DNA of 64,000 nt, taken from assembly GCF_008370495.1 (NCBI RefSeq), contig NZ_VTUX01000004.1, positions 62,001 to 126,000 of the forward strand, in the 5' to 3' direction. Every line of letters starts with the position of its first letter. Positions within the stretch are counted from its first letter, which is position 1. The stretch comes from Pseudohalioglobus sediminis. Lineage in GTDB: Bacteria > Pseudomonadota > Gammaproteobacteria > Pseudomonadales > Halieaceae. Positions 1-64,000 of the stretch are shown here, piece by piece. The notes beneath the pieces are model-generated. The model saw only the letters and a list, made by a program, of their open reading frames with translations. It did no database searches and had not been told where the DNA came from. The position numbers were made by a program, and so were the translations under genes.

Positions 1-876
1 CCGGTAGTACTGCTGCTGGCCTGGTGGCTGGCAAGGGAACCGGTTGGTGAGCCAGCTGAAGCCGATTTGTCTGGGGAGGCCGATATCGAAGTCATGGCCG
101 GGAACACTCCCGGTGCTGTACAGGAGACCCTGGCAAACGCAGTGCCGAAGACTGTAACTGCGGACGACCCGGTCGCTGTGGAGGCCCCTGAATCCATCGA
201 TACCGCGCAGGAAACCGGCTCCGCAGCCGATGAGTTGGCCGATACCGGTTCCGGAGATGTGGCGACCACAGCCCCCGTAGCTGTTGTAAGCGCAGTCGAA
301 GACCCTGCAACCGCGGCGATCTTGCAACAGCCGGTTGATGCAACTGGCGTCGAGGTAGGTGAACCGGCCCTGGTGTTACCAGTGCAGCAAAACGAAATGC
401 CAGTGAACCCGGTGGAGGCCCAACTCAACGCAGCGGCCGAGGCACTGCGCAAGGACTTCCTGTCGACGCCCCGGGAGCAGAGTGCATGGCAATACTACAA
501 CGCAGTATTGAGCCTGGACCCGGGCAATGCAGAGGCACTTGACGGGATACAGCAGATTGCCAATCGCTATGTCGCCCTCACTCACCTGGCCATTGATCGT
601 GGCAGGTATTCGTCGGCGCAGACCTATATCGATCGTGGTTTGACAGTTGTACCCGGGCATCCGGGCTTATCCATGCTGCAGGGGGAGCTCGACACGGCGG
701 TGCAGCGCCGCGCACAGGCCGAGCGAGCCCGGGAGCTTCAGCAGGCGTCTGCCCCTGCGGCTCTGGTCGAGGAGCCTGTGCCGGCCGAAGAGTCCGCCGA
801 AGAGCCCGCTGGTGTGATCGGGTTTCTGCGCAAGGTGTTTTCGGGCGACAACGCAGGCAGCGAGGAAGAGCCTTGA
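1..876 (+). CDS. TPR-like membrane-associated protein, C-terminal part
   Basis: The reading frame is open from the first base, so the gene begins upstream of the window; the TTG at 67 is not a convincing start. The first visible residues are a hydrophobic stretch (VVLLLAWWLA) that looks like the end of a membrane segment. An acidic, Ala/Glu/Pro-rich linker of about 100 residues follows, then a helical region (nt 430-720) with TPR-like spacing (alternating YY, ALD, GRY, AQTYIDRGL, PGHPGL). The tail is acidic. This layout of membrane helix, low-complexity linker and TPRs is common in envelope-associated scaffold proteins, but no specific family can be named. The upstream half could carry a catalytic or DNA-binding domain. 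Confidence 0.7.
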   Translation, partial: PVVLLLAWWLAREPVGEPAEADLSGEADIEVMAGNTPGAVQETLANAVPKTVTADDPVAVEAPESIDTAQETGSAADELADTGSGDVATTAPVAVVSAVEDPATAAILQQPVDATGVEVGEPALVLPVQQNEMPVNPVEAQLNAAAEALRKDFLSTPREQSAWQYYNAVLSLDPGNAEALDGIQQIANRYVALTHLAIDRGRYSSAQTYIDRGLTVVPGHPGLSMLQGELDTAVQRRAQAERARELQQASAPAALVEEPVPAEESAEEPAGVIGFLRKVFSGDNAGSEEEP

Positions 877-1049
877 TCGAAAGGCTTTGAGCTGCGAGGC
901 CTGCGGGGGTGCTGTGCTGGCGAGCCACCGGATAATCACTATACTGCAGCTTGGCAGCGCCGCGGAATCCAACGCCGCGCGATGGTGCTGTTCCATGCCG
1001 GTGTGGCTGAATTTTTGCTGCATCGCTCAATAAGGAGACAACAAGCAGT

Positions 1050-1646
1050 ATGAGAAATCTATGCTATCGAATGGCCGGGATCACTGTCCTGGCGGCAGTC
1101 ACCGCCAGCGCGCCGGCATTGGCTGATACCACCAGTGCGACCTGCGAGTTCTATCACAAGGGTGACAAGAAAAGTGAGGCCAGTGGCCCTTGCCAGTTTT
1201 CCCAGCGCCAGGGCTATGTCGATATCAGGCTGCGCAACGGCAGCCAATACAATCTCTCTCCGCACGGGGAGGCAAACCATTTCCGCGACCAGAAAGGCCA
1301 CAAGGTCAAGCGCCGCAACGATGGCGACACCCAGGTGTATAAATGGGAAGAACGGGCGATTCACGTGCATTTCCACGGCGGTTCACATTCGGGACATGAT
1401 TACCACTCGGGCCATCACAGCAACGGCAATACCCCGCAGGACCTGAAGGACCTGGTAGGTGCCAGGGGTGGCATGGCAGAAGACCAGCTTCGCAATCGCG
1501 GCTATGTGCTGGCGAACAGTTCGAAGTCCGGCAAGGACGTTTACAGCAACTGGCGCCACAGGCATGGCGGCCAGTGCGTGAGCATTCATACCGTTGACGG
1601 ACACTACCGTTCCATTGTGTATGCACCGCAGTTTGACTGCGAGTAA
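1050..1646 (+). CDS. Secreted histidine-rich protein of unknown function
   Basis: 198 residues with a clear Sec signal peptide (MRNLCYRMAG, hydrophobic core, APALA cleavage site near residue 25). The mature part has a Cys pair near the start (C32, C48) and two Cys near the C terminus, compatible with periplasmic disulfides. Residues 105-123 contain eight histidines in 19 positions, which could bind a metal. The C-terminal third (QDLKDLVGARGG to the end) looks like a separate small domain. An AAGGAG lies 12 nt before the ATG, rather far; an internal ATG at codon 8 would leave a shorter signal peptide. I do not recognise the family. Confidence 0.75.
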   Translation: MRNLCYRMAGITVLAAVTASAPALADTTSATCEFYHKGDKKSEASGPCQFSQRQGYVDIRLRNGSQYNLSPHGEANHFRDQKGHKVKRRNDGDTQVYKWEERAIHVHFHGGSHSGHDYHSGHHSNGNTPQDLKDLVGARGGMAEDQLRNRGYVLANSSKSGKDVYSNWRHRHGGQCVSIHTVDGHYRSIVYAPQFDCE

Positions 1647-1695
1647 GTCCGGTTGATGAGACCGGGGCCCGGTGCCGAATCACCGGGCCATGCCA

Positions 1696-2805
1696 TCAGC
1701 CGTAGAGCCTGTCATGGTGACGCGCGAGTTCGGTGAGCACCGCGTCACGATCCTGCGATGACACGTTGATATGCCCGCGCTTGCGCCTGGGCGCGGGGCT
1801 TTTGTTGTAGTCGTGCAGGTGTGCGTCAGCGGATAACGCGGTCAGCAGTTCAGGGTGATCGTAATCCCCCAACAGGTTGATCATACCGTAGTGCTGATTG
1901 CCGCTGGTTGCGCCAAGGGGCAGGCCCAGGATAGCGCGCAGGTGGTTCTCAAACTGGCTGGTCACATCGCCATTCATGGTCCAGTGCCCGCTGTTGTGCA
2001 CCCGGGGCGCCAGCTCATTTACCAGCAGGCTGTCAGCGGTGACGAAACATTCCATCGCCATCACGCCCACATAGTTCATGGTTTCCAGCAGCGTGCGAAT
2101 ATTTTGCGCGCCCGTCTGCGCGATACGCTCTTCGAGCCCGTCAGCTGGCGCCACCGAGGTAATCAGAATGCCCTCGTGGTGACGGTTTTCTGTGGGCGGA
2201 TAGACCTTCACATCGCCGTTGGGCGAGCGCGCGGCGATAAGGGAAATTTCACGTTCGAAGGCAATTCGCGACTCGACCAGCCAGGCCCCGGGGGGATTCT
2301 GTTCGGTGAACGCCTGCAGTTGTTGTTCGTCCAAGATATGCCACTGCTGCTTGCCATCGTAGCCCTCGGTGGGGTTCTTCACCACCACGGGCAGGCCCAA
2401 TTGGGTTGCGGCAGCGGGCACATCCTGTGCAGATTGAGCAATGCGGTAGGGTGCGGAGGCGATGCCGGCACTATCGAGCAGCCTTTTTTCACCGAAGCGG
2501 TCACCGCAGGCGGCCACGGCGTCCGGATTGGGATATACCGCGCAGAATTCGGTGAGCCCGCGCAGTAGCTCCAGGTCGACGCGCTCGCGTTCGACGGTGA
2601 CCACATCGGGCTCGCCCAGCGCGTGGAACACCTCCCCGGGTGTCTGCCCTGCGCAGTGCGATACCACCGGGCCCAGGCCTTCGACACAGGCTGTGCCTTC
2701 ACCGGCGCTGGCCAGGAAAGCAAAGTCCACCCGCATGGCCCAGCCGGACAATGCCATCATGCGGGCCAGTTGTCCGCAGCCGATAATGCCGACTCGCATC
2801 AGCAA
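1696..2805 (-). CDS. purK: N5-carboxyaminoimidazole ribonucleotide synthase
   Basis: 369 residues, the usual PurK length. It is an ATP-grasp enzyme that converts AIR, bicarbonate and ATP to N5-CAIR in de novo purine synthesis. Visible features are the N-terminal nucleotide-binding segment ([16 protein letters not shown]), the ATP-grasp lid region ([18 protein letters not shown]) and the metal-binding segment with [14 protein letters not shown]. It starts within the end of purE (7-nt overlap), so the two are translationally coupled in the common purE-purK order. Confidence 0.96.
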
Positions 2806-3299
2806 ACCTCCCGCGGTACACCATCGGTGACGGACTCGCGCCAGTGCGCCAGTCGCTGTCTCAGTTCCGGGTCGCCCAGGGCGAGGATCTGCGCGGCCAG
2901 CAGGCCGGCGTTGTAGGCGCCGCTGCTGCCGATGGCCTGGGTTGCCACAGCCACACCGGCGGGCATCTGGGCAATGGAGAGCAGGCTGTCCATGCCATTA
3001 AGCGCCTTGCTTTGCACCGGCACGGCGACAACCGGCAGCAAGGTCATGGCCGCTGCCATCCCAGGCAGGTGAGCGGCGCCACCAGCCCCGGCGATAATAA
3101 CCTGCAGGCCGCGTTCACTTGCGGAACTGGCATATTCGTAAAGTCGCGAGGGGGTTCGATGCGCTGACACGACCTGAGTCTCGTAATCAATGCCGAGTTC
3201 CACCAGCAGTTCGGTGGCCCGCTCCATGGTCGGCCAGTCGGACTGGGAACCCATGATAATGCCCACGAGGGCTTTGCTTGCGGTGTCGGTGTTGCTCAC
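2799..3299 (-). CDS. purE: N5-carboxyaminoimidazole ribonucleotide mutase
   Basis: 166 residues. It rearranges N5-CAIR to CAIR, the step after PurK. Class I PurE motifs are present: GSQSDWPTM near residue 17, SAHRTP with the catalytic histidine H47, and the Gly/Ala-rich loop [11 protein letters not shown]. It is first in the purEK pair and overlaps purK by 7 nt. The upstream gap holds its promoter, but I see no clear PurR operator. Confidence 0.96.
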
Positions 3300-3604
3300 G
3301 TCAATGTCTCCTGTCAGGGGGCGAGCCCACGGTTATCGGCCAGATTACCCAGCGTGTCCTGGCGTTCGACGTAATGCGCACAAGACTGAACTGTCGGGTT
3401 TCGGGGTAAGTGATGGCTAACAGCGTACCGGGCCAAATCGCGATTCTACCTGATTGCGATGCGGATGATAATCCGCTTTCCGCGCCGGTCCGGGGATCAG
3501 TTGTGCGGCTTTTAACGTGGTAATATTCCGGCCCCTATCATCCGTCAGCAGTGCCTGCGCGTACCTGTATCCAATCTCATGCTGACAAACACGGTGACCC
3601 CGAA
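3300..3604 (+). other. Intergenic region between divergent purE and outer-membrane protein gene
   Basis: About 305 bp without a supported gene. It must carry the purEK promoter leftward and the promoter of the barrel protein rightward. A small perfect hairpin (GCGGAT at 3461-3466, loop GATA, ATCCGC at 3471-3476) is followed by TTTC; it is too weak to call a terminator. TAATAT at 3521-3526 could be a -10 box for the rightward gene, but no matching -35 is seen. Confidence 0.4.
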
Positions 3605-4363
3605 ATGCGCATTCGCATGGCTTCGCTAGTTCCAATTCTTACCATCCTGTCGCTGGGCATGGCCCAGGCCGGTGCCGAAGAGCTCGACTTTGATATCGAA
3701 CTCGAAATCGGTTCCACCTGGCAGGAAAAAAACAAAGTCCAGATCCCCAATGACCGGGACGGAGATCGCTTTCTGCTGACTGACATTGCCGGCTCAGGCC
3801 CCTGGGCCAGTGCGCGAATCAATGCCAACTGGAATATTGCCGGCCCCCACGGCGTGCGCCTGGTACTGGCACCGTTTTCCTATGAGGAGCGGGGTAGTCT
3901 CGACAGCGATGTGCGCTTCGACGGCAAGACCTTCGAGGGTGGCGAAAACCTCAAGGCGAGCTACCGTTTCAACTCCTGGCGACTGGGTTACCGCTACCAG
4001 TACTACGATACCAATGGCTGGAAACTCTGGGTGGGGGCGACGGCAAAGGTGCGCGACGCGGAGATAGAGCTGCGCCAGAATGGCGTCCGTGCCAGCGACG
4101 ACAATATTGGTGTGGTGCCCTTGCTGTACCTCGCCGGCGAGTACCGCTTCGCCGAGCGCTGGCTGTTCCAGTTTGACTTCGACGGCCTGGCGGGCGGACC
4201 GGGACGCGCTATTGATCTCGCGCTCAAGCTCGGCTACGAGGTCAATGACCGCTGGCAAATCAGCGCCGGCTACCGCGGGCTGGAAGGCGGCGCCGACACT
4301 GATGACGTCTACAATTTTGCCTGGTTCAATACCGCCCTGGTGTCAGCCCGCTACCGTTTCTGA
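3605..4363 (+). CDS. Outer-membrane beta-barrel protein
   Basis: 252 residues from the ATG at 3605. The frame is open from 3551, but the ATG gives a clean signal peptide (MRIRMASLVPILTILSLG, cleavage after AQAGA). The mature part alternates polar and hydrophobic residues with many Tyr/Trp/Arg pairs, for example SWRLGYRYQYYDT and GEYRFAERWLFQFDF. It ends in SARYRF, with the terminal aromatic residue expected for BAM-dependent barrels. About eight to ten strands are plausible. The substrate or role cannot be told; it stands alone between purEK and a convergent META-domain gene. Confidence 0.75.
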   Translation: MRIRMASLVPILTILSLGMAQAGAEELDFDIELEIGSTWQEKNKVQIPNDRDGDRFLLTDIAGSGPWASARINANWNIAGPHGVRLVLAPFSYEERGSLDSDVRFDGKTFEGGENLKASYRFNSWRLGYRYQYYDTNGWKLWVGATAKVRDAEIELRQNGVRASDDNIGVVPLLYLAGEYRFAERWLFQFDFDGLAGGPGRAIDLALKLGYEVNDRWQISAGYRGLEGGADTDDVYNFAWFNTALVSARYRF

Positions 4364-4384
4364 GGCTGCGGGTTTGAGCCCGCA

Positions 4385-5377
4385 CTACTGCGCCTGCGCC
4401 TGCCATGGCGGTGAACTGAAGGCGTTGCGCTCATCCTCACCGCCGGGTGGCATAACGTCGTGCCGATTTTCATCTGCGAAGTAGCTCCAGAATGGTGCTA
4501 CCAGGCCTTCGTCCAGTAATTGCAAAGCACCTTTGTTCTCCTGCTCGCGCAATAGCGCGACATAGGCGTCAACAGGCTCCGGGCCAAACTGCTGGTAAAT
4601 CAGTCGACCACCGTATTTTGCGTGTAGTGCCGCGTTTATTTTCCAGTTGCGAATCAGGGCGTTGGCCATACCGTAGCGCATGGCGGCAAGCTCGCCGCGC
4701 TCGCGGGGGCTCAGCTCGCTGCCGTCGGTGTAGTCATCACCCAGCGCCGCGCGCTGTTCCCGCTCCATGATTTCCAGCAGCGCTTCGACCTCAGCGTCGC
4801 TGGCATCTATGCCCTGTTCGCGGGCAAATATATTCATTGCCTGCGCAAGTACGGTCGCGCGCACCGTATCTACGTTGTCACTGGCGATACTCAAGCCTGC
4901 GATACGTGCGCTAACGCCTTCCCCCGTGAGCGGCCTGAATTCCAATATGGAGGCATCCGCCGCGGTGGCCAGGTAAAGGTGGCCATCGCGGGTGACATAG
5001 CTGCGCACCCAGGACAGCTGTTGCAGGAAGCGCTCGCTCACCGAAGGCGGTGGGCACTTTGCGCGCGTGCCCGCGATCTCGGTGAAGCGCAGGCGCGGTG
5101 GCAGCAGGGGCTGCAGTGATGTCGTGGCCCGGTTGCACCCGGCCTCCACGGCCACGCTGCCATCGTCGTTGAACACCATTTTGTAGCGGCCCTTGTCATT
5201 GGCCGCGGGGGCGAACCGGCTGTCGTCCATCGACTGCACAGCCACCAGCTCCCAACCGGTGGCGGCCAGGTCCAGTGCCGGCTCGGCCGCGTGCGCCAGC
5301 AGTGGCGATATCGCCAGCGCGAGCAGTGAGGCAAGTCGAGAGAGGTGCTGCGTCAAGTGAAAACAGGGTGTTTGCAT
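4385..5377 (-). CDS. Exported META-domain (HslJ-like) protein
   Basis: 330 residues from the ATG at 5377; an in-frame TTG at 5398 would add seven residues but lacks a ribosome-binding site. Signal peptide with hydrophobic core and AHA cleavage site near residue 28. Residues about 30-135 match the META/HslJ domain: GWELVAVQ, then YKMVFNDDGSV, the AGCNRATTS core with its conserved Cys-Asn, and a second Cys in RAKCPPP. The C-terminal half is helical and charged (AEVEALLEIMEREQRAALGD), resembling peptidyl-prolyl isomerase chaperone N-domains, but I cannot assign it. Likely periplasmic; function unknown. Confidence 0.7.
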   Translation of the reverse strand: MQTPCFHLTQHLSRLASLLALAISPLLAHAAEPALDLAATGWELVAVQSMDDSRFAPAANDKGRYKMVFNDDGSVAVEAGCNRATTSLQPLLPPRLRFTEIAGTRAKCPPPSVSERFLQQLSWVRSYVTRDGHLYLATAADASILEFRPLTGEGVSARIAGLSIASDNVDTVRATVLAQAMNIFAREQGIDASDAEVEALLEIMEREQRAALGDDYTDGSELSPRERGELAAMRYGMANALIRNWKINAALHAKYGGRLIYQQFGPEPVDAYVALLREQENKGALQLLDEGLVAPFWSYFADENRHDVMPPGGEDERNAFSSPPWQAQAQ

Positions 5378-5585
5378 GGTGGCGCCTGTTGAAAACAAGA
5401 GTATTACGCGATGTCCGCATGCTAACCGATTTTCCCCGGGCCGGCATCAGCATCAGGGCCGCACATTGCAAGCAAGCCGACAGTTATTGCGGCGATGGCC
5501 TGCTATTGTTGTTGAGCGCTTCGACAAAGCATTGTGGCGTCTACTACTATTAAGGCAATAATCATAACTAACAGGATTCTGTGCG

Positions 5586-6959
5586 ATGGAATATGCCGGT
5601 CTAATTGGTGCGGTGGCACTGCTCATCTGGCTGGCTTTGCGCGGCATCGACATCATTTTCGCGGCCCTGCTGTGCTCCCTGCTGGTCATTGTCACCAATG
5701 GCTTGCCACTGGCAGAGGGGCTGACCGACTATTTTTCCTTTGGTCCCCTCGGGGCATTCACTTTTGCCGGCAAGTTTTTCCTGCTGTTCGCCGCCGGTGC
5801 CATGTTCGGGCGGGTGATGGGCGAGAGCCACGCCGCCGCCAGCATCGCCCTGGGGCTGGTGCGCAAACTGGGCGCCCATCGCGCGCTGTGGATTACCACG
5901 CTGGCCTGCGGCCTGCTGACTTATGGCGGCGTGGTCGTGTTCGTGGTGATTTTCGCCATGTATCCGCTGGGACTGAAACTGCTGCAGGAAGCCAATATTC
6001 CCAAGCGCCTGTTCTGCGCTGCGCTGGCCCTGGGTTCGGGTACGTTCACGCTGACAGCGCTTCCCGGTACGCCGTCCATACACAACGTCATCGCATCGGT
6101 GGCCCTGGGTACCGATCTGTTTGCCGGGTTCTGGATAGGCATTGGCGGCGGCCTGCTGATGTTCTTTGGTGGTATCTGGTACCTGGAGCGCCAGCGTGTG
6201 CTGGCGGCGGAACGCGGGGAAGGTTTTGTGCCGGGCCCGCGCGACCAGATCGTGGACGTGGACGAGGCCGACTACCCGCACTGGATCATTGCCTGCCTGC
6301 CGCTGGCCGTGGTGCTGCTGACCATCATCCTGCCGCGCGTATTGCTACAGTGGGTGTCGCCCGAACAACTGGCAAATGGTACACCGCCCATGCAACTGCT
6401 GGCCTTCGCCACCTCACAACCGGTGGTGTGGCCTAGCGTTGCCCTGCTCAGCGGCACTTTCCTGTCCACATTGCTGTTCCCTGCTATCCGTCACAACGCC
6501 CTGCAGGTCGTGGGCTCGGGGGCGCAGGACTCGATCATGCCCCTGATCAATACCGCAGCCGTCATCGGCTTTGGTGGCGTGGTCACCCAGACAGCGGTGT
6601 TTGCGCAGTCCACGCAGTGGGTCCTGGAGTCGTCACTGCCGCCGCTGGTATCCATGTTTTTCTCCGTGAGCCTGGTGTCGGCGATTACCGGATCGGCCTC
6701 GGGTGGCCTGCAGATATTCATGCAGACCATGGCGCCGGCCTATCTTGAGCTGGGTATTGAACCGCAGGTGCTGCATCGCATTGCTACCATGGCCAGCGGC
6801 GGTTTCGACTCACTGCCACACTGCGGGGCGATTGTGGCAATGCTGACGATTACCCAGTTGACACACAAGCAGGCGTACCGTGATGTGGGCATGATCACCG
6901 TGGTGATCCCTGTCGTCTCCACGCTGTTGTTAATGGCTGCGGTATCATTGTTATCGTGA
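5586..6959 (+). CDS. GntP-family carboxylate permease
   Basis: 457 residues, highly hydrophobic with about 12 membrane segments, matching the length of GntP/gluconate-type H+ symporters. Family-like features are the Gly-rich ALGSGTFTLTALPGTPSIHN loop in the middle and the second-half repeat with SAITGSASGGLQIFMQ followed by GGFDSLPHCGA. GntP relatives import gluconate and other hydroxy or carboxylic acids. It is first in the plus-strand operon ending with larC, 54 bp before the LarA homologue, so it probably brings in the racemase substrate. The specific substrate is not readable from the sequence. Confidence 0.85.
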   Translation: MEYAGLIGAVALLIWLALRGIDIIFAALLCSLLVIVTNGLPLAEGLTDYFSFGPLGAFTFAGKFFLLFAAGAMFGRVMGESHAAASIALGLVRKLGAHRALWITTLACGLLTYGGVVVFVVIFAMYPLGLKLLQEANIPKRLFCAALALGSGTFTLTALPGTPSIHNVIASVALGTDLFAGFWIGIGGGLLMFFGGIWYLERQRVLAAERGEGFVPGPRDQIVDVDEADYPHWIIACLPLAVVLLTIILPRVLLQWVSPEQLANGTPPMQLLAFATSQPVVWPSVALLSGTFLSTLLFPAIRHNALQVVGSGAQDSIMPLINTAAVIGFGGVVTQTAVFAQSTQWVLESSLPPLVSMFFSVSLVSAITGSASGGLQIFMQTMAPAYLELGIEPQVLHRIATMASGGFDSLPHCGAIVAMLTITQLTHKQAYRDVGMITVVIPVVSTLLLMAAVSLLS

Positions 6960-7013
6960 GCTGCGGCACGGCTTTTACAGCTTGTATATTCTTCCATAAA
7001 CCAGGGGGTGACC

Positions 7014-8336
7014 ATGATCCCGGAAAAGATTGAAGTCAACGTTGCCGGAGGGCTGGACGTGGCACTGCCACGTATGGTGCGCGTGCGCCAGAAGTTTGCC
7101 TGCCAGGAAATAGACAGTGTTAGCGCCGCAGTGGCGGAACAGTTTGCCGATCCCGCCATCACCGACCAGATTAAACCGGGTATGCGCATCGCCGTGGGCT
7201 GTGGCTCACGCGGCATTGCCAATGTTGCCGAGTGCGCGCGCGCGGTTGTAGACAAGCTCAAGGAATTGGGTGCGGAACCGTTTATTTTTCCCGCCATGGG
7301 CAGTCACGGCTCGGCGTCCGCCGAGGGCCAGGTGAAGGTGCTCGATAGTCTGGGTATCAACGAGCAGACCATGGGATGTGCGATTCACTCGAGTATGGAT
7401 GTAGTGGAGTTGGGGCAGCTCGATAACGGGATGCCGGTCTACTTTGACCGGCATGCCGCCGAAGCCGACGCGGTGATGCTGGTGTGCCGGGTCAAGGCGC
7501 ATACCAATTTCCGCGCACCGATTGAGTCCGGCATCGTGAAGATGCTGGTGATCGGCATGGGCAAGATACGCGGTGCCTCAGCCACGCACTGGTATGGATT
7601 CGAGTCGTTCGGGGAGCTGCTGCCGCAGGCGGCCGAATTTATCATGCAGAAGATCAACTTCCTGGCCGGGGTGGCCATGGTGGAAAACGCGGAGGACCGC
7701 ACTGCATTGGTAGAGGTGGTGCCCGGTACAAGGGTGATGCAGCGCGAACCCGAGCTGTTGCGTATGGCCCGGGATTGGATGCCGCGCCTGCAATTCGACG
7801 ATATCGACGTGCTGGTTGTCGACCGTATCGGTAAAAACATTACCGGCGCGGGCATGGACCCGAACATCACCGGGCGCAACGCGCGGGACACGGATTGGGA
7901 TGCGGGCATCCAGATCAGGAAGATCGCGGTGCTGGGCCTGACGCCGGAGACGGATGGCAATGCCACCGGTGTCGGAGCGGCAGATGTTATCACCATGCGT
8001 CTCTATCGGGATTTTGATCCCGCCAAGACCTACGCCAATGTGATTGCTGCCACCCTGCTCGACGGCGCCTGCATCCCGATGATTATGAATACGGACCAGG
8101 AAGCGGTGCAACTGGCGCTCAAGACCCTGCCGCGAACGCTGCCGGAAGAAGCGACCCTGGTGCATATCGCCAACACACTGGAAATATCGGAAATCGATGT
8201 GTCCGAGAACCTGTTGCCCTACGTGCGTGCCAACCCTGAAAAATTCGAGGTAGTGGGCGATGCGGCACCGCTGGCGTTTGATGCCGAGGGCAATCTCACC
8301 CCCATGCCCAGCCATGGCGCGCGTGGAGATGAATAA
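7014..8336 (+). CDS. LarA-family nickel-pincer-dependent racemase/epimerase
   Basis: 440 residues from the ATG at 7014, preceded by AGGGGG five bases upstream; a GTG at 7008 would overlap that site. It carries the lactate racemase N-terminal (DUF2088) domain: CGSRGIANVAE, FPAMGSHGSAS, and a central segment with CRVKAHTNF and ESGIVKML. The His and Lys of that segment are good candidates for the catalytic base and the cofactor-anchoring lysine. The GSRGI form separates it from classical LarA (HTRP type), so it belongs to the wider LarA-homologue superfamily acting on 2-hydroxyacids. The larE, larB and larC genes for its cofactor follow directly. Substrate unknown. Confidence 0.85.
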   Translation: MIPEKIEVNVAGGLDVALPRMVRVRQKFACQEIDSVSAAVAEQFADPAITDQIKPGMRIAVGCGSRGIANVAECARAVVDKLKELGAEPFIFPAMGSHGSASAEGQVKVLDSLGINEQTMGCAIHSSMDVVELGQLDNGMPVYFDRHAAEADAVMLVCRVKAHTNFRAPIESGIVKMLVIGMGKIRGASATHWYGFESFGELLPQAAEFIMQKINFLAGVAMVENAEDRTALVEVVPGTRVMQREPELLRMARDWMPRLQFDDIDVLVVDRIGKNITGAGMDPNITGRNARDTDWDAGIQIRKIAVLGLTPETDGNATGVGAADVITMRLYRDFDPAKTYANVIAATLLDGACIPMIMNTDQEAVQLALKTLPRTLPEEATLVHIANTLEISEIDVSENLLPYVRANPEKFEVVGDAAPLAFDAEGNLTPMPSHGARGDE

Positions 8337-9180
8337 GCCGGCCGCCAGCGGTACGCCCGTGATCACGTCTACCGCGGAACCCGCGCAGCGCCTCAGGCAG
8401 TTATTGGCGAAAATGCCGACTCGCGTGATCGCTTGCAGTGGCGGCATCGACAGCATGCTGCTGGCCACCCTTGCCGGCCGCCTGGAGCAGGGCCAGACCC
8501 TGGTGGTACACGCGCTTAGCCCGGCGGTGCCCGCGGAGGCCACCGCGCGGCTGCGACACTGGGCGGCCAGGGAGGGGTGGCGCCTGCGCACGTTGGAGTC
8601 AGGCGAATTTGACAGCGAGGACTACCTCAGTAATCCGGTCAACCGCTGCTACTACTGTAAGCACAATCTGTATGACAGCCTTACCCGTGTAGCCCGGGCG
8701 GCGGATACCGGGGCCAGTGTGTGCAGCGGCGCCAATACTGACGACCTCGGCGAGTACCGCCCCGGCCTGCAGGCTGCGGAGCTGTTCCATGTGCGACACC
8801 CCTACATTGAGGCCGGCGTCGACAAGGCCACGATTCGCGCACTGGCCCGGGAACTGGCATTGCCGTTCGCCGAAATCCCGGCCTCCCCCTGCCTCGCCAG
8901 CCGCCTGTACACCGGCACGCGAGTTACCGCAGAGCGCCTGCGCGCCGTTGAAGCGGCAGAGGCGCTGATTCGCAGCACCGCGGGTATCGAGGTGGTGCGC
9001 TGTCGCGTGCGCGAGCAGGCGATGATCGTCGAGGTCAGCGCCTGCGACCGGGACAAGATTACCGTAGACGTGCTGGACGCGCTGCAACAGCTCATGCGCC
9101 GGAACAATTTCCCGCTGCTGACAGTAGAGCTGGATGCGGAGCCTTATCGCCCGGGCCGGGCTTTCGTGGGTGCTGCTTGA
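8314..9180 (+). CDS. larE: LarE, sulfur transferase for nickel-pincer cofactor
   Basis: 288 residues from the ATG at 8314; an ATG at 8329 is equally possible, and neither has a good ribosome-binding site. PP-loop ATPase motif SGGIDS at residues 42-47 adenylates the cofactor precursor. RCYYCK gives C112 and C115, and PCLASR gives C193, the position of the sacrificial cysteine (C176) of Lactiplantibacillus LarE. The CxxC plus C193 arrangement is the pattern of LarE proteins that hold a [4Fe-4S] cluster, which would use sulfur without destroying the protein. The start overlaps the end of the LarA homologue; its stop shares one base with the larB start. Confidence 0.92.
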   Translation: MARVEMNKPAASGTPVITSTAEPAQRLRQLLAKMPTRVIACSGGIDSMLLATLAGRLEQGQTLVVHALSPAVPAEATARLRHWAAREGWRLRTLESGEFDSEDYLSNPVNRCYYCKHNLYDSLTRVARAADTGASVCSGANTDDLGEYRPGLQAAELFHVRHPYIEAGVDKATIRALARELALPFAEIPASPCLASRLYTGTRVTAERLRAVEAAEALIRSTAGIEVVRCRVREQAMIVEVSACDRDKITVDVLDALQQLMRRNNFPLLTVELDAEPYRPGRAFVGAA

Positions 9181-9854
9181 TGGTGAAATACGATTATGCG
9201 CGACGGCAGCGCCTGGGTATGCCCGAGGCCGTGCTCTGCAGCGGCAAGGATATTGGGTCACTACAGCATATTTTCGCTGAACTGGCTGCCAGGCCCGACC
9301 ATCCCGTGTTGTTTACCCGGCTGCAGCCGGAGCAGTTGGCGGCGCTGGACGAGGCGCACAGGGAAGGACTGGATTACGACCCGCTGTCCGCCACCGCAAT
9401 ACTGCACGGTCCCCTGCCGGCGAGGCCGGGCAGCGTGGCCGTGGTTACTGCGGGTACGGCTGACCTGGCTGTCGCCCATGAGGTGTCGAGAACGCTCTAC
9501 TTCAGCGGCCTCGACCACACCCTGGTTGTGGATGTGGGTGTCGCCGGGCTGTGGCGGCTCACTGAGCGCATCGACGAGATCGCGCGGCACGATGTGATCA
9601 TCGTGGTGGCCGGGATGGATGCCGCGCTGGCTTCGGTAATGGGCGGGCTGGTGGGCAAATGCGTGGTCGCTGTGCCCACATCCGTGGGCTACGGCGTCGC
9701 CGCAGGCGGCGAGACCGCACTCAATGCCATGCTGGCAAGTTGTGGCCAGGGCATTGTCGTGACCAATATCGATAATGGCTTCGGCGCTGCCTGTGCCGCG
9801 GTGCGTATTCTCAACAGCCTTGGAGCCACCGGGGAGCATGCGGACGGTGACTGA
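9180..9854 (+). CDS. larB: LarB, pyridinium-3,5-biscarboxylate mononucleotide synthase
   Basis: 224 residues starting at the ATG at 9180, which overlaps the TGA of larE. LarB carboxylates and hydrolyses nicotinic acid adenine dinucleotide as the first step of the nickel-pincer cofactor. The C-terminal PurE-like domain is plain: VTAGTADLAVAHE, VDVGVAGLWRL, VVAGMDAALASVMGGL and VPTSVGYGVAAGGE. The N-terminal part (about 70 residues) has the usual DYARRQRLGMPEAVLCSGK segment. Full length for the family. Confidence 0.95.
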   Translation: MVKYDYARRQRLGMPEAVLCSGKDIGSLQHIFAELAARPDHPVLFTRLQPEQLAALDEAHREGLDYDPLSATAILHGPLPARPGSVAVVTAGTADLAVAHEVSRTLYFSGLDHTLVVDVGVAGLWRLTERIDEIARHDVIIVVAGMDAALASVMGGLVGKCVVAVPTSVGYGVAAGGETALNAMLASCGQGIVVTNIDNGFGAACAAVRILNSLGATGEHADGD

Positions 9855-10584
9855 TCGTGCACTGGTGATACGCACGCCATCGGGGCTCAGTGGCGACATG
9901 CTGGTGACGGGCCTGGCGCGATTGGCCGCGGTGAGTGCGGACGAACTGGAACAGCTGGTTGTTAGCATCGGTTTACCGGCTTTGCACCGCGTGTTGAAGA
10001 TAGAGCGTTGCAGTGTGCACGGTATTTCCGGTTGGCGGGCGCAGATTGCGCTTCCACCCGAACACCACCACCGCTCCCTCGCGGATATTGGCGAGATCAT
10101 TGGCGCCAGTGCGATGACGTCGGCGGCGAAAGCGCTGGCCCTGGAGGCGTTCACGGTGCTGGGTCGGGCTGAATCAGCGATACACGACATACCGCTGGAA
10201 GCCGTGCATTTCCATGAGGTCGGTGCTCTCGACAGCATCCTCGACACCTGCCTTGCCGCCGCCCTGTTGACCCGGCTGGCGCCGAGAGCGCTTTACTGCA
10301 GCCCGCTGCCGCTGTGTGATGGTGTGATCAGGTGCGATCACGGTGTGCTTGCCAGTCCGGCGCCGGCGGTACAGGAGATGTTGCGCGACATTCCGGTTTA
10401 CGGCATCGATTCCAGTGGCGAAACCGTTACCCCGACGGCGATAGCGTTTTTGCGCGCTGCCGGTACGGTGTTTGGCGGCTGGCCACAGGCCACGATAGTG
10501 GACGTGGCACGCGCCTATGGCGGCAGGATTCTCCCCGGTGTGCCCAATGGCGCCATGTTTTTCCTGGTGGCGGACGCGAGCTGA
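9838..10584 (+). CDS. larC: LarC1-only nickel insertion protein
   Basis: 248 residues from the ATG at 9838, overlapping larB by 17 nt, with GGGGAG just before it. It matches the N-terminal LarC1 region (DUF111): SGLSGDML near the start, PEHHHRSLADI, AVHFHEVGALDSI, a DGVIRCDHGVL segment and SGETVTPTAIAFL. Full LarC is about 400 residues because a LarC2 domain follows, in lactobacilli through a programmed frameshift. Here the frame stops right after the PNGAMFFLVAD segment, where LarC1 normally ends. No LarC2-like sequence is visible in any plus frame before the convergent spp gene, so this is either a stand-alone LarC1 or a broken LarC. Confidence 0.88.
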   Translation: MRTVTDRALVIRTPSGLSGDMLVTGLARLAAVSADELEQLVVSIGLPALHRVLKIERCSVHGISGWRAQIALPPEHHHRSLADIGEIIGASAMTSAAKALALEAFTVLGRAESAIHDIPLEAVHFHEVGALDSILDTCLAAALLTRLAPRALYCSPLPLCDGVIRCDHGVLASPAPAVQEMLRDIPVYGIDSSGETVTPTAIAFLRAAGTVFGGWPQATIVDVARAYGGRILPGVPNGAMFFLVADAS

Positions 10585-10596
10585 ACACGGCGGGCC

Positions 10597-11418
10597 TCAG
10601 GTGGCGGGGAGATCCCCGAACAGGCCGTAGTGCACACAACCCTCGATGACACCGCTGGTGTAATTCCCGTTGAGCCCGTGAAAATCGCCCCTGGCGAAAT
10701 AGGCCCTCAGTCCGGGATTGTGTTCCAGCTCGCGGCGCACACCCTCGCGCAACTGGGCATCGGCATTGCGTACCAGCACGCCCGAGAAGTGCGCTGTGAG
10801 CGCATCGAGGTCATTCCCGCTGTCGCCACAAAACACCACATCCTCAAGCGCTATACCTGCTTGCCCGGCGAGGTATTCGAGAGCCGTGCGCTTGGTTGCG
10901 CTGCGGGGCAGGATATCCAGCAGGCCCAGCCCGCTGGCCGAATCAAAACTGTATATCACGGTCTCGTCGAAACAAGCTGCGAGCCGTTGCCTGATGGCGT
11001 TGAGCAGTGCCTCCCGCCCGTCGTGGGCCAGGTGATAACTCTGCTTGAACGCGGACTGGTGTTGCGCCGCCTGGCGTTCAAGGCCGGGTACAACTGACAG
11101 GGCGCCCGCCACGCCCGCCGCATCCCAGCGGGGGCTCTTGCTTTGCAGTGCCTGCTCCCAGCCGTGGTCCCGGCGCCAGCTGTCGCCAACACGATGCCGT
11201 ATGGTCGTGCCCACGTCACTGCACAGCACATCGGGGTAGCGGATACCGTACTCCGAGATCGCCTGTTCGGTCAGTTCCAGGTTGCGTCCAGTCACGTACA
11301 CTAGGCAGACATCTGTCTCTTCCACCAGGCGGTTGAAAAGGGGGATCGCCTGTGGATCCGCCTGCCAGCTTCCGTTAGGCAGCAAGGTGCGATCGAGATC
11401 GGTGGCCAGAATGCGCAT
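10597..11418 (-). CDS. spp: Sucrose-6-phosphate phosphatase (HAD superfamily)
   Basis: 273 residues, Cof/SPP-type HAD phosphatase. Motif I is TDLDRTLL near the N terminus (both catalytic Asp present), motif II-like VYVTGRN, and motif IV CGDSGNDLDAL, so it looks active. It removes phosphate from sucrose 6-phosphate made by the synthase four genes upstream. It is last in the operon sps-fruK-ams-spp, 14 bp after amylosucrase. The operon context supports this over other HAD substrates such as glucosyl- or mannosyl-phosphoglycerate. Confidence 0.85.
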   Translation of the reverse strand: MRILATDLDRTLLPNGSWQADPQAIPLFNRLVEETDVCLVYVTGRNLELTEQAISEYGIRYPDVLCSDVGTTIRHRVGDSWRRDHGWEQALQSKSPRWDAAGVAGALSVVPGLERQAAQHQSAFKQSYHLAHDGREALLNAIRQRLAACFDETVIYSFDSASGLGLLDILPRSATKRTALEYLAGQAGIALEDVVFCGDSGNDLDALTAHFSGVLVRNADAQLREGVRRELEHNPGLRAYFARGDFHGLNGNYTSGVIEGCVHYGLFGDLPAT

Positions 11419-11432
11419 CGCTGCTATCTGCT

Positions 11433-13391
11433 TCAGACGCTGGCTACCAGCCAGTAAAAACTGTGCGGTGGTATTACCAGCTGTTGGTTGAACAGTGCGG
11501 GTGACTCGCCGCTGGCGGCGTCTTTCAGGGGTGCCATGGAGAAGCGCTCCCGGTTGCCGAGCATCGCGAGATCGAACTGCTGGGGGTGGTCGTCGAAGTT
11601 TGCCACGACCAGCACGGATTCTTCCGGCGACTCGAAGCTGGTGCGGATAAATACGAACAGATGTTCATTGCCCACATCCAGCAGTTCCCGGTTGTTGAAA
11701 TCGGAAAAAGCCGGCAGCGTCTTGCGTACCGCTATCAGGTGACGGATGCCGTCGAAGATGCGTTGTTCAACCGAACCGCGCTGGCGACGCTTCCCGGTTT
11801 TGTCCCAGTCGTAAACAGGCCGGTGTATCCAGCGGCTGTCGCGGCTGCGCGCGACATCGCCGACGTAGTCGTAATTGTTCAACGTGCCCAGTTCATCGCC
11901 GTAGTACAGCAGCGGAATTCCGCCGAAAGACATGATCAGGCTATGTAACAGCAGTATCTGGTTGATGCTGCCCTGGATCACCGCTTCGTCATCTGCGGCC
12001 AGGGCTGATTCCAGCCCTACCAGAGATGCCAGGGTGCCGGAAATCCGTACATCGCCGGTTTTGTTATTGCGGCCGAAAGGTTGCCCGCGGGCCGGCGAGT
12101 CATCGTACTCCCCGGTGTAGTAATCGACCAGGAAGCGGCGGTGGGCCCGGGGATCGTAGCCCACGGCGGCGATGTCAACGTCATCGAAGCCGAGGCCGAT
12201 ATCGTCGTGGCAGCGGATATAGTTGAGCCAGGTGGCCCGGTCGAGTTTCTCCGGCAGGCTGCGGATGCCCTGGTTCAGCAGGCGTGTATTCTTGGTAGCG
12301 ATAGCGTCCCAGAGCAAGGCCATAAAAGTGGCGTTGTAGGCGATTTCACATTCCTTGGCTATCACCGCGTCCTCGCCAAAGTACTTGGTGATCTCCACCG
12401 GCGCCACAATCGCCTCGGCGATAAACAGTACGCCCGGTGCGGTCACCTGGCAGCAGTCCTTGAGCAGTTGCAACAGCAGGTGTGCTTCCTGCTCGTTCTG
12501 GCAGGTGGTGCCGATCTTCTTCCACAGGAAGGCGACGGCGTCCAGGCGCAACACGTCAGCGCCCTGGTTGGCCCAGAACAGTATGATATCCAGCATCTCT
12601 ATGAATACGGCGGGATTGCTGTAATTCAGGTCCCACTGGTAGTCATTGAATACGGTCATCACCCACTTGCCCATCGTCTCGTCGTAGGTGAAATTGCCCG
12701 GGGCGTTCTCCGGGAAAATCTCCGGCATGGTCTCCTCGAACATATCGGGGACTTCGCGATTGTCGAAGACGTAATAGTAATCCTGGTAAGCGGTGTCCCC
12801 GGCGCGCGCCTTTTGCGCCCAGGCGTGTTCGTTGGAGGTGTGATTGAGCACCACATCCAGGGTCAGCAGCAGTTCGCGCTTGCGCATGTGCCCGGCCAAT
12901 GCCCGCAAGTCCGCCAGGGTGCCCGCGCGATCATCGATATCGCGAAAGTTGTTCACTGCGTAGCCGCCATCACTGGCACCGCGCGGGCACTCCATGATGG
13001 GCAAAATGTGCACGAGGTTGACGCCCAGCTCCTGCAGGTAGGTCATTTTTTCGCGCAGGCCCTGCAGGTCCCCGGCGAAACCGTCCAGGTACAGTGCCAT
13101 GCCCACCCATTGCTGGCTCAGGAACCAGTTGTGGTCCGCCTCGCGAGCCTGGTCGATTTGCTTCAGTTCCTGGTCGCGCGCGATGTACTGCCGGGCCATG
13201 GTGTTGACCAGTTCAACCAGTTGCTCTTCCACATCTTCGCGGTCGCCATAGAGGCGATTGAACAAGTTATAGATGGCATAGAAGTTGGCGCCAAGGCGAG
13301 TGTAGAAGTGCCGCAGGTCATGTTGCTGCAGCGACGCTTCCATCTGGTCAAGCGTGCGGTTAAGCAGTGAATGTGATTGCTGTTCGTACAT
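11433..13391 (-). CDS. ams: Amylosucrase (GH13)
   Basis: 652 residues from the ATG at 13391, one base after the fructokinase stop; the frame is open further upstream, but that part lies inside fruK. It has the amylosucrase-type N-terminal helical domain and a GH13 barrel: DVVLNHTSNEHAW, DVLRLDAVAFLW with nucleophile D284, FIAEAIVAP with acid/base E326, and YIRCHDDIG with the transition-state Asp. D284 and E326 sit within two residues of the catalytic pair in the Neisseria enzyme. The enzyme transfers glucose from sucrose to alpha-1,4-glucan and releases fructose, which the neighbouring fructokinase can recover. Confidence 0.95.
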   Translation of the reverse strand: MYEQQSHSLLNRTLDQMEASLQQHDLRHFYTRLGANFYAIYNLFNRLYGDREDVEEQLVELVNTMARQYIARDQELKQIDQAREADHNWFLSQQWVGMALYLDGFAGDLQGLREKMTYLQELGVNLVHILPIMECPRGASDGGYAVNNFRDIDDRAGTLADLRALAGHMRKRELLLTLDVVLNHTSNEHAWAQKARAGDTAYQDYYYVFDNREVPDMFEETMPEIFPENAPGNFTYDETMGKWVMTVFNDYQWDLNYSNPAVFIEMLDIILFWANQGADVLRLDAVAFLWKKIGTTCQNEQEAHLLLQLLKDCCQVTAPGVLFIAEAIVAPVEITKYFGEDAVIAKECEIAYNATFMALLWDAIATKNTRLLNQGIRSLPEKLDRATWLNYIRCHDDIGLGFDDVDIAAVGYDPRAHRRFLVDYYTGEYDDSPARGQPFGRNNKTGDVRISGTLASLVGLESALAADDEAVIQGSINQILLLHSLIMSFGGIPLLYYGDELGTLNNYDYVGDVARSRDSRWIHRPVYDWDKTGKRRQRGSVEQRIFDGIRHLIAVRKTLPAFSDFNNRELLDVGNEHLFVFIRTSFESPEESVLVVANFDDHPQQFDLAMLGNRERFSMAPLKDAASGESPALFNQQLVIPPHSFYWLVASV

Positions 13392-13392
13392 C

Positions 13393-14292
13393 TCAGTTGG
13401 CCTCGCCCCATTCGCGCAGCAATTGCAGGTAGGTGTCGCAGTTGGCCAGGGTGGCGCCGCGATTGGCCACGATTTTGCCGGCGAACTGCTGTGCCCGTGC
13501 CAGCGTGGCCTGCATGTCCCAGCCGGCCACCAGGCCCGCCAGCATGACTGCAGCAAAGGCGTCCCCGGCACCCACTGTATCCACTACCTCGATCCCGGGG
13601 CTGCAGGGGGCGTGCAGATGGCTGCCGTCGGCGCTCAACAGTTCGGCCCCGTCGGCGCCGCGGGTGACAATAAGTCCATGTAGATTGAAGCGTTGCAGGC
13701 ATAACCGCGCAGCGTTCGCAGTTGATTCGCCCTGGAGTGCAGACAGTTCATCCGTATTGAGTTTGACCCAGTGAGCACCCTGCAACAGTGACTCCAGTTG
13801 CTCCGGCTGCCACCAGGGCGGGCGCAGGTTGACGTCGACGAATACCAGCGCGGGCCGGCTGGCCCTCAGCGCTGCCAATGCGTGTGCTGACTGCGGCGAG
13901 CGCGCTGCCAGGCTACCGTGGTAGAGCACATCGCAGGGAGCCCCCGGCGCCGGTTCGAGTGCGTCCCAGGCACAGTTCTCATCAATCTGGTAGTGGGGCT
14001 CTCCGGCGACGATATCTACCGTGACGCGTCCGGTGGGGCGTTGCGGATCGTGTTGCACCGCAGTGGTGTCCATACCCCAGCGGGACATGGTGTGCAGCAC
14101 CTTCTCTCCCTCGGGATCGGCGCCAATGCGACTGACCAGAAGCGGTGCAAAGCCCAGGCCCTGCAGGTGCCAGGCGACATTGAACGGAGCCCCGCCCATT
14201 ACCGTTTCCCCGCCGGGGAAATGGTCAAACAGCACTTCGCCAAAGACGCAGACGCTTTTCTCCCGGGGCGTGTTCATGGCGTTATCGGGCAT
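13393..14292 (-). CDS. fruK: Fructokinase (PfkB family)
   Basis: 299 residues, normal for PfkB sugar kinases. Visible motifs are GGAPFNVAWHL in the N-terminal substrate region, VDVNLRPPWW in the middle and the anion-hole signature DTVGAGDAFAAVML with the catalytic Asp near the C terminus. It phosphorylates fructose released by amylosucrase. It begins 12 bp after the sucrose-phosphate synthase stop and ends one base before the amylosucrase start. An ATG five codons downstream (MNTPREK) is an alternative start. Confidence 0.92.
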   Translation of the reverse strand: MPDNAMNTPREKSVCVFGEVLFDHFPGGETVMGGAPFNVAWHLQGLGFAPLLVSRIGADPEGEKVLHTMSRWGMDTTAVQHDPQRPTGRVTVDIVAGEPHYQIDENCAWDALEPAPGAPCDVLYHGSLAARSPQSAHALAALRASRPALVFVDVNLRPPWWQPEQLESLLQGAHWVKLNTDELSALQGESTANAARLCLQRFNLHGLIVTRGADGAELLSADGSHLHAPCSPGIEVVDTVGAGDAFAAVMLAGLVAGWDMQATLARAQQFAGKIVANRGATLANCDTYLQLLREWGEAN

Positions 14293-14304
14293 CCTCTGTG
14301 GTGA

Positions 14305-16479
14305 TCAATCATCTGCGGGCACTGCGCAGGCGCCAAAAAAATCATAGTAGTCCAGGGCTTCCAGTATGCCGGCGCCATGGGTACGGCCGGCAAAGTAAAT
14401 ATTGTCCTCTTCCGGCAGCAGCGACAGTTCCTCCTGGTGCCGGTTTGCCACCACCACGGCCAGGGTATTGCCGCGCATCATGTCTTCGTCTGCGCCCGAG
14501 CCACCTGCCACCAGTATATTGCCGAGAGGAATATCCAGGCGCTGGGACACATAGCGCAACGCCAGGCCCTTGGAGGCCCGGAATGGCAGGATGTCAAAAA
14601 ACTGGCCGAATGAGAGTGTTGTGCTGGCGGTGATGTCAGCCTGGCGCAACAGGGTGTTGATGTCCTCTACCGGCGGCGCCTGCGCCGGGTCGTAATAGTA
14701 GGAAACCTTGAAGGCGGTCTGCTCGCGTTTATCCTGCAGGCGCAGCCCGGGCACGGTGGCCAGCGTTTGCCGGATGCGACGCGGCGACCACTGGTAATCG
14801 ATGTGGTCAGCCCAGAAATCATCCTCCAGCAGGCTTTGGCCGTAGTGTATGCGTGTACCAAGGCTGCTTATAAGTACGTCGGGATACGGAATGCCGTGTT
14901 TGCGCATCAACGCCAGCGCGGTATCGAGACGGCGTCCGGTAGCGATGGCGAAAGATACGCTTTTGCGGTGCTCGCGCAGTGTATCGATGAACTGTTGCAG
15001 GGATTGCTCATCGCCGATCAGGTTCTGGTCCAGGTCGCTGACGATCATCCGGTCACGGTAGCGCAGTGAGCGCGGCAGCGACTGCTCGCGTGGCAGCGGC
15101 GTGTATTTGCCGGACAGTTGCGCCACCCGGTCTAGGTAGGCGGTCGCGTGCGCATCCCATGAATAGTGTTCGCGTACACCGCTCATGCCGTTTCTCGAAG
15201 CCTGCTCCCAGGCCGCGTTATCGGTCAGCAGGCCGAGCAGGGCCCCGGTTATCTGCTCTTTGTCCAGCGGGTCCACCAGTTCGCCACAGCGGCAGTTGCG
15301 GATGATGTCGACCGGGCCGCCGTTCTCTGTTGCCACCACTGGCAGGCCACTGGCTGCGGCCTCCAGCAGGGTCAGGCCGAACGGTTCCGTCAGGGCGGGG
15401 TTGATAAAGACCCCCCTGCCGCTGGCAACCATGCGGTAGATATCGGGCACTTCGTCGGCTCGGTGCTGCTTCGGCACCGCCACTCTCCCGTACAGGTCAT
15501 AGGTGTCGATAAACAGCAGGATGTTGGTGAGCACGTTTTGTGCACCATCGTCCATATCGCGGATATCCTCGCGATTGCCGGCCACGATCAGCAGGTTTGC
15601 CGCCGCCTGTAACTGGTCGGACTCGCCGTAGGCCTCAATTAACGTGAGGATGTTCTTGCGCTCGTCCGGACGGGACAGTGCCAGGATCAGCGGCTTGTCG
15701 GGGTAGCTGAGGAACTTTTCAATCTGCTGCCGGAACGGGACCTGCTCGCCGTCCTGATAGGGACGGAACTGGTCGAGGTCGGTGCCCGGGGGAATAACCG
15801 CCATGCGCCCCGGATCATAGTAGTTGTACAGGGCATATTGCTGTTCGATCTCATTGTGGGTGCTGGTCACGACCAGATCCGCATTGGCCAGTACATCTTC
15901 CTCGGCATCGATGCGCCGCTCGATGTTGTAGGTGCTTTCGATCTCTTCACGCGAGAAGCCACGGGCCAGCAGGCGCTTGCGTTTGTCTCGGCCAAGGGAG
16001 TGGCCGGTGTGAATCAGGGGTATGCCCAGCAGGCTGGACAGGCGCACGCCGACGTAGCCGGCGTCGGCATAGTGACTGTGGATCAGGCTTGGCTGACGGG
16101 TCTGGTCGGCGATAAAGGCGGCGAGGTTGTCGGTGAAGCTATCCAGGTGCTCCCACAGTTGTTCCTTGGCAATGTATTCTTCGGGGCCGCAATCGACGCG
16201 CACGATGCGTGCGCCGTTGCCCAGCGTTTCTTCACGTTCGGCGTAGTCGCTACTGACTGTGGGGTCCACGATTCGACGCGTTACCAGGTCCACGCGCTCG
16301 ACGCTGTCCTGTGCGGCCAGCGCGCGCGCCAGATCAACCACGTACTTGGTCTGGCCGCCGGTGTCGGCATCCCGCCCGAGTTCGAGGTCACCGCCGCGGA
16401 TCAGTCCGTGTACGCTGATCAGGCAGATATAGAGCCTGTTTGAGTGTTGCTTGCCCTTTGAAATACGCCTCTTCCCCAA
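14305..16479 (-). CDS. sps: Sucrose-phosphate synthase with C-terminal HAD-like domain
   Basis: About 720 residues. The N-terminal 450 residues are a GT4 glycosyltransferase: ISVHGLIRG, ELGRDADTGGQTKYV, HSHYADAGYVG, TGHSLGRDKR, then the nucleotide-sugar site ALTEPFGLTLLEAAASG. It joins UDP- or ADP-glucose to fructose 6-phosphate. The C-terminal 240 residues resemble sucrose phosphatase but are degenerate: motif I reads SDLDQNLI (Thr to Asn) and motif IV GGSGADEDMM (Asp to Gly, Asn to Ala), so a separate SPP is needed. The listed start is a TTG at 16479 without a ribosome-binding site. An ATT at 16464 preceded by AAGAGG gives a protein beginning SKGKQHS and is a strong alternative. First gene of the sucrose operon. 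Confidence 0.93.
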   Translation of the reverse strand: MGKRRISKGKQHSNRLYICLISVHGLIRGGDLELGRDADTGGQTKYVVDLARALAAQDSVERVDLVTRRIVDPTVSSDYAEREETLGNGARIVRVDCGPEEYIAKEQLWEHLDSFTDNLAAFIADQTRQPSLIHSHYADAGYVGVRLSSLLGIPLIHTGHSLGRDKRKRLLARGFSREEIESTYNIERRIDAEEDVLANADLVVTSTHNEIEQQYALYNYYDPGRMAVIPPGTDLDQFRPYQDGEQVPFRQQIEKFLSYPDKPLILALSRPDERKNILTLIEAYGESDQLQAAANLLIVAGNREDIRDMDDGAQNVLTNILLFIDTYDLYGRVAVPKQHRADEVPDIYRMVASGRGVFINPALTEPFGLTLLEAAASGLPVVATENGGPVDIIRNCRCGELVDPLDKEQITGALLGLLTDNAAWEQASRNGMSGVREHYSWDAHATAYLDRVAQLSGKYTPLPREQSLPRSLRYRDRMIVSDLDQNLIGDEQSLQQFIDTLREHRKSVSFAIATGRRLDTALALMRKHGIPYPDVLISSLGTRIHYGQSLLEDDFWADHIDYQWSPRRIRQTLATVPGLRLQDKREQTAFKVSYYYDPAQAPPVEDINTLLRQADITASTTLSFGQFFDILPFRASKGLALRYVSQRLDIPLGNILVAGGSGADEDMMRGNTLAVVVANRHQEELSLLPEEDNIYFAGRTHGAGILEALDYYDFFGACAVPADD

Positions 16480-16556
16480 TCACTGACGATTGGTGCAAGA
16501 GTTTACCAAATTACTTGCTGCTTCTCAGGCGATGGGTGGCTTTGCTGCTACAAGGC

Positions 16557-16754
16557 TCAGGTCTTGGCGCTGCCGCGCGTGTCGTATTGCTTGCGCGCGC
16601 CCAGCACGGGCTGGCCGCTGATGCCGGACTCGACCACGTCGATCTTGTTCCCGGATTTGAGAAACATTTTGGTCTGTTCGGCGATGGATTCCGATGTTTC
16701 CACTGCAGCGGGTTGTTTGCGCGTCGCTGCTGCGCGCATTGGTTTCTTGGCCAT
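16557..16754 (-). CDS. Small basic protein of unknown function
   Basis: 65 residues, ATG preceded by CGGGAA at moderate distance. The N-terminal 20 residues are Lys/Arg/Ala-rich (MAKKPMRAAATRK), followed by a short ordered-looking part (TKMFLKSGNKIDVVESGISGQ). It lies between slyD and the sucrose operon on the same strand, with 70-80 bp gaps on both sides. The basic head suggests nucleic-acid contact, but I cannot name a family. Confidence 0.5.
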   Translation of the reverse strand: MAKKPMRAAATRKQPAAVETSESIAEQTKMFLKSGNKIDVVESGISGQPVLGARKQYDTRGSAKT

Positions 16755-16825
16755 GATGGTTCCCGATAAAGATAATTATGGTTTAAGCGAGGGCGTGAAG
16801 CCCTCGCGGATAGTGCTGGCGGCTA

Positions 16826-17296
16826 TCAGTGCACGTGGCCGTGGGCGATTTCTTCTTCGCTGGCGGCGCGCACATCAACTACCTGGACAGCAAAGTTCAA
16901 CTGCTCTCCGGCGAGGGGGTGATTGGCATCAATGGTGATTTCGTCACCGGCCACGCTCTTGACCACGATACGGCGCGACTGGCCCTGTGGGTCCTGGGCT
17001 TCGAAGGCCATCCCGGGTTCTATCTCATCAACGCCCTGGAAGGCAGCGCGGGGTACGACCTGTACCAGTTCCGGCTGCACTTCACCGTACGCGTCTTCGG
17101 GGGCAATGCTGACGTTCAGTTCTGCGCCGGCAGTTTTGCCCACCAGGGCGCTTTCCAGCCCGGGGATGATGTTGTTGGCACCGTGAAGATAGGCCAGCGG
17201 CTCGGCGCCATCAGAGCTGTCGAGGACATCGCCGGCGTCGTTGGTGAGGGTGTAGTGGATGGAGGCAACAACGTTGTCGCCGATCAATAAGCTCAT
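16826..17296 (-). CDS. slyD: SlyD-type FKBP peptidyl-prolyl isomerase
   Basis: 156 residues from the ATG at 17296, with AGGA seven bases upstream. FKBP-type prolyl isomerase with insert-in-flap domain: LTNDAGDVLDSS at the N terminus, the YLHGANNIIPGLESALVG core, an APEDAYGEV flap and the NHPLAGEQLNF strand typical of SlyD. The C-terminal metal-binding tail is very short (EEEIAHGHVH) compared with the His/Cys-rich tail of E. coli SlyD. A cytosolic folding catalyst; nickel handling for the lar enzyme is possible, but the short tail argues against a strong role. Confidence 0.93.
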   Translation of the reverse strand: MSLLIGDNVVASIHYTLTNDAGDVLDSSDGAEPLAYLHGANNIIPGLESALVGKTAGAELNVSIAPEDAYGEVQPELVQVVPRAAFQGVDEIEPGMAFEAQDPQGQSRRIVVKSVAGDEITIDANHPLAGEQLNFAVQVVDVRAASEEEIAHGHVH

Positions 17297-17731
17297 GTTT
17301 TTTCCTGTTACTGGCGGCGACATGGGGTGTTTACCGTGCGCCGGACTGAATTTATGAGTCCCTCTTGCGAGGAACGCTTATTGGAAACAGTTATTTATGC
17401 ACTACAGGAAGAGGGTCAGGAAAGACTGAACGTCAAGCGGAACACAAACAGGGTATCTACCAAGACCCTCCAGTATAAAGCACGCAGGCATCAAGTCAAT
17501 CGACGGCACTTTGCGGACGCAGCGGAGCTTCAGCCCGCGCGACGGCGCTGGCACTCCCATTCGGCGTGGGCAACTGACCAGCGGGAGCAGCGCCACCGGT
17601 GCACCTGGCGCCTGTCGCGGTAACACATTGGCCCTTTATGGCGTGATTTTCTGCCGCAATACGCCATTGCGGTGACCGCCTCCAGTGGTGACAATCGTAT
17701 CCTGGCCATAACAGCTTGCGAGGCGCTGACG
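17297..17731 (+). other. Intergenic region between slyD and the receiver-GNAT gene
   Basis: 435 bp between divergent genes. The left part is less GC-rich than its surroundings. An open frame at 17327-17623 has no ribosome-binding site, family resemblance or typical codon use, so I do not call it. TATAAA at 17472 could belong to a promoter for either side. No RNA gene or repeat is recognisable. Confidence 0.4.
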
Positions 17732-18658
17732 ATGGGCGTGAACAACGTGGTACATGTGATCGATCCTGACCAGGCCATGAGCCGGCCGCTGGCAGCCTTG
17801 CTGGGTGCATACGGTATCAGTGTCAAGCGACATGCGGATGAGGCCGGGTTTCGGGTCGCGGCCAGCGAGCCAGGCTTCGGCGGCGGCTGCCTGATGCTGG
17901 AACTGGATGTCACCAGCGACGACCACCTGCACCGCCTGCGTACCCTGAGACAGGATTTCCCCGAACTGCCGATTATCGTGATGGGGGAGAGTACGCGCGA
18001 CGGTCTGGGCGCGCGGGCACGGGGCGCGGGCGCCACCGACCTGATCGAGCGTCCACTGGCGGCCGCCTACCTGTTCAGCCGCCTGGCGCAATTGTTACCG
18101 GGTTCCGGCAATCTGCCAGCGGTAGAGCCGTCGGTGATGGAGGTCGATGGCGCGGCGCCGGTCACGCTGCGCATGGCGCACCCCGAAGATGCGGACATGG
18201 AGCAGGCCTTCATGACCTCGCTATCAGAGAAGTCGCGTTATATGCGGTTTTTTTCCGGCCTGAGCAAACTCCCGGAGCACGTACTCAAGGAATTCACCAC
18301 GCCGCGCTATCCGATCAGCTACGCCGTGATCGCCACGGTGCCCGATGTTGATGGCGACAAGCAAATCGGGGTCGCCCGCTGGGCACCCACGGGTACCGAG
18401 GGGGTGGCCGAGTTTGCGGTGGTGGTGGCGGACGAATACCAGGGCCGGGGCATCGCCAGCCGCTTGATGCGTATCCTGATTACGGCCGCCGCGGTAGGCG
18501 GCCTGGAACGCCTGGAAGGGCTCATCCTCACCGAGAACGCGCCCATGCTGGCGATGGTGAAAAAAATGGGCTTCACGCGCTGCCCCAACCACGATGCCGG
18601 CCCCGGCGTCGCCCTTTACGTCAAGCACCTGCGCAATACCGGGGATCTCTCCGCCTGA
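17732..18658 (+). CDS. Degenerate CheY-like receiver fused to Pat-like GNAT acetyltransferase
   Basis: 308 residues from the ATG at 17732 with GAGG about nine bases upstream. Residues 1-125 follow the FixJ-type receiver: VIDPD with acidic D11 and D13, then GCLMLELDV where the phospho-acceptor Asp is replaced by E57, and LIERPLA where the conserved Lys is R107. It probably cannot be phosphorylated normally. Residues 145-305 form a GNAT domain of the Pat/YfiQ protein-acetyltransferase type: LSEKSRYMRFFSGLSKL and the acetyl-CoA loop QGRGIAS at 237-243, then a C-terminal NAPMLAMVKKMGF. It may acetylate proteins, with the receiver acting as a regulatory or docking module. A Sir2 deacylase lies 2 kb downstream. 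Confidence 0.88.
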   Translation: MGVNNVVHVIDPDQAMSRPLAALLGAYGISVKRHADEAGFRVAASEPGFGGGCLMLELDVTSDDHLHRLRTLRQDFPELPIIVMGESTRDGLGARARGAGATDLIERPLAAAYLFSRLAQLLPGSGNLPAVEPSVMEVDGAAPVTLRMAHPEDADMEQAFMTSLSEKSRYMRFFSGLSKLPEHVLKEFTTPRYPISYAVIATVPDVDGDKQIGVARWAPTGTEGVAEFAVVVADEYQGRGIASRLMRILITAAAVGGLERLEGLILTENAPMLAMVKKMGFTRCPNHDAGPGVALYVKHLRNTGDLSA

Positions 18659-18699
18659 GGTTCGATGCGGCCTGATCTCCGGGTGGCTGCCGGCAGGGT

Positions 18700-20655
18700 T
18701 CAGGGCGCCGAATTCTGGGTCTTGTAAAGCCGCCGGGCCGCTGCCCAGATGTCGTCCACCATGTCCCAACCGGCGGCATTGGTCTCTTCGTAGTGGCCTT
18801 CTGGTTCGCCCAGCTCGCGCCCCAGGCCCTGTCCGTAGCGGCAGATGGTAGCCACCGCCTCGGCGTCGTCACCCAGGGCAGTCAGTGCGGCCGGGTCATC
18901 GGTGATGGCCTGGCAGGTGGCCCCGGAGATGTATTCCGGTGATTCGATCACCCCGCGGGCGGCCAGGTCGGCGCAGCTGGCACCCCCGGTCAGTACCAGG
19001 TCAAGGCAGCGCAGGCGGTAATCCGCCACCGGCACGTAGTAGCCTATCTGGTCCGTGCCCAGACCCACGGTGAGAGTCAGCGATTCATCGGCCAGGGACA
19101 ACAGGTGGCCCGGCAGTACGTAGTCCGCACCCACGGCATGGAGGTGGGGCTCTCGGTAGTATTTCTCCGCCGGTGCGCTGGCGAAGTCGTCGGGCAGGCC
19201 GTGTACCAGTTCCGGCGGCAACTCGCCCGGCATCCACAGAATGCCGACATCACCGAAATCGAGGTGGGCCAGCTGGCTGCGAATGACATCCCCGGCGGAG
19301 ATCTGGCTGCCCAGCACCGGCGTGATGAAGGGGTCGTCCTCCAGTGCGCCACCGCTATCGCTACAGTTATCTGCCGAGAGTGGCTGGTCAGTGCAATTGT
19401 AGAGGGGTATGTCCTGCCAGCCGATATCCCCGTCCGCGATCAACAGCCTGAAGCCGATATTGGTGAGCCGGGTGAAGAAAGGTTCAATATGCACCCGCAG
19501 CTGCGACACCTCTACCGCTTGTGCCGCGTCCAGTAGCCCGCTTACCGCGTTGGCGAGCTCGGTACCGATCGATTCAGTCTTGGCGAAACTGCGACACAGG
19601 TAGGTGGGCCGGTCGTCGCATTCGGTGAGCGGCGCCGCGCCCTCGGGCACGCTGCGGCCATCGCCAACCGGGTGTTCGTCAGTGACCACCCAGGTGGGAG
19701 AGGCGCCCGGGCCGACCTGGTTGCCCAGGGGGCCATTGAAGAACAGGGTTTCACCGCCGCGCTGCGCCGCGATGCGCTCGCGCAGTACGCCCGGGAAGTC
19801 AGCGGTCAGGTAGCGGCCCTCCGCGGTACAGTCACCGCCCTCCCAGCCCTTCGCGGCGCAGGCCTGCTCCAGGCCCGCGGCATCCGCCGGCGGATGCCAG
19901 CCCAGGGTGGATTCCGGGTGACTGGTCCATTGCACCAGGGTGGCAATGGCCTCGCCGCTCTCGAGAGCGTCCACCGCGATCACGTTGAGGCGGGGGTCGC
20001 GGATAATCGGGTCGCGGACGTCATCGACGCCGTAGCCGTGCTCACCGCTTGCGGTGCGCAGTTGCGCCGCCTGCATACTCGCTACCGCATCCTCGGCGGC
20101 GAAAGCGATCTGGTCAGCGAGCAGGGAGAACCAGTCATCGTTGATGCTGAACGCGGTATCGGGGCCGTGGTGGTTGTGCGTGGCGGAAACCAGCACCGGC
20201 GCCTCCTGCCACTCAGGCGGTATCCTGCTGCGCACCCGGTTGACGATCTCGCTGATGTCCGGCGAGAAAAAGGAGTAGGTATCCGCCATGATCATGATGA
20301 CGCGTTCGCCGTCACGGGACAGGGCCAGCGCCGTGGCGCGGATATCGTCATGCACCCAGGCGGAATCGGAGCGCCCGTTGCCCACATCGACCCGGCCCTG
20401 GTCCCAGGCCTCGATGAAAACGCCGGGGTTGTCGGGGTCCAGGGCCTCGCGGGCGGGCCAGCCGGGGGCGTCGGAGAGATAGGCGCGGCCCCCGGCGACG
20501 GTGGGTAGCAGGCTGTAACTGGCCGCTCCGGCCAGCAGGCTGGGTGCCGGCTCAGGCGGGGGCAGCGGCTGGCGGTCGGAACTGTCGCTGCAGCCAGCCA
20601 GGGCCAGTGCGAAAATTGCCAGGGCAAACGGTTTCCAGGGGCGAACGATCCTCAT
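18700..20655 (-). CDS. Neutral-ceramidase-like lipoprotein hydrolase
   Basis: 651 residues from the ATG at 20655, preceded by AAGGAG. Lipoprotein signal with lipobox LAGC, so anchored in the envelope. A linker rich in Pro leads to a large domain containing SATHNHHGPDT, WVHDDIRATALAL and VQWTSHPESTLGWHPP. These resemble the zinc-binding and active-site stretches of neutral/alkaline ceramidase-like amidases (His-rich NHxHHGPD). The exact substrate, whether ceramide, other N-acyl lipid or something else, is not known. It is convergent with the receiver-GNAT gene and divergent from the Sir2 gene. Confidence 0.72.
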   Translation of the reverse strand: MRIVRPWKPFALAIFALALAGCSDSSDRQPLPPPEPAPSLLAGAASYSLLPTVAGGRAYLSDAPGWPAREALDPDNPGVFIEAWDQGRVDVGNGRSDSAWVHDDIRATALALSRDGERVIMIMADTYSFFSPDISEIVNRVRSRIPPEWQEAPVLVSATHNHHGPDTAFSINDDWFSLLADQIAFAAEDAVASMQAAQLRTASGEHGYGVDDVRDPIIRDPRLNVIAVDALESGEAIATLVQWTSHPESTLGWHPPADAAGLEQACAAKGWEGGDCTAEGRYLTADFPGVLRERIAAQRGGETLFFNGPLGNQVGPGASPTWVVTDEHPVGDGRSVPEGAAPLTECDDRPTYLCRSFAKTESIGTELANAVSGLLDAAQAVEVSQLRVHIEPFFTRLTNIGFRLLIADGDIGWQDIPLYNCTDQPLSADNCSDSGGALEDDPFITPVLGSQISAGDVIRSQLAHLDFGDVGILWMPGELPPELVHGLPDDFASAPAEKYYREPHLHAVGADYVLPGHLLSLADESLTLTVGLGTDQIGYYVPVADYRLRCLDLVLTGGASCADLAARGVIESPEYISGATCQAITDDPAALTALGDDAEAVATICRYGQGLGRELGEPEGHYEETNAAGWDMVDDIWAAARRLYKTQNSAP

Positions 20656-20786
20656 GGTGCACAACTCCTTGTGTTTATTATTGTCAGCGCCGCCGCCAGC
20701 GGCCCGTGGCGCCTGATCAGTGTAGTGAGGGCAGGTAAAAGCGTCAAAGCTCATCTCCCGCGGCACAGTGACCGTATACTGAGGGT

Positions 20787-21605
20787 ATGAATACCGGGCA
20801 CGATAATCTGCACGCATTGCGATCCTTCCTCGATGACTGCGAACGCATCGTGGTGCTTACCGGTGCCGGTATCAGTCTGGCGGGCGGGATACCGACCTAT
20901 CGCGACCAGGACGGGGTCTGGCGCCACAGCGAGCCGATCAAGCACCAGGAGTTCCTGCGCGAGCCGCGTCGCCGCCAGCGTTACTGGGCCCGGTCGATGC
21001 GTGGCTGGCCCGCGGTGCGCGACGCGACACCAACCGCGGCGCACAGTGCCCTGGCGCAACTTGAGCGCTCGGGCCGCGTGGATCTACTGATCACCCAGAA
21101 CGTGGATCGCCTGCACCAGCGTGCCGGCAGTGAGCGGGTGGTGGACCTGCACGGACGCCTTGACCGGGTGCAGTGCCTTGACTGCGGTGCCATGACCAGC
21201 CGCGATGCGGTGCAGGAGCAGTTGCTGCATCACAACGGGCAACTGCCCGTTGCGGCGTCGGCACGGCCCGATGGCGACGCCGACCTGCCGGAGCACCTGG
21301 AGCGTGACTTCGTGGTGCCGCTTTGCCCGCAGTGTGCGGGAACGGTGATGCCCGATGTCGTGTTCTTTGGCGGCACGGTGCCCAGGCCGCGAGTGGAATA
21401 CTGCATGCAGGCGCTGGAGCGGGCAGACGGCTTGCTGGTGGTAGGCAGCTCATTGCAGGTGTTCTCCGGGTTTCGCTTTTGTCGACGCGCCAGCGAGTCA
21501 GGCGTGCCTATCGCCATCCTCAATCCCGGCAAGACACGAGCCGATGCCCTGGCCGGGCTGAAACTGGATGCAGATTGCCAGTCGCTGTTGCAGGCGGTGG
21601 TGTAG
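20787..21605 (+). CDS. Sir2-family NAD-dependent protein deacylase
   Basis: 272 residues. NAD-binding motif LTGAGISLAGGIPTYRD near residue 25, TQNVD and the catalytic His in VDLHGRL, and a zinc ribbon of CLDC plus CPQC about 60 residues later. The module carries a short extra stretch between the Cys pairs, as in SIRT4-like and class II sirtuins. GSSLQVFSGF and NPGKT belong to the nucleotide site. It removes acyl groups from lysines using NAD. The GNAT acetyltransferase 2 kb upstream makes a functional pairing possible. A strong hairpin follows the gene. Confidence 0.94.
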   Translation: MNTGHDNLHALRSFLDDCERIVVLTGAGISLAGGIPTYRDQDGVWRHSEPIKHQEFLREPRRRQRYWARSMRGWPAVRDATPTAAHSALAQLERSGRVDLLITQNVDRLHQRAGSERVVDLHGRLDRVQCLDCGAMTSRDAVQEQLLHHNGQLPVAASARPDGDADLPEHLERDFVVPLCPQCAGTVMPDVVFFGGTVPRPRVEYCMQALERADGLLVVGSSLQVFSGFRFCRRASESGVPIAILNPGKTRADALAGLKLDADCQSLLQAVV

Positions 21606-21635
21606 GGCCGCTGGCGTCTGAGGGTGATTCCCGGG

Positions 21636-21656
21636 CCGGGCAGGGTGCCTGCCCGG
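21636..21656. terminator. Convergent-end hairpin after the sirtuin gene
   Basis: Perfect nine-base stem (CCGGGCAGG at 21636-21644, loop GTG, CCTGCCCGG at 21648-21656) between two converging genes. No T-tract follows on either side, so intrinsic termination is uncertain; it may protect the 3' end or act with Rho. Confidence 0.5.
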
Positions 21657-21673
21657 GTGTTGCGCGGGTGCGA

Positions 21674-22534
21674 TCAGTTTTGCCGGTGCCGGCAAACCTC
21701 GGTGTAGCCGCTGCGATAGTCGGGGTAGCGCAGCGCGTAGCCGGTGCTCCGCAACAGCGCATTGCGGCAGCGTTTATGTCCGCTCACGCGAACGTCACCG
21801 GCCTGTTGTGCGGGGTTTACAACGCAGCCCAATGTTGCCGCGATCCAGCTTTCCACTTCGTGCGCCGGGGCCGGGTCATCATCGATGCCGTTGTAGGCCG
21901 CCGCCAGCTCCGTGCCTGCCAGTGATAGCTGCAGCAGGTGAACGAGGAAGCCGGCGCAATCGTCCCGGTGAATGCGGTTGGTGTAGCGTACCGGCTGTGC
22001 CGGGGCGATCTGGCCGCGTGCGATCTTGCTCATCAGCCTGCCATGCGGGTCGCCATAGATGCCGCCAAAGCGGATTACCGATGTCGGCACCGGAGAGGAC
22101 AGGAAGGCCTGTTCTGCAGCGATGATCGCCTGCGCGCGCGCATCGGAGGTCGACAGGGGAGACGATTCGTCAACCCAGCCGCCTTCTGATTCCGCGTAGA
22201 CGCGGGTGCTGGATACCATCAGCAGGTGTTTCGGGCGGTGCTCGCCCAGACCCCGCAGCACGTTGTCGGCGGCGTCGGCAAAGCCGCGCTGGTAACCCTC
22301 GAGATCCATGCTGGTTGGTGTGAAACTGGTGACGACAAAGTCCGGGCGCAGCTGCCCGGCGAAATCGAGGCTGCCAGCCTGGCTGTAGTCAGCGGCCACC
22401 CAGTTGATGTTCTCATGACCGGCGGGGGGATGGCGGCGTACGCCGGTAATGTCCCACTCGGTGCGGTCAAGGAGAGCACTTACGCGTTGGCCCAGGTCAC
22501 CACAACCGACTATCAGCAGTGAATGGTGGCTCAT
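21674..22534 (-). CDS. NAD(P)-dependent SDR/epimerase-like protein (YeeZ type)
   Basis: 286 residues. Rossmann start LIVGCGDLGQRVSALL with a GxGxxG-like loop, then STRVYAESEGGWVDES and a conserved NRIHRDDCAGFLVHLL segment, as in the atypical extended SDR proteins of the YeeZ group. The usual YxxxK pair is not evident, so it may bind nucleotide without classical dehydrogenase chemistry. It ends a minus-strand set with a flavin reductase (12 bp away) and a DCC protein. Confidence 0.85.
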   Translation of the reverse strand: MSHHSLLIVGCGDLGQRVSALLDRTEWDITGVRRHPPAGHENINWVAADYSQAGSLDFAGQLRPDFVVTSFTPTSMDLEGYQRGFADAADNVLRGLGEHRPKHLLMVSSTRVYAESEGGWVDESSPLSTSDARAQAIIAAEQAFLSSPVPTSVIRFGGIYGDPHGRLMSKIARGQIAPAQPVRYTNRIHRDDCAGFLVHLLQLSLAGTELAAAYNGIDDDPAPAHEVESWIAATLGCVVNPAQQAGDVRVSGHKRCRNALLRSTGYALRYPDYRSGYTEVCRHRQN

Positions 22535-22546
22535 GGGCTCTCCGGG

Positions 22547-23179
22547 TCAGGGTAGTGTGCGCGGTGGCAGGTCGGGCTTGGCATAGGCCATGCGCTTGAA
22601 CGGGTCGGCCTGATGATAACTGTCGAGGCCGGTCAGTGCTACCGTGCCGGCCGCGGCGAGATCCAGTGAGCCATCCTCGTTCTGGCAATGCTCGGGAATT
22701 TCTGCCTGCATGACCTCACCGATAATCAGGTGGGTGCCGTTGATGGCCAGCTGCTGGTGCTCGCGCAGGGCCATCGCCAGCTTGATGTGCGCCTCGGCTA
22801 CCAGTGGGGCACTGCACCCGTCCCACCAGCAGGGCGTAAGCCCGGTAGCGGAAAACTCACTGATTTCTTTCGGGTAGCGCGCCGCCGTCTGGTGCGCGGC
22901 CTCCACCATGTCGGCGTGCACGTGATTGATACTGTACTCCCCGCTGCGCAGCAGGTTGTGCAGGGTATGGCGCTCTTCCCCGCCCGGACGGATTATCAGG
23001 GCCAGCAGCGGCGGGTTCGAACCCAGGTGGACCACGGAACTCATGATTGCCAGGTTGCAGTGACCATCGTCATCGGCGGTGCCAACCAGGTTCGCGGACT
23101 TGAAGCCGGACAATGAATTCACCAGCGCAGCCCGTTCGCGAGTGGGCATGTCGGCCAGGTTGGCGTTAGTCAGGTGCAT
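22547..23179 (-). CDS. Flavin reductase family protein (FMN-binding split barrel)
   Basis: 210 residues from the ATG at 23179, with AAGGA eight bases upstream. The split-barrel core shows GFKSANLVGTADDDGHCNLAIMSSVVHLGSNPPLLALII, followed by SGEYSINHVHADM, as in flavoredoxin-like NAD(P)H:FMN oxidoreductases. It overlaps the end of the upstream DCC gene by 14 nt, suggesting co-translation. The partner oxygenase is not next to it. Confidence 0.86.
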   Translation of the reverse strand: MHLTNANLADMPTRERAALVNSLSGFKSANLVGTADDDGHCNLAIMSSVVHLGSNPPLLALIIRPGGEERHTLHNLLRSGEYSINHVHADMVEAAHQTAARYPKEISEFSATGLTPCWWDGCSAPLVAEAHIKLAMALREHQQLAINGTHLIIGEVMQAEIPEHCQNEDGSLDLAAAGTVALTGLDSYHQADPFKRMAYAKPDLPPRTLP

Positions 23180-23570
23180 CACATGAATCCTTGTCGTTGC
23201 TGCAGGGTGACGGGTACAGGCGCCGGTAGCGCCAGCGTGCCCACGCAGTGTAAACCATACTGGCCAGCGGGCCGATCAGCGGCCAGCGCAGCCACCGCCA
23301 CCAGGCGCCGTAGCGGGTGTACTGCCAGGCGGCAACGTTGGCATCAAGCCCGGTCAGCAGGCTGCCGTCGGGCAGTTGCAGGTGCAGGGTGCGCAGCAGC
23401 GTGTCCCGATCCGGCAGGTCGGCACCGGCAGGTAGCGCGTGAATATCCTGCAGCCGTAGCCGCGTGTCCTTGATTTCCTCAAGGCGCTGCATTTCCTTCA
23501 GGCATAACGGACAGCGGCCGTCATAGAAGAGAGTTGCGTGGGAAGCGGGCTGCATGGCTGAATAATTCAC
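23166..23570 (-). CDS. DCC-family thiol-disulfide protein (DUF393)
   Basis: 134 residues. The N-terminal FYDGRCPLCLKEM carries the DxxCPxC signature of the DCC family, a thioredoxin-like fold. A C-terminal hydrophobic/aromatic stretch (WWRWLRWPLIGPLASMVYTAW) suggests membrane association. First gene of the three-gene set with the flavin reductase and the YeeZ-like protein. An ATG at codon 6 is an alternative start. Confidence 0.9.
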   Translation of the reverse strand: MNYSAMQPASHATLFYDGRCPLCLKEMQRLEEIKDTRLRLQDIHALPAGADLPDRDTLLRTLHLQLPDGSLLTGLDANVAAWQYTRYGAWWRWLRWPLIGPLASMVYTAWARWRYRRLYPSPCSNDKDSCDAPD

Positions 23571-23735
23571 GGTGTAGGTACGCCGCTGGCCTGCTGTTGG
23601 ATTCCCCGCGTGTGTTGGCGAGAAAGCGCTGGTATTCCCGGGTTACTTGGTTAAGCTCCTGCTGTTGACGTTTGTCCGGGCGGCGTGCGGAGCAGTTTCG
23701 AGCCCTCGCGACCCGGAACAGGAGAGAGTGATACC

Positions 23736-24464
23736 GTGCCCGAGACCAGGAAAATTGCCTTACTCATTGATTGTGACAACGTGCGCCACACCGCGATCGA
23801 AGGCGTGCTGGAGGAACTGGCCAAGCATGGCACGGTGAATGTGCGCCATGCACACGGCGACTGGAACAACCCGTCGCTTTCCGGCTGGGCTGAAAAACTG
23901 CATCCCCATGCGATCAGGCCCATGCAGCAATTCGCCTACACCAAAGGCAAGAATGCGACCGATTCCGCCATGATCATTGATGCCATGGACCTGCTCTACA
24001 GCGGTAATGTCGACGCGTTTGCGCTGATGACCAGCGACAGTGATTTCACACCACTGGTGTTACGAATTCTGGAGAGCGGTTTTCCTGTCTATGGCTTCGG
24101 CGAGAAGAAAACCCCGCGTCCCTTCGTGGACTCCTGTTCACCCTTCATCTATATAGAGAACCTGGTCGTCGAGGACACGGCAGATAGCGGCGCAAGCTCG
24201 GTGCCGGCGCGAAAGACCAAGTCCAGGCTCAGGCAGGACAGTGCCCTGGTGAAGCTGCTCAGAACCGCTGTCAGCCAGGCGGCAGACGACGACGGCTGGG
24301 CCAACATGGGCCAGGTGGCCAGTTACATTGCCAACAACAACAGTTCTTTTTCGTCCGTGAACTACGGTTATCGCCGAATCAGTGACCTGATCAAGGCCAC
24401 CGAGCTGTTTGATATCGAGTTGCGCAATGGCACGGCCATGTATGTCAGTGATCCCCGGGGTTGA
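23736..24464 (+). CDS. NYN-domain ribonuclease-like protein with LOTUS domain
   Basis: 242 residues from a GTG at 23736, preceded by GGAGAGAG eight bases upstream; longer starts lack a site. Residues 8-145 are a NYN (PIN-like) nuclease domain: LLIDCDNVRH, KGKNATDSAMIIDAMDLL and MTSDSDFTPLVLRI supply the acidic metal-binding residues. Residues 175-240 are a LOTUS/OST-HTH RNA-binding domain (SALVKLLRTAV, WANMGQVASYI, FSSVNYGYRRISDLIK). Such proteins are presumed to act on RNA; the target here is unknown. It ends 7 bp from the convergent thioesterase. Confidence 0.9.
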   Translation: MPETRKIALLIDCDNVRHTAIEGVLEELAKHGTVNVRHAHGDWNNPSLSGWAEKLHPHAIRPMQQFAYTKGKNATDSAMIIDAMDLLYSGNVDAFALMTSDSDFTPLVLRILESGFPVYGFGEKKTPRPFVDSCSPFIYIENLVVEDTADSGASSVPARKTKSRLRQDSALVKLLRTAVSQAADDDGWANMGQVASYIANNNSSFSSVNYGYRRISDLIKATELFDIELRNGTAMYVSDPRG

Positions 24465-24471
24465 GGTCGGG

Positions 24472-24918
24472 TCAGTTGGCTGAGCGGCTGTGGCCATCCA
24501 GCAGTCGGCGAAATTGATCGGGGACGGGTACAACCCGTTTGTTGCCGTAGTCGAAGAACAGCAGCGTGGTCGCCACCCGCGCCATCTCGCTGTCGCTGCT
24601 CAGGTTGGTGATCCGGTAAAGCAGTTCAAGGCTCTTGGTTTCGATATTGTCCACCGCCAGCTCGACCCTGAGCCTGTCACCGTATTCCGCTTCGGCCAGG
24701 TACTGCACTTCAGCATGGGCCATGATCAGGCCGGCGTCTTCAAAGGCGGTGGCTTCGGCGTAACCCAGCTGCTTGATGAAACGCAGTTGTGCTTCCATGG
24801 CGATAGGCAGCACGCGATCGGCGCCCAGGTGGTTGGCCGAGTTCACGTCCGTGTACAGCACATCGTATTCTGTTGCGAACAGGAAGCTATCCGGCAGGGT
24901 GATCGACTTGCGCGTCAT
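24472..24918 (-). CDS. Hotdog-fold acyl-CoA thioesterase
   Basis: 148 residues from the ATG at 24918; a longer open frame to 25005 overlaps the preceding gene. The 4HBT pattern is visible: TEYDVLYTDVNSANHLGADRV with an Asp/Asn-His motif similar to YbgC-type enzymes, then QYLAEAEYGDRLRVELAV and the SLELLYRITN strand. It probably hydrolyses an acyl-CoA of undefined chain. It follows the glutaredoxin-like gene by 17 bp, so the two may share a transcript. Confidence 0.85.
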   Translation of the reverse strand: MTRKSITLPDSFLFATEYDVLYTDVNSANHLGADRVLPIAMEAQLRFIKQLGYAEATAFEDAGLIMAHAEVQYLAEAEYGDRLRVELAVDNIETKSLELLYRITNLSSDSEMARVATTLLFFDYGNKRVVPVPDQFRRLLDGHSRSAN

Positions 24919-24935
24919 CTGGCTTGCTCGCGCTG

Positions 24936-25313
24936 TCAGCTTGCGGACGGGGCGCTGAAGCGGGACTCCAGGTAGGCGATGATGTCTCCTGATTCGTACA
25001 TCCACTCGACCTCACCGCCGTCATTCTGGATACGCAGGCAGGGTACTTTGAGGTTGCCGCCACCGGCCAGCAACTGCTCTTTCGCTGAGGGCTCGCGCTT
25101 CACGTCCCGGGTATCAATGGTCAGCGACAAGCGTTTCATTGCCCGCCTCACCTTGACGCAGAAAGGGCAGGCCTCGTAGTGGTACAGCGTCAGCGAGCTG
25201 CTCAGTGCGTCGACGCTCGCCTGCTGCTCCGGCGAGCGCACCATGCCCTTTGGTGTGAACAGCCAGTTAAAGAACAAGATGATCTTACCGAGTATGAAGC
25301 GGATAATTGCCAT
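24936..25313 (-). CDS. Membrane-anchored glutaredoxin-like protein
   Basis: 125 residues. An N-terminal hydrophobic segment (IIRFILGKIILFFNWLF) anchors a glutaredoxin/GST-N-like domain: LYHYEACPFCVKVRRAM with a CPFC active site, NLKVPCLRI with the cis-Pro loop, and MYESGDIIAYLE. It probably reduces disulfides or deglutathionylates at the cytoplasmic side of the inner membrane. No C-terminal GST domain is present. Confidence 0.88.
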   Translation of the reverse strand: MAIIRFILGKIILFFNWLFTPKGMVRSPEQQASVDALSSSLTLYHYEACPFCVKVRRAMKRLSLTIDTRDVKREPSAKEQLLAGGGNLKVPCLRIQNDGGEVEWMYESGDIIAYLESRFSAPSAS

Positions 25314-25527
25314 AAACTGTCTCTGAAGTGGTCGTTTGCCGTCGCCAGCACTGCGTGCAGGCGCAGCGGGTGCGCCAAGGTGGTGTCGCGGGGTGCACAG
25401 GATAGCCCCATCGGCATAAATAACAAGGTCCGCCGTTGGCGCATTGCCGGCACGCCCCGGCGGCCTGATCCGATATGCTGGGCCTGCCGTAGCTTTTCCG
25501 TACCCCTACATATTATCTGGAGGATAT

Positions 25528-26058
25528 ATGTTTCGTTCTGTTGCTGTTGCCGGCGTGCTCTGCCTGGCAGCCCCCGCTTTCGCCGATTGCCCGGATTACC
25601 TGGACCACGACATGCGCAAGTTGCATTCCAGGGAACAGGTGAACTTCTGCCAACTGCAGGATGGTAAACCCATGTTGATCGTCAACACCGCCAGCCACTG
25701 TGGTTACACGTCACAGTTCAAGGGCCTCGAGGCACTGAACCAGGCCTATCGCGATCGCGGCCTGGTGGTGGTGGGTTTTGCCAGTAACGACTTCCGCCAG
25801 GAAGCGAAGGACGAAGAGAAGGCCGCCGAGGTCTGCTACGTCAATTATGGTGTTACTTTCACCATGATCGCCCCGAGCGCGGTGCGCGGCGACGATGCCA
25901 ATCCAGTATTTGCCGAACTGGCGAAGCAGGCAGGCAAGCCCAGCTGGAACTTCAACAAGTACCTGGTCGATGGCGATGGCAGGGTGGTGGAGCAATTCGG
26001 CAGCAACACCAGTCCGGATGACAAGGCCCTGGTGGCGGCAATAGAAAGCGTTCTGTGA
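25528..26058 (+). CDS. Exported glutathione-peroxidase-family protein
   Basis: 176 residues from the ATG at 25528 with GGAGGAT just upstream. Signal peptide cleaved after PAFA, so periplasmic. The fold is GPx: VNTASHCGYTSQFKGLEAL carries the peroxidatic Cys, FASNDFRQE replaces the usual FPxNQF loop, and SWNFNKYLV holds the catalytic Trp and Asn. In the periplasm the reductant is more likely a thioredoxin-like protein than glutathione. It converges on the exported KatG gene, suggesting shared peroxide defence of the envelope. Confidence 0.88.
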   Translation: MFRSVAVAGVLCLAAPAFADCPDYLDHDMRKLHSREQVNFCQLQDGKPMLIVNTASHCGYTSQFKGLEALNQAYRDRGLVVVGFASNDFRQEAKDEEKAAEVCYVNYGVTFTMIAPSAVRGDDANPVFAELAKQAGKPSWNFNKYLVDGDGRVVEQFGSNTSPDDKALVAAIESVL

Positions 26059-26081
26059 CGGTTATATCCATCCGGGCAGAT

Positions 26082-26115
26082 AAAAAAAACGGGAGGTGGC
26101 TGTAGCCACCTCCCG
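26082..26115 (-). terminator. Rho-independent terminator of katG
   Basis: Perfect inverted repeat with arms GGGAGGTGGC (26091-26100) and GCCACCTCCC (26105-26114), loop TGTA, extended by one C-G pair. Eight A residues at 26082-26089 become a U-tract on the minus strand, which fits katG termination. Confidence 0.88.
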
Positions 26116-26134
26116 CCAGTACAGCTGGTTACAG

Positions 26135-28423
26135 CTAGATGCTGTGACGCAGGTCGAAACGATCCAGTTGCATTACCTTAACCCAGGCGGCAACGAAGTC
26201 ATTCACGAAGCGCTCCTGCGCATTGTCATACGCGTAAGCCTCGGCGATGGCACGCAACTCCGAGTTGGAACCAAAGATCAGGTCTACCGGTGTCGCTGTG
26301 TACTTGACGGCACCTGACCGGGCATCCACACCCTGGTAAACACCTTCTGCATCGGCTTTCTGCCAGCGCGTGGACATGTCCAGCAGGTTCACGAAGAAGT
26401 CATTGTTCAGGGTTCCCGGCTTATCGGTGAAAACACCGTGCTGGCTGCCGCCACTGTTTGCATCCAGCGACCGCAGGCCACCGATGAGAACCGTCATTTC
26501 CGGTACGGTCAGTGCCAGCTGGTCCGCTTTGTCCACCAGCATCTCGGTGGGTGAGCGGTAGCTTCCGGATACATCGAAGTAGTTGCGGAAGGCATCAGCC
26601 CTGGGCTCCAGCAGTGTGAACGATGCCACATCCGTTTGCGCCTGGGTGGCGTCGCCACGGCCAGGTGTAAACGGTACATCGACCTTGACGCCGGCGTCCG
26701 CGGCCGCTTTCTCAATCGCCGCGGCACCACCGAGGACAATCATGTCAGCCAGGGAGATCTTGCTGCGGCTGGCTCCCGAGTTGAAATCGCGCTGCACTTC
26801 ACGCAGCGTTTTCAGCACGCGGGCCAGTTCCTGCGGATTGTTTGCCGTCCAGTCCTTCTGCGGAACCAGGGCCACGCGGGCGCCATTCGCGCCACCACGC
26901 ATGTCGCTGGCGCGGAAGCTGGACGCGGATGCCCATGCTGTACGCACCAGTTCCGGCACGGTCAGGTCCGTCTTGAGGATGGCCTTCTTCAGCTTCTTCA
27001 CGTCGCCCTTGTCGACCAGCTTGTGGTCCCAGGCCGGGATCGGGTCCTGCCAGATCAGCGCTTCTTCCGGTGCGGTATCACCGATGTAGCGAGCTCTCGG
27101 CCCCATGTCGCGGTGGGTCAGCTTGTACCAGGCCTTGGCGAAGGCCAGGCGGTACTCTTCCGGGTTCGCCAGGAAGCGCTCGGCGATCGCACGGTAGGAC
27201 GGGTCGGCCTTCAGTGCCAGGTCGGCAGTGGTCATAACCGGCGGGTTGAACTTGCCTTCCACGTGGGCATCGGGCACAGAGTTATGCAGTGACTCATCCT
27301 CCGGAATCCAGATGATGGCGCCAGCCGGGCTGCGGGTCTGCTTCCACTCGTTGTTCAGCAGGTTGGACAGGTACAGGGTGGTCCACTGGGTCGGCGCCTG
27401 GGTCCAGGCCCCTTCCAGCCCGCTGGTCACGGTGTCTTCGGAGTGACCCTTGCCGCACTTGTTCTTCCAGCCCAGGCCCTGCTCTTCGATGGGGGCCGCA
27501 CCGGGCTCGGGGCCGACACAGTCGGCGGGCTTGTGCGCGCCGTGCATCTTGCCGAAGGTATGGCCGCCGGCAATCAGGGCCACGGTTTCTTCGTCATTCA
27601 TGGCCATGCGGCCGAAGGCGACGCGGATGTTGCGGGCCGAGCCCACGGGGTCAGGTTTGCCCATGGGCCCTTCCGGGTTCACGTAGATCAGCCCCATGTG
27701 GGTGGCGCCGAGCGGGCGCTGCAGCTTGCCGTCCTTCTCCTGGCGATCGCTGGCCAGCATCTCCACCTCAGGACCCCAGTACACCATGTCCGGCTCCCAG
27801 TCATCGGCGCGGCCGAAGGCGAAACCGTAGGTCTCGAAGCCCATGTTTTCCATGCCGATGGTGCCAGCCAGCAGCATCAGGTCAGCCCAGGACAGGTTCT
27901 CGCCATACTTCTGCTTGACCGGCCACAGCAGGCGCCGGGCCTTGTCCAGGTTGCCGTTGTCCGGCCAGCTGTTGAGGGGGTCGAAGCGCATCTGGCCACC
28001 GTCACCGCCACCGCGACCGTCCAGGGTGCGGTAGGTGCCGGCGCTGTGCCAGGACAGGCGGATAAACAGCGGGCCATAGTTGCCCCAGTCCGCCGGCCAC
28101 CAGTCCTGGGAGTCGGTGAGCACGGCTTCGACGTCGGCTTTCACCTGCTTCAGGTCCAGCTTGCTGACCGCCTCGGCATAGTCGAAGTCGTCACCGAGTG
28201 GGCTGGAGCGTCGGTCGTGGTCGCGCAATGGCGAGAGGTCGAGTTGCTCGGGCCACCAGAACTGGTTGCTCTTGGCCTGATTCGGGGCCACGGTACCCAT
28301 GCCCATCGCTCCGGCGGGTTTGCTCATGGTTTTCGCTGCTTCGGCCAGTGTGGCGCCGGGGGCCAGTGCCAGTGCCAGCGCGCCGGTTACCGCAGCGGCC
28401 ATCATTGTCTTGCGTGCTTTCAT
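26135..28423 (-). CDS. katG: Exported catalase-peroxidase
   Basis: 762 residues, with the normal two-domain KatG length. It has an N-terminal Sec-type signal peptide ([20 protein letters not shown], cleavage after AEA), so the enzyme is probably periplasmic. The distal haem triad is R122, W125 and H126 (RLSWHSAG), the proximal side lies in [11 protein letters not shown], and the cross-linked Tyr region in [11 protein letters not shown]. The C-terminal non-catalytic domain is complete. It removes hydrogen peroxide. GGGAG precedes the start. Exported KatGs are a minority of the family and are usually tied to external peroxide or pathogenesis in other species. Confidence 0.96.
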
Positions 28424-28603
28424 GTGTTTCTCCCTGGTTCGCTGCTGCTCCGGCAGCCAGCGAGTTTATTAGATACGGGCCGACCACAAACCGGCCGGAA
28501 TATTGACTATAGAAGCGGCCAGACGATAGCTGAAGTCATTTAAAACAATAGGGGCAATAGTTTTTCTCAAACATTGGCGCTGGCTACCGCAACTGCAGAG
28601 CTG

Positions 28604-28798
28604 TCAGGCGTCTTCAGAGCGGGCCTGGACCACCAGGTCTTCGCCGGATAGTTGCACCGTGATGATCATGGGCCGGCAGCAGACCTCACAGTCTTCGATG
28701 TATTCCTGCGCCCCCGGCGAGATATCGACCAGCACGGTGACCGGTTCGCCGCAACAGGGGCAGTAGAGCGCAGACTCATCGAGGACGTCGCTCATCAT
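28604..28798 (-). CDS. CPXCG-motif small cysteine-rich protein
   Basis: 64 residues. The N terminus has YCPCCGEP and a second Cys pair follows in DCEVCC, together a four-to-six Cys zinc-ribbon-like arrangement. It matches the CPXCG-motif family of conserved small gammaproteobacterial proteins with unknown role. The start overlaps the transporter stop by 4 nt (ATGA), with a second in-frame ATG right behind. Confidence 0.85.
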   Translation of the reverse strand: MMSDVLDESALYCPCCGEPVTVLVDISPGAQEYIEDCEVCCRPMIITVQLSGEDLVVQARSEDA

Positions 28799-30141
28799 TG
28801 CGTCGCCTCACCGGCTTCGCCCAGGGCCTGGCGCAAGCGCTGGTGTTCCGCCTCGTCGATGGGGAAATTGTGCATCATGGCGACTGCAGCCAGCTTGAAC
28901 AGCACGCTGGGTGCGCCATAGAGAATGGCCAGGGCGCGCACGTCCTCCGGCGTATTGGCCGTGGTCGCATCGAAACCGATGCTATCCAGTAGCGGGAAAA
29001 TAAGCCCCACCGCCAGGGCAAAGGCCAGTTTCGAGGCGGTACCCCAAAGGGCGAAGAACAGCCCGGGGCGCCGCTGCCCGTTTTCGTGGGCATCCCACTC
29101 GATCAGGTCACCGTTGATGGCGCTGGGTAACGCCAGGTCGGCACCGATCATCAGCCCGGTGCCGACGACAATGGCGATATACCAGCCAATGTCGCCCGCG
29201 CCGAGAAACGGCGCTCCGGCGAAGAACAGGCAGGCCAGGATCACCGCCGCACACCAGGTGCGGTGTTTGCCAAAGCGCCGCGCCAGGCGCACCCAGACGG
29301 GAACAGATATGGCGCTGCACACGAAATACAGGAACAGCACGGGCCCCGCCATCGCGGGCGCCTCCAGCACGTGCGTCACGAACAGCAGGAACAGCGTGGC
29401 CGGGATCGCGTTGGCGACGCCGTTGAGGAGGAAGGCCAGCAACAGGCGCCGGAACGGGGAGGGCTGCGACAGCAGGCGCAGGGCGCCGCGCAAATTGTTG
29501 CCCTCCGGGGTCACGGTTGCGCGGTCCGGTACCCAGCGCATGGCGATAGGTACGGTGACCAGCAGGCCGATGATGACGAGGATAGCGATGGCCGTGAGCG
29601 AGGACTGCAGGGCCGCGTTATCGCTGTTGTCGATCAACAGCAGTGCCGCCATGGTGCCGGCCAGTCCGAACACCACCCTTGAACCGGCCACGCGACTGCG
29701 CTGGTGGTAGTTGCTGGACAGTTCGGCGCCCCAGGCATTCATCGGCACCAGTGCCATGGTGCCGGCGATGTAGATGCCCATCGCACCCAGCAGCAGGTAG
29801 GCGTTGCTGACGTTGTCACCCGGATTGAATAACAGCCACACCGAGGCGGCGACCAGTGGTGCGCTGCCCGCCACCCATATCTTGCGGCGTCCCCAGCTTG
29901 CCGGCGTGTGATCGGATAGATAGCCGACGAGGGGGTCGGTAACCATGTCCCAGAGTCGCGCCAGCAGCAATATGCCACCCACCGCTGTGAGGCTCAGTCC
30001 CAGTGCCTGCGCGTAGTAGGTCGGCACGATAACCTGCAGGGCGATGAATCCCGCCGCCATGGGAAAGGCCAGGCTGCCGTAGGCGGCGAGCATCCTGTTG
30101 GGGACGGGCTGGTCTGTTGTCGGCGTCTTGCTGGCGGCCAT
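28795..30141 (-). CDS. GPH-type sugar:cation symporter (MFS)
   Basis: 448 residues from the ATG at 30141; the frame is open to 30195, but the extra residues are not membrane-like. Twelve predicted membrane helices. The GPH-family marker ARLWDMVTDPLVGYLSDHT, followed by SWGRRKIW, sits after helix 2, and a central loop separates the halves. It probably imports a glycoside, pentoside or hexuronide with a cation; substrate unknown. It is translationally coupled to the CPXCG protein. Confidence 0.88.
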   Translation of the reverse strand: MAASKTPTTDQPVPNRMLAAYGSLAFPMAAGFIALQVIVPTYYAQALGLSLTAVGGILLLARLWDMVTDPLVGYLSDHTPASWGRRKIWVAGSAPLVAASVWLLFNPGDNVSNAYLLLGAMGIYIAGTMALVPMNAWGAELSSNYHQRSRVAGSRVVFGLAGTMAALLLIDNSDNAALQSSLTAIAILVIIGLLVTVPIAMRWVPDRATVTPEGNNLRGALRLLSQPSPFRRLLLAFLLNGVANAIPATLFLLFVTHVLEAPAMAGPVLFLYFVCSAISVPVWVRLARRFGKHRTWCAAVILACLFFAGAPFLGAGDIGWYIAIVVGTGLMIGADLALPSAINGDLIEWDAHENGQRRPGLFFALWGTASKLAFALAVGLIFPLLDSIGFDATTANTPEDVRALAILYGAPSVLFKLAAVAMMHNFPIDEAEHQRLRQALGEAGEATQ

Positions 30142-30288
30142 ATTCGCATCATGGGGCTGGGAATGTAGGCAAGTATACGCAGTTGTGCGGAGCACAGGTC
30201 ACACAGCGCGGCCGGCGCCGGTCATGGCGCTGCCGTGGAGGGGTGAGCGGCCGCCCGCGCTGGCGGTGCGCGCCGCTGCAGATTGGTG

Positions 30289-31056
30289 TCAGGCAGTGCC
30301 GGTGAGTGGCGCTGCCAGGGTGCCCGCGTGAGCGTCCTGTGGCTGCAGTTCCTGCAGTGCCTGCGCTCGAATCTGGGCGGCCAGTTTGCCCGGCAGTTGC
30401 AGCGTTGTGGACAGTTCCTCGAGGTAGGCGCGCTCGCGGGGGTCGTCCTCGTCGATGGCCAGGCAGGAGGCCATAAACACTTCCGCCTTGTGTTCCAGTC
30501 CCTCTACGCCCGCGCACACATCGGCTGCGGAAAGGGGGCGACGCAGCAGGTCGAACACCAGGGCCTTGATTTCAGCTGATGCGTTCATCCGGTCCATGGC
30601 ACTGAAGATACGCTCCTGCTCGGCGCTGTCGATATGGCCATCGGCCTTGGCCGCGGCAATCATCGCGGTGATGATTTTCACTTCCAGGGTCGCGTTGCTC
30701 GCGTCCGGTGTGGTCACCGGGGGCGGTGCCGGCTGTGCTGCCGGCGCTGCAGCCACGCTTGCAGGGCTCGCTGCCGTGGCGGACGCCGGCGCCTGCTTCC
30801 AGTTCTGCAAGGCGCGGTAGGCGAGACCGCCCGCCACCGCCGCACCACCGTAGCCGGCAGCCTTGCCGGCAAACTTGCGCGCCTTTTTGTTGCCCAGCAG
30901 CAGGGCCACGATACCGCCCGCGGCTGCGCCGCCAACCAGTCCGCCGGGAATCTTGTCCGCCAGCGAGGAGGGTGCGCCCGCAGCCGGCTGCTGTGCTGCT
31001 GCGCCCTGATCGCCAGTGCCCAGGAACTGTCCGAGCAGGTTCTGAATATTGTTCAT
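30289..31056 (-). CDS. DUF533/TerB-like inner-membrane protein (YebE type)
   Basis: 255 residues from the ATG at 31056 with AGGAG eight bases upstream. The N-terminal half has Gly/Ala-rich membrane-prone stretches (GGLVGGAAAGGIVALLLGNKKARK, then YGGAAVAGGLAYRALQNW), an Ala/Pro linker, and a C-terminal helical domain with ITAMIAAAKADGHIDSAEQERI, the TerB-like acidic signature of DUF533. Probably associated with the inner membrane. It follows the BI-1 gene by 28 bp on the same transcript. Confidence 0.9.
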   Translation of the reverse strand: MNNIQNLLGQFLGTGDQGAAAQQPAAGAPSSLADKIPGGLVGGAAAGGIVALLLGNKKARKFAGKAAGYGGAAVAGGLAYRALQNWKQAPASATAASPASVAAAPAAQPAPPPVTTPDASNATLEVKIITAMIAAAKADGHIDSAEQERIFSAMDRMNASAEIKALVFDLLRRPLSAADVCAGVEGLEHKAEVFMASCLAIDEDDPRERAYLEELSTTLQLPGKLAAQIRAQALQELQPQDAHAGTLAAPLTGTA

Positions 31057-31084
31057 CTCACTGACTCCTTGCGGCAGTGCCGCG

Positions 31085-31753
31085 CTATTCCTGGCTACCG
31101 AACGCACCGAGCAGGTGCAGCAGGCTGGTAAACAGGTTGAAAATGGATACGTACAGCGTCACCGTGGCCATGATGTAGTTGGTTTCGCCACCGTGAATAA
31201 TGTTGCTGGTCTCATACAGGATGAGCCCGGACATCAGCAGCACGAACATGGCAGATACGCTGAGTGACAGAGCCGGTATCTGGAAGAAGATTGCGCCCAG
31301 TCCCGCCAGGAATGCGACCAGGATGCCCACCATCAGGAAGCCACCCATGAAGCTGAAATCCTTGCGGCTGGCCAGCGCATAGCCGGACAGTGCAAGGAAA
31401 ATAATGCCGGTACCAGCCAGCGCAGTCATTACTGTCTGCCCGCCATTGGGCAGGCTCAGGTAGGCGCTGATAATCGGCCCCAGGGTGAGCCCCATGAAGC
31501 CGGTGAGGGCGAACACGCAGACCAGGCCCCAGCCGGAGTTCCGCAGTTTGGTGACGGCGAACAGCAGGCCGAAATAACCGACCAGCGTCAGCAGCAACCC
31601 GGGGTGTGGCAGGTTGAATGCCATGGAGATGCCGGCGGTGACACCGCTGAACAACAGGGTCATCGACAGCAGCGCATAGGTGTTGCGCAACACCTTGTTG
31701 GTTGCCAGCGCGCGCTGCTCTGTGGCGGTATGGTTTAGCATTTCTGTGTTCAT
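31085..31753 (-). CDS. Bax-inhibitor-1 family membrane protein (YccA type)
   Basis: 222 residues from the second ATG at 31753; the first ATG at 31756 is only three bases from AAGGAG. Seven hydrophobic segments. Late in the protein the family's MSGLILYETSNIIHGGETNYI segment supplies the Asp/Glu-type sensor residues. Members act as ion leak channels or modulators of membrane protease FtsH. It lies ten bases after hpf, so the two are co-expressed. Confidence 0.92.
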   Translation of the reverse strand: MNTEMLNHTATEQRALATNKVLRNTYALLSMTLLFSGVTAGISMAFNLPHPGLLLTLVGYFGLLFAVTKLRNSGWGLVCVFALTGFMGLTLGPIISAYLSLPNGGQTVMTALAGTGIIFLALSGYALASRKDFSFMGGFLMVGILVAFLAGLGAIFFQIPALSLSVSAMFVLLMSGLILYETSNIIHGGETNYIMATVTLYVSIFNLFTSLLHLLGAFGSQE

Positions 31754-31763
31754 CATCTACTCC

Positions 31764-32162
31764 TTATGCTTGCAGCATATTTTGCTCAATGGCTTCCGGC
31801 TCCACCGTGGTTTCCGGAGCCGTTTCGGCAGCAGGCGAGCGCGGCGGTCGCTGCGCCCTCACGCGTTGCCGGGAAAGTTTGCGTGCTACCGCGCGGCCAG
31901 CTCGCTCAATGGCGCGGTTGATCGCCACGTACATGTCCAGCTCGGTGTCTTCGACGATCACATCCTGTATACGTGGCAGTACCACATGCAGGTGGCAGCA
32001 TTTGTCGGCACCGCCACGGGGACCGTTCACGTCACTGATCCTGACCTGTATCTGCTGGATCTGCTCATAGCGGGGGCTGAGGGCAAAATCCAGGCGCCGA
32101 CGGATGTGTGACCGCAACGAATCCGTCAATGGGAAATCACGTGCCTGTATGTCGATATTCAT
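31764..32162 (-). CDS. hpf: Hibernation-promoting factor-like ribosome-associated protein
   Basis: 132 residues from the ATG at 32162, with GAGGAGG upstream; the longer open frame runs into the divergent promoter. The core (MNIDIQARDFPLTDSLRSHI, VRISDVNGPRGG, DMYVAINRAIERAGRAV) is the HPF/YfiA ribosome-binding domain, followed by an Arg-rich segment and a 25-residue acidic tail without the dimerising domain of long HPF. It inactivates ribosomes in slow growth. First of a stress operon with BI-1 and DUF533. Confidence 0.85.
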   Translation of the reverse strand: MNIDIQARDFPLTDSLRSHIRRRLDFALSPRYEQIQQIQVRISDVNGPRGGADKCCHLHVVLPRIQDVIVEDTELDMYVAINRAIERAGRAVARKLSRQRVRAQRPPRSPAAETAPETTVEPEAIEQNMLQA

Positions 32163-32267
32163 GCAGCCTCCTCGCGTAAGTCGAGTGGTTAAAATAGGCT
32201 GAGTTGTGTTTATATAATAGTCGTATATATAAACCGGATACTTCGGTATTCCCGAAGTTTGAGCGTC
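32163..32267. promoter_or_regulatory. Divergent promoter region, hpf/nhaR
   Basis: This 105-bp gap separates hpf and the LysR regulator. TATAAT at 32213-32218 and an AT-rich tract through 32231 are the only clear promoter-like elements. A hairpin follows (CTTCGG at 32241-32246, CCGAAG at 32252-32257), ending ten bases before the nhaR start, where it could act as operator or affect translation. Confidence 0.5.
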
Positions 32268-33158
32268 ATGATCAATTACAAGCACCTGCATTACTTCTGG
32301 GTCGTTGCCAAGCGCGGTGGCGTGGCGCGAGCCAGCGAGACACTGCACATTACCCCGCAGACCATCAGCGGGCAGATCGGCCTGCTGGAGGAGAGTCTCG
32401 GCGAGGCACTGTTCCAGAAAAAGGGGCGCAACCTCGAATTGACCGAGGTAGGCAGGATGGTGATGAGCTATGCCGATGAGATTTTCTCGCTGGGAGGGGA
32501 ACTGGAAGACGCAGTCCGCAACATGCCCGCCACCCGCCCGGTCACCTTCAAGGTCGGGGTGGCGGACGTGGTACCCAAGTCGATCGCTTACCGGCTGTTG
32601 TCACCGGCACTGGAACTCGAAGAGCCGGTGCGCATGGTGTGCAGGGAGAGTAGCCTGGACGCGCTGCTGGCGGACCTGGCACTGCACAAGATCGACATGG
32701 TGATTGCCGACGGGCCGATTCCGGCCGGGGTGAATGTGCGCGGCTTCAATCATGCCCTGGGCGAATGCGGGGTGAGCTTCCTGGCCGTTCGCAAGCTGGC
32801 GAAATCGTTGCAGCCGGACTTTCCGCGCAGCCTCGACGGCGCGCCACTGCTCATGCCCAGCGACATAAACATGGTGCAGCCGCGCCTGCTGAACTGGTTC
32901 GACACCCAGCATGTGTACCCCAATATTGTCGGCGAGTTCGATGACAGCGCGCTGATGAAGGTGTTTGGCCAGGCTGGCAAGGGCGTGTTCGTCGCCCCTT
33001 CGGCGATAGCCGAGGAGATATGCCAGCAGTACGCTGTGGAGAAAGTGGGCAGCATCGACGAGGTGACCGAGCAGTTTTACGCCATTTCGCTGGAGCGTCG
33101 TATTACCCATCCCGCGGTGGCGGCCATAACCGAAACGGCGCGGGCCTGGCTCAGCTGA
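32268..33158 (+). CDS. nhaR: NhaR-type LysR transcriptional regulator
   Basis: 296 residues from the ATG at 32268; a TTG three codons earlier has no better site. The winged helix (YKHLHYFWVVAKRGG, then HITPQTISGQIGLLEESLG) and the effector domain with GVADVVPKSIAYRLL and IADGPIPAGVN fit the NhaR subgroup, which senses sodium and activates the antiporter gene nhaA in E. coli. No nhaA lies beside it; the nearest Na+/H+ antiporter is 6 kb downstream on the other strand. Its divergent neighbour is hpf. Confidence 0.85.
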   Translation: MINYKHLHYFWVVAKRGGVARASETLHITPQTISGQIGLLEESLGEALFQKKGRNLELTEVGRMVMSYADEIFSLGGELEDAVRNMPATRPVTFKVGVADVVPKSIAYRLLSPALELEEPVRMVCRESSLDALLADLALHKIDMVIADGPIPAGVNVRGFNHALGECGVSFLAVRKLAKSLQPDFPRSLDGAPLLMPSDINMVQPRLLNWFDTQHVYPNIVGEFDDSALMKVFGQAGKGVFVAPSAIAEEICQQYAVEKVGSIDEVTEQFYAISLERRITHPAVAAITETARAWLS

Positions 33159-33228
33159 GTGCAGCGGCCGGTGCAACCGCGCCAACGTGCCGGCACATCC
33201 GCGGCGCATCAGCCGGCGTATATCGAAT

Positions 33229-34536
33229 ATGAGAAAACTATACTGGTTCCAGAACGACCTGCGAGTGCAGGACAACCCCGGCCTGCTCGCGCAACAGGAT
33301 GCCGAGCGCCTGCTGCTGGTATACCTGTTTCCCGTCAACCGTCCCTGGTGCAACGTCACCGGGATGGGCGCGCAGCGCGAACGCTTTCTGCGCGAGAGCC
33401 TGCAGTCGCTGCAGCGGGAGCTGGGAGCGCTGGGCCAGAACCTGCTGGTGTTGCACGGCTCAGCGGAACTGGTGATCCCCGAACTGGTGCGCGACTACGG
33501 CATTGACGAGGTGGCGACCACGCTGACGCCCGGGTACTACGAGCGCAGGACCCGGGCGGCGCTGCGTTCCCGGCTCCCGGTACCGCTGCGCGTACATGAG
33601 GGCAACAACCTGTTCAGGGAAGACGCCCTGCCCTTCGCCCTCGCTGACCTACCCGGCCAGTTCACACCCTTCAGGAAAGCGGTGGAAGCGCTGCCCGTCG
33701 CGGCCCCTCAGCCGGCGCCAACGCGGCTGCCGCGGCCGCCGGCTGCCGGATTCGAGATCGTTCCTGGCGCAGACGAAAAGCCGCACACCGCGTTGCCGAT
33801 CCGCGGTGGCACGCCGAGCGGCCAGCGCCGCCTGCGCCAGTTCATTTTTGACGAGCGTTCGATCGAGCGCTACAAACACACACGCAATTGCCTGAACCCG
33901 CTGGAAGGGTCCAGCACCCTGTCGCCCTGGTTGGCCACGGGCGCGCTGTCGCCAAGGGAGGTAGTGGCGGCAGTAAGGCGTTTCGAGGATGAGCAGGTCG
34001 CCAACGAATCCACCTACTGGCTGGTGTTCGAGCTGCTCTGGCGCGAGTTTTTTCACTGGCGGGCATACCAGGATGACGTCGCCCTGTTCCGGTTGCGGCC
34101 AGCGGGGGGGCGCAAGCGTCTGCACAACTGCACCTTTGAACCGCGCAGTTTTGCGCGCTGGTGCAGTGGCAGCACGGACTTTCCGCTGGTCAATGCGCTG
34201 ATGCGCCAGCTCGTTGCCACCGGCTGGATGAGTAATCGCGGGCGCCAGATTGCCGCCAGCTGCCTGGTTAACGAGCTGGATATCGACTGGCGCTACGGTG
34301 CCGCCTTCTTCGAAAAGCACTTGCTGGACTTTGATGTCGCCAGCAATTACGGCAACTGGCAGTACCTCGCTGGCGTTGGCGCAGATCCCCGCGGGGGCCG
34401 TCACTTCAACCTGGCCAAGCAAGCCAGCGAATACGATCCGGAGGGGCATTTCGTGGAAAAGTGGCAGGGCCGCCAGCCGCAGCAACCCAAATATGTGACC
34501 GACGCGGCGGACTGGCCCATTGTCGGAACGGAGTAG
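33229..34536 (+). CDS. CRY-DASH-type photolyase/cryptochrome
   Basis: 435 residues from the ATG at 33229. The photolyase N-terminal domain (YWFQNDLRVQDNPGLL) and FAD-binding domain (KHTRNCLNPLEGSSTLSPWLATGALSPREV, EFFHWRAYQ, TGWMSNRGRQIAAS, WRYGAAFFEKHLLDFDVASNYGNWQYLAGVG) are complete. The ERYKHTRN stretch and short C terminus favour the DASH group, which repairs single-stranded or looped cyclobutane dimers and may signal light. It likely forms a unit with the Old Yellow Enzyme gene downstream. Confidence 0.9.
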   Translation: MRKLYWFQNDLRVQDNPGLLAQQDAERLLLVYLFPVNRPWCNVTGMGAQRERFLRESLQSLQRELGALGQNLLVLHGSAELVIPELVRDYGIDEVATTLTPGYYERRTRAALRSRLPVPLRVHEGNNLFREDALPFALADLPGQFTPFRKAVEALPVAAPQPAPTRLPRPPAAGFEIVPGADEKPHTALPIRGGTPSGQRRLRQFIFDERSIERYKHTRNCLNPLEGSSTLSPWLATGALSPREVVAAVRRFEDEQVANESTYWLVFELLWREFFHWRAYQDDVALFRLRPAGGRKRLHNCTFEPRSFARWCSGSTDFPLVNALMRQLVATGWMSNRGRQIAASCLVNELDIDWRYGAAFFEKHLLDFDVASNYGNWQYLAGVGADPRGGRHFNLAKQASEYDPEGHFVEKWQGRQPQQPKYVTDAADWPIVGTE

Positions 34537-34645
34537 CGTCACCCCAACCCGGTGCCCTGTCTTGCCCGCGTCGTTGCAGGCTCTTACGGCAGCGCAGGCA
34601 CAACGCGCTGTGACATAATAACCGCAAATCACTGGAGGACTCCCC

Positions 34646-35938
34646 ATGAGCGACCTGCTCTCGCAACCGCTGACGCTGCCCTGTGGCGTGCAGATTCCCA
34701 ACAGGCTGGCCAAGGCCGCGATGACGGAGGGCCTGGCAACCGCTGCCGGGGTGCCGACGCCGGAGCTGAATCGCCTGTACGGGCTGTGGTCCGACGGCGG
34801 CGCAGGAGTACTGCTGACCGGCAATGTGCAGATTGATGGCGACCACCTGGAGCGCCCCGGCAACGTGATCATAGACCGGGAGCCGGACGCGACCATGCGC
34901 GCTGCCCTGGCGGCCTGGGCAGAGGCCGCCACGCGCAACGGCAACCACGTCTGGGCGCAGATAAGCCACGCCGGCAGGCAGACACAGAAAACCGTGAATC
35001 CACATCCCAAGGCACCCTCGGCGGTGAAACTGGGGCTGCCTGGTGGCCAGTTCGGTGAGCCGGTGGCGCTGACCGAGGCGGAGATCGAGGAAATCGTACG
35101 TCGTTTTGCCGTCGCGGCAGCGGCATTGAAGGAAGCGGGGTTCAGCGGGGTGCAGATTCACGGCGCCCATGGCTACCTGGTGTCACAGTTCCTGAGCCCG
35201 CGCAGCAATCGACGCGATGATCGCTACGGTGGTGCACTGGAAAACCGTGCCCGCCTGCTGCTGGACCTGTTGCGCGCGGTGCGTGCGGCAGTGGGGCCGG
35301 CCTTTCCGGTATCAGTCAAGCTGAACAGCGCGGATTTCCAGAAGGGCGGCTTCGCTTTTGAGGAAAGCCTGCAGGTCGCACAGTGGCTGGAGCAGGGCGG
35401 GGTGGACCTTATCGAGATTTCCGGCGGTACCTACGAGCAGCCCAAACTGCTCGGCGTCGAGGGTGTCGAGGAAGAGGAAAAGCAGAACATCGCCGAGTCC
35501 ACGCGCAAGCGCGAAGCCTATTTCGTGGATTTCGCCAGGGCCATGAGCGAGAAGGTATCGGTGCCGCTGATGGTCACCGGGGGTTTTCGTCTGCGCAGTG
35601 CCATGGAGCACGCCCTCGCCGGGGGTGGTGCAGACCTGATCGGCCTGGGTCGCCCGATGTGTGTCGACACCGACGCCCCGGCGCAGTTGCTGGCCGGCAC
35701 CAGCGAACTGCGGCGTTACGAGGATGAGCTGGCGCTGCTGCCACCGTGGCTGTCATTTCTGCAGGGCTTGAAGACGGTGAAGACCATGGCGACCTTCGCG
35801 GTGCAGTACTGGTTTTATGCGCAGCTGGACGAGATAGGGCGGCGCGGCACGCCACAGCCGCAAATGTCGGTGTTCAGCGCAACACGACGCATCATGGCGC
35901 TGCAGAAGCAGCAGCTGAAGGAACGCGACCGGTTGTGA
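34646..35938 (+). CDS. NADH:flavin oxidoreductase, Old Yellow Enzyme family
   Basis: 430 residues with GGAGG seven bases before the ATG. TIM-barrel OYE: PNRLAKAAMTEGLAT, AQISHAGRQTQK, GVQIHGAHGYLVSQFLSPRSNRRDDRYGG and the late GGADLIGLGRPM phosphate-binding stretch for FMN. It reduces activated alkenes with NAD(P)H; substrate unknown. The C terminus runs past the barrel (FAVQYWFYAQLDEIGR), as in longer members. Confidence 0.92.
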   Translation: MSDLLSQPLTLPCGVQIPNRLAKAAMTEGLATAAGVPTPELNRLYGLWSDGGAGVLLTGNVQIDGDHLERPGNVIIDREPDATMRAALAAWAEAATRNGNHVWAQISHAGRQTQKTVNPHPKAPSAVKLGLPGGQFGEPVALTEAEIEEIVRRFAVAAAALKEAGFSGVQIHGAHGYLVSQFLSPRSNRRDDRYGGALENRARLLLDLLRAVRAAVGPAFPVSVKLNSADFQKGGFAFEESLQVAQWLEQGGVDLIEISGGTYEQPKLLGVEGVEEEEKQNIAESTRKREAYFVDFARAMSEKVSVPLMVTGGFRLRSAMEHALAGGGADLIGLGRPMCVDTDAPAQLLAGTSELRRYEDELALLPPWLSFLQGLKTVKTMATFAVQYWFYAQLDEIGRRGTPQPQMSVFSATRRIMALQKQQLKERDRL

Positions 35939-35967
35939 CCGGCGCGCCGTTTGCGGCGTCCGTTGAC

Positions 35968-36019
35968 GCGCCGCAATGCAGCGCCGCAATGCAGCGCCGC
36001 AATTCAGCGCGGCAATTCA
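35968..36019. repeat. Four 13-bp tandem repeats
   Basis: Four head-to-tail copies of a 13-base unit, GCGCCGCAATGCA twice exactly, then with TTCA and GCGCGG variants. It starts just after the oxidoreductase stop and the last copy overlaps the stop codon of the convergent small membrane-protein gene. It looks like slippage-type repeat expansion at a gene junction. Confidence 0.9.
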
Positions 36020-36247
36020 GCGAGGCGGTGCCGGCTCCTGGTCTGCCGGTTCCGGCTTTTTCTTCAGGTTTGCCAGTAGCAGGGTGACCAGGCCCATGAT
36101 CAGTTCATCGGCAAACGGAATCACGTCCGGGATGAACAGGTTCATCACGAACAGCACCGAGACCAACAGCAGCAGGTAGGGAAAGCGCAGCCGGGACGCC
36201 CAGGTGACAACCACGCCGGCGATACCGCCGCGCATCAGTTTGCTCAC
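36017..36247 (-). CDS. Small inner-membrane protein (DUF6116-like)
   Basis: 76 residues with two hydrophobic helices (FPYLLLLVSVLFVMNLFIP and ELIMGLVTLLLA) joined by a short FAD-containing loop and ended by a Lys/Pro-rich tail. It resembles a small conserved gammaproteobacterial membrane family annotated as DUF6116, but I am not certain. Its stop codon lies inside the fourth tandem repeat, so the C terminus may vary. Confidence 0.65.
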   Translation of the reverse strand: MSKLMRGGIAGVVVTWASRLRFPYLLLLVSVLFVMNLFIPDVIPFADELIMGLVTLLLANLKKKPEPADQEPAPPR

Positions 36248-36259
36248 AGTCGCTGTCGC

Positions 36260-36802
36260 CTACAATGCCGGAATGCGCAGTTGCTGGCCCGGATAGATCT
36301 TGTCCGGGTCGCTGAGCATTGGTTGGTTGGCCTCGAATATGGCCATGTACTTGCTGGCGGCACCATAGTGTTCCTGGGCAATCTTGCCCAGCGTATCGCC
36401 GGATTTCACCGTGTAGAACGTGGAGCTTGCCGCAGCAGGTGCGGTGGTGGCCGGAGCGGCTGCTGGTTCGGCTGCCGGAGTTTCCTGTGCCGGAACTTCC
36501 AGCTGACAGTCAACTTTGTCGATACCGTACTGGTTGCCGGCGCACAGCACCATTTTCTCCATGGCTTCCTGACTGGGTGCAGAGCCCTTGAGCACGGCCA
36601 CGCTGTCGTTGACGCTGACGTCTACCTGCTCCCCATCGATATCCAGCTGTGCGATGGCCTTTTCGATCTGCTCGCTGCGCAACTGGTTGAGGCGTTCCGG
36701 GGACACCTCGGTACTGGCGGTGAGGTCCTCGTTGGTGGTGCTGCCCATGGCCTTTTCAGCCAGTGCTTCGCCGGCGTCTTTGATGAAGTCAAACATTCCC
36801 AT
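36260..36802 (-). CDS. BON-LysM protein (YgaU/Kbp-like)
   Basis: 180 residues, start supported by AAGGA. The N-terminal part MGMFDFIKDAGEAL and a BON domain (residues about 45-105) precede an Ala/Pro linker and a C-terminal LysM domain (TFYTVKSGDTLGKIAQEHYG, YPGQQLRIPAL). It matches the E. coli potassium-binding protein Kbp in order and length, apart from the longer linker. Kbp is cytoplasmic and binds K+, and no signal peptide is present here. Confidence 0.92.
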   Translation of the reverse strand: MGMFDFIKDAGEALAEKAMGSTTNEDLTASTEVSPERLNQLRSEQIEKAIAQLDIDGEQVDVSVNDSVAVLKGSAPSQEAMEKMVLCAGNQYGIDKVDCQLEVPAQETPAAEPAAAPATTAPAAASSTFYTVKSGDTLGKIAQEHYGAASKYMAIFEANQPMLSDPDKIYPGQQLRIPAL

Positions 36803-36928
36803 GATGGATTCCTTTGCTGGTTTTTGCGCCCGGGCGGGCGCCGTGGTTCGGTCGCAGTGAAGAGGTATAGACTATAACCGGTGTCGGTGTCGAGCCCGCT
36901 CATCGCCGCAGGGCTCACAGCTGTGTGG

Positions 36929-37594
36929 TCAGGGCTTTTTCAGCGCCTCCCAGTGCAGCTCGATCAGTTCCCTGCCGGCCAGCTCGCGGTACAGCGCCGA
37001 CTGCTGGCTGGCAGCGGTGTTCGCATCCAGCCCCTGGCGCACCAGGCCCAGCACCAGTTGGGTAATCGGGGCCAGCGGCAGGGTGTCGACCTCGTCCAAT
37101 GGCACCCAGCGCAGGTCGGTGAGCTCGCCGTTGCCGCGCAGTGAACCGTGCAGGTCCCGTTCATGGCACAGGAAAAAGCGTGCGTCGAAGCGCCTGACCA
37201 TGCCGGGCGGGGTGATTGCGCGGGCAAAATAGCGCAGCCGGTCCAGTGCCGGGACATGGCCGGTGTCGAAAAAGGGCTGCCAGTGTGGTGAGCGCGTCTG
37301 CGGCGGGCTGCTGCAGCGCTTGCCCAGAATGAAGCCGGTTTCTTCAAAGGTCTCGCGCACGGCGGCCATGGCCAGTGCCTGCGCCCGCGGCGCTGTAACC
37401 GAGCGTTGTAGCTGCCCCTGCGTTGCGCGGGACAGGGTGACGGGGCAGGCCACGCGCGCATCGCCGGCATCGACGCGCCCGCCGGGAAACACATAGCGGT
37501 GCGGCATGAATACGTGCTGGGCGTTGCGCCTGCCCAGCAGTACCTCCCTGCGTCGGCGCAGGATGATGAGGGTGGCCGCATCGCGTGGGCGCAT
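36929..37594 (-). CDS. NUDIX hydrolase
   Basis: 221 residues from the ATG at 37594, GGAG six bases upstream; the frame is open much further (to 38005) but runs into the divergent gene. NUDIX box appears as AMAAVRETFEETGFILG after VFPGGRVDAGD, giving the E..REx2EExG metal site. The extra C-terminal portion is typical of larger mitochondrial-type NUDT19 relatives, which act on CoA or other nucleoside diphosphates. Substrate unknown. Confidence 0.85.
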   Translation of the reverse strand: MRPRDAATLIILRRRREVLLGRRNAQHVFMPHRYVFPGGRVDAGDARVACPVTLSRATQGQLQRSVTAPRAQALAMAAVRETFEETGFILGKRCSSPPQTRSPHWQPFFDTGHVPALDRLRYFARAITPPGMVRRFDARFFLCHERDLHGSLRGNGELTDLRWVPLDEVDTLPLAPITQLVLGLVRQGLDANTAASQQSALYRELAGRELIELHWEALKKP

Positions 37595-37701
37595 GGTATC
37601 TCCGTCAAAAGTGTGGGGGGGAATCGTCCCGCGTTCCGGCGCGCGCGGGACCGATCCGTGTTTATACTGTAACCAGCATACGATAGGGACAAGGGGCTGG
37701 T

Positions 37702-38433
37702 TTGCAAGCTGAACAGATTTCGGTGAATGAGGCCGTGGCCGGGTCGCCCGCGCACGTTGACACATTACTGGCCATGGCCGCGCACCATCGGCTGCAGCAC
37801 CGGGCGGCAGACCAGTGTGAGACCCTGCGCAGCTGGCAGCCCGATGCCGGTACCTGGTGTTATGCGACGCATATTGCGGTGAGCGGCCAAGCGGCGGGGC
37901 GCCTGGCCTGGCTGGCGGATGTTTTTTACCACGCCGCTGCGCTGCCACAGCACCCCTGGTATCCCGAGTTCCTAGGCGGTTGTGCCGAGGCCCTGTCGCA
38001 ATCACCGCCAGCGGGCATTGCGCGTCATCAGCTGTGCTGGGGCCGCTTTGACCTGGGGCTGCCAGCGCCGCGCTACTACCGGCAACTGGTGTCGCTGGCC
38101 ACGCCCGAGGCGCATACGGCGGTTATTGCCGCGCGTTCCGTAGATCAGGGCCCGGCATTGCCAGACGGGGCCAGGCTTGCCTATACCCTGCCTCCCAACG
38201 GCGAGGTGCTGCACTTCGACGCAGGCCTGCTGCACTGGCATCACATCTGCTGCACCACGGGTGCGGCAGTGCTGCCGGGTGCTGCGGACCGCTGGCTGAT
38301 CAATCTCATGCGCAGGCTGGGACTGGATGGCGCCGAACGTGACACCTACCGACGCGAGGCCGAGGCCCTGCGCGACTGGTTACAGCGCCCCGATACCGTG
38401 CCCGGGAATGACGTCAAGTCGGTGGAACCCTAA
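37702..38433 (+). CDS. Conserved hypothetical protein, START/SRPBCC-like region
   Basis: 243 residues starting at TTG 37702, with AAGGGG five bases upstream. Seen in the sequence: a middle part with RLAWLADVFYHAAALPQHPW and a C-terminal half with ARLAYTLPPNGEVLHFDAGLLHWHH, then DRWLINLMRRLGLDGAERDTYRREAEALR. The hydrophobic-strand and C-terminal-helix pattern is reminiscent of START-like lipid-binding proteins, but I cannot confirm this. It lies divergent to the NUDIX gene. Confidence 0.55.
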   Translation: MQAEQISVNEAVAGSPAHVDTLLAMAAHHRLQHRAADQCETLRSWQPDAGTWCYATHIAVSGQAAGRLAWLADVFYHAAALPQHPWYPEFLGGCAEALSQSPPAGIARHQLCWGRFDLGLPAPRYYRQLVSLATPEAHTAVIAARSVDQGPALPDGARLAYTLPPNGEVLHFDAGLLHWHHICCTTGAAVLPGAADRWLINLMRRLGLDGAERDTYRREAEALRDWLQRPDTVPGNDVKSVEP

Positions 38434-38488
38434 CAGCATCTGCGGAGAGTGCTATGCTTTGCAGCCTGTGCGATAAGGAGTTTTAGTG

Positions 38489-39037
38489 ATGTCAGGTTCG
38501 TTGCAGGACCAGTTGCTCAAGGCCGGCCTGGCCGATGCCGATAAGGCCAAGAAGATGGCCAGGGAAAAGCGCAAGCAGGCCAAGGTGGCGCGAAAGAGCG
38601 GCACCGAGGTGGTCGATGAGAATAAGGAAGCGGCGAGGCACGCGCGTGCCGAGAAGGCCCAGCGCGACCGGGAGCTAAACCAGGCGCTCAACAGCAAGGC
38701 CGAGCGCAAGGCGATCAATGCCCAGATCAAGCAGCTGATCGAGAGCAATCGCGTGCCGAAAGGGCAGGGCGATATCGCCTACAACTTCACCGATGGCAAG
38801 AAGGTCAAGTCGTTCTACGTCAACGCCATGCAGCACAAGCAGCTGAGTGCGGGGGTGCTAGCCATCGTCAAGCAGGGCGACCAGTACGAAGTGGTGCCCA
38901 GACAGGTGGCGGACAAGATTGCCGAGCGAGACCCGGCGCGCGTCATTGCCCAGCGCGAGGATGCGGACGTGGTGCTGACCCCGGAAGAAGAGGACTGGTA
39001 CAAGGATCACGAGATTCCCGATGACCTGATGTGGTAG
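38489..39037 (+). CDS. DUF2058 protein (YaiL-like)
   Basis: 182 residues from the ATG at 38489, eight bases after AAGGAG. The N-terminal 80 residues form a Lys/Arg/Ala-rich coiled coil (DADKAKKMAREKRKQAKVARKSG). The C-terminal domain contains AYNFTDGKKVKSFYVN and ends in DDLMW, typical of DUF2058. E. coli YaiL is described as a nucleoprotein or polynucleotide-associated regulator; the role is not firmly known. Confidence 0.92.
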   Translation: MSGSLQDQLLKAGLADADKAKKMAREKRKQAKVARKSGTEVVDENKEAARHARAEKAQRDRELNQALNSKAERKAINAQIKQLIESNRVPKGQGDIAYNFTDGKKVKSFYVNAMQHKQLSAGVLAIVKQGDQYEVVPRQVADKIAERDPARVIAQREDADVVLTPEEEDWYKDHEIPDDLMW

Positions 39038-39046
39038 CCGCAGGTT

Positions 39047-40840
39047 TTATCCTGTGGCGCCCTGATTTTTCGGCGCCCACACCAGAGCCAGCAGCTTGCC
39101 GCCCTCAGCGGTCTCCGCGGGCGTGTCTTCATTGATCACACGCAGCTTGTCCTCGGGAGAGATGGAAAACAGCGGGATAAGGTTGCTGCCAGTGGTGTCC
39201 TTGTAACTGTCGATGGTGAATGACTCGTTGATGTTGATGGCCTTGACCTCAGCACCCTGTGCCAGCAGGCTGGCCAGCATCTGGTAGGTCACATCCTTCC
39301 CAAACAGGCGCGGGGCACGGAACTCGTCGGCGGGCCGCTCGCGCTCAGAGCGCTCACGCTCCTCGGTATTGCGCAGGCTGTAGACCCGTTTGGAACCGAA
39401 CTCGTTGCCAAATTTCAGGCACGCCAGCGTGTTCCAGCGCGCGCGCCGGGACATGGCGAACAGCCGCCCGATGCCGGCGAGGTCCAGGGAGTGGTCAGCA
39501 TGGGATGAAATCGGGTCACCGAAGTAGGTTTCCAGGCCGGCCATGCGCGCGCTGCGAATCTCCTCGTAGGAGGTGCTGGCCAGTTTCACCCTGAACCCCT
39601 GCCCGCGCAGGGCCTGGCCTATTGCCTGCGCCACCGGGTTGGCGCCCAGGATCAGCATTCCGGTGGGCTCTTCTTCCGCCAGCCCCAGGGCCCGGGTGAC
39701 GGGCCTTGCGGTCAGGCTCTGCAGCACCACCGTGGCGATGATGACCAGGAAGGTATAGGCCACCAGGTCATCAGCTCCCGGGTAGCCGAGGTCCTGCAGC
39801 CGCAGCGCAAACAGTGACGACACTGCCGCGGCGACAATACCGCGGGGCGCTACCCAGCTCAGCAGCGCCTTCTGTTGCCAGCTGTAGCCACTGCCGATGC
39901 AGCACGCCCAGACCACCACCGGGCGCGCCAGCAGCACCACCAGCAGCACCGCCACGCCGTTCCAGCCGGTAGCGAGGATATTCATGGGGTCAACGCGCGC
40001 ACCGAGCACGATAAACAGCACCGAGATGATCAGTACCGACAGGCTCTCCTTGAAGCTGAGAATTTCGCTGACGGCGACATTTTTCATGTTGCCGAGCCAG
40101 ATACCCATCACCGTCACCGCGAGCAGGCCGGATTCATGGGCCAGGAAATCGCTGGTGGCGAAAATCATGATCACCCAGCCCAGGGTGACGACATTTATGA
40201 GGTATTCCGGCACCCACTGCCTGCGCAGTACTGTGCCCAGGGTGAATGCCCCCACCAGCCCGGCGATCAGTCCCACGGCGATGCTCTGCGCGAACACTGC
40301 CCAGGATTCCGACCCTGACAACAGGTACTGGAATACCAGCACCGCCAGCAGCGCCCCCACCGGATCGATCAGGATGCCCTCCCAGCGCAGCACCTGGCTG
40401 ACTTCGAAACGGGCTCTCATGGTACGCAGCAGCGGATTGATGACCGTGGGCCCGGTAACCACGACCAGCGCCGCGAACAGCAGCGCGATAGAAGGGGAAA
40501 ACCCGGCCAGCAACCAGCACCCGGCCGCCATCAGCAGCCAGTTGAGCAGGGCGCCCCAGCTGACCAGGTTGGTAACAACCCCGCCGTGGCCCTTGATATC
40601 ACTGAAGCGTAGTGTCAGGCCGCCTTCGAACAGGACCAGGGCAACGCCCAGCGACACCATGGGAAACAGCAGGTCGCCAAACTGCTCATCGGGTTGCAGC
40701 AGACCGGTAATCGGGCCGGCGATAATGCCCAGTAGCAACAGCGCCAGGATGGCAGGCTGCTTGACCCGCCATGACAGCCACTGTGCGCCAATCCCCAGTA
40801 CGACGACGGCGGCGATGGTGTACAACAAACTCTGGTCCAT
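39047..40840 (-). CDS. CPA1-type Na+/H+ antiporter with TrkA-N domain
   Basis: 597 residues. Twelve or so membrane helices from the N terminus, with VSLGVALVLFEGGLTLRF, ALVVVTGPTVINPLLRT and WEGILIDPVGALLAVLVF matching the proton-path region of NhaP-type antiporters, including the Asp near ILIDPVGA. After residue 400 comes a cytosolic TrkA-N-like Rossmann domain (GMLILGANPVAQAIGQALRGQG). It exports Na+ or K+ in exchange for protons, controlled by nucleotide binding at the C-terminal part. Confidence 0.92.
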   Translation of the reverse strand: MDQSLLYTIAAVVVLGIGAQWLSWRVKQPAILALLLLGIIAGPITGLLQPDEQFGDLLFPMVSLGVALVLFEGGLTLRFSDIKGHGGVVTNLVSWGALLNWLLMAAGCWLLAGFSPSIALLFAALVVVTGPTVINPLLRTMRARFEVSQVLRWEGILIDPVGALLAVLVFQYLLSGSESWAVFAQSIAVGLIAGLVGAFTLGTVLRRQWVPEYLINVVTLGWVIMIFATSDFLAHESGLLAVTVMGIWLGNMKNVAVSEILSFKESLSVLIISVLFIVLGARVDPMNILATGWNGVAVLLVVLLARPVVVWACCIGSGYSWQQKALLSWVAPRGIVAAAVSSLFALRLQDLGYPGADDLVAYTFLVIIATVVLQSLTARPVTRALGLAEEEPTGMLILGANPVAQAIGQALRGQGFRVKLASTSYEEIRSARMAGLETYFGDPISSHADHSLDLAGIGRLFAMSRRARWNTLACLKFGNEFGSKRVYSLRNTEERERSERERPADEFRAPRLFGKDVTYQMLASLLAQGAEVKAININESFTIDSYKDTTGSNLIPLFSISPEDKLRVINEDTPAETAEGGKLLALVWAPKNQGATG

Positions 40841-40891
40841 GGCGTTACATCCAAACGGGAGTGTGAAGCGGGAACTGGCGCAGCCTGAACT

Positions 40892-41263
40892 TCAGCTGGC
40901 GGAACTCAGCAGGTGCCCGCCCAGGAACAGGCCTGCCATCACTGCGTCGACCACAATGCCCGGTAACGAGTGCTGCAAACTGGTCTTGTCGGCGATCATG
41001 GAATAAAAACGCGCCAGCAAACCCATACTCCAGGCGGCGCCGAGGGTGAGATACACGGCGGGATCATGCAGTAGCAGCGCCATCGCGCCGGCACCGAGAT
41101 GCAGGCCCCCGAATACCACCCGGGCCTCTGAGGCCGCCATCGGGCTGCCCAGTTCGATCTGCTGTGAGGCGGTGATGAGCTGCGGCCTGAAGAAGCCAAC
41201 CAGGCCGAGCAGGATCGTGAACACTGCGCCTATACGAGGTAACCATTCTGCCAGCACTGCCAT
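40892..41263 (-). CDS. DUF4345-like membrane protein
   Basis: 123 residues from the ATG at 41263 with AGGAT nearby; the open frame to 41458 overlaps the divergent promoter region. Four hydrophobic segments. The GSPMAASEARVVFGGLHLGAGAMAL stretch is the hallmark of the DUF4345 family (AxxExRAxYGGLxLG). Role unknown. It is 51 bp upstream of the antiporter start. Confidence 0.7.
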   Translation of the reverse strand: MAVLAEWLPRIGAVFTILLGLVGFFRPQLITASQQIELGSPMAASEARVVFGGLHLGAGAMALLLHDPAVYLTLGAAWSMGLLARFYSMIADKTSLQHSLPGIVVDAVMAGLFLGGHLLSSAS

Positions 41264-41476
41264 GGATGATCCTGTGATTCTGAACGTGTGCACTAGACTA
41301 GCAAGTGTGCGCGCAAAAAGCATGGTTCGATGTCTGGCCCCACGCGCCTGTCCGGGCAGGCTATGTGGTCTGGCGCCGCGGCCAATGCGTATGCCCATCA
41401 ACAACGAGGGCGCATCAGCGCCAACAATACCCTGCGCAGCAGCCACGGCGGTGCGCACACAACCGGGAGGTGATAC

Positions 41477-42154
41477 ATGCAGATTCTATTTGTGCTCACG
41501 TCGCACGATAAGCTGGGTTCTACTGGCGAGAAAACCGGGTTCTGGCTGGAGGAGTTCGCAGCACCCTACTACCGCCTGCTGGACGCCGGCGCCGTCATTA
41601 CCCTGGCATCCCCGCTGGGCGGGCAGCCACCGCTGGACCCGAAAAGCGAACATGCCGATGCCCAGACCGAGGCCACGCAACGTTTCAACGCAGATGCAGA
41701 TGCGCAGGCGGCCCTGGCCGCCACCACACCACTGGCACAGGTGCGGGTAGACGACTACGACGCCATCTTTTACCCCGGCGGGCATGGCCCGCTGTGGGAC
41801 CTGCACGCGGATACTGATTCCATCGCCCTGCTGGAGGGTTTTGCGGCCGCCGGCAAGCCGGTTGCCGCAGTCTGTCACGCGCCGGCGGTGCTGCTGAATG
41901 CGAAGACGCCGGCGGGTGAGCCGCTGGTGGCGAACAAACGCGTCACCGGGTTCAGTAATTCGGAAGAAGCGGCGGTGGGGCTGACTGACGTGGTGCCCTA
42001 CCTGCTGGAAGATGCCCTGAAAGCTGCCGGTGCAGCTTACGAGAAGGCTGACGACTGGCAGCCCCACGTGGTGGTCGATGGCCTGTTGATCAGCGGCCAG
42101 AACCCGGCTTCATCCGAGGCTGTCGCCGACGCACTGCTGGGCGCCCTGCGCTAA
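41477..42154 (+). CDS. DJ-1/PfpI-family protein (Hsp31-like)
   Basis: 225 residues. FYPGGHGPLWDL and AAVCHAPAVLLN give the nucleophile-elbow Cys followed by His, the Glu is in TGFWLEEFAAPY, and VTGFSNSEEAAVGL matches the class I DJ-1 group related to Hsp31 and yeast glyoxalase III. It may convert methylglyoxal or act as a deglycase/chaperone. Confidence 0.92.
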   Translation: MQILFVLTSHDKLGSTGEKTGFWLEEFAAPYYRLLDAGAVITLASPLGGQPPLDPKSEHADAQTEATQRFNADADAQAALAATTPLAQVRVDDYDAIFYPGGHGPLWDLHADTDSIALLEGFAAAGKPVAAVCHAPAVLLNAKTPAGEPLVANKRVTGFSNSEEAAVGLTDVVPYLLEDALKAAGAAYEKADDWQPHVVVDGLLISGQNPASSEAVADALLGALR

Positions 42155-42178
42155 CGCTGGAAAACCCGGGGTAATCTG

Positions 42179-42216
42179 CCGTTGTCGGCTGACCTGCCAG
42201 GTACAGCCGGCAACGG
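42179..42216. terminator. Long convergent-end hairpin
   Basis: Arms 42179-42191 and 42204-42216 (13 pairs including one G-U) are extended inward by ACCT/AGGT around the loop GCC, with one bulged A. It lies between the DJ-1 gene and the convergent lipoprotein hydrolase gene. No T-tract follows. Confidence 0.55.
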
Positions 42217-42240
42217 GCAATGTTGTGTGCGCCTGACCCG

Positions 42241-44541
42241 CTACTCCGGGTAGTCGCACACACCCTCCGGGAAGATTGCCTCAAGGGTTGCTACCTGCTC
42301 CTCCGTGGGCATCCAGTCGCCGTAAAGCCCGCGCTCAATCGCCTGCGCCACTGGCTGCAGCTCACACTTGAACACGTCACCGGTAATGGGTGCGCCGGCG
42401 ACAATGCGGGAGGTGCTGTAAACGGGGAACTGCTCGGTGCAGGTGCCCGGTGCTTCCTCATCGAGAATGCCATTCCACACGTCCTCACCGGAAGCGATCA
42501 GCTCGCCCTCGCTGTCGAAGCAACTGTCCACCGCTGCGGCTGGCCTGTTCTCGCCCACCGTGGCCTCGGGGTTGTCGCGGATATTCGTCATCCACTCATC
42601 GATCACCTCGAAGGCATAGATCGTGTTGTTGTAGTTCTCCTCTTCGCCTGGGGCGATGAACCAGATGACCTGGTTGCTGGCGTCGCCGTCGTGGTTCAGC
42701 AGGCGCTGGCGCGCCGCGAAGGACTGGTGGGTGTTGTGCATGTCCAGCTGTTCCTCGAGGTAGTGGCGTACATCGATGAGGGGGATTTCTACATCGCCGC
42801 GGTTGACCATACCGGATTCGATGGCCGCGTCGATGGCGCCCGGGTCTGCAGTGCGCCGCGGGGCAGGGTTGCTACCGTCTGACAGCGCCATGTTGCGCCA
42901 GCTCCAGGGGTCGATCTGGTCGGGATAGAGCGGCTGGTCGAAGTCCAGTGCGAAGCACAGGTCGGTGAAGAAGGGGCAGCCCTCCTGAACCATCTCCGCC
43001 TCGGGTTTCCAGGATCCGATGTTGAAGTTCAGGTCGAGAAATTCCTCAGCTGTAATATTGCCGTCGCGCAGCGCCTGCAGCCCGTATTGCACACCCACGT
43101 TGTCCCAGGGATTGCGCGCAAAACCGTCGTCTGCGCGACCATAGATATTGATGAGGTCGGCAAAGTGGGTCCATTCGACCTCATCGCGCTCTTCCGGGGT
43201 GATGCCGGGGGCGTCGCCAAAGTGGGGGTTGAGCGCCAGCGGTGACAGTCCCCGCCAGGACTTGGTGCATTCACTGGAGCCCTGTGGCACCCAGGGAGTG
43301 AGACCGAATTCGGTGACATCGTTGGGTACGTCGTTGCTGGCGTTGAGACCCAGCAGCCAGCTGCGGTTGTTCCAGTCCGCCCACTTGGAATTCGGGTCTT
43401 CCTGCAACTGCAGGTCGATCCAGCGTTCGATGAGTTCGCAGTCGCCGATGTGAATGGTCTGGGTGACCATATCCGGGTAGGAGTACTGCGGCACACCCGC
43501 GTCGATCAGGCCGGGATGGTTCTGTGCGTAGACATATTGCTGTATGCCGCCGCCGGAACCGCCTACACCAACGGTATAGTCCGGCGCTCCGTAAGCGCTG
43601 ATGAAACGGTCCTTGACCATGATGGCGGTTTCGCCGCCCACCTGCAGGTTGTAGTGGGTGCCGGTCTTGGTGCCCGTGGAATAGGCCACGGCGTAACCTG
43701 CTGCCAGTGCGTCGGAGTACAGCGCGCGGCTCTGGCTGGGGCTGCCCTGGTAGTGCCCGATGGCCACGCCACCCTGGAAGTAGTACACCAGCCGGCGGTT
43801 CCAGGCGGACAGGTCTGGGCTTTCCGAGCCGTCATCATTGGGCGCCAGCACCGCGAGGGAGTAGAGGAAGCGGTTGATGGTGCCGCGCTCCCAGCGCACG
43901 ATGAAGTCCACTTCCTCACCGTTGCTGGTTGTGGTGGTGGCCATATCGCCGGGGCGCTCCTGCCCCGGTGCATAATCCGCCCAGCCACCCTCGGTGGTGC
44001 GGTATTTGTGGCTGACCACGGTGTCCACGCTGCAGTTTTCGTCGATTACCGGGCCCAGTTCCAGGCCAGCGCGGTGACTGTCTGTGGAACACAGGAACGG
44101 CTGCTGCTGGGGCCCGGAAAAAATGGGTCCGGTGGCGGGATGGTTGGTCAGCATCAGCTCAGCCTCGGGGGCTTCACCGCCGGTGCTGTTGACCGCGAGG
44201 CGGTTGTCACCCTCGGCGAGATCGGTGACCACGCCCTGCAGGCGGCTGCCGTCGTCGTTGGGGCTGAAGCGCGGTGTAACGTCAGCGCCATCCACGCTGA
44301 TCTCCACGTTCTCCGGGGCCAGGCCCTCGGGCAGGCCGATGTCGATGCGGGCGCTGCCGCCGCTGACCTGGTCGGGCGAACTCGAAAGCACCGCCAGCAC
44401 GAACTCGCCGAGGGCTACCTCTTCGTCATCGCCGGGCTTGCGGTCACTGCTGTCGCTACAGGCGGTGATCAAGGCCAGGGCAAACAGGAGGATAAACGGG
44501 CGCAGGGTGTTACTGAATACACTGCCACGGTTCTTATGCAT
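42241..44541 (-). CDS. Large alpha/beta-hydrolase lipoprotein (DUF6351-like)
   Basis: 766 residues. Lipoprotein signal with ITAC lipobox, followed by an acidic linker and an N-terminal Ig-like stretch. The catalytic part contains the nucleophile elbow GVGGSGGGIQQY in an alpha/beta-hydrolase setting (VYYFQGGVAIGHYQG before it). Many Cys occur late in the protein (CPFFTDLCF, CTEQF, CELQP, CDYPE), suggesting disulfides. I believe it is DUF6351 or a tannase/3-hydroxybutyrate-oligomer-hydrolase relative. It shares the mature N-terminal CSDSSDR with the ceramidase-like lipoprotein 22 kb away. Confidence 0.7.
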   Translation of the reverse strand: MHKNRGSVFSNTLRPFILLFALALITACSDSSDRKPGDDEEVALGEFVLAVLSSSPDQVSGGSARIDIGLPEGLAPENVEISVDGADVTPRFSPNDDGSRLQGVVTDLAEGDNRLAVNSTGGEAPEAELMLTNHPATGPIFSGPQQQPFLCSTDSHRAGLELGPVIDENCSVDTVVSHKYRTTEGGWADYAPGQERPGDMATTTTSNGEEVDFIVRWERGTINRFLYSLAVLAPNDDGSESPDLSAWNRRLVYYFQGGVAIGHYQGSPSQSRALYSDALAAGYAVAYSTGTKTGTHYNLQVGGETAIMVKDRFISAYGAPDYTVGVGGSGGGIQQYVYAQNHPGLIDAGVPQYSYPDMVTQTIHIGDCELIERWIDLQLQEDPNSKWADWNNRSWLLGLNASNDVPNDVTEFGLTPWVPQGSSECTKSWRGLSPLALNPHFGDAPGITPEERDEVEWTHFADLINIYGRADDGFARNPWDNVGVQYGLQALRDGNITAEEFLDLNFNIGSWKPEAEMVQEGCPFFTDLCFALDFDQPLYPDQIDPWSWRNMALSDGSNPAPRRTADPGAIDAAIESGMVNRGDVEIPLIDVRHYLEEQLDMHNTHQSFAARQRLLNHDGDASNQVIWFIAPGEEENYNNTIYAFEVIDEWMTNIRDNPEATVGENRPAAAVDSCFDSEGELIASGEDVWNGILDEEAPGTCTEQFPVYSTSRIVAGAPITGDVFKCELQPVAQAIERGLYGDWMPTEEQVATLEAIFPEGVCDYPE

Positions 44542-44649
44542 AGCTTCTTACTCTTATTGGACGTGTAGTGTCCTAAGCGTAGTCGGCCGGCGGGCGTGCG
44601 TCCAGAGTACCCGCGACAGTGGCCACACCGGGTGCGCGTGTGCGTGTGC

Positions 44650-45300
44650 TCAGGCGGGCAGGTGGCCGACCTTCACCCAGATCAGGGTCGGTTCCTCTGC
44701 GTAGGGGCAGTGGCGGCTGGCATGGGGACTGCGCAGCCAGGTGCCAGCGGGGTAGCGCCCATGCTCATCGATGAGTTCACCGCTGATCACGTAGATTTCC
44801 TCGCCGCCATAGTGTGTATGCGGCTGGAAGTGCTCGCCGGCGGGCCAGCGCACCAGGGCGACCTGCTCGCTGCCGTGCTGGTGCAGCGGCAGAACCGTGA
44901 GCCCGCCCGCGCCGGGCCGGAAGGGTTCGGTGTTGGTGTCAATGACCACGTGTGCGTCGTCGCCGGGCTGGAACTGGTGCAGCTTGACCAGTATCACGCA
45001 GCCCTGCGCACTGAAGGGCGCATGGCGAAACCCTTCCGGGTTGCGGAAGTAGGTGCCGGCGGGGTAGTCGCCGCTTTCATCGGAGAAAACGCCTTCCAGC
45101 ACCAGGATTTCCTCCCCCAGGGGATGGTCGTGCGGACTGAAGCGCGCGCCAGCGTCGTAGCGCACGATACTGGTGGCATGGCCGCGTTCCGCTTCCTCGC
45201 GCGCCAGTGGCTTGCGCCATACCCCCGGCATGGGGCTGGCGACCCAGTCCCTGTCGGCCGTCTCGATGACCACGCGTTCATTGAAATCCATGTTGAGCAT
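44650..45300 (-). CDS. Bicupin, ChrR-like
   Basis: 216 residues with two tandem cupin repeats. The first has HDHPLGEEILVLEG and GFRHAP, the second HTHYGGEEIYVISG and SRHCP, each with the His-x-His...Glu...His metal site. This is the ChrR-like cupin pattern without the zinc-binding anti-sigma N-terminal domain, so an anti-sigma role is unlikely. It may be a metalloenzyme or sensor. A start at codon 4 is possible. Confidence 0.88.
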   Translation of the reverse strand: MLNMDFNERVVIETADRDWVASPMPGVWRKPLAREEAERGHATSIVRYDAGARFSPHDHPLGEEILVLEGVFSDESGDYPAGTYFRNPEGFRHAPFSAQGCVILVKLHQFQPGDDAHVVIDTNTEPFRPGAGGLTVLPLHQHGSEQVALVRWPAGEHFQPHTHYGGEEIYVISGELIDEHGRYPAGTWLRSPHASRHCPYAEEPTLIWVKVGHLPA

Positions 45301-45376
45301 GCTTTGTCAGTCTCTCTTCTGTGTCTTTTGCGGGTCGCTTACGGGTAGCTGCGCCCGGCTTGAATGCCTGCATGGC

Positions 45377-46096
45377 CTACCAGAACAGGCGCAGCAATAC
45401 CGGCACCAGTACCGCGGTGGCGAGCGCGTTGAGGCCCATGGCCAGGCCCGAGAAGGCGCCGGCCACCTCATTCATCTGCAGCGCCCGCGCCGTGCCGATT
45501 CCGTGTGAGGCAACGCCCATGGCCAGCCCGCGGGCGCGTGAATCGCGAATCTGCACCAGCGTCAACAGGCTGCTGCCGGCCATGGCGCCGACAATTCCGG
45601 TGAGGATGACGGCCGCGGCGGTGAGGCTAGGCAGGCCGCCCAGTTGCTCTGCAATGCCCATTGCCACCGGTGTGGTGGCGGACTTCGGCGCCATGGACAG
45701 AATGGTCTGTTCGCTGGCACCGAGCGCCCACGCAATAGCAACCGCGGTTGTTACGGCGGTGAGCGATCCACAGATTACCGCGACGATGATGGCGATGGCC
45801 GAGTCTTTCACACGGTGCACCTGGCGGTACAGGGGAATGGCCAGGGCCACCGTCGCCGGGCCAAGCAGGAAGTGAACGAATTGTGCGCCCTGGAAATAGC
45901 TGGCGTAGTCCGTGTCTGTGACCGTGAGTAGGGCCACCAGGGCCAGCACGGCAAGCAACACTGGATTGACCAGCGGGTTCTGTCCCGACTTTTCGTGCAG
46001 CCACTGGCCGGCGATATAGGCCAGCAGTGTCAGGGTGAGGGACAGCAGCGGGCTGGCTGCCAGATAGACCCAGATCGTTTGCAGCTCTCCGGTCAT
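45377..46096 (-). CDS. lrgB: LrgB-family membrane protein
   Basis: 239 residues from the ATG at 46096, overlapping the lrgA stop by 4 nt. It has about seven membrane segments. ALGASEQTILSMAPKSATTPVAMGI and GVASHGIGTARAL are the hallmark stretches of the LrgB/YohK family. With LrgA it may export small metabolites or modulate murein hydrolases; in several bacteria LrgAB takes up pyruvate or glycolate. Confidence 0.94.
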   Translation of the reverse strand: MTGELQTIWVYLAASPLLSLTLTLLAYIAGQWLHEKSGQNPLVNPVLLAVLALVALLTVTDTDYASYFQGAQFVHFLLGPATVALAIPLYRQVHRVKDSAIAIIVAVICGSLTAVTTAVAIAWALGASEQTILSMAPKSATTPVAMGIAEQLGGLPSLTAAAVILTGIVGAMAGSSLLTLVQIRDSRARGLAMGVASHGIGTARALQMNEVAGAFSGLAMGLNALATAVLVPVLLRLFW

Positions 46097-46437
46097 TGCC
46101 CGGCCCTCGTGGAAAGCCGTTGCATCACCCACCCCGTGACCACCAGCGTGACCAGCGTGCTGACGACCAGTGAAACCGCGATCGGCAGCAGTTCAGTGCC
46201 CACCAGCTCTGCGTGCAGCATCACGCCCACGCCGGCCGGCACGAACAACAGCGAAAGCTGTGACAGTAAGCCCGCGCCCAGTTTCTGCAGGCCATCCGGG
46301 ACACCGCCTTTCAGCAACAGCCCGAGAAAAAGGATGACCATGCCGATAACAGGTCCTGGTAGCGGCACTTTTGTGGCCACCACGAAGACTTCACCCGCCA
46401 GTTGGCATGCCAGTATCAGCGCGAAAAAATTCAACAT
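46093..46437 (-). CDS. lrgA: LrgA/CidA-family holin-like protein
   Basis: 114 residues from the ATG at 46437, AGAGG seven bases upstream. Four membrane segments with KVPLPGPVIGMVILFLGLLL and LLFVPAGVGVM, the LrgA signatures. It is coupled to lrgB by an ATGA overlap. No LytSR regulator is adjacent. Confidence 0.94.
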   Translation of the reverse strand: MLNFFALILACQLAGEVFVVATKVPLPGPVIGMVILFLGLLLKGGVPDGLQKLGAGLLSQLSLLFVPAGVGVMLHAELVGTELLPIAVSLVVSTLVTLVVTGWVMQRLSTRAGQ

Positions 46438-46622
46438 ATAAAGACCTCTCCTGTCGATGAGCAACTGCAGCAAGCTGCGCGTAAGTTGAGATTAGTGCCG
46501 CCCGCGTAAGGTCGCAACGGCCTCGCCGGCGTCATTGCCCGCAAGCCCGGCAAGCAGTTTACCTGCAGGTGTGAGGTTTCTCGTCTATCTTTGGCGGTGA
46601 ACCTCGAGGGAGCGATTACGCC

Positions 46623-47141
46623 ATGGACATGACGCTGCGCTATACCAAAATTCTGTTGCTGCTGATGGTGGGGTTGTTCGGCCTGGTGGCCGCCATCCAG
46701 AATTTCGTGCAGATGGACTCCGACCTGGCGCTGGTTGGCCAGGTGGTCTCCGGCGGTGGTGCCATGGGGGTGGCGCCGTGGCAGCAAATAGAAGCCCCCT
46801 GGCTGGTGACGCTGTGCTGGTTGCTGATTCCCCTGGCCAAGCTCGCCTCCGCTGCGCTGTGCCTGGTTGGCGTGGCAACTATGTGGCGGGAGCGGCGCGG
46901 CAGCGGCCAGGCATTCCAGGTTTCCAAGCGGGCCGGTTTAGCCGGATGCGGGATTATGCTGGCAATGCTGTTTGGCATTTTCATACTGGTTGCGGAAACC
47001 TGGTTCCAGCAGTGGCAGACAGAATTGGGCGCCGCGATCCTGGGTGCGGCCGAGCGCTATATTGTTGCTATTACCGCGGTTGCCCTTTTCGTCTACCTGC
47101 CCGACGGGGAATTCACGGGGCGTAGCACCAACCCGGGCTGA
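46623..47141 (+). CDS. DUF2165-family membrane protein
   Basis: 172 residues, four membrane helices. The YTKILLLLMVGLFGLVAAIQNF start and the ETWFQQWQTELGAAI stretch near the end fit the DUF2165 small membrane family. Role unknown. It stands alone between lrgA and the convergent monooxygenase gene. Confidence 0.82.
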   Translation: MDMTLRYTKILLLLMVGLFGLVAAIQNFVQMDSDLALVGQVVSGGGAMGVAPWQQIEAPWLVTLCWLLIPLAKLASAALCLVGVATMWRERRGSGQAFQVSKRAGLAGCGIMLAMLFGIFILVAETWFQQWQTELGAAILGAAERYIVAITAVALFVYLPDGEFTGRSTNPG

Positions 47142-47197
47142 AAGGGCTGTGCCCACGCTGCCAATGGGTGTACTCCCGGCACCGTTGGCGAGAGCAA

Positions 47198-48814
47198 CTA
47201 ACGCGTCAGCACAAAGCCGGCATAGCCGCTTGCCGCTACCTGGTCGCAGATTTCGCGGTAGTCGCCGACGCCGAGGTAGGAAAGCAGGCGCCGTGGCTTG
47301 CCGTCGATATTGTCGCCGGTGTACCAGGAACGGGTCTTGACCAGCAGGGTCTGGTTGGAGTGTTCGTCGTGGTGGGCGACCCATTGGTCCTGTGTTTCCC
47401 GGCTGGGTTCGATACAGCGGTAACCGTGCTCGCGCAGGTGCAGTATGCAATCGGTAATCCAGTCCACCTGCTGTTGCAGGCAGGTGGTCATGTTGCAGAA
47501 TGCCGTGGCTGGCGCCAGCGGGCCGGCCACGGTGAACAGGTTGGGGAAGCCGTGTACCTGCAGTCCGTAGGTAGAGCGAATATCGCGGCCCCATTCCTCG
47601 CTCAGGGAGAGGCCGTCGCGACCGTGGATATTCATCTGCGTCAGTGCGCCGGTGCCGGCATCGAAGCCGGTGGCCAGGATGACCACGTCCAACTCGTAGT
47701 TGTGGTCGGCGGTTTGCAGGCCAGTTGCGGTGAAGCTTTCGATGGCAGCTTCGCGCACATCCACCAGCTCCACGTTGTCGCGGTTGAAAACATCGTAGTA
47801 ACCACTCTCCAGCGGCACCCGGTAAGTGCCAAAGCCGTACGTTGTCGGTAGCAGCTTTTCCGCCAGTTCGGGGTCGTCGATGCGCGCGCGGATGCGCTCA
47901 CGGGCGAAGTCGCTCATCACCTGGTTGACCTCCGCGTCCGTGAATACTTCCGGGAAACTGCCTACCCATGCTGCCAGTGAACCGCTGTCCCAGGCGCTTT
48001 CCATCACCGCGCGGCGCTCATCTTCGTCGTGGTCGTACCAGGAACCGTTGTCGAAGTCGAAATCGAACCCGGCTGTGGTGTGCTGTACGCGCTCCGCCAG
48101 TTCCCCCGCCCTGGCGCGCCAGTGATCGCGAATAGCATCGTCAAAGCTTTCGTTCTTCATGGGCACACCATAGGAGGGAGTGCGCTGGAAGACCTTGAGT
48201 TCGGCGACCTCGCTGGCGATGGTCTGTATCACCTGTATGCCGGTGGCGCCGCAGCCGACCACGCCGACCCGCTTGCCGGCCAGGTCCAGACCCTCGCGTG
48301 GATAGCGCGCGGTGTGGGCGACGGTGCCGCGAAATTGTTCCGCGCCCGGGAAAGGTGGCAGCTTCGGTGCGGACAGCATGCCGGTGCAACTGATGAGGAA
48401 GCGCGCTTCCAGTCGCTCACCCTGCTCGGTGCTGATCTGCCACTGGGCGCTGTCGGCGTCCCAGTTGGCGCCGTTCACGCGGGAATTGAAGCGGATATCC
48501 TCGCGCAGGGCTAACTTGTCGGCGACAAAATTCAGGTAGCGTTCGGTTTCCGGTTGGGCCGGAAAACGCTCGCTCCAGTCCCACTCATCGATCAGCTCTC
48601 GGGAGAACCAGTACTGGTAGATATACGATTGCGAATCCACCCGGGCGCCGGGGTAGCAGTTCCAGTACCAGGTGCCGCCGACTTCCGGCGCTGCCTCGAG
48701 GCAGAGTACGCGGAAACCCGCTTCGCGCAGGCGGTACAGCTGGTAGAGTCCGGCGATGCCGGCGCCGACTACCACGGCATCATAAACCCCGGGTTCCGGT
48801 TGCGATGTGTTCAT
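47198..48814 (-). CDS. Flavin-containing Baeyer-Villiger-type monooxygenase
   Basis: 538 residues from the ATG at 48814. FAD site VVVGAGIAGLYQLYRLRE, the BVMO fingerprint FRGTVAHTARYP (FxGxxxHxxxWP with Tyr for Trp), the NADPH site GVVGCGATGIQVIQTI, and the conserved ATGFDAGTGALTQM near the C terminus. Cyclohexanone/phenylacetone-monooxygenase relatives insert oxygen next to a ketone. It lies 21 bp after the LysR regulator on the same strand and may be co-transcribed with it. Confidence 0.92.
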   Translation of the reverse strand: MNTSQPEPGVYDAVVVGAGIAGLYQLYRLREAGFRVLCLEAAPEVGGTWYWNCYPGARVDSQSYIYQYWFSRELIDEWDWSERFPAQPETERYLNFVADKLALREDIRFNSRVNGANWDADSAQWQISTEQGERLEARFLISCTGMLSAPKLPPFPGAEQFRGTVAHTARYPREGLDLAGKRVGVVGCGATGIQVIQTIASEVAELKVFQRTPSYGVPMKNESFDDAIRDHWRARAGELAERVQHTTAGFDFDFDNGSWYDHDEDERRAVMESAWDSGSLAAWVGSFPEVFTDAEVNQVMSDFARERIRARIDDPELAEKLLPTTYGFGTYRVPLESGYYDVFNRDNVELVDVREAAIESFTATGLQTADHNYELDVVILATGFDAGTGALTQMNIHGRDGLSLSEEWGRDIRSTYGLQVHGFPNLFTVAGPLAPATAFCNMTTCLQQQVDWITDCILHLREHGYRCIEPSRETQDQWVAHHDEHSNQTLLVKTRSWYTGDNIDGKPRRLLSYLGVGDYREICDQVAASGYAGFVLTR

Positions 48815-48892
48815 GTTGTGGGCCCTGTGTGCGCTGTTATTGTGGTGCCTTCGGTTTTGAGTGTAGCCCACCTGCGCACCGGTGCGCTGTTT

Positions 48893-49792
48893 TCAACCGA
48901 GTGCCAGCGCACCCTGCTGCGAGCGTTCCAGCAGGGTTTGCAATGCCGCCAGTTCGAAATGGCGTTTGGCGGTGATGGCGTAAAAACGTTCCACCACGTT
49001 GTCCAGTACGCAGTAGCGCTGCAACTTGCCGCCTTGCAATTCGTCCTGCACTACCACCTCCGGCACCACCGCGATACCGCCGGAGTCGCGCGCCAGCAGT
49101 CGCAGCGTGGCCATGTCATCCACCTCCGCGTAGGGGTCGAACTCGATGCCGTGCTTGCTGCACAGCAGGTCAAACTGGCTGCGGATTTCGCTGCCCGGCC
49201 CGGGCAGCAGCAGCGGCAGTTCGCCCAGGTCTCTGGGAAAGCGAAATGCCCGAGCCGCCTTGCCGGGCGGGCCGACCACGCAGACGCTCTGTTCGGCAAT
49301 CTGCTGGCAGCGCCACGGTGTTGAGGTGTCGGTGGGCACGGCGCGGTTGGACAGGATCAGGTCAAGCTTGTGCACACGCAGCAGCTCCAGCAGTTCCTCC
49401 AGGCTGGCGGAGCGGATGACCAGCTTTACCCCGGGTTCACCGATCACCGGTTGCAGGAAGTTCTCCTGGAAGTTTCGCGACAGGGTGGCTACCGAGCCGA
49501 TACGCAGGCGCTGCAGCCGCTGCAGTTCCCCGCTTTCGGTCAGCGCCAGCAGTTCGCTGCCGAGATTGAAAATGCTCTCCGCGTATTCCAGTACCAGGTA
49601 GCCCGTCTCGGTCAGGCGCAGCGAGCGACCCTCGCGAGTGAATAACTCATGGCCCAGTTGCTCCTGCAGTTGCCGTATCTGCGAAGACAGTGCCGACTGG
49701 GACACGTGCAGCTTCTCCGCGGCACGGGTCAGGTGGCCCTCCTTGGCCACCATCCAGAAGTAGTACAGGTGATGAAAATTGAGATCGCGCAC
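48893..49792 (-). CDS. LysR-type regulator divergent from dabBA
   Basis: 299 residues from a GTG at 49792; the open frame reaches 49921, but the extra residues cover the intergenic dyad. NhaR-like winged helix (NFHHLYYFWMVAKEGHLTRA, VSQSALSSQIRQLQEQ) and a periplasmic-binding-like effector domain (IGSVATLSRNFQENFL, LLLPGPGSEIRSQFD). LysR genes beside inorganic-carbon transporters often act as CO2 or metabolite sensors. The dyad between the genes is a likely operator. Gene order regulator, monooxygenase follows on its 3' side. Confidence 0.88.
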   Translation of the reverse strand: MRDLNFHHLYYFWMVAKEGHLTRAAEKLHVSQSALSSQIRQLQEQLGHELFTREGRSLRLTETGYLVLEYAESIFNLGSELLALTESGELQRLQRLRIGSVATLSRNFQENFLQPVIGEPGVKLVIRSASLEELLELLRVHKLDLILSNRAVPTDTSTPWRCQQIAEQSVCVVGPPGKAARAFRFPRDLGELPLLLPGPGSEIRSQFDLLCSKHGIEFDPYAEVDDMATLRLLARDSGGIAVVPEVVVQDELQGGKLQRYCVLDNVVERFYAITAKRHFELAALQTLLERSQQGALALG

Positions 49793-49804
49793 CGCACAAT
49801 AAAC

Positions 49805-49823
49805 CGTTCTAAAAAAAAGAACG
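49805..49823. promoter_or_regulatory. LysR-type operator dyad between regulator and dabB
   Basis: CGTTCT, seven A residues, AGAACG form a perfect dyad. Its core TTCT-N7-AGAA is exactly the 15-bp form of LysR boxes (T-N11-A from 49808 to 49820). GATAAT at 49839-49844 could be the -10 of the dab promoter, placing the box over its -35 position. Confidence 0.65.
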
Positions 49824-49921
49824 ATAACATCTAAACAAGATAATTTACAAATGTATTGCCCGCGGCGAGTATAGCCCCCGTTGGTGATTACGCGTGCGTC
49901 TGGGCGCTGAAAGGAGAGCAC

Positions 49922-51475
49922 ATGTCACAGTTTTTGGGTATCTGGTTGTTACCGCTGATTTACGCGGTGGGCTGCGCGGCCGTGTTTATAACAACGCGGC
50001 AGCACTGGCATATCGCGCGCCTGACCGCCTCGGCAGCGCTGGTAGCGACCGCAGGCGCGGCATTGCTGGCACTGGTCTGGGCGCAGTTGGCGCCTCTTGC
50101 CGTGGATGTCCTCGGGCTGACGGTGGCCCTGTTGATTGCCGTGCTGGGCTGGGTCATCGTCAATTACTCCTCGCGCTATTTAAACGGTGAGCCTGAGCAA
50201 CCGCGGTTTGTGCGCGCCATGCTGTTTACACTGGCTGCGGTAGCGCTGCTGGTGGTCAGCAAAAACCTGCTGGTTATCGTGCTGGCCTGGGCCGCAACCA
50301 GTATCGGCCTGCATCACTTGCTGACGTTTTACCGCGAACGCAAGGCCGCCCAGGTGGTTGCGCACAAGAAATTTCTGGTCAGCCGCCTGGCCGAGGTCTG
50401 CCTCGCCGTCGCGCTGGTGCTCATCTTCACGGCAACGGGAACGCTGTCGCTGAGCGGCATCGAGACCCACCTCGCCAGCCTCGATGTGCTGCCGGTCTCG
50501 CTGCACGTGGCAGCCCTGCTGTTTGCCCTGGCGGCTATTCTGAAAGCCGCCCAGCTGCCACTGCACGGGTGGCTGATCCAGGTGATGGAAGCGCCCACGC
50601 CGGTGTCGGCCCTGTTACACGCCGGGATCGTCAACATGGGAGGTTTTGTGCTCATTCGCCTGGCTGACCTGGTGACCATGGCGCCCGCGGCGCAGGCCGC
50701 GCTGGTGATCGTGGGCAGCCTGACCGCCGTGCTGGCCGCGCTGGTCATGCTCACGCGGATCAGTATCAAGGTGCGGCTGGCCTGGTCCACCTGTGCGCAG
50801 ATGGGTTTCATGCTGATGGAAATCGGCCTCGGTCTTTACGAACTGGCGCTGCTGCACCTGGTGGCGCATTCGCTGTACAAGGCCTTTGCTTTCCTCAGCG
50901 CCGGCGAGACCGTGCGCCAGGCGCGCAGCGTGGATTTTCTGGAGCCCGGTACCGCCCGCACTCCGCTCTGGTATCTCGGCGCGCTGCTGGTCAGTGCTGC
51001 ACTGGTGGTGGCATCGGCCGCCGTGTGGCAGTGGCTGTTGCCGGCCATGGCGGTGCCGCCAGTGGCCTTGTTGATCGTGGCGCTCGGTCTGGCTTCCCTG
51101 CTCTGGCTGGAGCAGGGCCTCACCGGAGGTCAGTTTGTGCGCGGTGTCCTGCGGGTGCTGGCTCTGACCCAGCTCTACCTGCTCTGGCATCTCATGTTTG
51201 CCGGTCTCGCCCCGGCACCGGCCAGTGTGGCCTCGCCGCTGGTTGCCTGGGTGGTGGCCTGCTTCGCCGTGCTCTACTGCACACAGATTTGGCTGCGTTG
51301 TTACCCGCAGGGTCGTTTCGCCAGGGCATTTTTCCCCTGGGCCTACTGCGGTTTCTACCTGGATGAGACTTTTACCCGCCTGACCTTCAAGATCTGGCCC
51401 GTAACCTTCACCCCGCTGCAGGCGCAGACCCTTGCCAACCGATACCATCACGCCCAATCAGGAGAGTCGCTGTGA
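49922..51475 (+). CDS. dabB: DabB, NuoL-like subunit of DAB inorganic carbon transporter
   Basis: 517 residues from the ATG at 49922 with AAGGAG upstream; the frame is open from 49856 but without a site. About 14 membrane helices of the Na+/H+-antiporter/NuoL type: HHLLTFYRERKAAQVV, the Lys-containing AILKAAQLPLHGWLIQVMEAPTPVSALLHAG and SHSLYKAFAFLS. With DabA it forms an energy-coupled system that hydrates CO2 and keeps bicarbonate inside the cell, driven by a cation gradient. Its TGA overlaps the dabA GTG. Confidence 0.94.
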   Translation: MSQFLGIWLLPLIYAVGCAAVFITTRQHWHIARLTASAALVATAGAALLALVWAQLAPLAVDVLGLTVALLIAVLGWVIVNYSSRYLNGEPEQPRFVRAMLFTLAAVALLVVSKNLLVIVLAWAATSIGLHHLLTFYRERKAAQVVAHKKFLVSRLAEVCLAVALVLIFTATGTLSLSGIETHLASLDVLPVSLHVAALLFALAAILKAAQLPLHGWLIQVMEAPTPVSALLHAGIVNMGGFVLIRLADLVTMAPAAQAALVIVGSLTAVLAALVMLTRISIKVRLAWSTCAQMGFMLMEIGLGLYELALLHLVAHSLYKAFAFLSAGETVRQARSVDFLEPGTARTPLWYLGALLVSAALVVASAAVWQWLLPAMAVPPVALLIVALGLASLLWLEQGLTGGQFVRGVLRVLALTQLYLLWHLMFAGLAPAPASVASPLVAWVVACFAVLYCTQIWLRCYPQGRFARAFFPWAYCGFYLDETFTRLTFKIWPVTFTPLQAQTLANRYHHAQSGESL

Positions 51476-53922
51476 ACGCACCGGCCATGACCATGCCCAT
51501 GAACCAGGAAACCCTGCACAGCGCGATTGCCGATGCAGTCGATACCATTGCCCCGACCTGGCCCCTGGACCGCATGATTGCGGTCAACCCCTACTGGGGA
51601 CGCATCGGGCAACCTTTTGCTGTCGCCGCTGAAGAGCTGGCCAATATCGCCGGTTCTCCCCACACCCTGTCGCTGGATTACTACGCCGATGCCTGGCGCA
51701 GCGGCGAGATTACCGAGGCGGACTTGCAGCAGGCGCTGGCGGAGAACGACTGCGAACTGGACCTGGCAACGCTGCTGGCAGCGCTGGAAGAAGACTACCT
51801 GCCACCGGTGCCGGTACCCCTGCTGAGCGATATGCTGGATCGCCAGCGTGACCTGCACCGTGAACCGGCCTGGTGTGACACCATTACCCACCAGATATCC
51901 CAGTTCTGCGCGGCGTATTTTGACCAGCGCCAGGCGGACTGGCACCCGGAGCGAAGTGGTCGTCTATACACCAGCTGGCGCGATGCCCTGGGTGATGACC
52001 ACAGCGTGCCGCTGCTGATGCGCGCACCGGGCATCCCGGCGCGGGCCAGGGCGCTGGCGGCAGATCCGCAGGAGCAGATCGCCGCGGTGCTGGACAGCCT
52101 TGGTATCCCCTCAAGCCAGTGGTATACCTATTTCTGCGCGGTGCTCAAGCGCGTCAGCGGCTGGGCCGCCTGGTGCGCCTACCTGCGCTGGCAGGCACGG
52201 CTGGAAGAGCGCGAAGACGACACCCTGATCGATATCCTGGCGATACGGCTGAGCTGGGAGTGCCTGCTCGACGATGGCGAGCGCGCTGCGGCTTCAACCT
52301 GGCACGCCTGGCACACCGAGTGGGAAGAAAAAACCTCGCGTTTCGATAACCACGCCCTGCGGGTCCAGCTGACCTGGCAGCGTGCGCAGGAGATCAGCTA
52401 CCAGCGCGGCCTTGGCGAGCGCCTGCTGGCCCCGGCTGCAACCGGGACCGTGGTCGAGCCCGCGGTGCAGGCGGCGTTCTGTATTGATGTGCGCTCAGAG
52501 GTGTTTCGACGCCACCTCGAGGCCCAGGCGGGGGATATCCAGACACTGGGATTTGCCGGCTTCTTCGGCCTGCCGATAAGTTATGCGCCGCTGGGTACGG
52601 CAGCGCGCAGGCCGCAGTTGCCGGGGCTGCTGGCACCGGCGCTGGACATTAGCGACAGCAGTGGCGACCCCGGCCGTGATGCAGATATCAGCACGCAGAG
52701 GCAGGGCAAGCTACAGGCGCTGTTCGGCTGGCGCACCTTCGAGAGCGTGCCCCTGTCTTCTTTTACCCTGGTCGAGTCCATGGGCCTCGGCTACCTCGGC
52801 AAACTGATCAGGCGCAGCCTGCCGGGCACGTCAAAACCGGAGGCCGATGATGCGCTCGGCCTGCAGCCGGAACAATCCTGCAGCATTCGCCCGACACTGG
52901 ATGCCGCGACTGCAGGCGGCGTGAGCGGGCAGGCTGATATCGCTGCCCAGGTGCTCACGGGCATGGGCCTCAGCGATAACTTTGCCCGACTGGTGCTATT
53001 GCTGGGGCACGGCAGCCAGAATCGCAACAACCCGCACCGCGCCGGGCTGGATTGCGGCGCCTGCTGCGGCCAGACCGGTGAGGTCAATGCCAGGGCGCTG
53101 GCCGGCCTGCTCAACGACCCCGCCGTGCGCGCCGAACTGGCGCAGCGGGGCAGGGTGATTCCGGACACCACGGTATTTGTTGCCGGCCTGCACAACACTA
53201 CAACGGATGAGGTGAAACTGTATGACCTGACCTCACTGCCCGGGAGTCACATGCCCGACCTGGAGCGTATACAGGTGCAACTGGCCTTTGCTGGGCATGC
53301 GGCGCGGCGCGAGCGCGCGCCCTCCCTCGGGCTTGACGCAGTATCGGCTGAGCCGGAGGTGCTGTTGCGAGCGGTGCGTGAACGCGCGGACGATTGGGCG
53401 CAAACACGCCCCGAGTGGGGGCTGGCGAATAATGCCGCGTTCGTGGTGGCGCCACGCGCGCGCACGCGCGGCCAGGACTTGCAGGGGCGCAGTTTCCTGC
53501 ACGATTACGATCATCGCAAAGACCCCGATGGCAGCCTGCTGGAGTTGATCATGACGGCGCCGATGATCGTCACCAACTGGATTAACATGCAGTACTACGC
53601 CTCGACTGTGGACAACCGTCGTTATGGCAGCGGCAACAAAACACTGCATAACGTGGTGGGCGGGCGTATCGGCGTGTTCGAGGGTAACGGCGGCGACCTG
53701 CGTATCGGCCTGCCCTGGCAGTCGCTGCATAACGGCGAACGCTGGTTGCACACACCGCTCAGGCTCACCGTGGTGATCGAGGCGCCGCGTGAGGCCATCG
53801 ATACGGTGATTGGCAAACATGACATGGTGCGCCAGTTGCTGGACAACCAGTGGCTGCACCTGATGCGGGTGGATGACGCCGGACTCGAGGTTTACCGCGG
53901 TGGCCAGTGGCAAGCGCAATAG
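51472..53922 (+). CDS. dabA: DabA, carbonic-anhydrase-like subunit of DAB transporter (DUF2309)
   Basis: 816 residues starting at GTG 51472, which overlaps the dabB stop; GGAGAG lies five bases upstream. The zinc site of DabA is intact: C337 and D339 in AFCIDVRSE, H513 in LLLGHGSQNRNN and C528 in GLDCGACC. The spacing matches the Halothiobacillus protein (15 residues from His to Cys in both). It belongs to DUF2309 and is soluble, docking on DabB. It catalyses vectorial CO2 hydration. Confidence 0.96.
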   Translation: MNAPAMTMPMNQETLHSAIADAVDTIAPTWPLDRMIAVNPYWGRIGQPFAVAAEELANIAGSPHTLSLDYYADAWRSGEITEADLQQALAENDCELDLATLLAALEEDYLPPVPVPLLSDMLDRQRDLHREPAWCDTITHQISQFCAAYFDQRQADWHPERSGRLYTSWRDALGDDHSVPLLMRAPGIPARARALAADPQEQIAAVLDSLGIPSSQWYTYFCAVLKRVSGWAAWCAYLRWQARLEEREDDTLIDILAIRLSWECLLDDGERAAASTWHAWHTEWEEKTSRFDNHALRVQLTWQRAQEISYQRGLGERLLAPAATGTVVEPAVQAAFCIDVRSEVFRRHLEAQAGDIQTLGFAGFFGLPISYAPLGTAARRPQLPGLLAPALDISDSSGDPGRDADISTQRQGKLQALFGWRTFESVPLSSFTLVESMGLGYLGKLIRRSLPGTSKPEADDALGLQPEQSCSIRPTLDAATAGGVSGQADIAAQVLTGMGLSDNFARLVLLLGHGSQNRNNPHRAGLDCGACCGQTGEVNARALAGLLNDPAVRAELAQRGRVIPDTTVFVAGLHNTTTDEVKLYDLTSLPGSHMPDLERIQVQLAFAGHAARRERAPSLGLDAVSAEPEVLLRAVRERADDWAQTRPEWGLANNAAFVVAPRARTRGQDLQGRSFLHDYDHRKDPDGSLLELIMTAPMIVTNWINMQYYASTVDNRRYGSGNKTLHNVVGGRIGVFEGNGGDLRIGLPWQSLHNGERWLHTPLRLTVVIEAPREAIDTVIGKHDMVRQLLDNQWLHLMRVDDAGLEVYRGGQWQAQ

Positions 53923-54008
53923 ACGCCACGCGCCTGCTCGCGCGGGCGCACCTGAGCCGGCTGTGCCGGCGGCGCGTATGACTTTACAGACAGGTCTGGA
54001 GATGAACA

Positions 54009-55682
54009 TTGAAAGATAAACGTAAACATTCGGCGCGAGTTGTCGATGGCGTGGAGAAAGCGCCCGCGCGGGCCATGCTGCGGGCGGTCGGCTTCAGTGA
54101 CGAGGATTTTGCCAGACCCCAGGTGGGCATCGCTTCCACCTGGAGTGAGGTCACGCCCTGCAACATGCATATCAACGAGCTCGCTGAAGAGGCGAGCGCA
54201 GGCGCCGGCGCGGCGGGCGGGAAGGGCGTGATCTTCAATACGATCACCATTTCCGACGGCATCGCCAACGGTACCGAGGGCATGAAATACTCGCTGGTCT
54301 CGCGCGAGGTCATCGCCGACTCCATCGAGGCGGTGGCTGGCTGCCAGGGCTTCGATGGCCTGGTGGCCATCGGCGGCTGCGACAAGAACATGCCCGGCTG
54401 CATGATAGGGCTCGCACGGCTGAACCGTCCGTCGGTGTTCGTCTATGGCGGCACCATCCAGCCGGGCGCGAATCACACGGATATTATTTCTGTGTTCGAG
54501 GCCGTGGGCCAGCATGCTCGGGGCGACCTCAGCCTTATCGACGTCAAGCAGATCGAGGAGACGGCGATACCCGGGCCCGGTTCCTGCGGCGGAATGTACA
54601 CCGCCAATACTATGGCCTCGGCGATTGAGGCACTGGGCATGAGCCTGCCCGGCAGTTCTGCGCAGGAGGCGGTATCGCAGTCGAAGGCGGAGGACTGTCG
54701 CCGCGCCGGCGCCGCAGTGCTGGACCTGCTGGAACGTGACCTCAAGCCCTCTGACATCATGACCAGGGCGGCCTTCGAGAATGCTATTGCCACAGTGATT
54801 GCCCTAGGCGGTTCCACCAATGCGGTCCTGCACCTGCTGGCGATGGCACATGCCATCGATGTCGACCTGGGCCTGGAGGACTTCGAACGTATCGGCGCAC
54901 GTGTGCCGGTGCTGGCCGACCTGCGCCCCAGCGGGCGCTACATGATGTCCGAGTTGATCGCCATCGGTGGTATTCAGCCGTTGATGAAAATGCTGTTGCA
55001 ACAGGGCCTTTTGCACGGCGACTGCATGACCGTAACCGGCCGTACCCTGGCAGAGAACCTGGCCGACGTCGCCCCCTATCCACAGGGGCAGGACATCATT
55101 CGCGGCTTCGATGCGCCCATCAAGCGAGACAGTCACCTGATGATCCTGCGCGGCAACCTGGCCCCCGACGGCTCTGTAGCCAAGATCACCGGCAAGGAAG
55201 GCCTGCGCTTCAAGGGGCCGGCCCGGGTATTTCATTCCGAGGAAGAGGCCCTGCAGGCGATCCTTGACGGCGGCGTGGTCAAGGGTGATGTCGTGGTGAT
55301 CCGTTACGAGGGGCCCCGGGGCGGCCCGGGCATGCGCGAAATGCTCAGTCCCACCTCGGCACTGATGGGCAAGGGCCTTGGAGCCGACGTGGCGCTGATC
55401 ACTGACGGGCGCTTTTCCGGCGGCAGCCACGGTTTTGTGGTCGGGCACATTGCCCCGGAGGCCAGCGAGGGCGGCCCCATCGCCATCGTCGAAAACGGTG
55501 ATGAGATAGAAATTGATGCCGAGACCTCGTGTATCAACCTGAATCTCGGTGCGGCCGAGATACAGGCCCGACTCGCTGCCTGGCAGCCGCCACCCCCGCG
55601 CTACACCCGCGGGTTGCTGGCCAAGTTTGCGCACACCGTGGCTTCCGCATCGGAAGGTGCGGTGACCGACAAGTACCTGTAA
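54009..55682 (+). CDS. ilvD: Dihydroxy-acid dehydratase
   Basis: 557 residues, start TTG at 54009. GGAG stands about nine bases upstream; an out-of-frame ATG at 54002 opens a five-codon frame overlapping the start. ILVD/EDD motifs: [11 protein letters not shown] with the first cluster Cys, [10 protein letters not shown] with the second, [15 protein letters not shown] with the third, and [14 protein letters not shown] late. It makes the 2-keto acids for valine, isoleucine and pantothenate. A small gene follows 11 bases after the stop. Confidence 0.95.
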
Positions 55683-55693
55683 CGGAGAAGACC

Positions 55694-55987
55694 ATGTCAG
55701 ACCAAGCAACGCAGAAATACCGGCTGATCAGCGGTACCTTCAGCCCCGACGATGCCCGGGAAGTGTTGATGACCCTGATTGAAGACAAGATCCGCTACCA
55801 CGCCCGCAATAACTGGAGTCGTCGCGAGCGCTGTCTCGACACCGACTGGGGTGACCGGCGCATCGCCGAGCTGCGCCAGACCAAGGCGCAAATCGCCGAG
55901 TTGGTCGCCTCGGCGGCGAGCGAGGATCTGCAACTTACCATCAGTTGCGATATCAATGTGAGCCTCGAGCCCGCAGACGGGGACTGA
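55694..55987 (+). CDS. Small conserved hypothetical protein
   Basis: 97 residues from the ATG at 55694, just after GGAGAAG. Acidic and helical, with RYRLISG-like start (KYRLISGTFSPDDARE), a middle with RRERCLDTDWGDRRIAEL and a C-terminal strand (LQLTISCDINVSLEP). It is probably co-transcribed with ilvD, 11 bp upstream. I do not recognise the family. Confidence 0.75.
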   Translation: MSDQATQKYRLISGTFSPDDAREVLMTLIEDKIRYHARNNWSRRERCLDTDWGDRRIAELRQTKAQIAELVASAASEDLQLTISCDINVSLEPADGD

Positions 55988-56003
55988 GGTGTTCTACGGC
56001 GGC

Positions 56004-56028
56004 AGACCGGCGCTGCATGCGCCGGTCT
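56004..56028. terminator. Convergent-end hairpin after the ilvD operon
   Basis: Perfect ten-base stem (AGACCGGCGC at 56004-56013, loop TGCAT, GCGCCGGTCT at 56019-56028) between converging genes, without a T-tract. Confidence 0.55.
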
Positions 56029-56050
56029 TCGCAGCTACTATGGCAGGTGA

Positions 56051-57535
56051 TTACTTCGCGGTTTTGGCCTGTTTCGGGCGACTGGCCTTGCGCTTGGGTG
56101 CCTTGCGTCGACGACCGCTTGGTGTGCGCAGCCCGGCGGCGTCCTCCAGTTCCACCAGGGCTTCTTCCATGTGTTCGATCAGGTTCTGCACGTGAGGCAC
56201 TGAGCGGCGGCAGGCGATGATGCCGAAATCCAGTTTGTCGAAATTGCTGACCAGGGTGAAGTTCACCGCGGCGCCATCGAAAGGGATGGACACGGGGTAC
56301 ATACCGTCCAGTCGGGCGCCGTTCCAGTAACGCTTTTCGCGCGGTCCCGGAACATTGGATATCACGGTGCTGAAGGCGGGAAAGCGGCTGCCCAATCCCA
56401 GCAGCTGGGTGAACAGCATTGGCGCCTGGCTGATGCCGGTGTAGATCTGGATTTCCCTGGGCGTCAGTTGTTCCAGTTGCGCCTTGGCGGCATCCATGGA
56501 TTCCTTGATGGTGCGCATGCGCCGCGCCGGGTCGCGCAGGTTGGTGGCGAGGTCGACACAGACCATGCCGATGGCATTGGCGGAGTCGATATCACCCGCA
56601 GCGCGCAGGGATACCGGCGCCATGGCTTTCAGGGAGTGCTTGGGCAGCGCCCGCTGCGCCTGTAGCTGTTTACGCAGGGCGCCAGCGCACATGGCCATTA
56701 CCGCATCGTTGAGGGTGCCGCCAAAGGCCTTACCCACTGCCCGCACCCGGGCGAAATCCCAGGACTGTGCCACGAAGCGGCGCGCACCGGTCAGCTGCGT
56801 GCTGAGGGCGGAACGCGGTACTTTGTGGAATGGTACCGATACCCCGGTGTTGCGCCCCATCCATACCGAGGCCATGTCCTGTACAGCCCTGGCCACGTTG
56901 ACGGTGCCGCCCAGTTGTTCGCGCAGTACGTCAGAGATAGCCCGCACCTCCTCATTGCGCGGCCGGATATTTGCCTGCTTGCCGGCTTCGATTTGCTGCT
57001 TGTAAGCCTGGTAGGCTTCATAGGAGAGCGGCGACAGTTTGACCTTGTTGCGCGCGTTGGTGGAGTACATGCTCATCATCAGGTGCATGGCGCCAACCCC
57101 GTCGATGGCGCAATGGTGGGCCTTGAAGTAGGTGGCGAACTGGCGGTTCTGCAGGCCTTCTATGAGGTGCATCTCCCACAGTGGTCGTGAGCGGTCCAAC
57201 AAGCTGCCGTGCAGCCGCGATACCAGCGAAAACAGCTCCCGGTAGCGGCCGGGTTTGGGTAACGCCGAGTGCCGGACGTGGTACTCCATGTCCAGTTCTT
57301 CGTCATCCTCCCAGTAAACATTGCCGGCAATACCTAGCGGGCCGGTTTTGAGTTTTTCCCCGAAGGGCCTGCGCAGCTCGCCGTCGTAGCGCAGGATATC
57401 GCCGATTTTGCCGAGGAAGGAAGCGTCGTCCACGTCCTTGGGTAGCGTGAACAGGTTGAGCCCGCCAACGTGCATGGGGGTGCGGCGGGATTCCAGCATC
57501 AGGAAAAAGGCATCGTTGACAGGCATTCGGCGCAT
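56051..57535 (-). CDS. WS/DGAT-type wax ester/diacylglycerol acyltransferase
   Basis: 494 residues from the ATG at 57535, GAGGAG about nine bases upstream. The catalytic motif is AHHCAIDGVGAMHLM (HHxxxDG). The N-terminal PVNDAFFLMLESRRTPMHVGGL and the late STVISNVPGPREKRYWNGA stretch are typical of bifunctional wax ester synthase/DGAT. A Lys/Arg-rich C-terminal tail (GRRRKAPKRKASRPKQ) is unusually basic. It makes storage wax esters or triacylglycerol. Confidence 0.93.
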   Translation of the reverse strand: MRRMPVNDAFFLMLESRRTPMHVGGLNLFTLPKDVDDASFLGKIGDILRYDGELRRPFGEKLKTGPLGIAGNVYWEDDEELDMEYHVRHSALPKPGRYRELFSLVSRLHGSLLDRSRPLWEMHLIEGLQNRQFATYFKAHHCAIDGVGAMHLMMSMYSTNARNKVKLSPLSYEAYQAYKQQIEAGKQANIRPRNEEVRAISDVLREQLGGTVNVARAVQDMASVWMGRNTGVSVPFHKVPRSALSTQLTGARRFVAQSWDFARVRAVGKAFGGTLNDAVMAMCAGALRKQLQAQRALPKHSLKAMAPVSLRAAGDIDSANAIGMVCVDLATNLRDPARRMRTIKESMDAAKAQLEQLTPREIQIYTGISQAPMLFTQLLGLGSRFPAFSTVISNVPGPREKRYWNGARLDGMYPVSIPFDGAAVNFTLVSNFDKLDFGIIACRRSVPHVQNLIEHMEEALVELEDAAGLRTPSGRRRKAPKRKASRPKQAKTAK

Positions 57536-57691
57536 GGATAGCACTCCTCATTATTATCTTGGGTATGTCGGCTTCCTCTTCTAAGAATAAACCACATTTC
57601 GCACAGGGGCTAATGACCTGATGACCAGCCAGTTTCACCCCGTGGACAAACCATTTTTTCCAAACGCCGGAGGCGCTACTATTGTCTGCCT

Positions 57692-58606
57692 ATGAAGCAC
57701 TGGATTTGTATATTGGTACTGGCACTGTCCCCCTGGGCGCAGTCGGCGACTTTCGATATGCCCACCGGGGAATTCGACCTGGTGGGCTATCAGCTGGAAA
57801 TCGCGGCGGAATTCGAGGACACACTGCTGGACATCGCCCGCCGCCATGGCATTGGCCAGGAGGAAATCGTCAACGCCAACCCGGATGTCGATCGCTGGTT
57901 ACCCGGTACGGGTACGCTGGTTACGATTCCCTCCCGCTATATATTGCCGGACGTGCCGCGCAAGGGGCTGGTGCTGAACCTGCCCGAAATGCGTATTTAT
58001 TATTTCCCTGAGCCCGCTGCAGGCGAACCGGCACAGGTGCAGACCTATCCGGTCAGCATCGGCCGGATGGACTGGAATACGCCCCTCGGGGAGACGCGCA
58101 TCACCGAAAAGAAAAAAGACCCGCCCTGGTACCCACCGCAATCCGTGCGCGAGGAGCACGCGCGGGAGGGCGATCCGCTGCCCCGTGTGGTGCCGCCCGG
58201 CCCGGATAATCCCCTGGGGCGTTATGCCATGCGCCTGGCAATTCCCAGCTACCTGATACACGGCACCAACAAGGCCTTCGGCGTCGGCATGCGTGTATCA
58301 CATGGCTGTATCCGTATGTTGCCGGAGGATATCGAATACCTGTTCCCGCAGGTGCCTGTGGGCACGCCGGTGCAAATCATCAACCAGCCGGTCAAGGCCG
58401 GTTGGTACGGCGGTGAGCTATACGTGGAGGTACATCCACCGCTGGAAGAATATGACATGGATATGGCGGAGCTGGACGAGGAGTTGACGCGGGTGCTGGA
58501 TGCCGTGTTGGCGAAGCGTTTTGCACAACTGGATGAGGCGGCGGTAGCTGATGTGCTGGCGCGACGCAGTGGCCTGCCGGAAGTTGTTTCCAGAGTGGAG
58601 CGGTAG
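57692..58606 (+). CDS. Periplasmic L,D-transpeptidase with LysM-like domain
   Basis: 304 residues with signal peptide (KHWICILVLALSPWAQSA). A LysM-like segment (DTLLDIARRHGIGQEEIVNANPD, GTLVTIPSRY) comes before a YkuD catalytic domain: HGTNKAFGVGMRVSHGCIRML with the nucleophile Cys. The long C-terminal extension is typical of ErfK/YbiS, which attach Lpp to peptidoglycan. The lpp gene lies just downstream in convergent orientation. Confidence 0.93.
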   Translation: MKHWICILVLALSPWAQSATFDMPTGEFDLVGYQLEIAAEFEDTLLDIARRHGIGQEEIVNANPDVDRWLPGTGTLVTIPSRYILPDVPRKGLVLNLPEMRIYYFPEPAAGEPAQVQTYPVSIGRMDWNTPLGETRITEKKKDPPWYPPQSVREEHAREGDPLPRVVPPGPDNPLGRYAMRLAIPSYLIHGTNKAFGVGMRVSHGCIRMLPEDIEYLFPQVPVGTPVQIINQPVKAGWYGGELYVEVHPPLEEYDMDMAELDEELTRVLDAVLAKRFAQLDEAAVADVLARRSGLPEVVSRVER

Positions 58607-58611
58607 TGATT

Positions 58612-58645
58612 TCACCGTGGGCGCCGTTTCAGGCGCTCACGGTGA
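58612..58645. terminator. Strong hairpin between ldt and lpp
   Basis: Fourteen-pair stem with one G-U (arms 58612-58625 and 58632-58645) around a six-base loop GTTTCA, between convergent genes. No T-tract follows on either strand. Confidence 0.55.
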
Positions 58646-58662
58646 TGTTGAGCCGGCCTTGC

Positions 58663-58929
58663 TTACTTGTACATTGACTTCTTGAACATGCGATCCAGCT
58701 TTTCGTTGGTCTCCGCAGCAGAAGTCTGGGCGGCCTCTGCGGCGGCCCTGGCTGCGGCAGCATCTGCTTTCGCGCTGGCGGCATCTGCTGCAGCCTGCTC
58801 AGCGGCGCTGTTGGCAGCGGCCAGGTCAGCGCGCAGTTCGTCGATGTCGCCGGTGCTGGCGCAGCCGGCCAGGCCCGCGGCGGACAACACAACGGTCAGC
58901 ATCGCGGCGCGTTTAAAAGATTGGTTCAT
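58663..58929 (-). CDS. lpp: Lpp-type major outer-membrane lipoprotein
   Basis: 88 residues from the ATG at 58929, seven bases after AAGGAG. Lipobox LAGC, then a long Ala-rich heptad coil (ELRADLAAANSAAEQAAADAASAKADAA), ending in FKKSMYK with the terminal lysine used for covalent attachment to peptidoglycan. The very Ala-rich coil is like Pseudomonas OprI rather than E. coli Lpp. L,D-transpeptidase genes flank it on both sides. Confidence 0.93.
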   Translation of the reverse strand: MNQSFKRAAMLTVVLSAAGLAGCASTGDIDELRADLAAANSAAEQAAADAASAKADAAAARAAAEAAQTSAAETNEKLDRMFKKSMYK

Positions 58930-59087
58930 GGTCTTCTCCTTGCAAATGGTTGCCGCCCCTGCGGCCCGGTCTGCCCAGTTCAGTGGGCTTGGCTGAAATA
59001 CAGCCATAGGCGAACATTAGCAGAATTGCCGGCCCGCGCAACGCTGCATTTTACGGCGCCAAACCGTGGCGCAGGCGGATGACGGAA

Positions 59088-59681
59088 TCAGCGAATCACC
59101 ACCCGCGTGCCCGGCGCGAGCCAGGGCAGCAGTTCCGCCAGTTGCTCATTGGTTAGTGCGATGCAGCCGTTGGTCCAGTTGAAGCTCTGGTGTACTTCAG
59201 GGTCCCCACTGCCGAGTCCATGAATGCCGATGTGTCCGCCCAGGCGCGTCTCCTGGGGCGGTGGGCGGCCGCGGGCAAACGCGTTTTTCACTGCCGTGTA
59301 GGTCTCCATCGAGATGCGCTGCTCATCCAGTGCGCGTTGGGCGTGATCCAGGTTCGGGTAATCAATGGCAATGAAGATAACGAAGCGGTCGCTGCGCCTG
59401 ACTTCGGTGATGCGGAATTCGCCCAGCGGCGTTTTTTCGTCACCCTGCTGTTTGTTCCAGGTGGCGCCATTGCTGCCGATGGCGATGTTGTCGAAAACCT
59501 GTATTACCTGTTTGCCCTGCACCACCGAAAGCGCCAACTCGCGGGTATCCACCAGCAAGCTCACGTTTTGCTGGCTGGCGAGAACTGGCGCGGCGCCGAG
59601 CATGATCAGGCAGGGCAGCAAACAACAGAACAGCCGGTATGTGAAGCTGTGGGAGCCGGTGTAAGGGTGCGCGTAATGCAC
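59088..59681 (-). CDS. L,D-transpeptidase (YkuD), small form
   Basis: 197 residues if started at the GTG at 59681; the frame opens at TTG 59744 and the true start is uncertain. A hydrophobic segment (RLFCCLLPCLIMLGAAPVLAS) serves as signal peptide. Catalytic motif GGHIGIHGLGSGD and FNWTNGCIALTNEQ with the nucleophile Cys. It is the second of two L,D-transpeptidases next to lpp and may form 3-3 crosslinks or release or attach Lpp. Confidence 0.88.
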   Translation of the reverse strand: MHYAHPYTGSHSFTYRLFCCLLPCLIMLGAAPVLASQQNVSLLVDTRELALSVVQGKQVIQVFDNIAIGSNGATWNKQQGDEKTPLGEFRITEVRRSDRFVIFIAIDYPNLDHAQRALDEQRISMETYTAVKNAFARGRPPPQETRLGGHIGIHGLGSGDPEVHQSFNWTNGCIALTNEQLAELLPWLAPGTRVVIR

Positions 59682-59958
59682 GGGACGTTTGTCCAGGGTG
59701 ACGTCGGTGATCGATAAAGTAGCGCGCTGCCAGCTGTCTGGCAACGTTTTGCGATGCGCAAAGACAAGAGCCGGCGCCGCCCTCCTGTGCAGTAGCCGCT
59801 ATCAAAAACGTGAAATACGCACACTTGTATCAGCCTATCTTCTTGGGCATGCTCAGGACAGCATCCAGAGCTGGACGTTCGTGCTGGGCAAGGGGGCATC
59901 ACCTCAACCACGCGGGCAGCCAATATAACTATACGAAAATGCAGCGAGGAACCGCTTG

Positions 59959-62313
59959 ATGAACAAATACACGCAATCCGTCCCTTCTTTCCGTGCCGGT
60001 ATGCCTTTGGCGCTGGCCGTGGCTGTTGCCGTTGGCGCGACGTCTGTGTCGCAGCCGGTCGCGGCGCAACGTGGCTCTGCCGCGCTACTGGAAGAAGTTA
60101 TCGTCACCGCACGTAAACGGGAAGAAGGCGCACAGGATGTGCCGCTCTCCATCAGTGCCTTCAACTCCAACCAGATTGAGGCGCTGAAGGTACGCGACCT
60201 GACCAACCTCGCCGTGGGCATGCCCAACGTGGCGCTGGATGACGTGGGCACCACCCGGGGTACAGCCAACTTCGCTATCCGTGGATTGGGTATCAACAGC
60301 TCCATCCCCTCCATTGACCCAACCGTAGGCGTGTTCGTCAACGGGGTTTACCTCGGCGTGAACAACGGTATTATTTTTGACGTTTTCGACCTGGAGAGTA
60401 TCGAAGTCCTGCGCGGCCCGCAGGGCATTCTCTTCGGTCGCAACGTGACCGGCGGCGCCATCCTGATGAACACCAAGAAGCCCGGCGAGACGCTGGATGT
60501 CACACTGCGCGGTGCGGTAGACACCGGGGGTGACGGCGGTATCAATACCTACCTGATGGGCAGCATCGGCGGCCCGGTTACCGACACCCTGGGCCTCAAG
60601 CTGACGGCCTACTGGAACGACGACGAAGGCTGGCACGAGAACCAGTTCGATGGCAGCGATGTGCAGGCGATCGAGCAAATGATGGTCCGCGGCACCCTGG
60701 TGTGGGCGCCTACCGACCGCGCCGAGTTGGTGGTGCGCTACGAGAATACAGACATCGAGGGCGACGGCCCGGTGGCGCAGTCACACACCAATGGCAGTGG
60801 CGTCCCGGGCACGCCTTTCAATGCCAAGCGCGACAGCTTTGATGCCAATTACGACCTGGTGGGCTTCCAGGATAACGAAACAGACTTCCTCACGGCAGAA
60901 TTCAACTACGACGTCGATTTCGGTGATGGCACCATTACCGCGCTTTACGGCTGGCGGGATTCAGAAGCCCACTCCGCGTCGGACATCGACGCTCAGCCGG
61001 TGGCTCTGTTCCATGCACCTGCAGACCTGGTTGCCGAACAGAACAGCTTCGAACTGCGCTACAACGGGCAGTTTGGCAATGCCAATATCACCACCGGCGT
61101 GTACTGGTTCGAGAATGACATTGAGTACCACGAGCGCCGCGACCTGCTGGGGGCGCTCACCGCCTCGGTAACAGGGGGAGCTCTGAGCGATGACATTTCC
61201 TTCCAGATACAGGATGGCGGCGGCCTCTACGACGTGGAAACCCTGGCCTTCTTCGCCGCCATGGACTACGACCTCACTGACCGCCTCTCGTTTACGGTGG
61301 GTGCGCGCTGGTCCTCGGAGGAGAAGAGCGCGGAGATCGCCACACTGGCACTGAACACCAATGTGCTCGACATCCCGGGCACCATCGGCAGCGGCACACC
61401 GGTGTATGCGAACCCCATCACCGGTACGGATACGCGCTGTAACATCGTCAGTTCGAACAACTGTGCGCTCGACTTCAAGGATGATGAGACCTGGGATACC
61501 TTTGCCCCCAAGATAGGCTTTGGTTATGCCCTGAGTGACGCCACCCAACTCTACGCCCACTGGAGCCGCGGCTTCCGTTCTGGCGGCTACAACCTGCGCA
61601 ATACCAGCCCCACCGCGGCACCCGGCCCCTTTGATGAAGAGCAGGTCGACAGCTACGAGATCGGCTACAAGTCACAACAAGACTGGGGCCGCCTGAACGC
61701 CGCTGTTTTCTACAATGATATCGGGGACATGCAGCGCGAGGTCAACCTCGCGGATGCGACATCGGGCGTGGTGCAGATCATCGACAACACGGCGGATGCG
61801 ACCATCTGGGGCCTGGAAATAGACGGTACCTTTGCCCTGACCGATGACCTGCTGTTGCTGGCTTCCATGGGGTATATCGATGCCAGTTACGACTCGGTCA
61901 GGTTCGACCTCAACGGCGACGGTATGGTGGATGGCAAGGACAAGGACCTGGACCTGCCACGGGCCCCGGAATGGACCTGGAGCGTGGGCCTCAACTACGA
62001 CATGAGCCTGGGTGACTGGGGCTTTGCCACTGCGCGTATCAACTACGCCAACCGCGATGAGGCCTTCTACACGGACAACAACCTCGGTTATATCCTGGAG
62101 CAGGATATCCTCGACGCGGGACTGGACTTCTATTCCAACAGTGGTAGCTGGGTGTTCTCGCTTTATGGCCGCAACCTGTTGGATGAGGTCAAGCACGGTG
62201 GTGATACCCAACTGCCAGATGTGCTCGGCCCCGTGGCCCTGGGCGGTACGTTCTCACCCCTGGCCAAGGGTCGCGTATACGGTGCGGAGATTACCTACAA
62301 CTTCAGCAGGTAA
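59959..62313 (+). CDS. TonB-dependent outer-membrane receptor
   Basis: 784 residues from the ATG at 59959, GAGGA nine bases upstream. Signal peptide, then a short TonB-box-like region and plug domain: LEEVIVTARKREEGAQDVPLSI and AIRGLGINSSIPSIDPTVGVFV, VEVLRGPQGILFGRNVTGG in the form IEVLRGPQG. The C-terminal barrel ends in GAEITYNFSR. It belongs to the broad substrate group of marine gammaproteobacterial receptors for lipids, steroids or other organics; no ferric-siderophore marker is seen. An intrinsic terminator follows. Confidence 0.93.
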   Translation: MNKYTQSVPSFRAGMPLALAVAVAVGATSVSQPVAAQRGSAALLEEVIVTARKREEGAQDVPLSISAFNSNQIEALKVRDLTNLAVGMPNVALDDVGTTRGTANFAIRGLGINSSIPSIDPTVGVFVNGVYLGVNNGIIFDVFDLESIEVLRGPQGILFGRNVTGGAILMNTKKPGETLDVTLRGAVDTGGDGGINTYLMGSIGGPVTDTLGLKLTAYWNDDEGWHENQFDGSDVQAIEQMMVRGTLVWAPTDRAELVVRYENTDIEGDGPVAQSHTNGSGVPGTPFNAKRDSFDANYDLVGFQDNETDFLTAEFNYDVDFGDGTITALYGWRDSEAHSASDIDAQPVALFHAPADLVAEQNSFELRYNGQFGNANITTGVYWFENDIEYHERRDLLGALTASVTGGALSDDISFQIQDGGGLYDVETLAFFAAMDYDLTDRLSFTVGARWSSEEKSAEIATLALNTNVLDIPGTIGSGTPVYANPITGTDTRCNIVSSNNCALDFKDDETWDTFAPKIGFGYALSDATQLYAHWSRGFRSGGYNLRNTSPTAAPGPFDEEQVDSYEIGYKSQQDWGRLNAAVFYNDIGDMQREVNLADATSGVVQIIDNTADATIWGLEIDGTFALTDDLLLLASMGYIDASYDSVRFDLNGDGMVDGKDKDLDLPRAPEWTWSVGLNYDMSLGDWGFATARINYANRDEAFYTDNNLGYILEQDILDAGLDFYSNSGSWVFSLYGRNLLDEVKHGGDTQLPDVLGPVALGGTFSPLAKGRVYGAEITYNFSR

Positions 62314-62334
62314 GCGCGCAATTTCGGCATACCG

Positions 62335-62370
62335 GGGCCGGCCCACGTGAGTGGGTCGGCCCTTTTCTTT
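62335..62370 (+). terminator. Rho-independent terminator of the TonB receptor gene
   Basis: Arms GGGCCGGCCCAC (62335-62346) and GTGGGTCGGCCC (62351-62362) pair over 12 positions with one G-U, loop GTGA, followed by TTTTCTTT. Confidence 0.88.
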
Positions 62371-62415
62371 GGTGCGCCACAAACGCTCCGGTACCCCCTG
62401 AAATCGCTGTCGTTA

Positions 62416-62433
62416 GTCACCCGGCCGGGTGAC
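62416..62433. promoter_or_regulatory. 18-bp perfect palindrome
   Basis: GTCACCCGGCCGGGTGAC is its own reverse complement. It sits 46 bases downstream of the receptor terminator and could be a regulator-binding site for the small duplicated-domain gene, or a secondary terminator arm. Confidence 0.4.
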
Positions 62434-62718
62434 ATGCCAGGCGACTGTATGCGGCATTTCCCTGCCCGGGCTGCTCGGCCGGCCAGGTCGGGTAGTACCC
62501 ATGAAAAAGGTGGGCGTCCCACATAACCACGATGGGTTAATTCTCGCGGTTGCTTAAAAAACGAGCAGCGCAGACAATGTGGTACTGGCCGCAGGTTGCC
62601 CGCCATATTCCAGGGCGCCAGGGGCGGTCCGGGGATGTCAATCAGACGAGGGCCGAGGATTCAGGATGATTAGAGCCACGCAGACGCTGCCATCATGATC
62701 CCTTGGGGATAAGAGCCG

Positions 62719-63174
62719 ATGTTGCCTGAAGTTGAACAGTACATGGCTGCCTCCAGGGAGTTCGAAGCCGGCAAGGTGGTAGGCCAGCTCTGGAAGCAGG
62801 CCTTGAGCCTGGCAGACAACGACCGCCTTGCCGCCAAGTACCTGTATCTATCAATGCGTGCCGAAGCCCTGGCCAAACAGGAACCGGCATCACAGCTTGC
62901 ACCGCCTGCTGGCTCCGGTGAGACTTCCCGTAGTGGCGCCATGGCCGCTACTCCCCTGAACCGCCGCGGGCGGCAAACCCCCGAAGACGACTACCATGCT
63001 ATCGCCGCCAATGAGGTGGATTCCGGCCAGCGCGATGAACGCACCTGGCGCGATGCGCTGGTGCTGGCCAAGGGTGATGCGGCAGCCGCACGGCATCACT
63101 ACATATGCCTGCGCATGGATACCATGCGCATGCTGGCCGCGAACGAGTCCAGGGCCGGCGAAGCGGGAGCCTGA
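62719..63174 (+). CDS. Small protein with internal duplication
   Basis: 151 residues. Two similar halves of about 45 residues (EQYMAASREFEAGKVVGQLWKQALSLA and DDYHAIAANEVDSGQRDERTWRDALVLA, each followed by LAAKYLYLSMR or AAARHHYICLR) are joined by a Ser/Ala/Pro-rich linker. No family is recognised. The repeat could bind a shared ligand or form an intramolecular dimer. It is the only gene between the receptor and the convergent acyltransferase. Confidence 0.7.
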   Translation: MLPEVEQYMAASREFEAGKVVGQLWKQALSLADNDRLAAKYLYLSMRAEALAKQEPASQLAPPAGSGETSRSGAMAATPLNRRGRQTPEDDYHAIAANEVDSGQRDERTWRDALVLAKGDAAAARHHYICLRMDTMRMLAANESRAGEAGA

Positions 63175-63219
63175 ACGCGCCGGCTTTGTAGCCCCTCCGG
63201 CGAAAGTCCTTACCTGAGC

Positions 63220-64000
63220 TTATTTGTCGCCAGGGCGCTCAAACCAGGCGTGATCGTAGCTTTCCTGCAGCAGGTTGATGGCGTCGAGGGTCTGCCGGGT
63301 TTCAAGCAGGAACAGGTCTCTCGCGGACGATAAATCGGTTTTGGCAGCACCCAGCAGGTGCCGGTGTTCCGCCAGTTGCAGCCCGGTGGTGAACAAATCT
63401 TTTGATATCGCTGATTCGCCGCTGATCTGCCTTCGCAGCAGCATCTCCTCAGCCTGTTCGAGCAATTCAGTGGTGAAGCGCTTGCGATCGATCACGGCTG
63501 CTGCGCCCAGTGCATGCAAGGTTGTGGCCAGCACGTGGTAGGCCTCTGCCAGCGAGCGCATGATGGCATGACCAAATCGCGGTGGGCGCTGCTTGAGTTG
63601 CTTGCGCAGGGACGTGTCACCGCGTTGCCAGTGCGGGTAGTGCCGCGTGGTCTCGGTCAGCACATCTTCCCAGAACTCATCGCGCGGGCGAAAGAAGAAC
63701 TCGAACTTGAACAGGTCCCGCAGTTGCTCAACCCGAACACGCAGCTCCTCTTCGCCTGGCAGCGTGACATCGTCAACGCTCATCGCCAGTACGATTTCGC
63801 CGAAGGCGGCGGCGAGGAAGTAGTGCGTGATGGTGTTGCGGTAATACGCCGCGGCCAGCTGCTGATCACCCTGGATGTAGAAGACGGGGGTGGCGCCTTT
63901 TTCAAAGGCTTTTACCAGGCGCGAACCACGCAGCGACAGTACCGCTGCGGCGACCTGTTCCTCATTCGCGAAGCTGAAGCCGCGGGCCACCGGCAGGCCG
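63220..64000 (-). CDS. plsB: Glycerol-3-phosphate acyltransferase, C-terminal part
   Basis: About 260 visible residues; the frame runs out of the window. The stretch AAAYYRNTITHYFLAAAF matches the conserved YYRNxxxHxF of the PlsB/GPAT C-terminal region, and FRPRDEFWEDVL follows. The catalytic acyltransferase motifs would lie upstream of the window's right edge. PlsB forms lysophosphatidic acid from glycerol 3-phosphate and acyl-ACP or acyl-CoA in the inner membrane. Confidence 0.65.
   Translation of the reverse strand, partial: GLPVARGFSFANEEQVAAAVLSLRGSRLVKAFEKGATPVFYIQGDQQLAAAYYRNTITHYFLAAAFGEIVLAMSVDDVTLPGEEELRVRVEQLRDLFKFEFFFRPRDEFWEDVLTETTRHYPHWQRGDTSLRKQLKQRPPRFGHAIMRSLAEAYHVLATTLHALGAAAVIDRKRFTTELLEQAEEMLLRRQISGESAISKDLFTTGLQLAEHRHLLGAAKTDLSSARDLFLLETRQTLDAINLLQESYDHAWFERPGDK

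Follow-up and report, generated by a model that had tools for sequence, protein, structure and literature searches.

What does a receiver domain of the FixJ kind do at the head of an acetyltransferase, once most of the residues of its phosphorylation pocket have been replaced? The question is raised by a single gene within a 64,000-nucleotide stretch of the Pseudohalioglobus sediminis genome (contig NZ_VTUX01000004.1), hereafter the window. Bacterial acetyltransferases are sorted into types I to V by domain layout, none of which includes a receiver (PMC8556138, in the available text of which the word 'receiver' occurs 0 times), and a preliminary description of this DNA was right to call a regulator of the receiver type unusual. 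It had also named cyclic-nucleotide- and amino-acid-binding domains as the known means of control. Both are known, but the list is incomplete, as acyl-CoA-synthetase-like and NADP-binding Rossmann domains also occur (PMC8556138), and PixB of Myxococcus xanthus likewise joins a GNAT to a signalling domain, in that case to two c-di-GMP-binding PilZ domains (PMC8316039). Our preferred reading, to which we assign a probability of roughly 0.45, is that the window protein may be a lysine acetyltransferase built on the type III plan, with a domain derived from a receiver that serves docking or regulation independently of phosphate. The features on which the analysis draws are as follows.

17732..18658, + strand: whole gene, pseudo-receiver plus GNAT, 308 amino acids plus stop (open reading frame and orthologues)
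17747..18094, + strand: predicted pseudo-receiver domain, residues 6-121, (beta-alpha)5 (profiles, AlphaFold2, structural alignment)
17762..17767, + strand: D11-P12, the receiver acid pair with the second acid changed to Pro (alignment to FixJ controls)
17900..17902, + strand: E57, at the phospho-acceptor position (Asp in all 31 FixJ controls; alignment)
17984..17986, + strand: G85, at the switch Thr/Ser position (alignment to FixJ controls)
18050..18052, + strand: R107, at the conserved Lys position (alignment to FixJ controls)
18080..18082, + strand: R117 in alpha5, the same in all nine fused proteins (conservation comparison)
18095..18160, + strand: linker, residues 122-143 (AlphaFold2; weak model confidence at 126-130)
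18161..18631, + strand: Pat-type GNAT domain, residues 144-300 (Pfam, NCBIfam, sequence and fold matches)
18410..18412, + strand: E227, candidate catalytic Glu, aligned by hand count with residue 235 of the Rv0998 chain
18440..18457, + strand: QGRGIA, putative acetyl-CoA-binding loop (R/Q-x-x-G-x-G/A; sequence, with the motif as given in the available text of PMC8556138)

The ATG at 17732 is preceded by GAGG 8 bases upstream; a longer GTG start exists at 17672, and conservation begins only at about residue 7. Judged from the sequences compared, the fusion of receiver and GNAT is real, conserved and rare, and no accident of assembly, since seven other family genomes encode full-length relatives as single open reading frames, as does L023, a proteobacterial metagenome-assembled genome that supplies a ninth fused protein. 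At E <= 1e-30 a profile of the family matched 29 of 140 family genomes, 21 of them in the GNAT part only and eight across both domains (three of the eight genomes of the window's genus, one in genus g2 and four in g6); the full-length fusion is thus rare within the family (8/140). A scan of genome contigs gave, among the best 80 of 404 loci, three fused single frames (L021, L022 and L023), the first two of which duplicate two of the eight family proteins. Wider sampling covered 369 genomes of the class (E <= 1e-15), 390 of the order and 398 of the phylum (both at E <= 1e-45). Among the matches listed, the window gene was the sole one to span both domains, a result that speaks for rarity rather than absence given strict cut-offs and at most 5-6 candidates scored per genome. 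Spread by plasmids was considered and rejected, for none of 87 matching plasmid records covered 80% of the protein.

The C-terminal domain is recognised by Pfam Acetyltransf_3, _1 and _7, all above cut-off, as is a GNAT family match over residues 146-282, and its predicted structure combines a GNAT fold with the R/Q-x-x-G-x-G/A loop. The nearest solved relatives are Pat enzymes, in agreement with the Pat-like character first proposed for this domain. By sequence, the family profile found 9it0 (E 2e-25) and 4nxy (E 7.8e-19) in the PDB; by fold, the closest structure is SlPat in complex with acetyl-CoA synthetase (4u5y; Z 25.1, rmsd 1.8, 164 residues aligned), with further matches to 4nxy (Z 24.2) and to PatZ (9it0; Z 20.5, rmsd 17.3 over 287 residues), and Foldseek ranks 1-9 are all Pat enzymes. 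Rv0998 (4avb; Z 19.9, rmsd 2.9, 164 aligned) is level with non-Pat GNATs, which score Z 19.3 or less. The Pat model itself gave 62 bits against a cut-off of 460, a low score being expected when a whole-protein model meets a protein of another layout. Residue 235 of Rv0998, with which E227 aligns, is presumably the candidate general base of that enzyme. In MSMEG_5458 the named candidate base is E234 (PMC8556138). Nearness to Pat enzymes and possession of this candidate catalytic Glu together point to a GNAT of Pat type, and the window protein most likely acts as an enzyme of that type, acetylating protein lysines with acetyl-CoA.

The PKTRSGK motif is a target of Pat, and the organism's own genome encodes two Acs-like enzymes that carry it, the first scoring above the cut-off for AcsA and the second under it. 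AMP-forming acyl-CoA synthetases, including these two, are likely candidate substrates, while the substrates of a GNAT are not readable from sequence with certainty. The same difficulty of prediction (also PMC8316039), together with the many GNATs acting on small molecules or N-termini that fill the fold lists beneath the Pat rows, leaves some room for a domain that acetylates a small molecule or an N-terminus rather than protein lysines. We consider this improbable: the top matches in both sequence and fold are Pat-type lysine acetyltransferases, and the fused GNATs share a region of an unrooted tree with Pat GNATs, albeit a tree that holds no small-molecule GNATs for contrast.

The N-terminal domain was described at first as a FixJ-like receiver, and profile searches and AlphaFold2 models bear this out. 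The NCBIfam FixJ model matches residues 1-119 (E 7e-11, 42 bits, cut-off 255), and a five-row family profile found FixJ (1d5w, E 1.1e-19) in the PDB. Pfam Response_reg scored 23.3 bits, below its cut-off of 30.2, which makes the window protein the sole exception among 26 receiver matches in its own genome, the other 25 lying above that cut-off. A full-length model built on a 32-row alignment (mean pLDDT 86.9, pTM 0.67) contains a complete (beta-alpha)5 receiver at residues 6-121; linker pLDDT is under 50 and, with a pTM of 0.67, the arrangement of the two domains is uncertain. The receiver was also modelled separately, because most of the fold matches to the full-length model were GNATs. Alone (8 rows; pLDDT 82.9, pTM 0.76) it again folded as (beta-alpha)5, with 2qxy_B as best structural match (Z 17.7, rmsd 1.8, 117 aligned), so that modelling of residues 1-125, proposed earlier as the check on this domain, returned a receiver fold both times. 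Going by entry titles and recall, we take all of the 50 structures matched by the lone model to be receivers or receiver-bearing proteins, except 8oyp_B. In the models the whole domain can thus be aligned to solved receivers. The protein falls outside the FixJ subfamily proper, for a GNAT stands in place of the C-terminal LuxR-type DNA-binding domain (Pfam scan to E 1).

In true receivers the second acid of the acid pair binds Mg. The pocket of the window protein reads D11, P12, E57, G85 and R107: four of the five active-site residues are altered (D12 to P, D57 to E, T85 to G, K107 to R), and D11 alone is kept. Among 31 FixJ receivers the phospho-site Asp, the second acid Asp and the Lys are present in every case, the switch residue is Thr in 27 and Ser in four, and the first acid is Asp in 27 and Glu in four. 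The replacements previously noted at positions 57 and 107 are confirmed by this alignment, which adds two further losses, P12 (Asp in 31/31 controls) and G85 (Thr or Ser in the controls). The set of D, D, D, T/S and K expected of a phosphorylatable response regulator is therefore incomplete, and the domain is a pseudo-receiver for which the usual phosphorylation is probably not possible. Across the nine fused proteins (the window's included) the second acid is absent throughout (Pro in seven, Ala in one, Gly in one), position 57 is Glu in four, Asp in two, Thr in two and Ala in one, and the Lys position holds Arg in five and Lys in four; the two proteins with Asp at position 57 still have no second acid. 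Three solo pseudo-receivers found at related loci all have Pro at the second acid and Glu at the phospho-site. Among Asp-less receivers in general, Glu is the commonest replacement (26%) and the second residue is acidic in only 29% (PMC4395418), percentages that place the pocket of the fused protein among those of the usual Asp-less kind.

The preliminary description had suggested that the Glu mimics the phosphorylated state, in which case the receiver, and through it the acetyltransferase, would be locked permanently active. Glu does occupy the site in the window protein, in its two fused relatives of the same genus, in the fused protein of genome G008 and in all three solo pseudo-receivers, and a change of Asp to Glu activates some receivers, but by itself is often insufficient to do so (PMC4395418). 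Five of the nine fused proteins have Asp, Thr or Ala at the site, the second pocket acid is missing from all nine, and neither the switch Thr nor the switch loops, which would have to relay the signal, are conserved. The suggestion was consequently not upheld: the variable site 57 and the missing second acid rule out phosphomimicry as a mechanism of the whole family, and we regard it as quite unlikely for the window protein.

If the phosphate switch is gone, the parts of the receiver that remain conserved become informative. Conservation per structural element was compared between the nine fused rows and random draws of nine from the 31 FixJ rows, controls which had been selected by FixJ-model score, a choice that favours canonical residues and inflates pocket conservation. 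The largest losses (fused vs FixJ) fell on the beta3-alpha3 loop (0.38 vs 0.81), the beta4-alpha4 loop (0.29 vs 0.78) and alpha4 (0.44 vs 0.70), and smaller ones on beta1-alpha1 (0.56 vs 0.73), beta4 (0.51 vs 0.76), alpha3 (0.48 vs 0.64) and alpha2 (0.50 vs 0.61), with beta3, beta5 and beta1 also among the elements of smaller loss. No loss was seen in alpha1 (0.60 vs 0.57), beta2 (0.56 vs 0.43) or alpha5 (0.60 vs 0.62). Setting alpha1, beta2 and alpha5 against the two loops and alpha4 gave a Mann-Whitney p of 6.5e-5 with nine rows, 1.4e-4 when six less related fused rows are included and 3.2e-4 with alpha3 added, values that are descriptive given that the groups were chosen after the table had been seen. 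As other receiver elements are also less conserved than in FixJ, the contrast between the kept side and the switch parts is a matter of degree. What can be said with more safety is that the alpha1-beta2-alpha5 side has remained as conserved as in FixJ even though the fused set is the more diverse (mean identity 0.34 vs 0.48). Gains in conservation over FixJ were seen at residues 24, 27, 29 and 31, the biggest of all being at R117, followed by I29 and V31.

Such a pattern is difficult to reconcile with a receiver that is a functionless vestige, or a mere aid to solubility or folding. The receiver does evolve faster than the GNAT (pN 0.23-0.32 vs 0.11-0.22 in four pairs), yet its amino-acid changes are fewer than its silent changes (pS 0.70-0.89, near saturation), as are those of the GNAT (pS 0.72-0.78, silent sites likewise near saturation), which suggests purifying selection on both domains. 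The receiver has been kept in nine fused proteins and has gained new invariant positions such as R117. It is probably not vestigial, and we hold the contrary to be highly improbable.

With the phosphate switch apparently gone and the alpha1-beta2-alpha5 side kept, docking is preferred as the mode of control and is our first choice, ligand binding coming next. In the NarL/FixJ family the dimer face is alpha1-alpha5, while most solved pseudo-receiver dimers, four named exceptions aside, use part of alpha4-beta5-alpha5 (PMC12632262); the poorly conserved alpha4 therefore speaks against a simple alpha1-alpha5 homodimer. In other pseudo-receivers the alpha1-beta2 side is said to bind ligands, so this pattern does not separate docking from ligand binding. 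A pseudo-receiver that binds a small ligand (a nucleotide, an acyl-CoA or a metabolite) and thereby exerts allosteric control over the GNAT, in the manner of cAMP, ACT and NADP domains, would have precedent in the type III enzymes with ligand-binding N-terminal domains (PMC8556138) and in several pseudo-receivers that bind ligands, through alpha1-beta2-alpha2 and through alpha2, beta3-alpha3 and alpha3. The gains at residues 24, 27, 29 and 31 would suit it too. We nevertheless think it somewhat unlikely, as the beta3-alpha3 loop and alpha3, both frequent ligand sites, are poorly conserved (0.38 and 0.48), and, short of a systematic motif search, no ligand motif was recognised.

Gene neighbourhoods suggest where the receiver came from. 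At locus L131 (genome G008) a FixL-like kinase, a FixJ-type regulator, a solo pseudo-receiver and the fused protein follow one another. To one side of this set lie the genes for acetate kinase and PEP synthase, to the other those of an alternate F1F0 ATPase. ATPase subunit c, acetate kinase and PEP synthase score above their model cut-offs, and FixL, FixJ and ATPase beta below. At L027 a kinase and a FixJ-like regulator precede separate pseudo-receiver and GNAT genes that overlap at TGATG, and L023 has, in this order, part of a kinase gene at the edge of the contig, a gene for a FixJ-like regulator, the fusion and a pseudo-receiver that stands alone. At L025 the genes for a hybrid kinase, a single intact receiver and a GNAT adjoin one another. 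The kinases of L027, L023 and L025 were named from likeness alone. In a receiver tree (from which L206, a copy of the L004 FixJ, was omitted, and which does not include the L023 FixJ) the nine fused and three solo pseudo-receivers form one branch apart from FixJ, with support 98/96. In a GNAT tree made by a quick method, the eight family fused GNATs group together (97, starred), the fused and L027 GNATs form one group (support 88, not starred), and this group is nested in a starred group with short GNATs, mostly from Woeseiaceae; the tree holds 69 of 144 domains (nine fused, 12 short, and 48 of 117 Pat rows, by frame length), six fragments having been dropped. From the gene orders of L131, L027 and L023 and from the trees, with the direction of change inferred, the fusion probably arose from coupled neighbour genes in a kinase-regulator operon, and the window copy now stands alone.

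Solo pseudo-receivers with Pro at the second acid and Glu at the phospho-site adjoin intact FixJ-type regulators at L004:2556-2954, L023:2535-2930 and L027:5968-6354. At L226:6476-7639 (genome G519) a FixJ-type regulator precedes a single receiver, partly degenerate but with the phospho-site Asp retained. The cluster of ATPase, pseudo-receiver, FixJ, FixL, acetate kinase and PEP synthase genes at L131:1-16001 resembles an energy-stress island.

One further role for the domain would be that of an address tag which pairs through the kept alpha1-alpha5 side with the receivers of true response regulators and so brings the acetyltransferase to two-component proteins. Seven of the eight family genomes with the fusion encode a full-length FixJ-type regulator, with scores of 182-234 bits that all fall short of the 255-bit cut-off. 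In the window's own genome no close one was found, the best full-length match reaching 78 bits, so no partner is obvious there. We regard the address tag as a long shot, and put the adjoining FixJ as its ancestral partner equally low. Were it true, it would couple acetyl-CoA level to phosphorelay output via acetylated regulators or kinases.

Under the docking reading that we prefer, an ancestral receiver gene would have lain beside a translationally coupled GNAT gene within a FixL/FixJ-like operon, and the two would then have fused. The parts of the phosphate-dependent switch would have drifted while the alpha1-beta2-alpha5 side was retained, and this side may now dock a protein, be it a second copy in a homodimer, a partner protein or the protein's own GNAT domain. 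Docking would gate or target acetylation, likely that of AMP-forming acyl-CoA synthetases. Folds, lost residues, the conservation pattern and neighbourhoods are read from sequences and models; from these we infer activity, substrate, the direction of history and docking.

Compared with known systems, both parts of the protein are of known kinds, and what is new is a receiver-derived domain on a Pat-type GNAT. The models give the window protein the type III layout of an N-terminal domain followed by a C-terminal GNAT. Like the type III enzymes (MtPat Rv0998, MsPat MSMEG_5458, ACT-GNAT and the NADP-Rossmann-GNAT MxKat), it would join a small N-terminal domain to a Pat-type GNAT whose candidate catalytic Glu aligns with theirs, but a FixJ-type pseudo-receiver replaces the cNMP, ACT or Rossmann domain. 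PatZ/YfiQ and SlPatA (types I and II) have the nearest GNAT by sequence (9it0) and fold (4u5y); unlike them, the window protein has no acyl-CoA-synthetase-like domain, and its genome also encodes a separate Pat-like frame of 935 aa. With the Asp-less and pseudo-receivers ChxR, FrzS, RitR and CmrT it has in common a receiver fold and lost phosphorylation residues, and like Asp-less receivers it has Glu at the Asp site and keeps the first acid but not the second (PMC4395418). It differs from those four in its acetyltransferase output, no such output being named in the main text available of PMC12632262 and PMC4395418, where the words 'acetyltransferase' and 'GNAT' are absent. Its receiver is nearest to FixJ, and three relatives adjoin FixJ-type regulators and kinase sequence, whereas the window protein itself has neither the LuxR DNA-binding domain, nor the phosphorylation site, nor FixL/FixJ neighbours in the window. 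An atypical Desulfovibrio regulator with Gly at the phospho-site has acetyl-CoA synthetase genes among its targets, one of which carries an acetyltransferase domain (PMC3333781). No receiver-GNAT protein appears in the portions available of PMC7159879 and PMC12471899, nor was a description of such an acetyltransferase found in the open-licence literature, mostly titles and the starts of abstracts; surveys of output domains may list one.

The fusion would add a domain derived from two-component systems to the known regulators of protein acetylation, and an enzymatic output with a simple assay could render control by a pseudo-receiver measurable. The relatives form a natural series for that purpose, from unfused coupled genes to fused proteins with Asp, Glu, Thr or Ala at the old phospho-site.

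Elsewhere in the window, a gene for a SIR2 family NAD-dependent deacetylase (20787-21605, + strand; NF003738, 374 bits, above cut-off) lies 2.1 kb downstream of the acetyltransferase, and each of the three fusion-bearing members of the genus has it downstream of the fusion and in like orientation. It was considered as a functional partner and rejected: the gene is present in eight of eight genus genomes and adjoins the same sucrose cluster in genome G001 (L180), where the fusion was not found, so that simple synteny explains its proximity at least as well. A 705-aa open reading frame at 18700-20817 (- strand), for which NCBIfam gave no match at 1e-8, resembles, by eye, an enzyme of the neutral ceramidase type. 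The genes at 10597-16479 (- strand) look, by eye, like a cluster for sucrose-phosphate synthesis and fructokinase.
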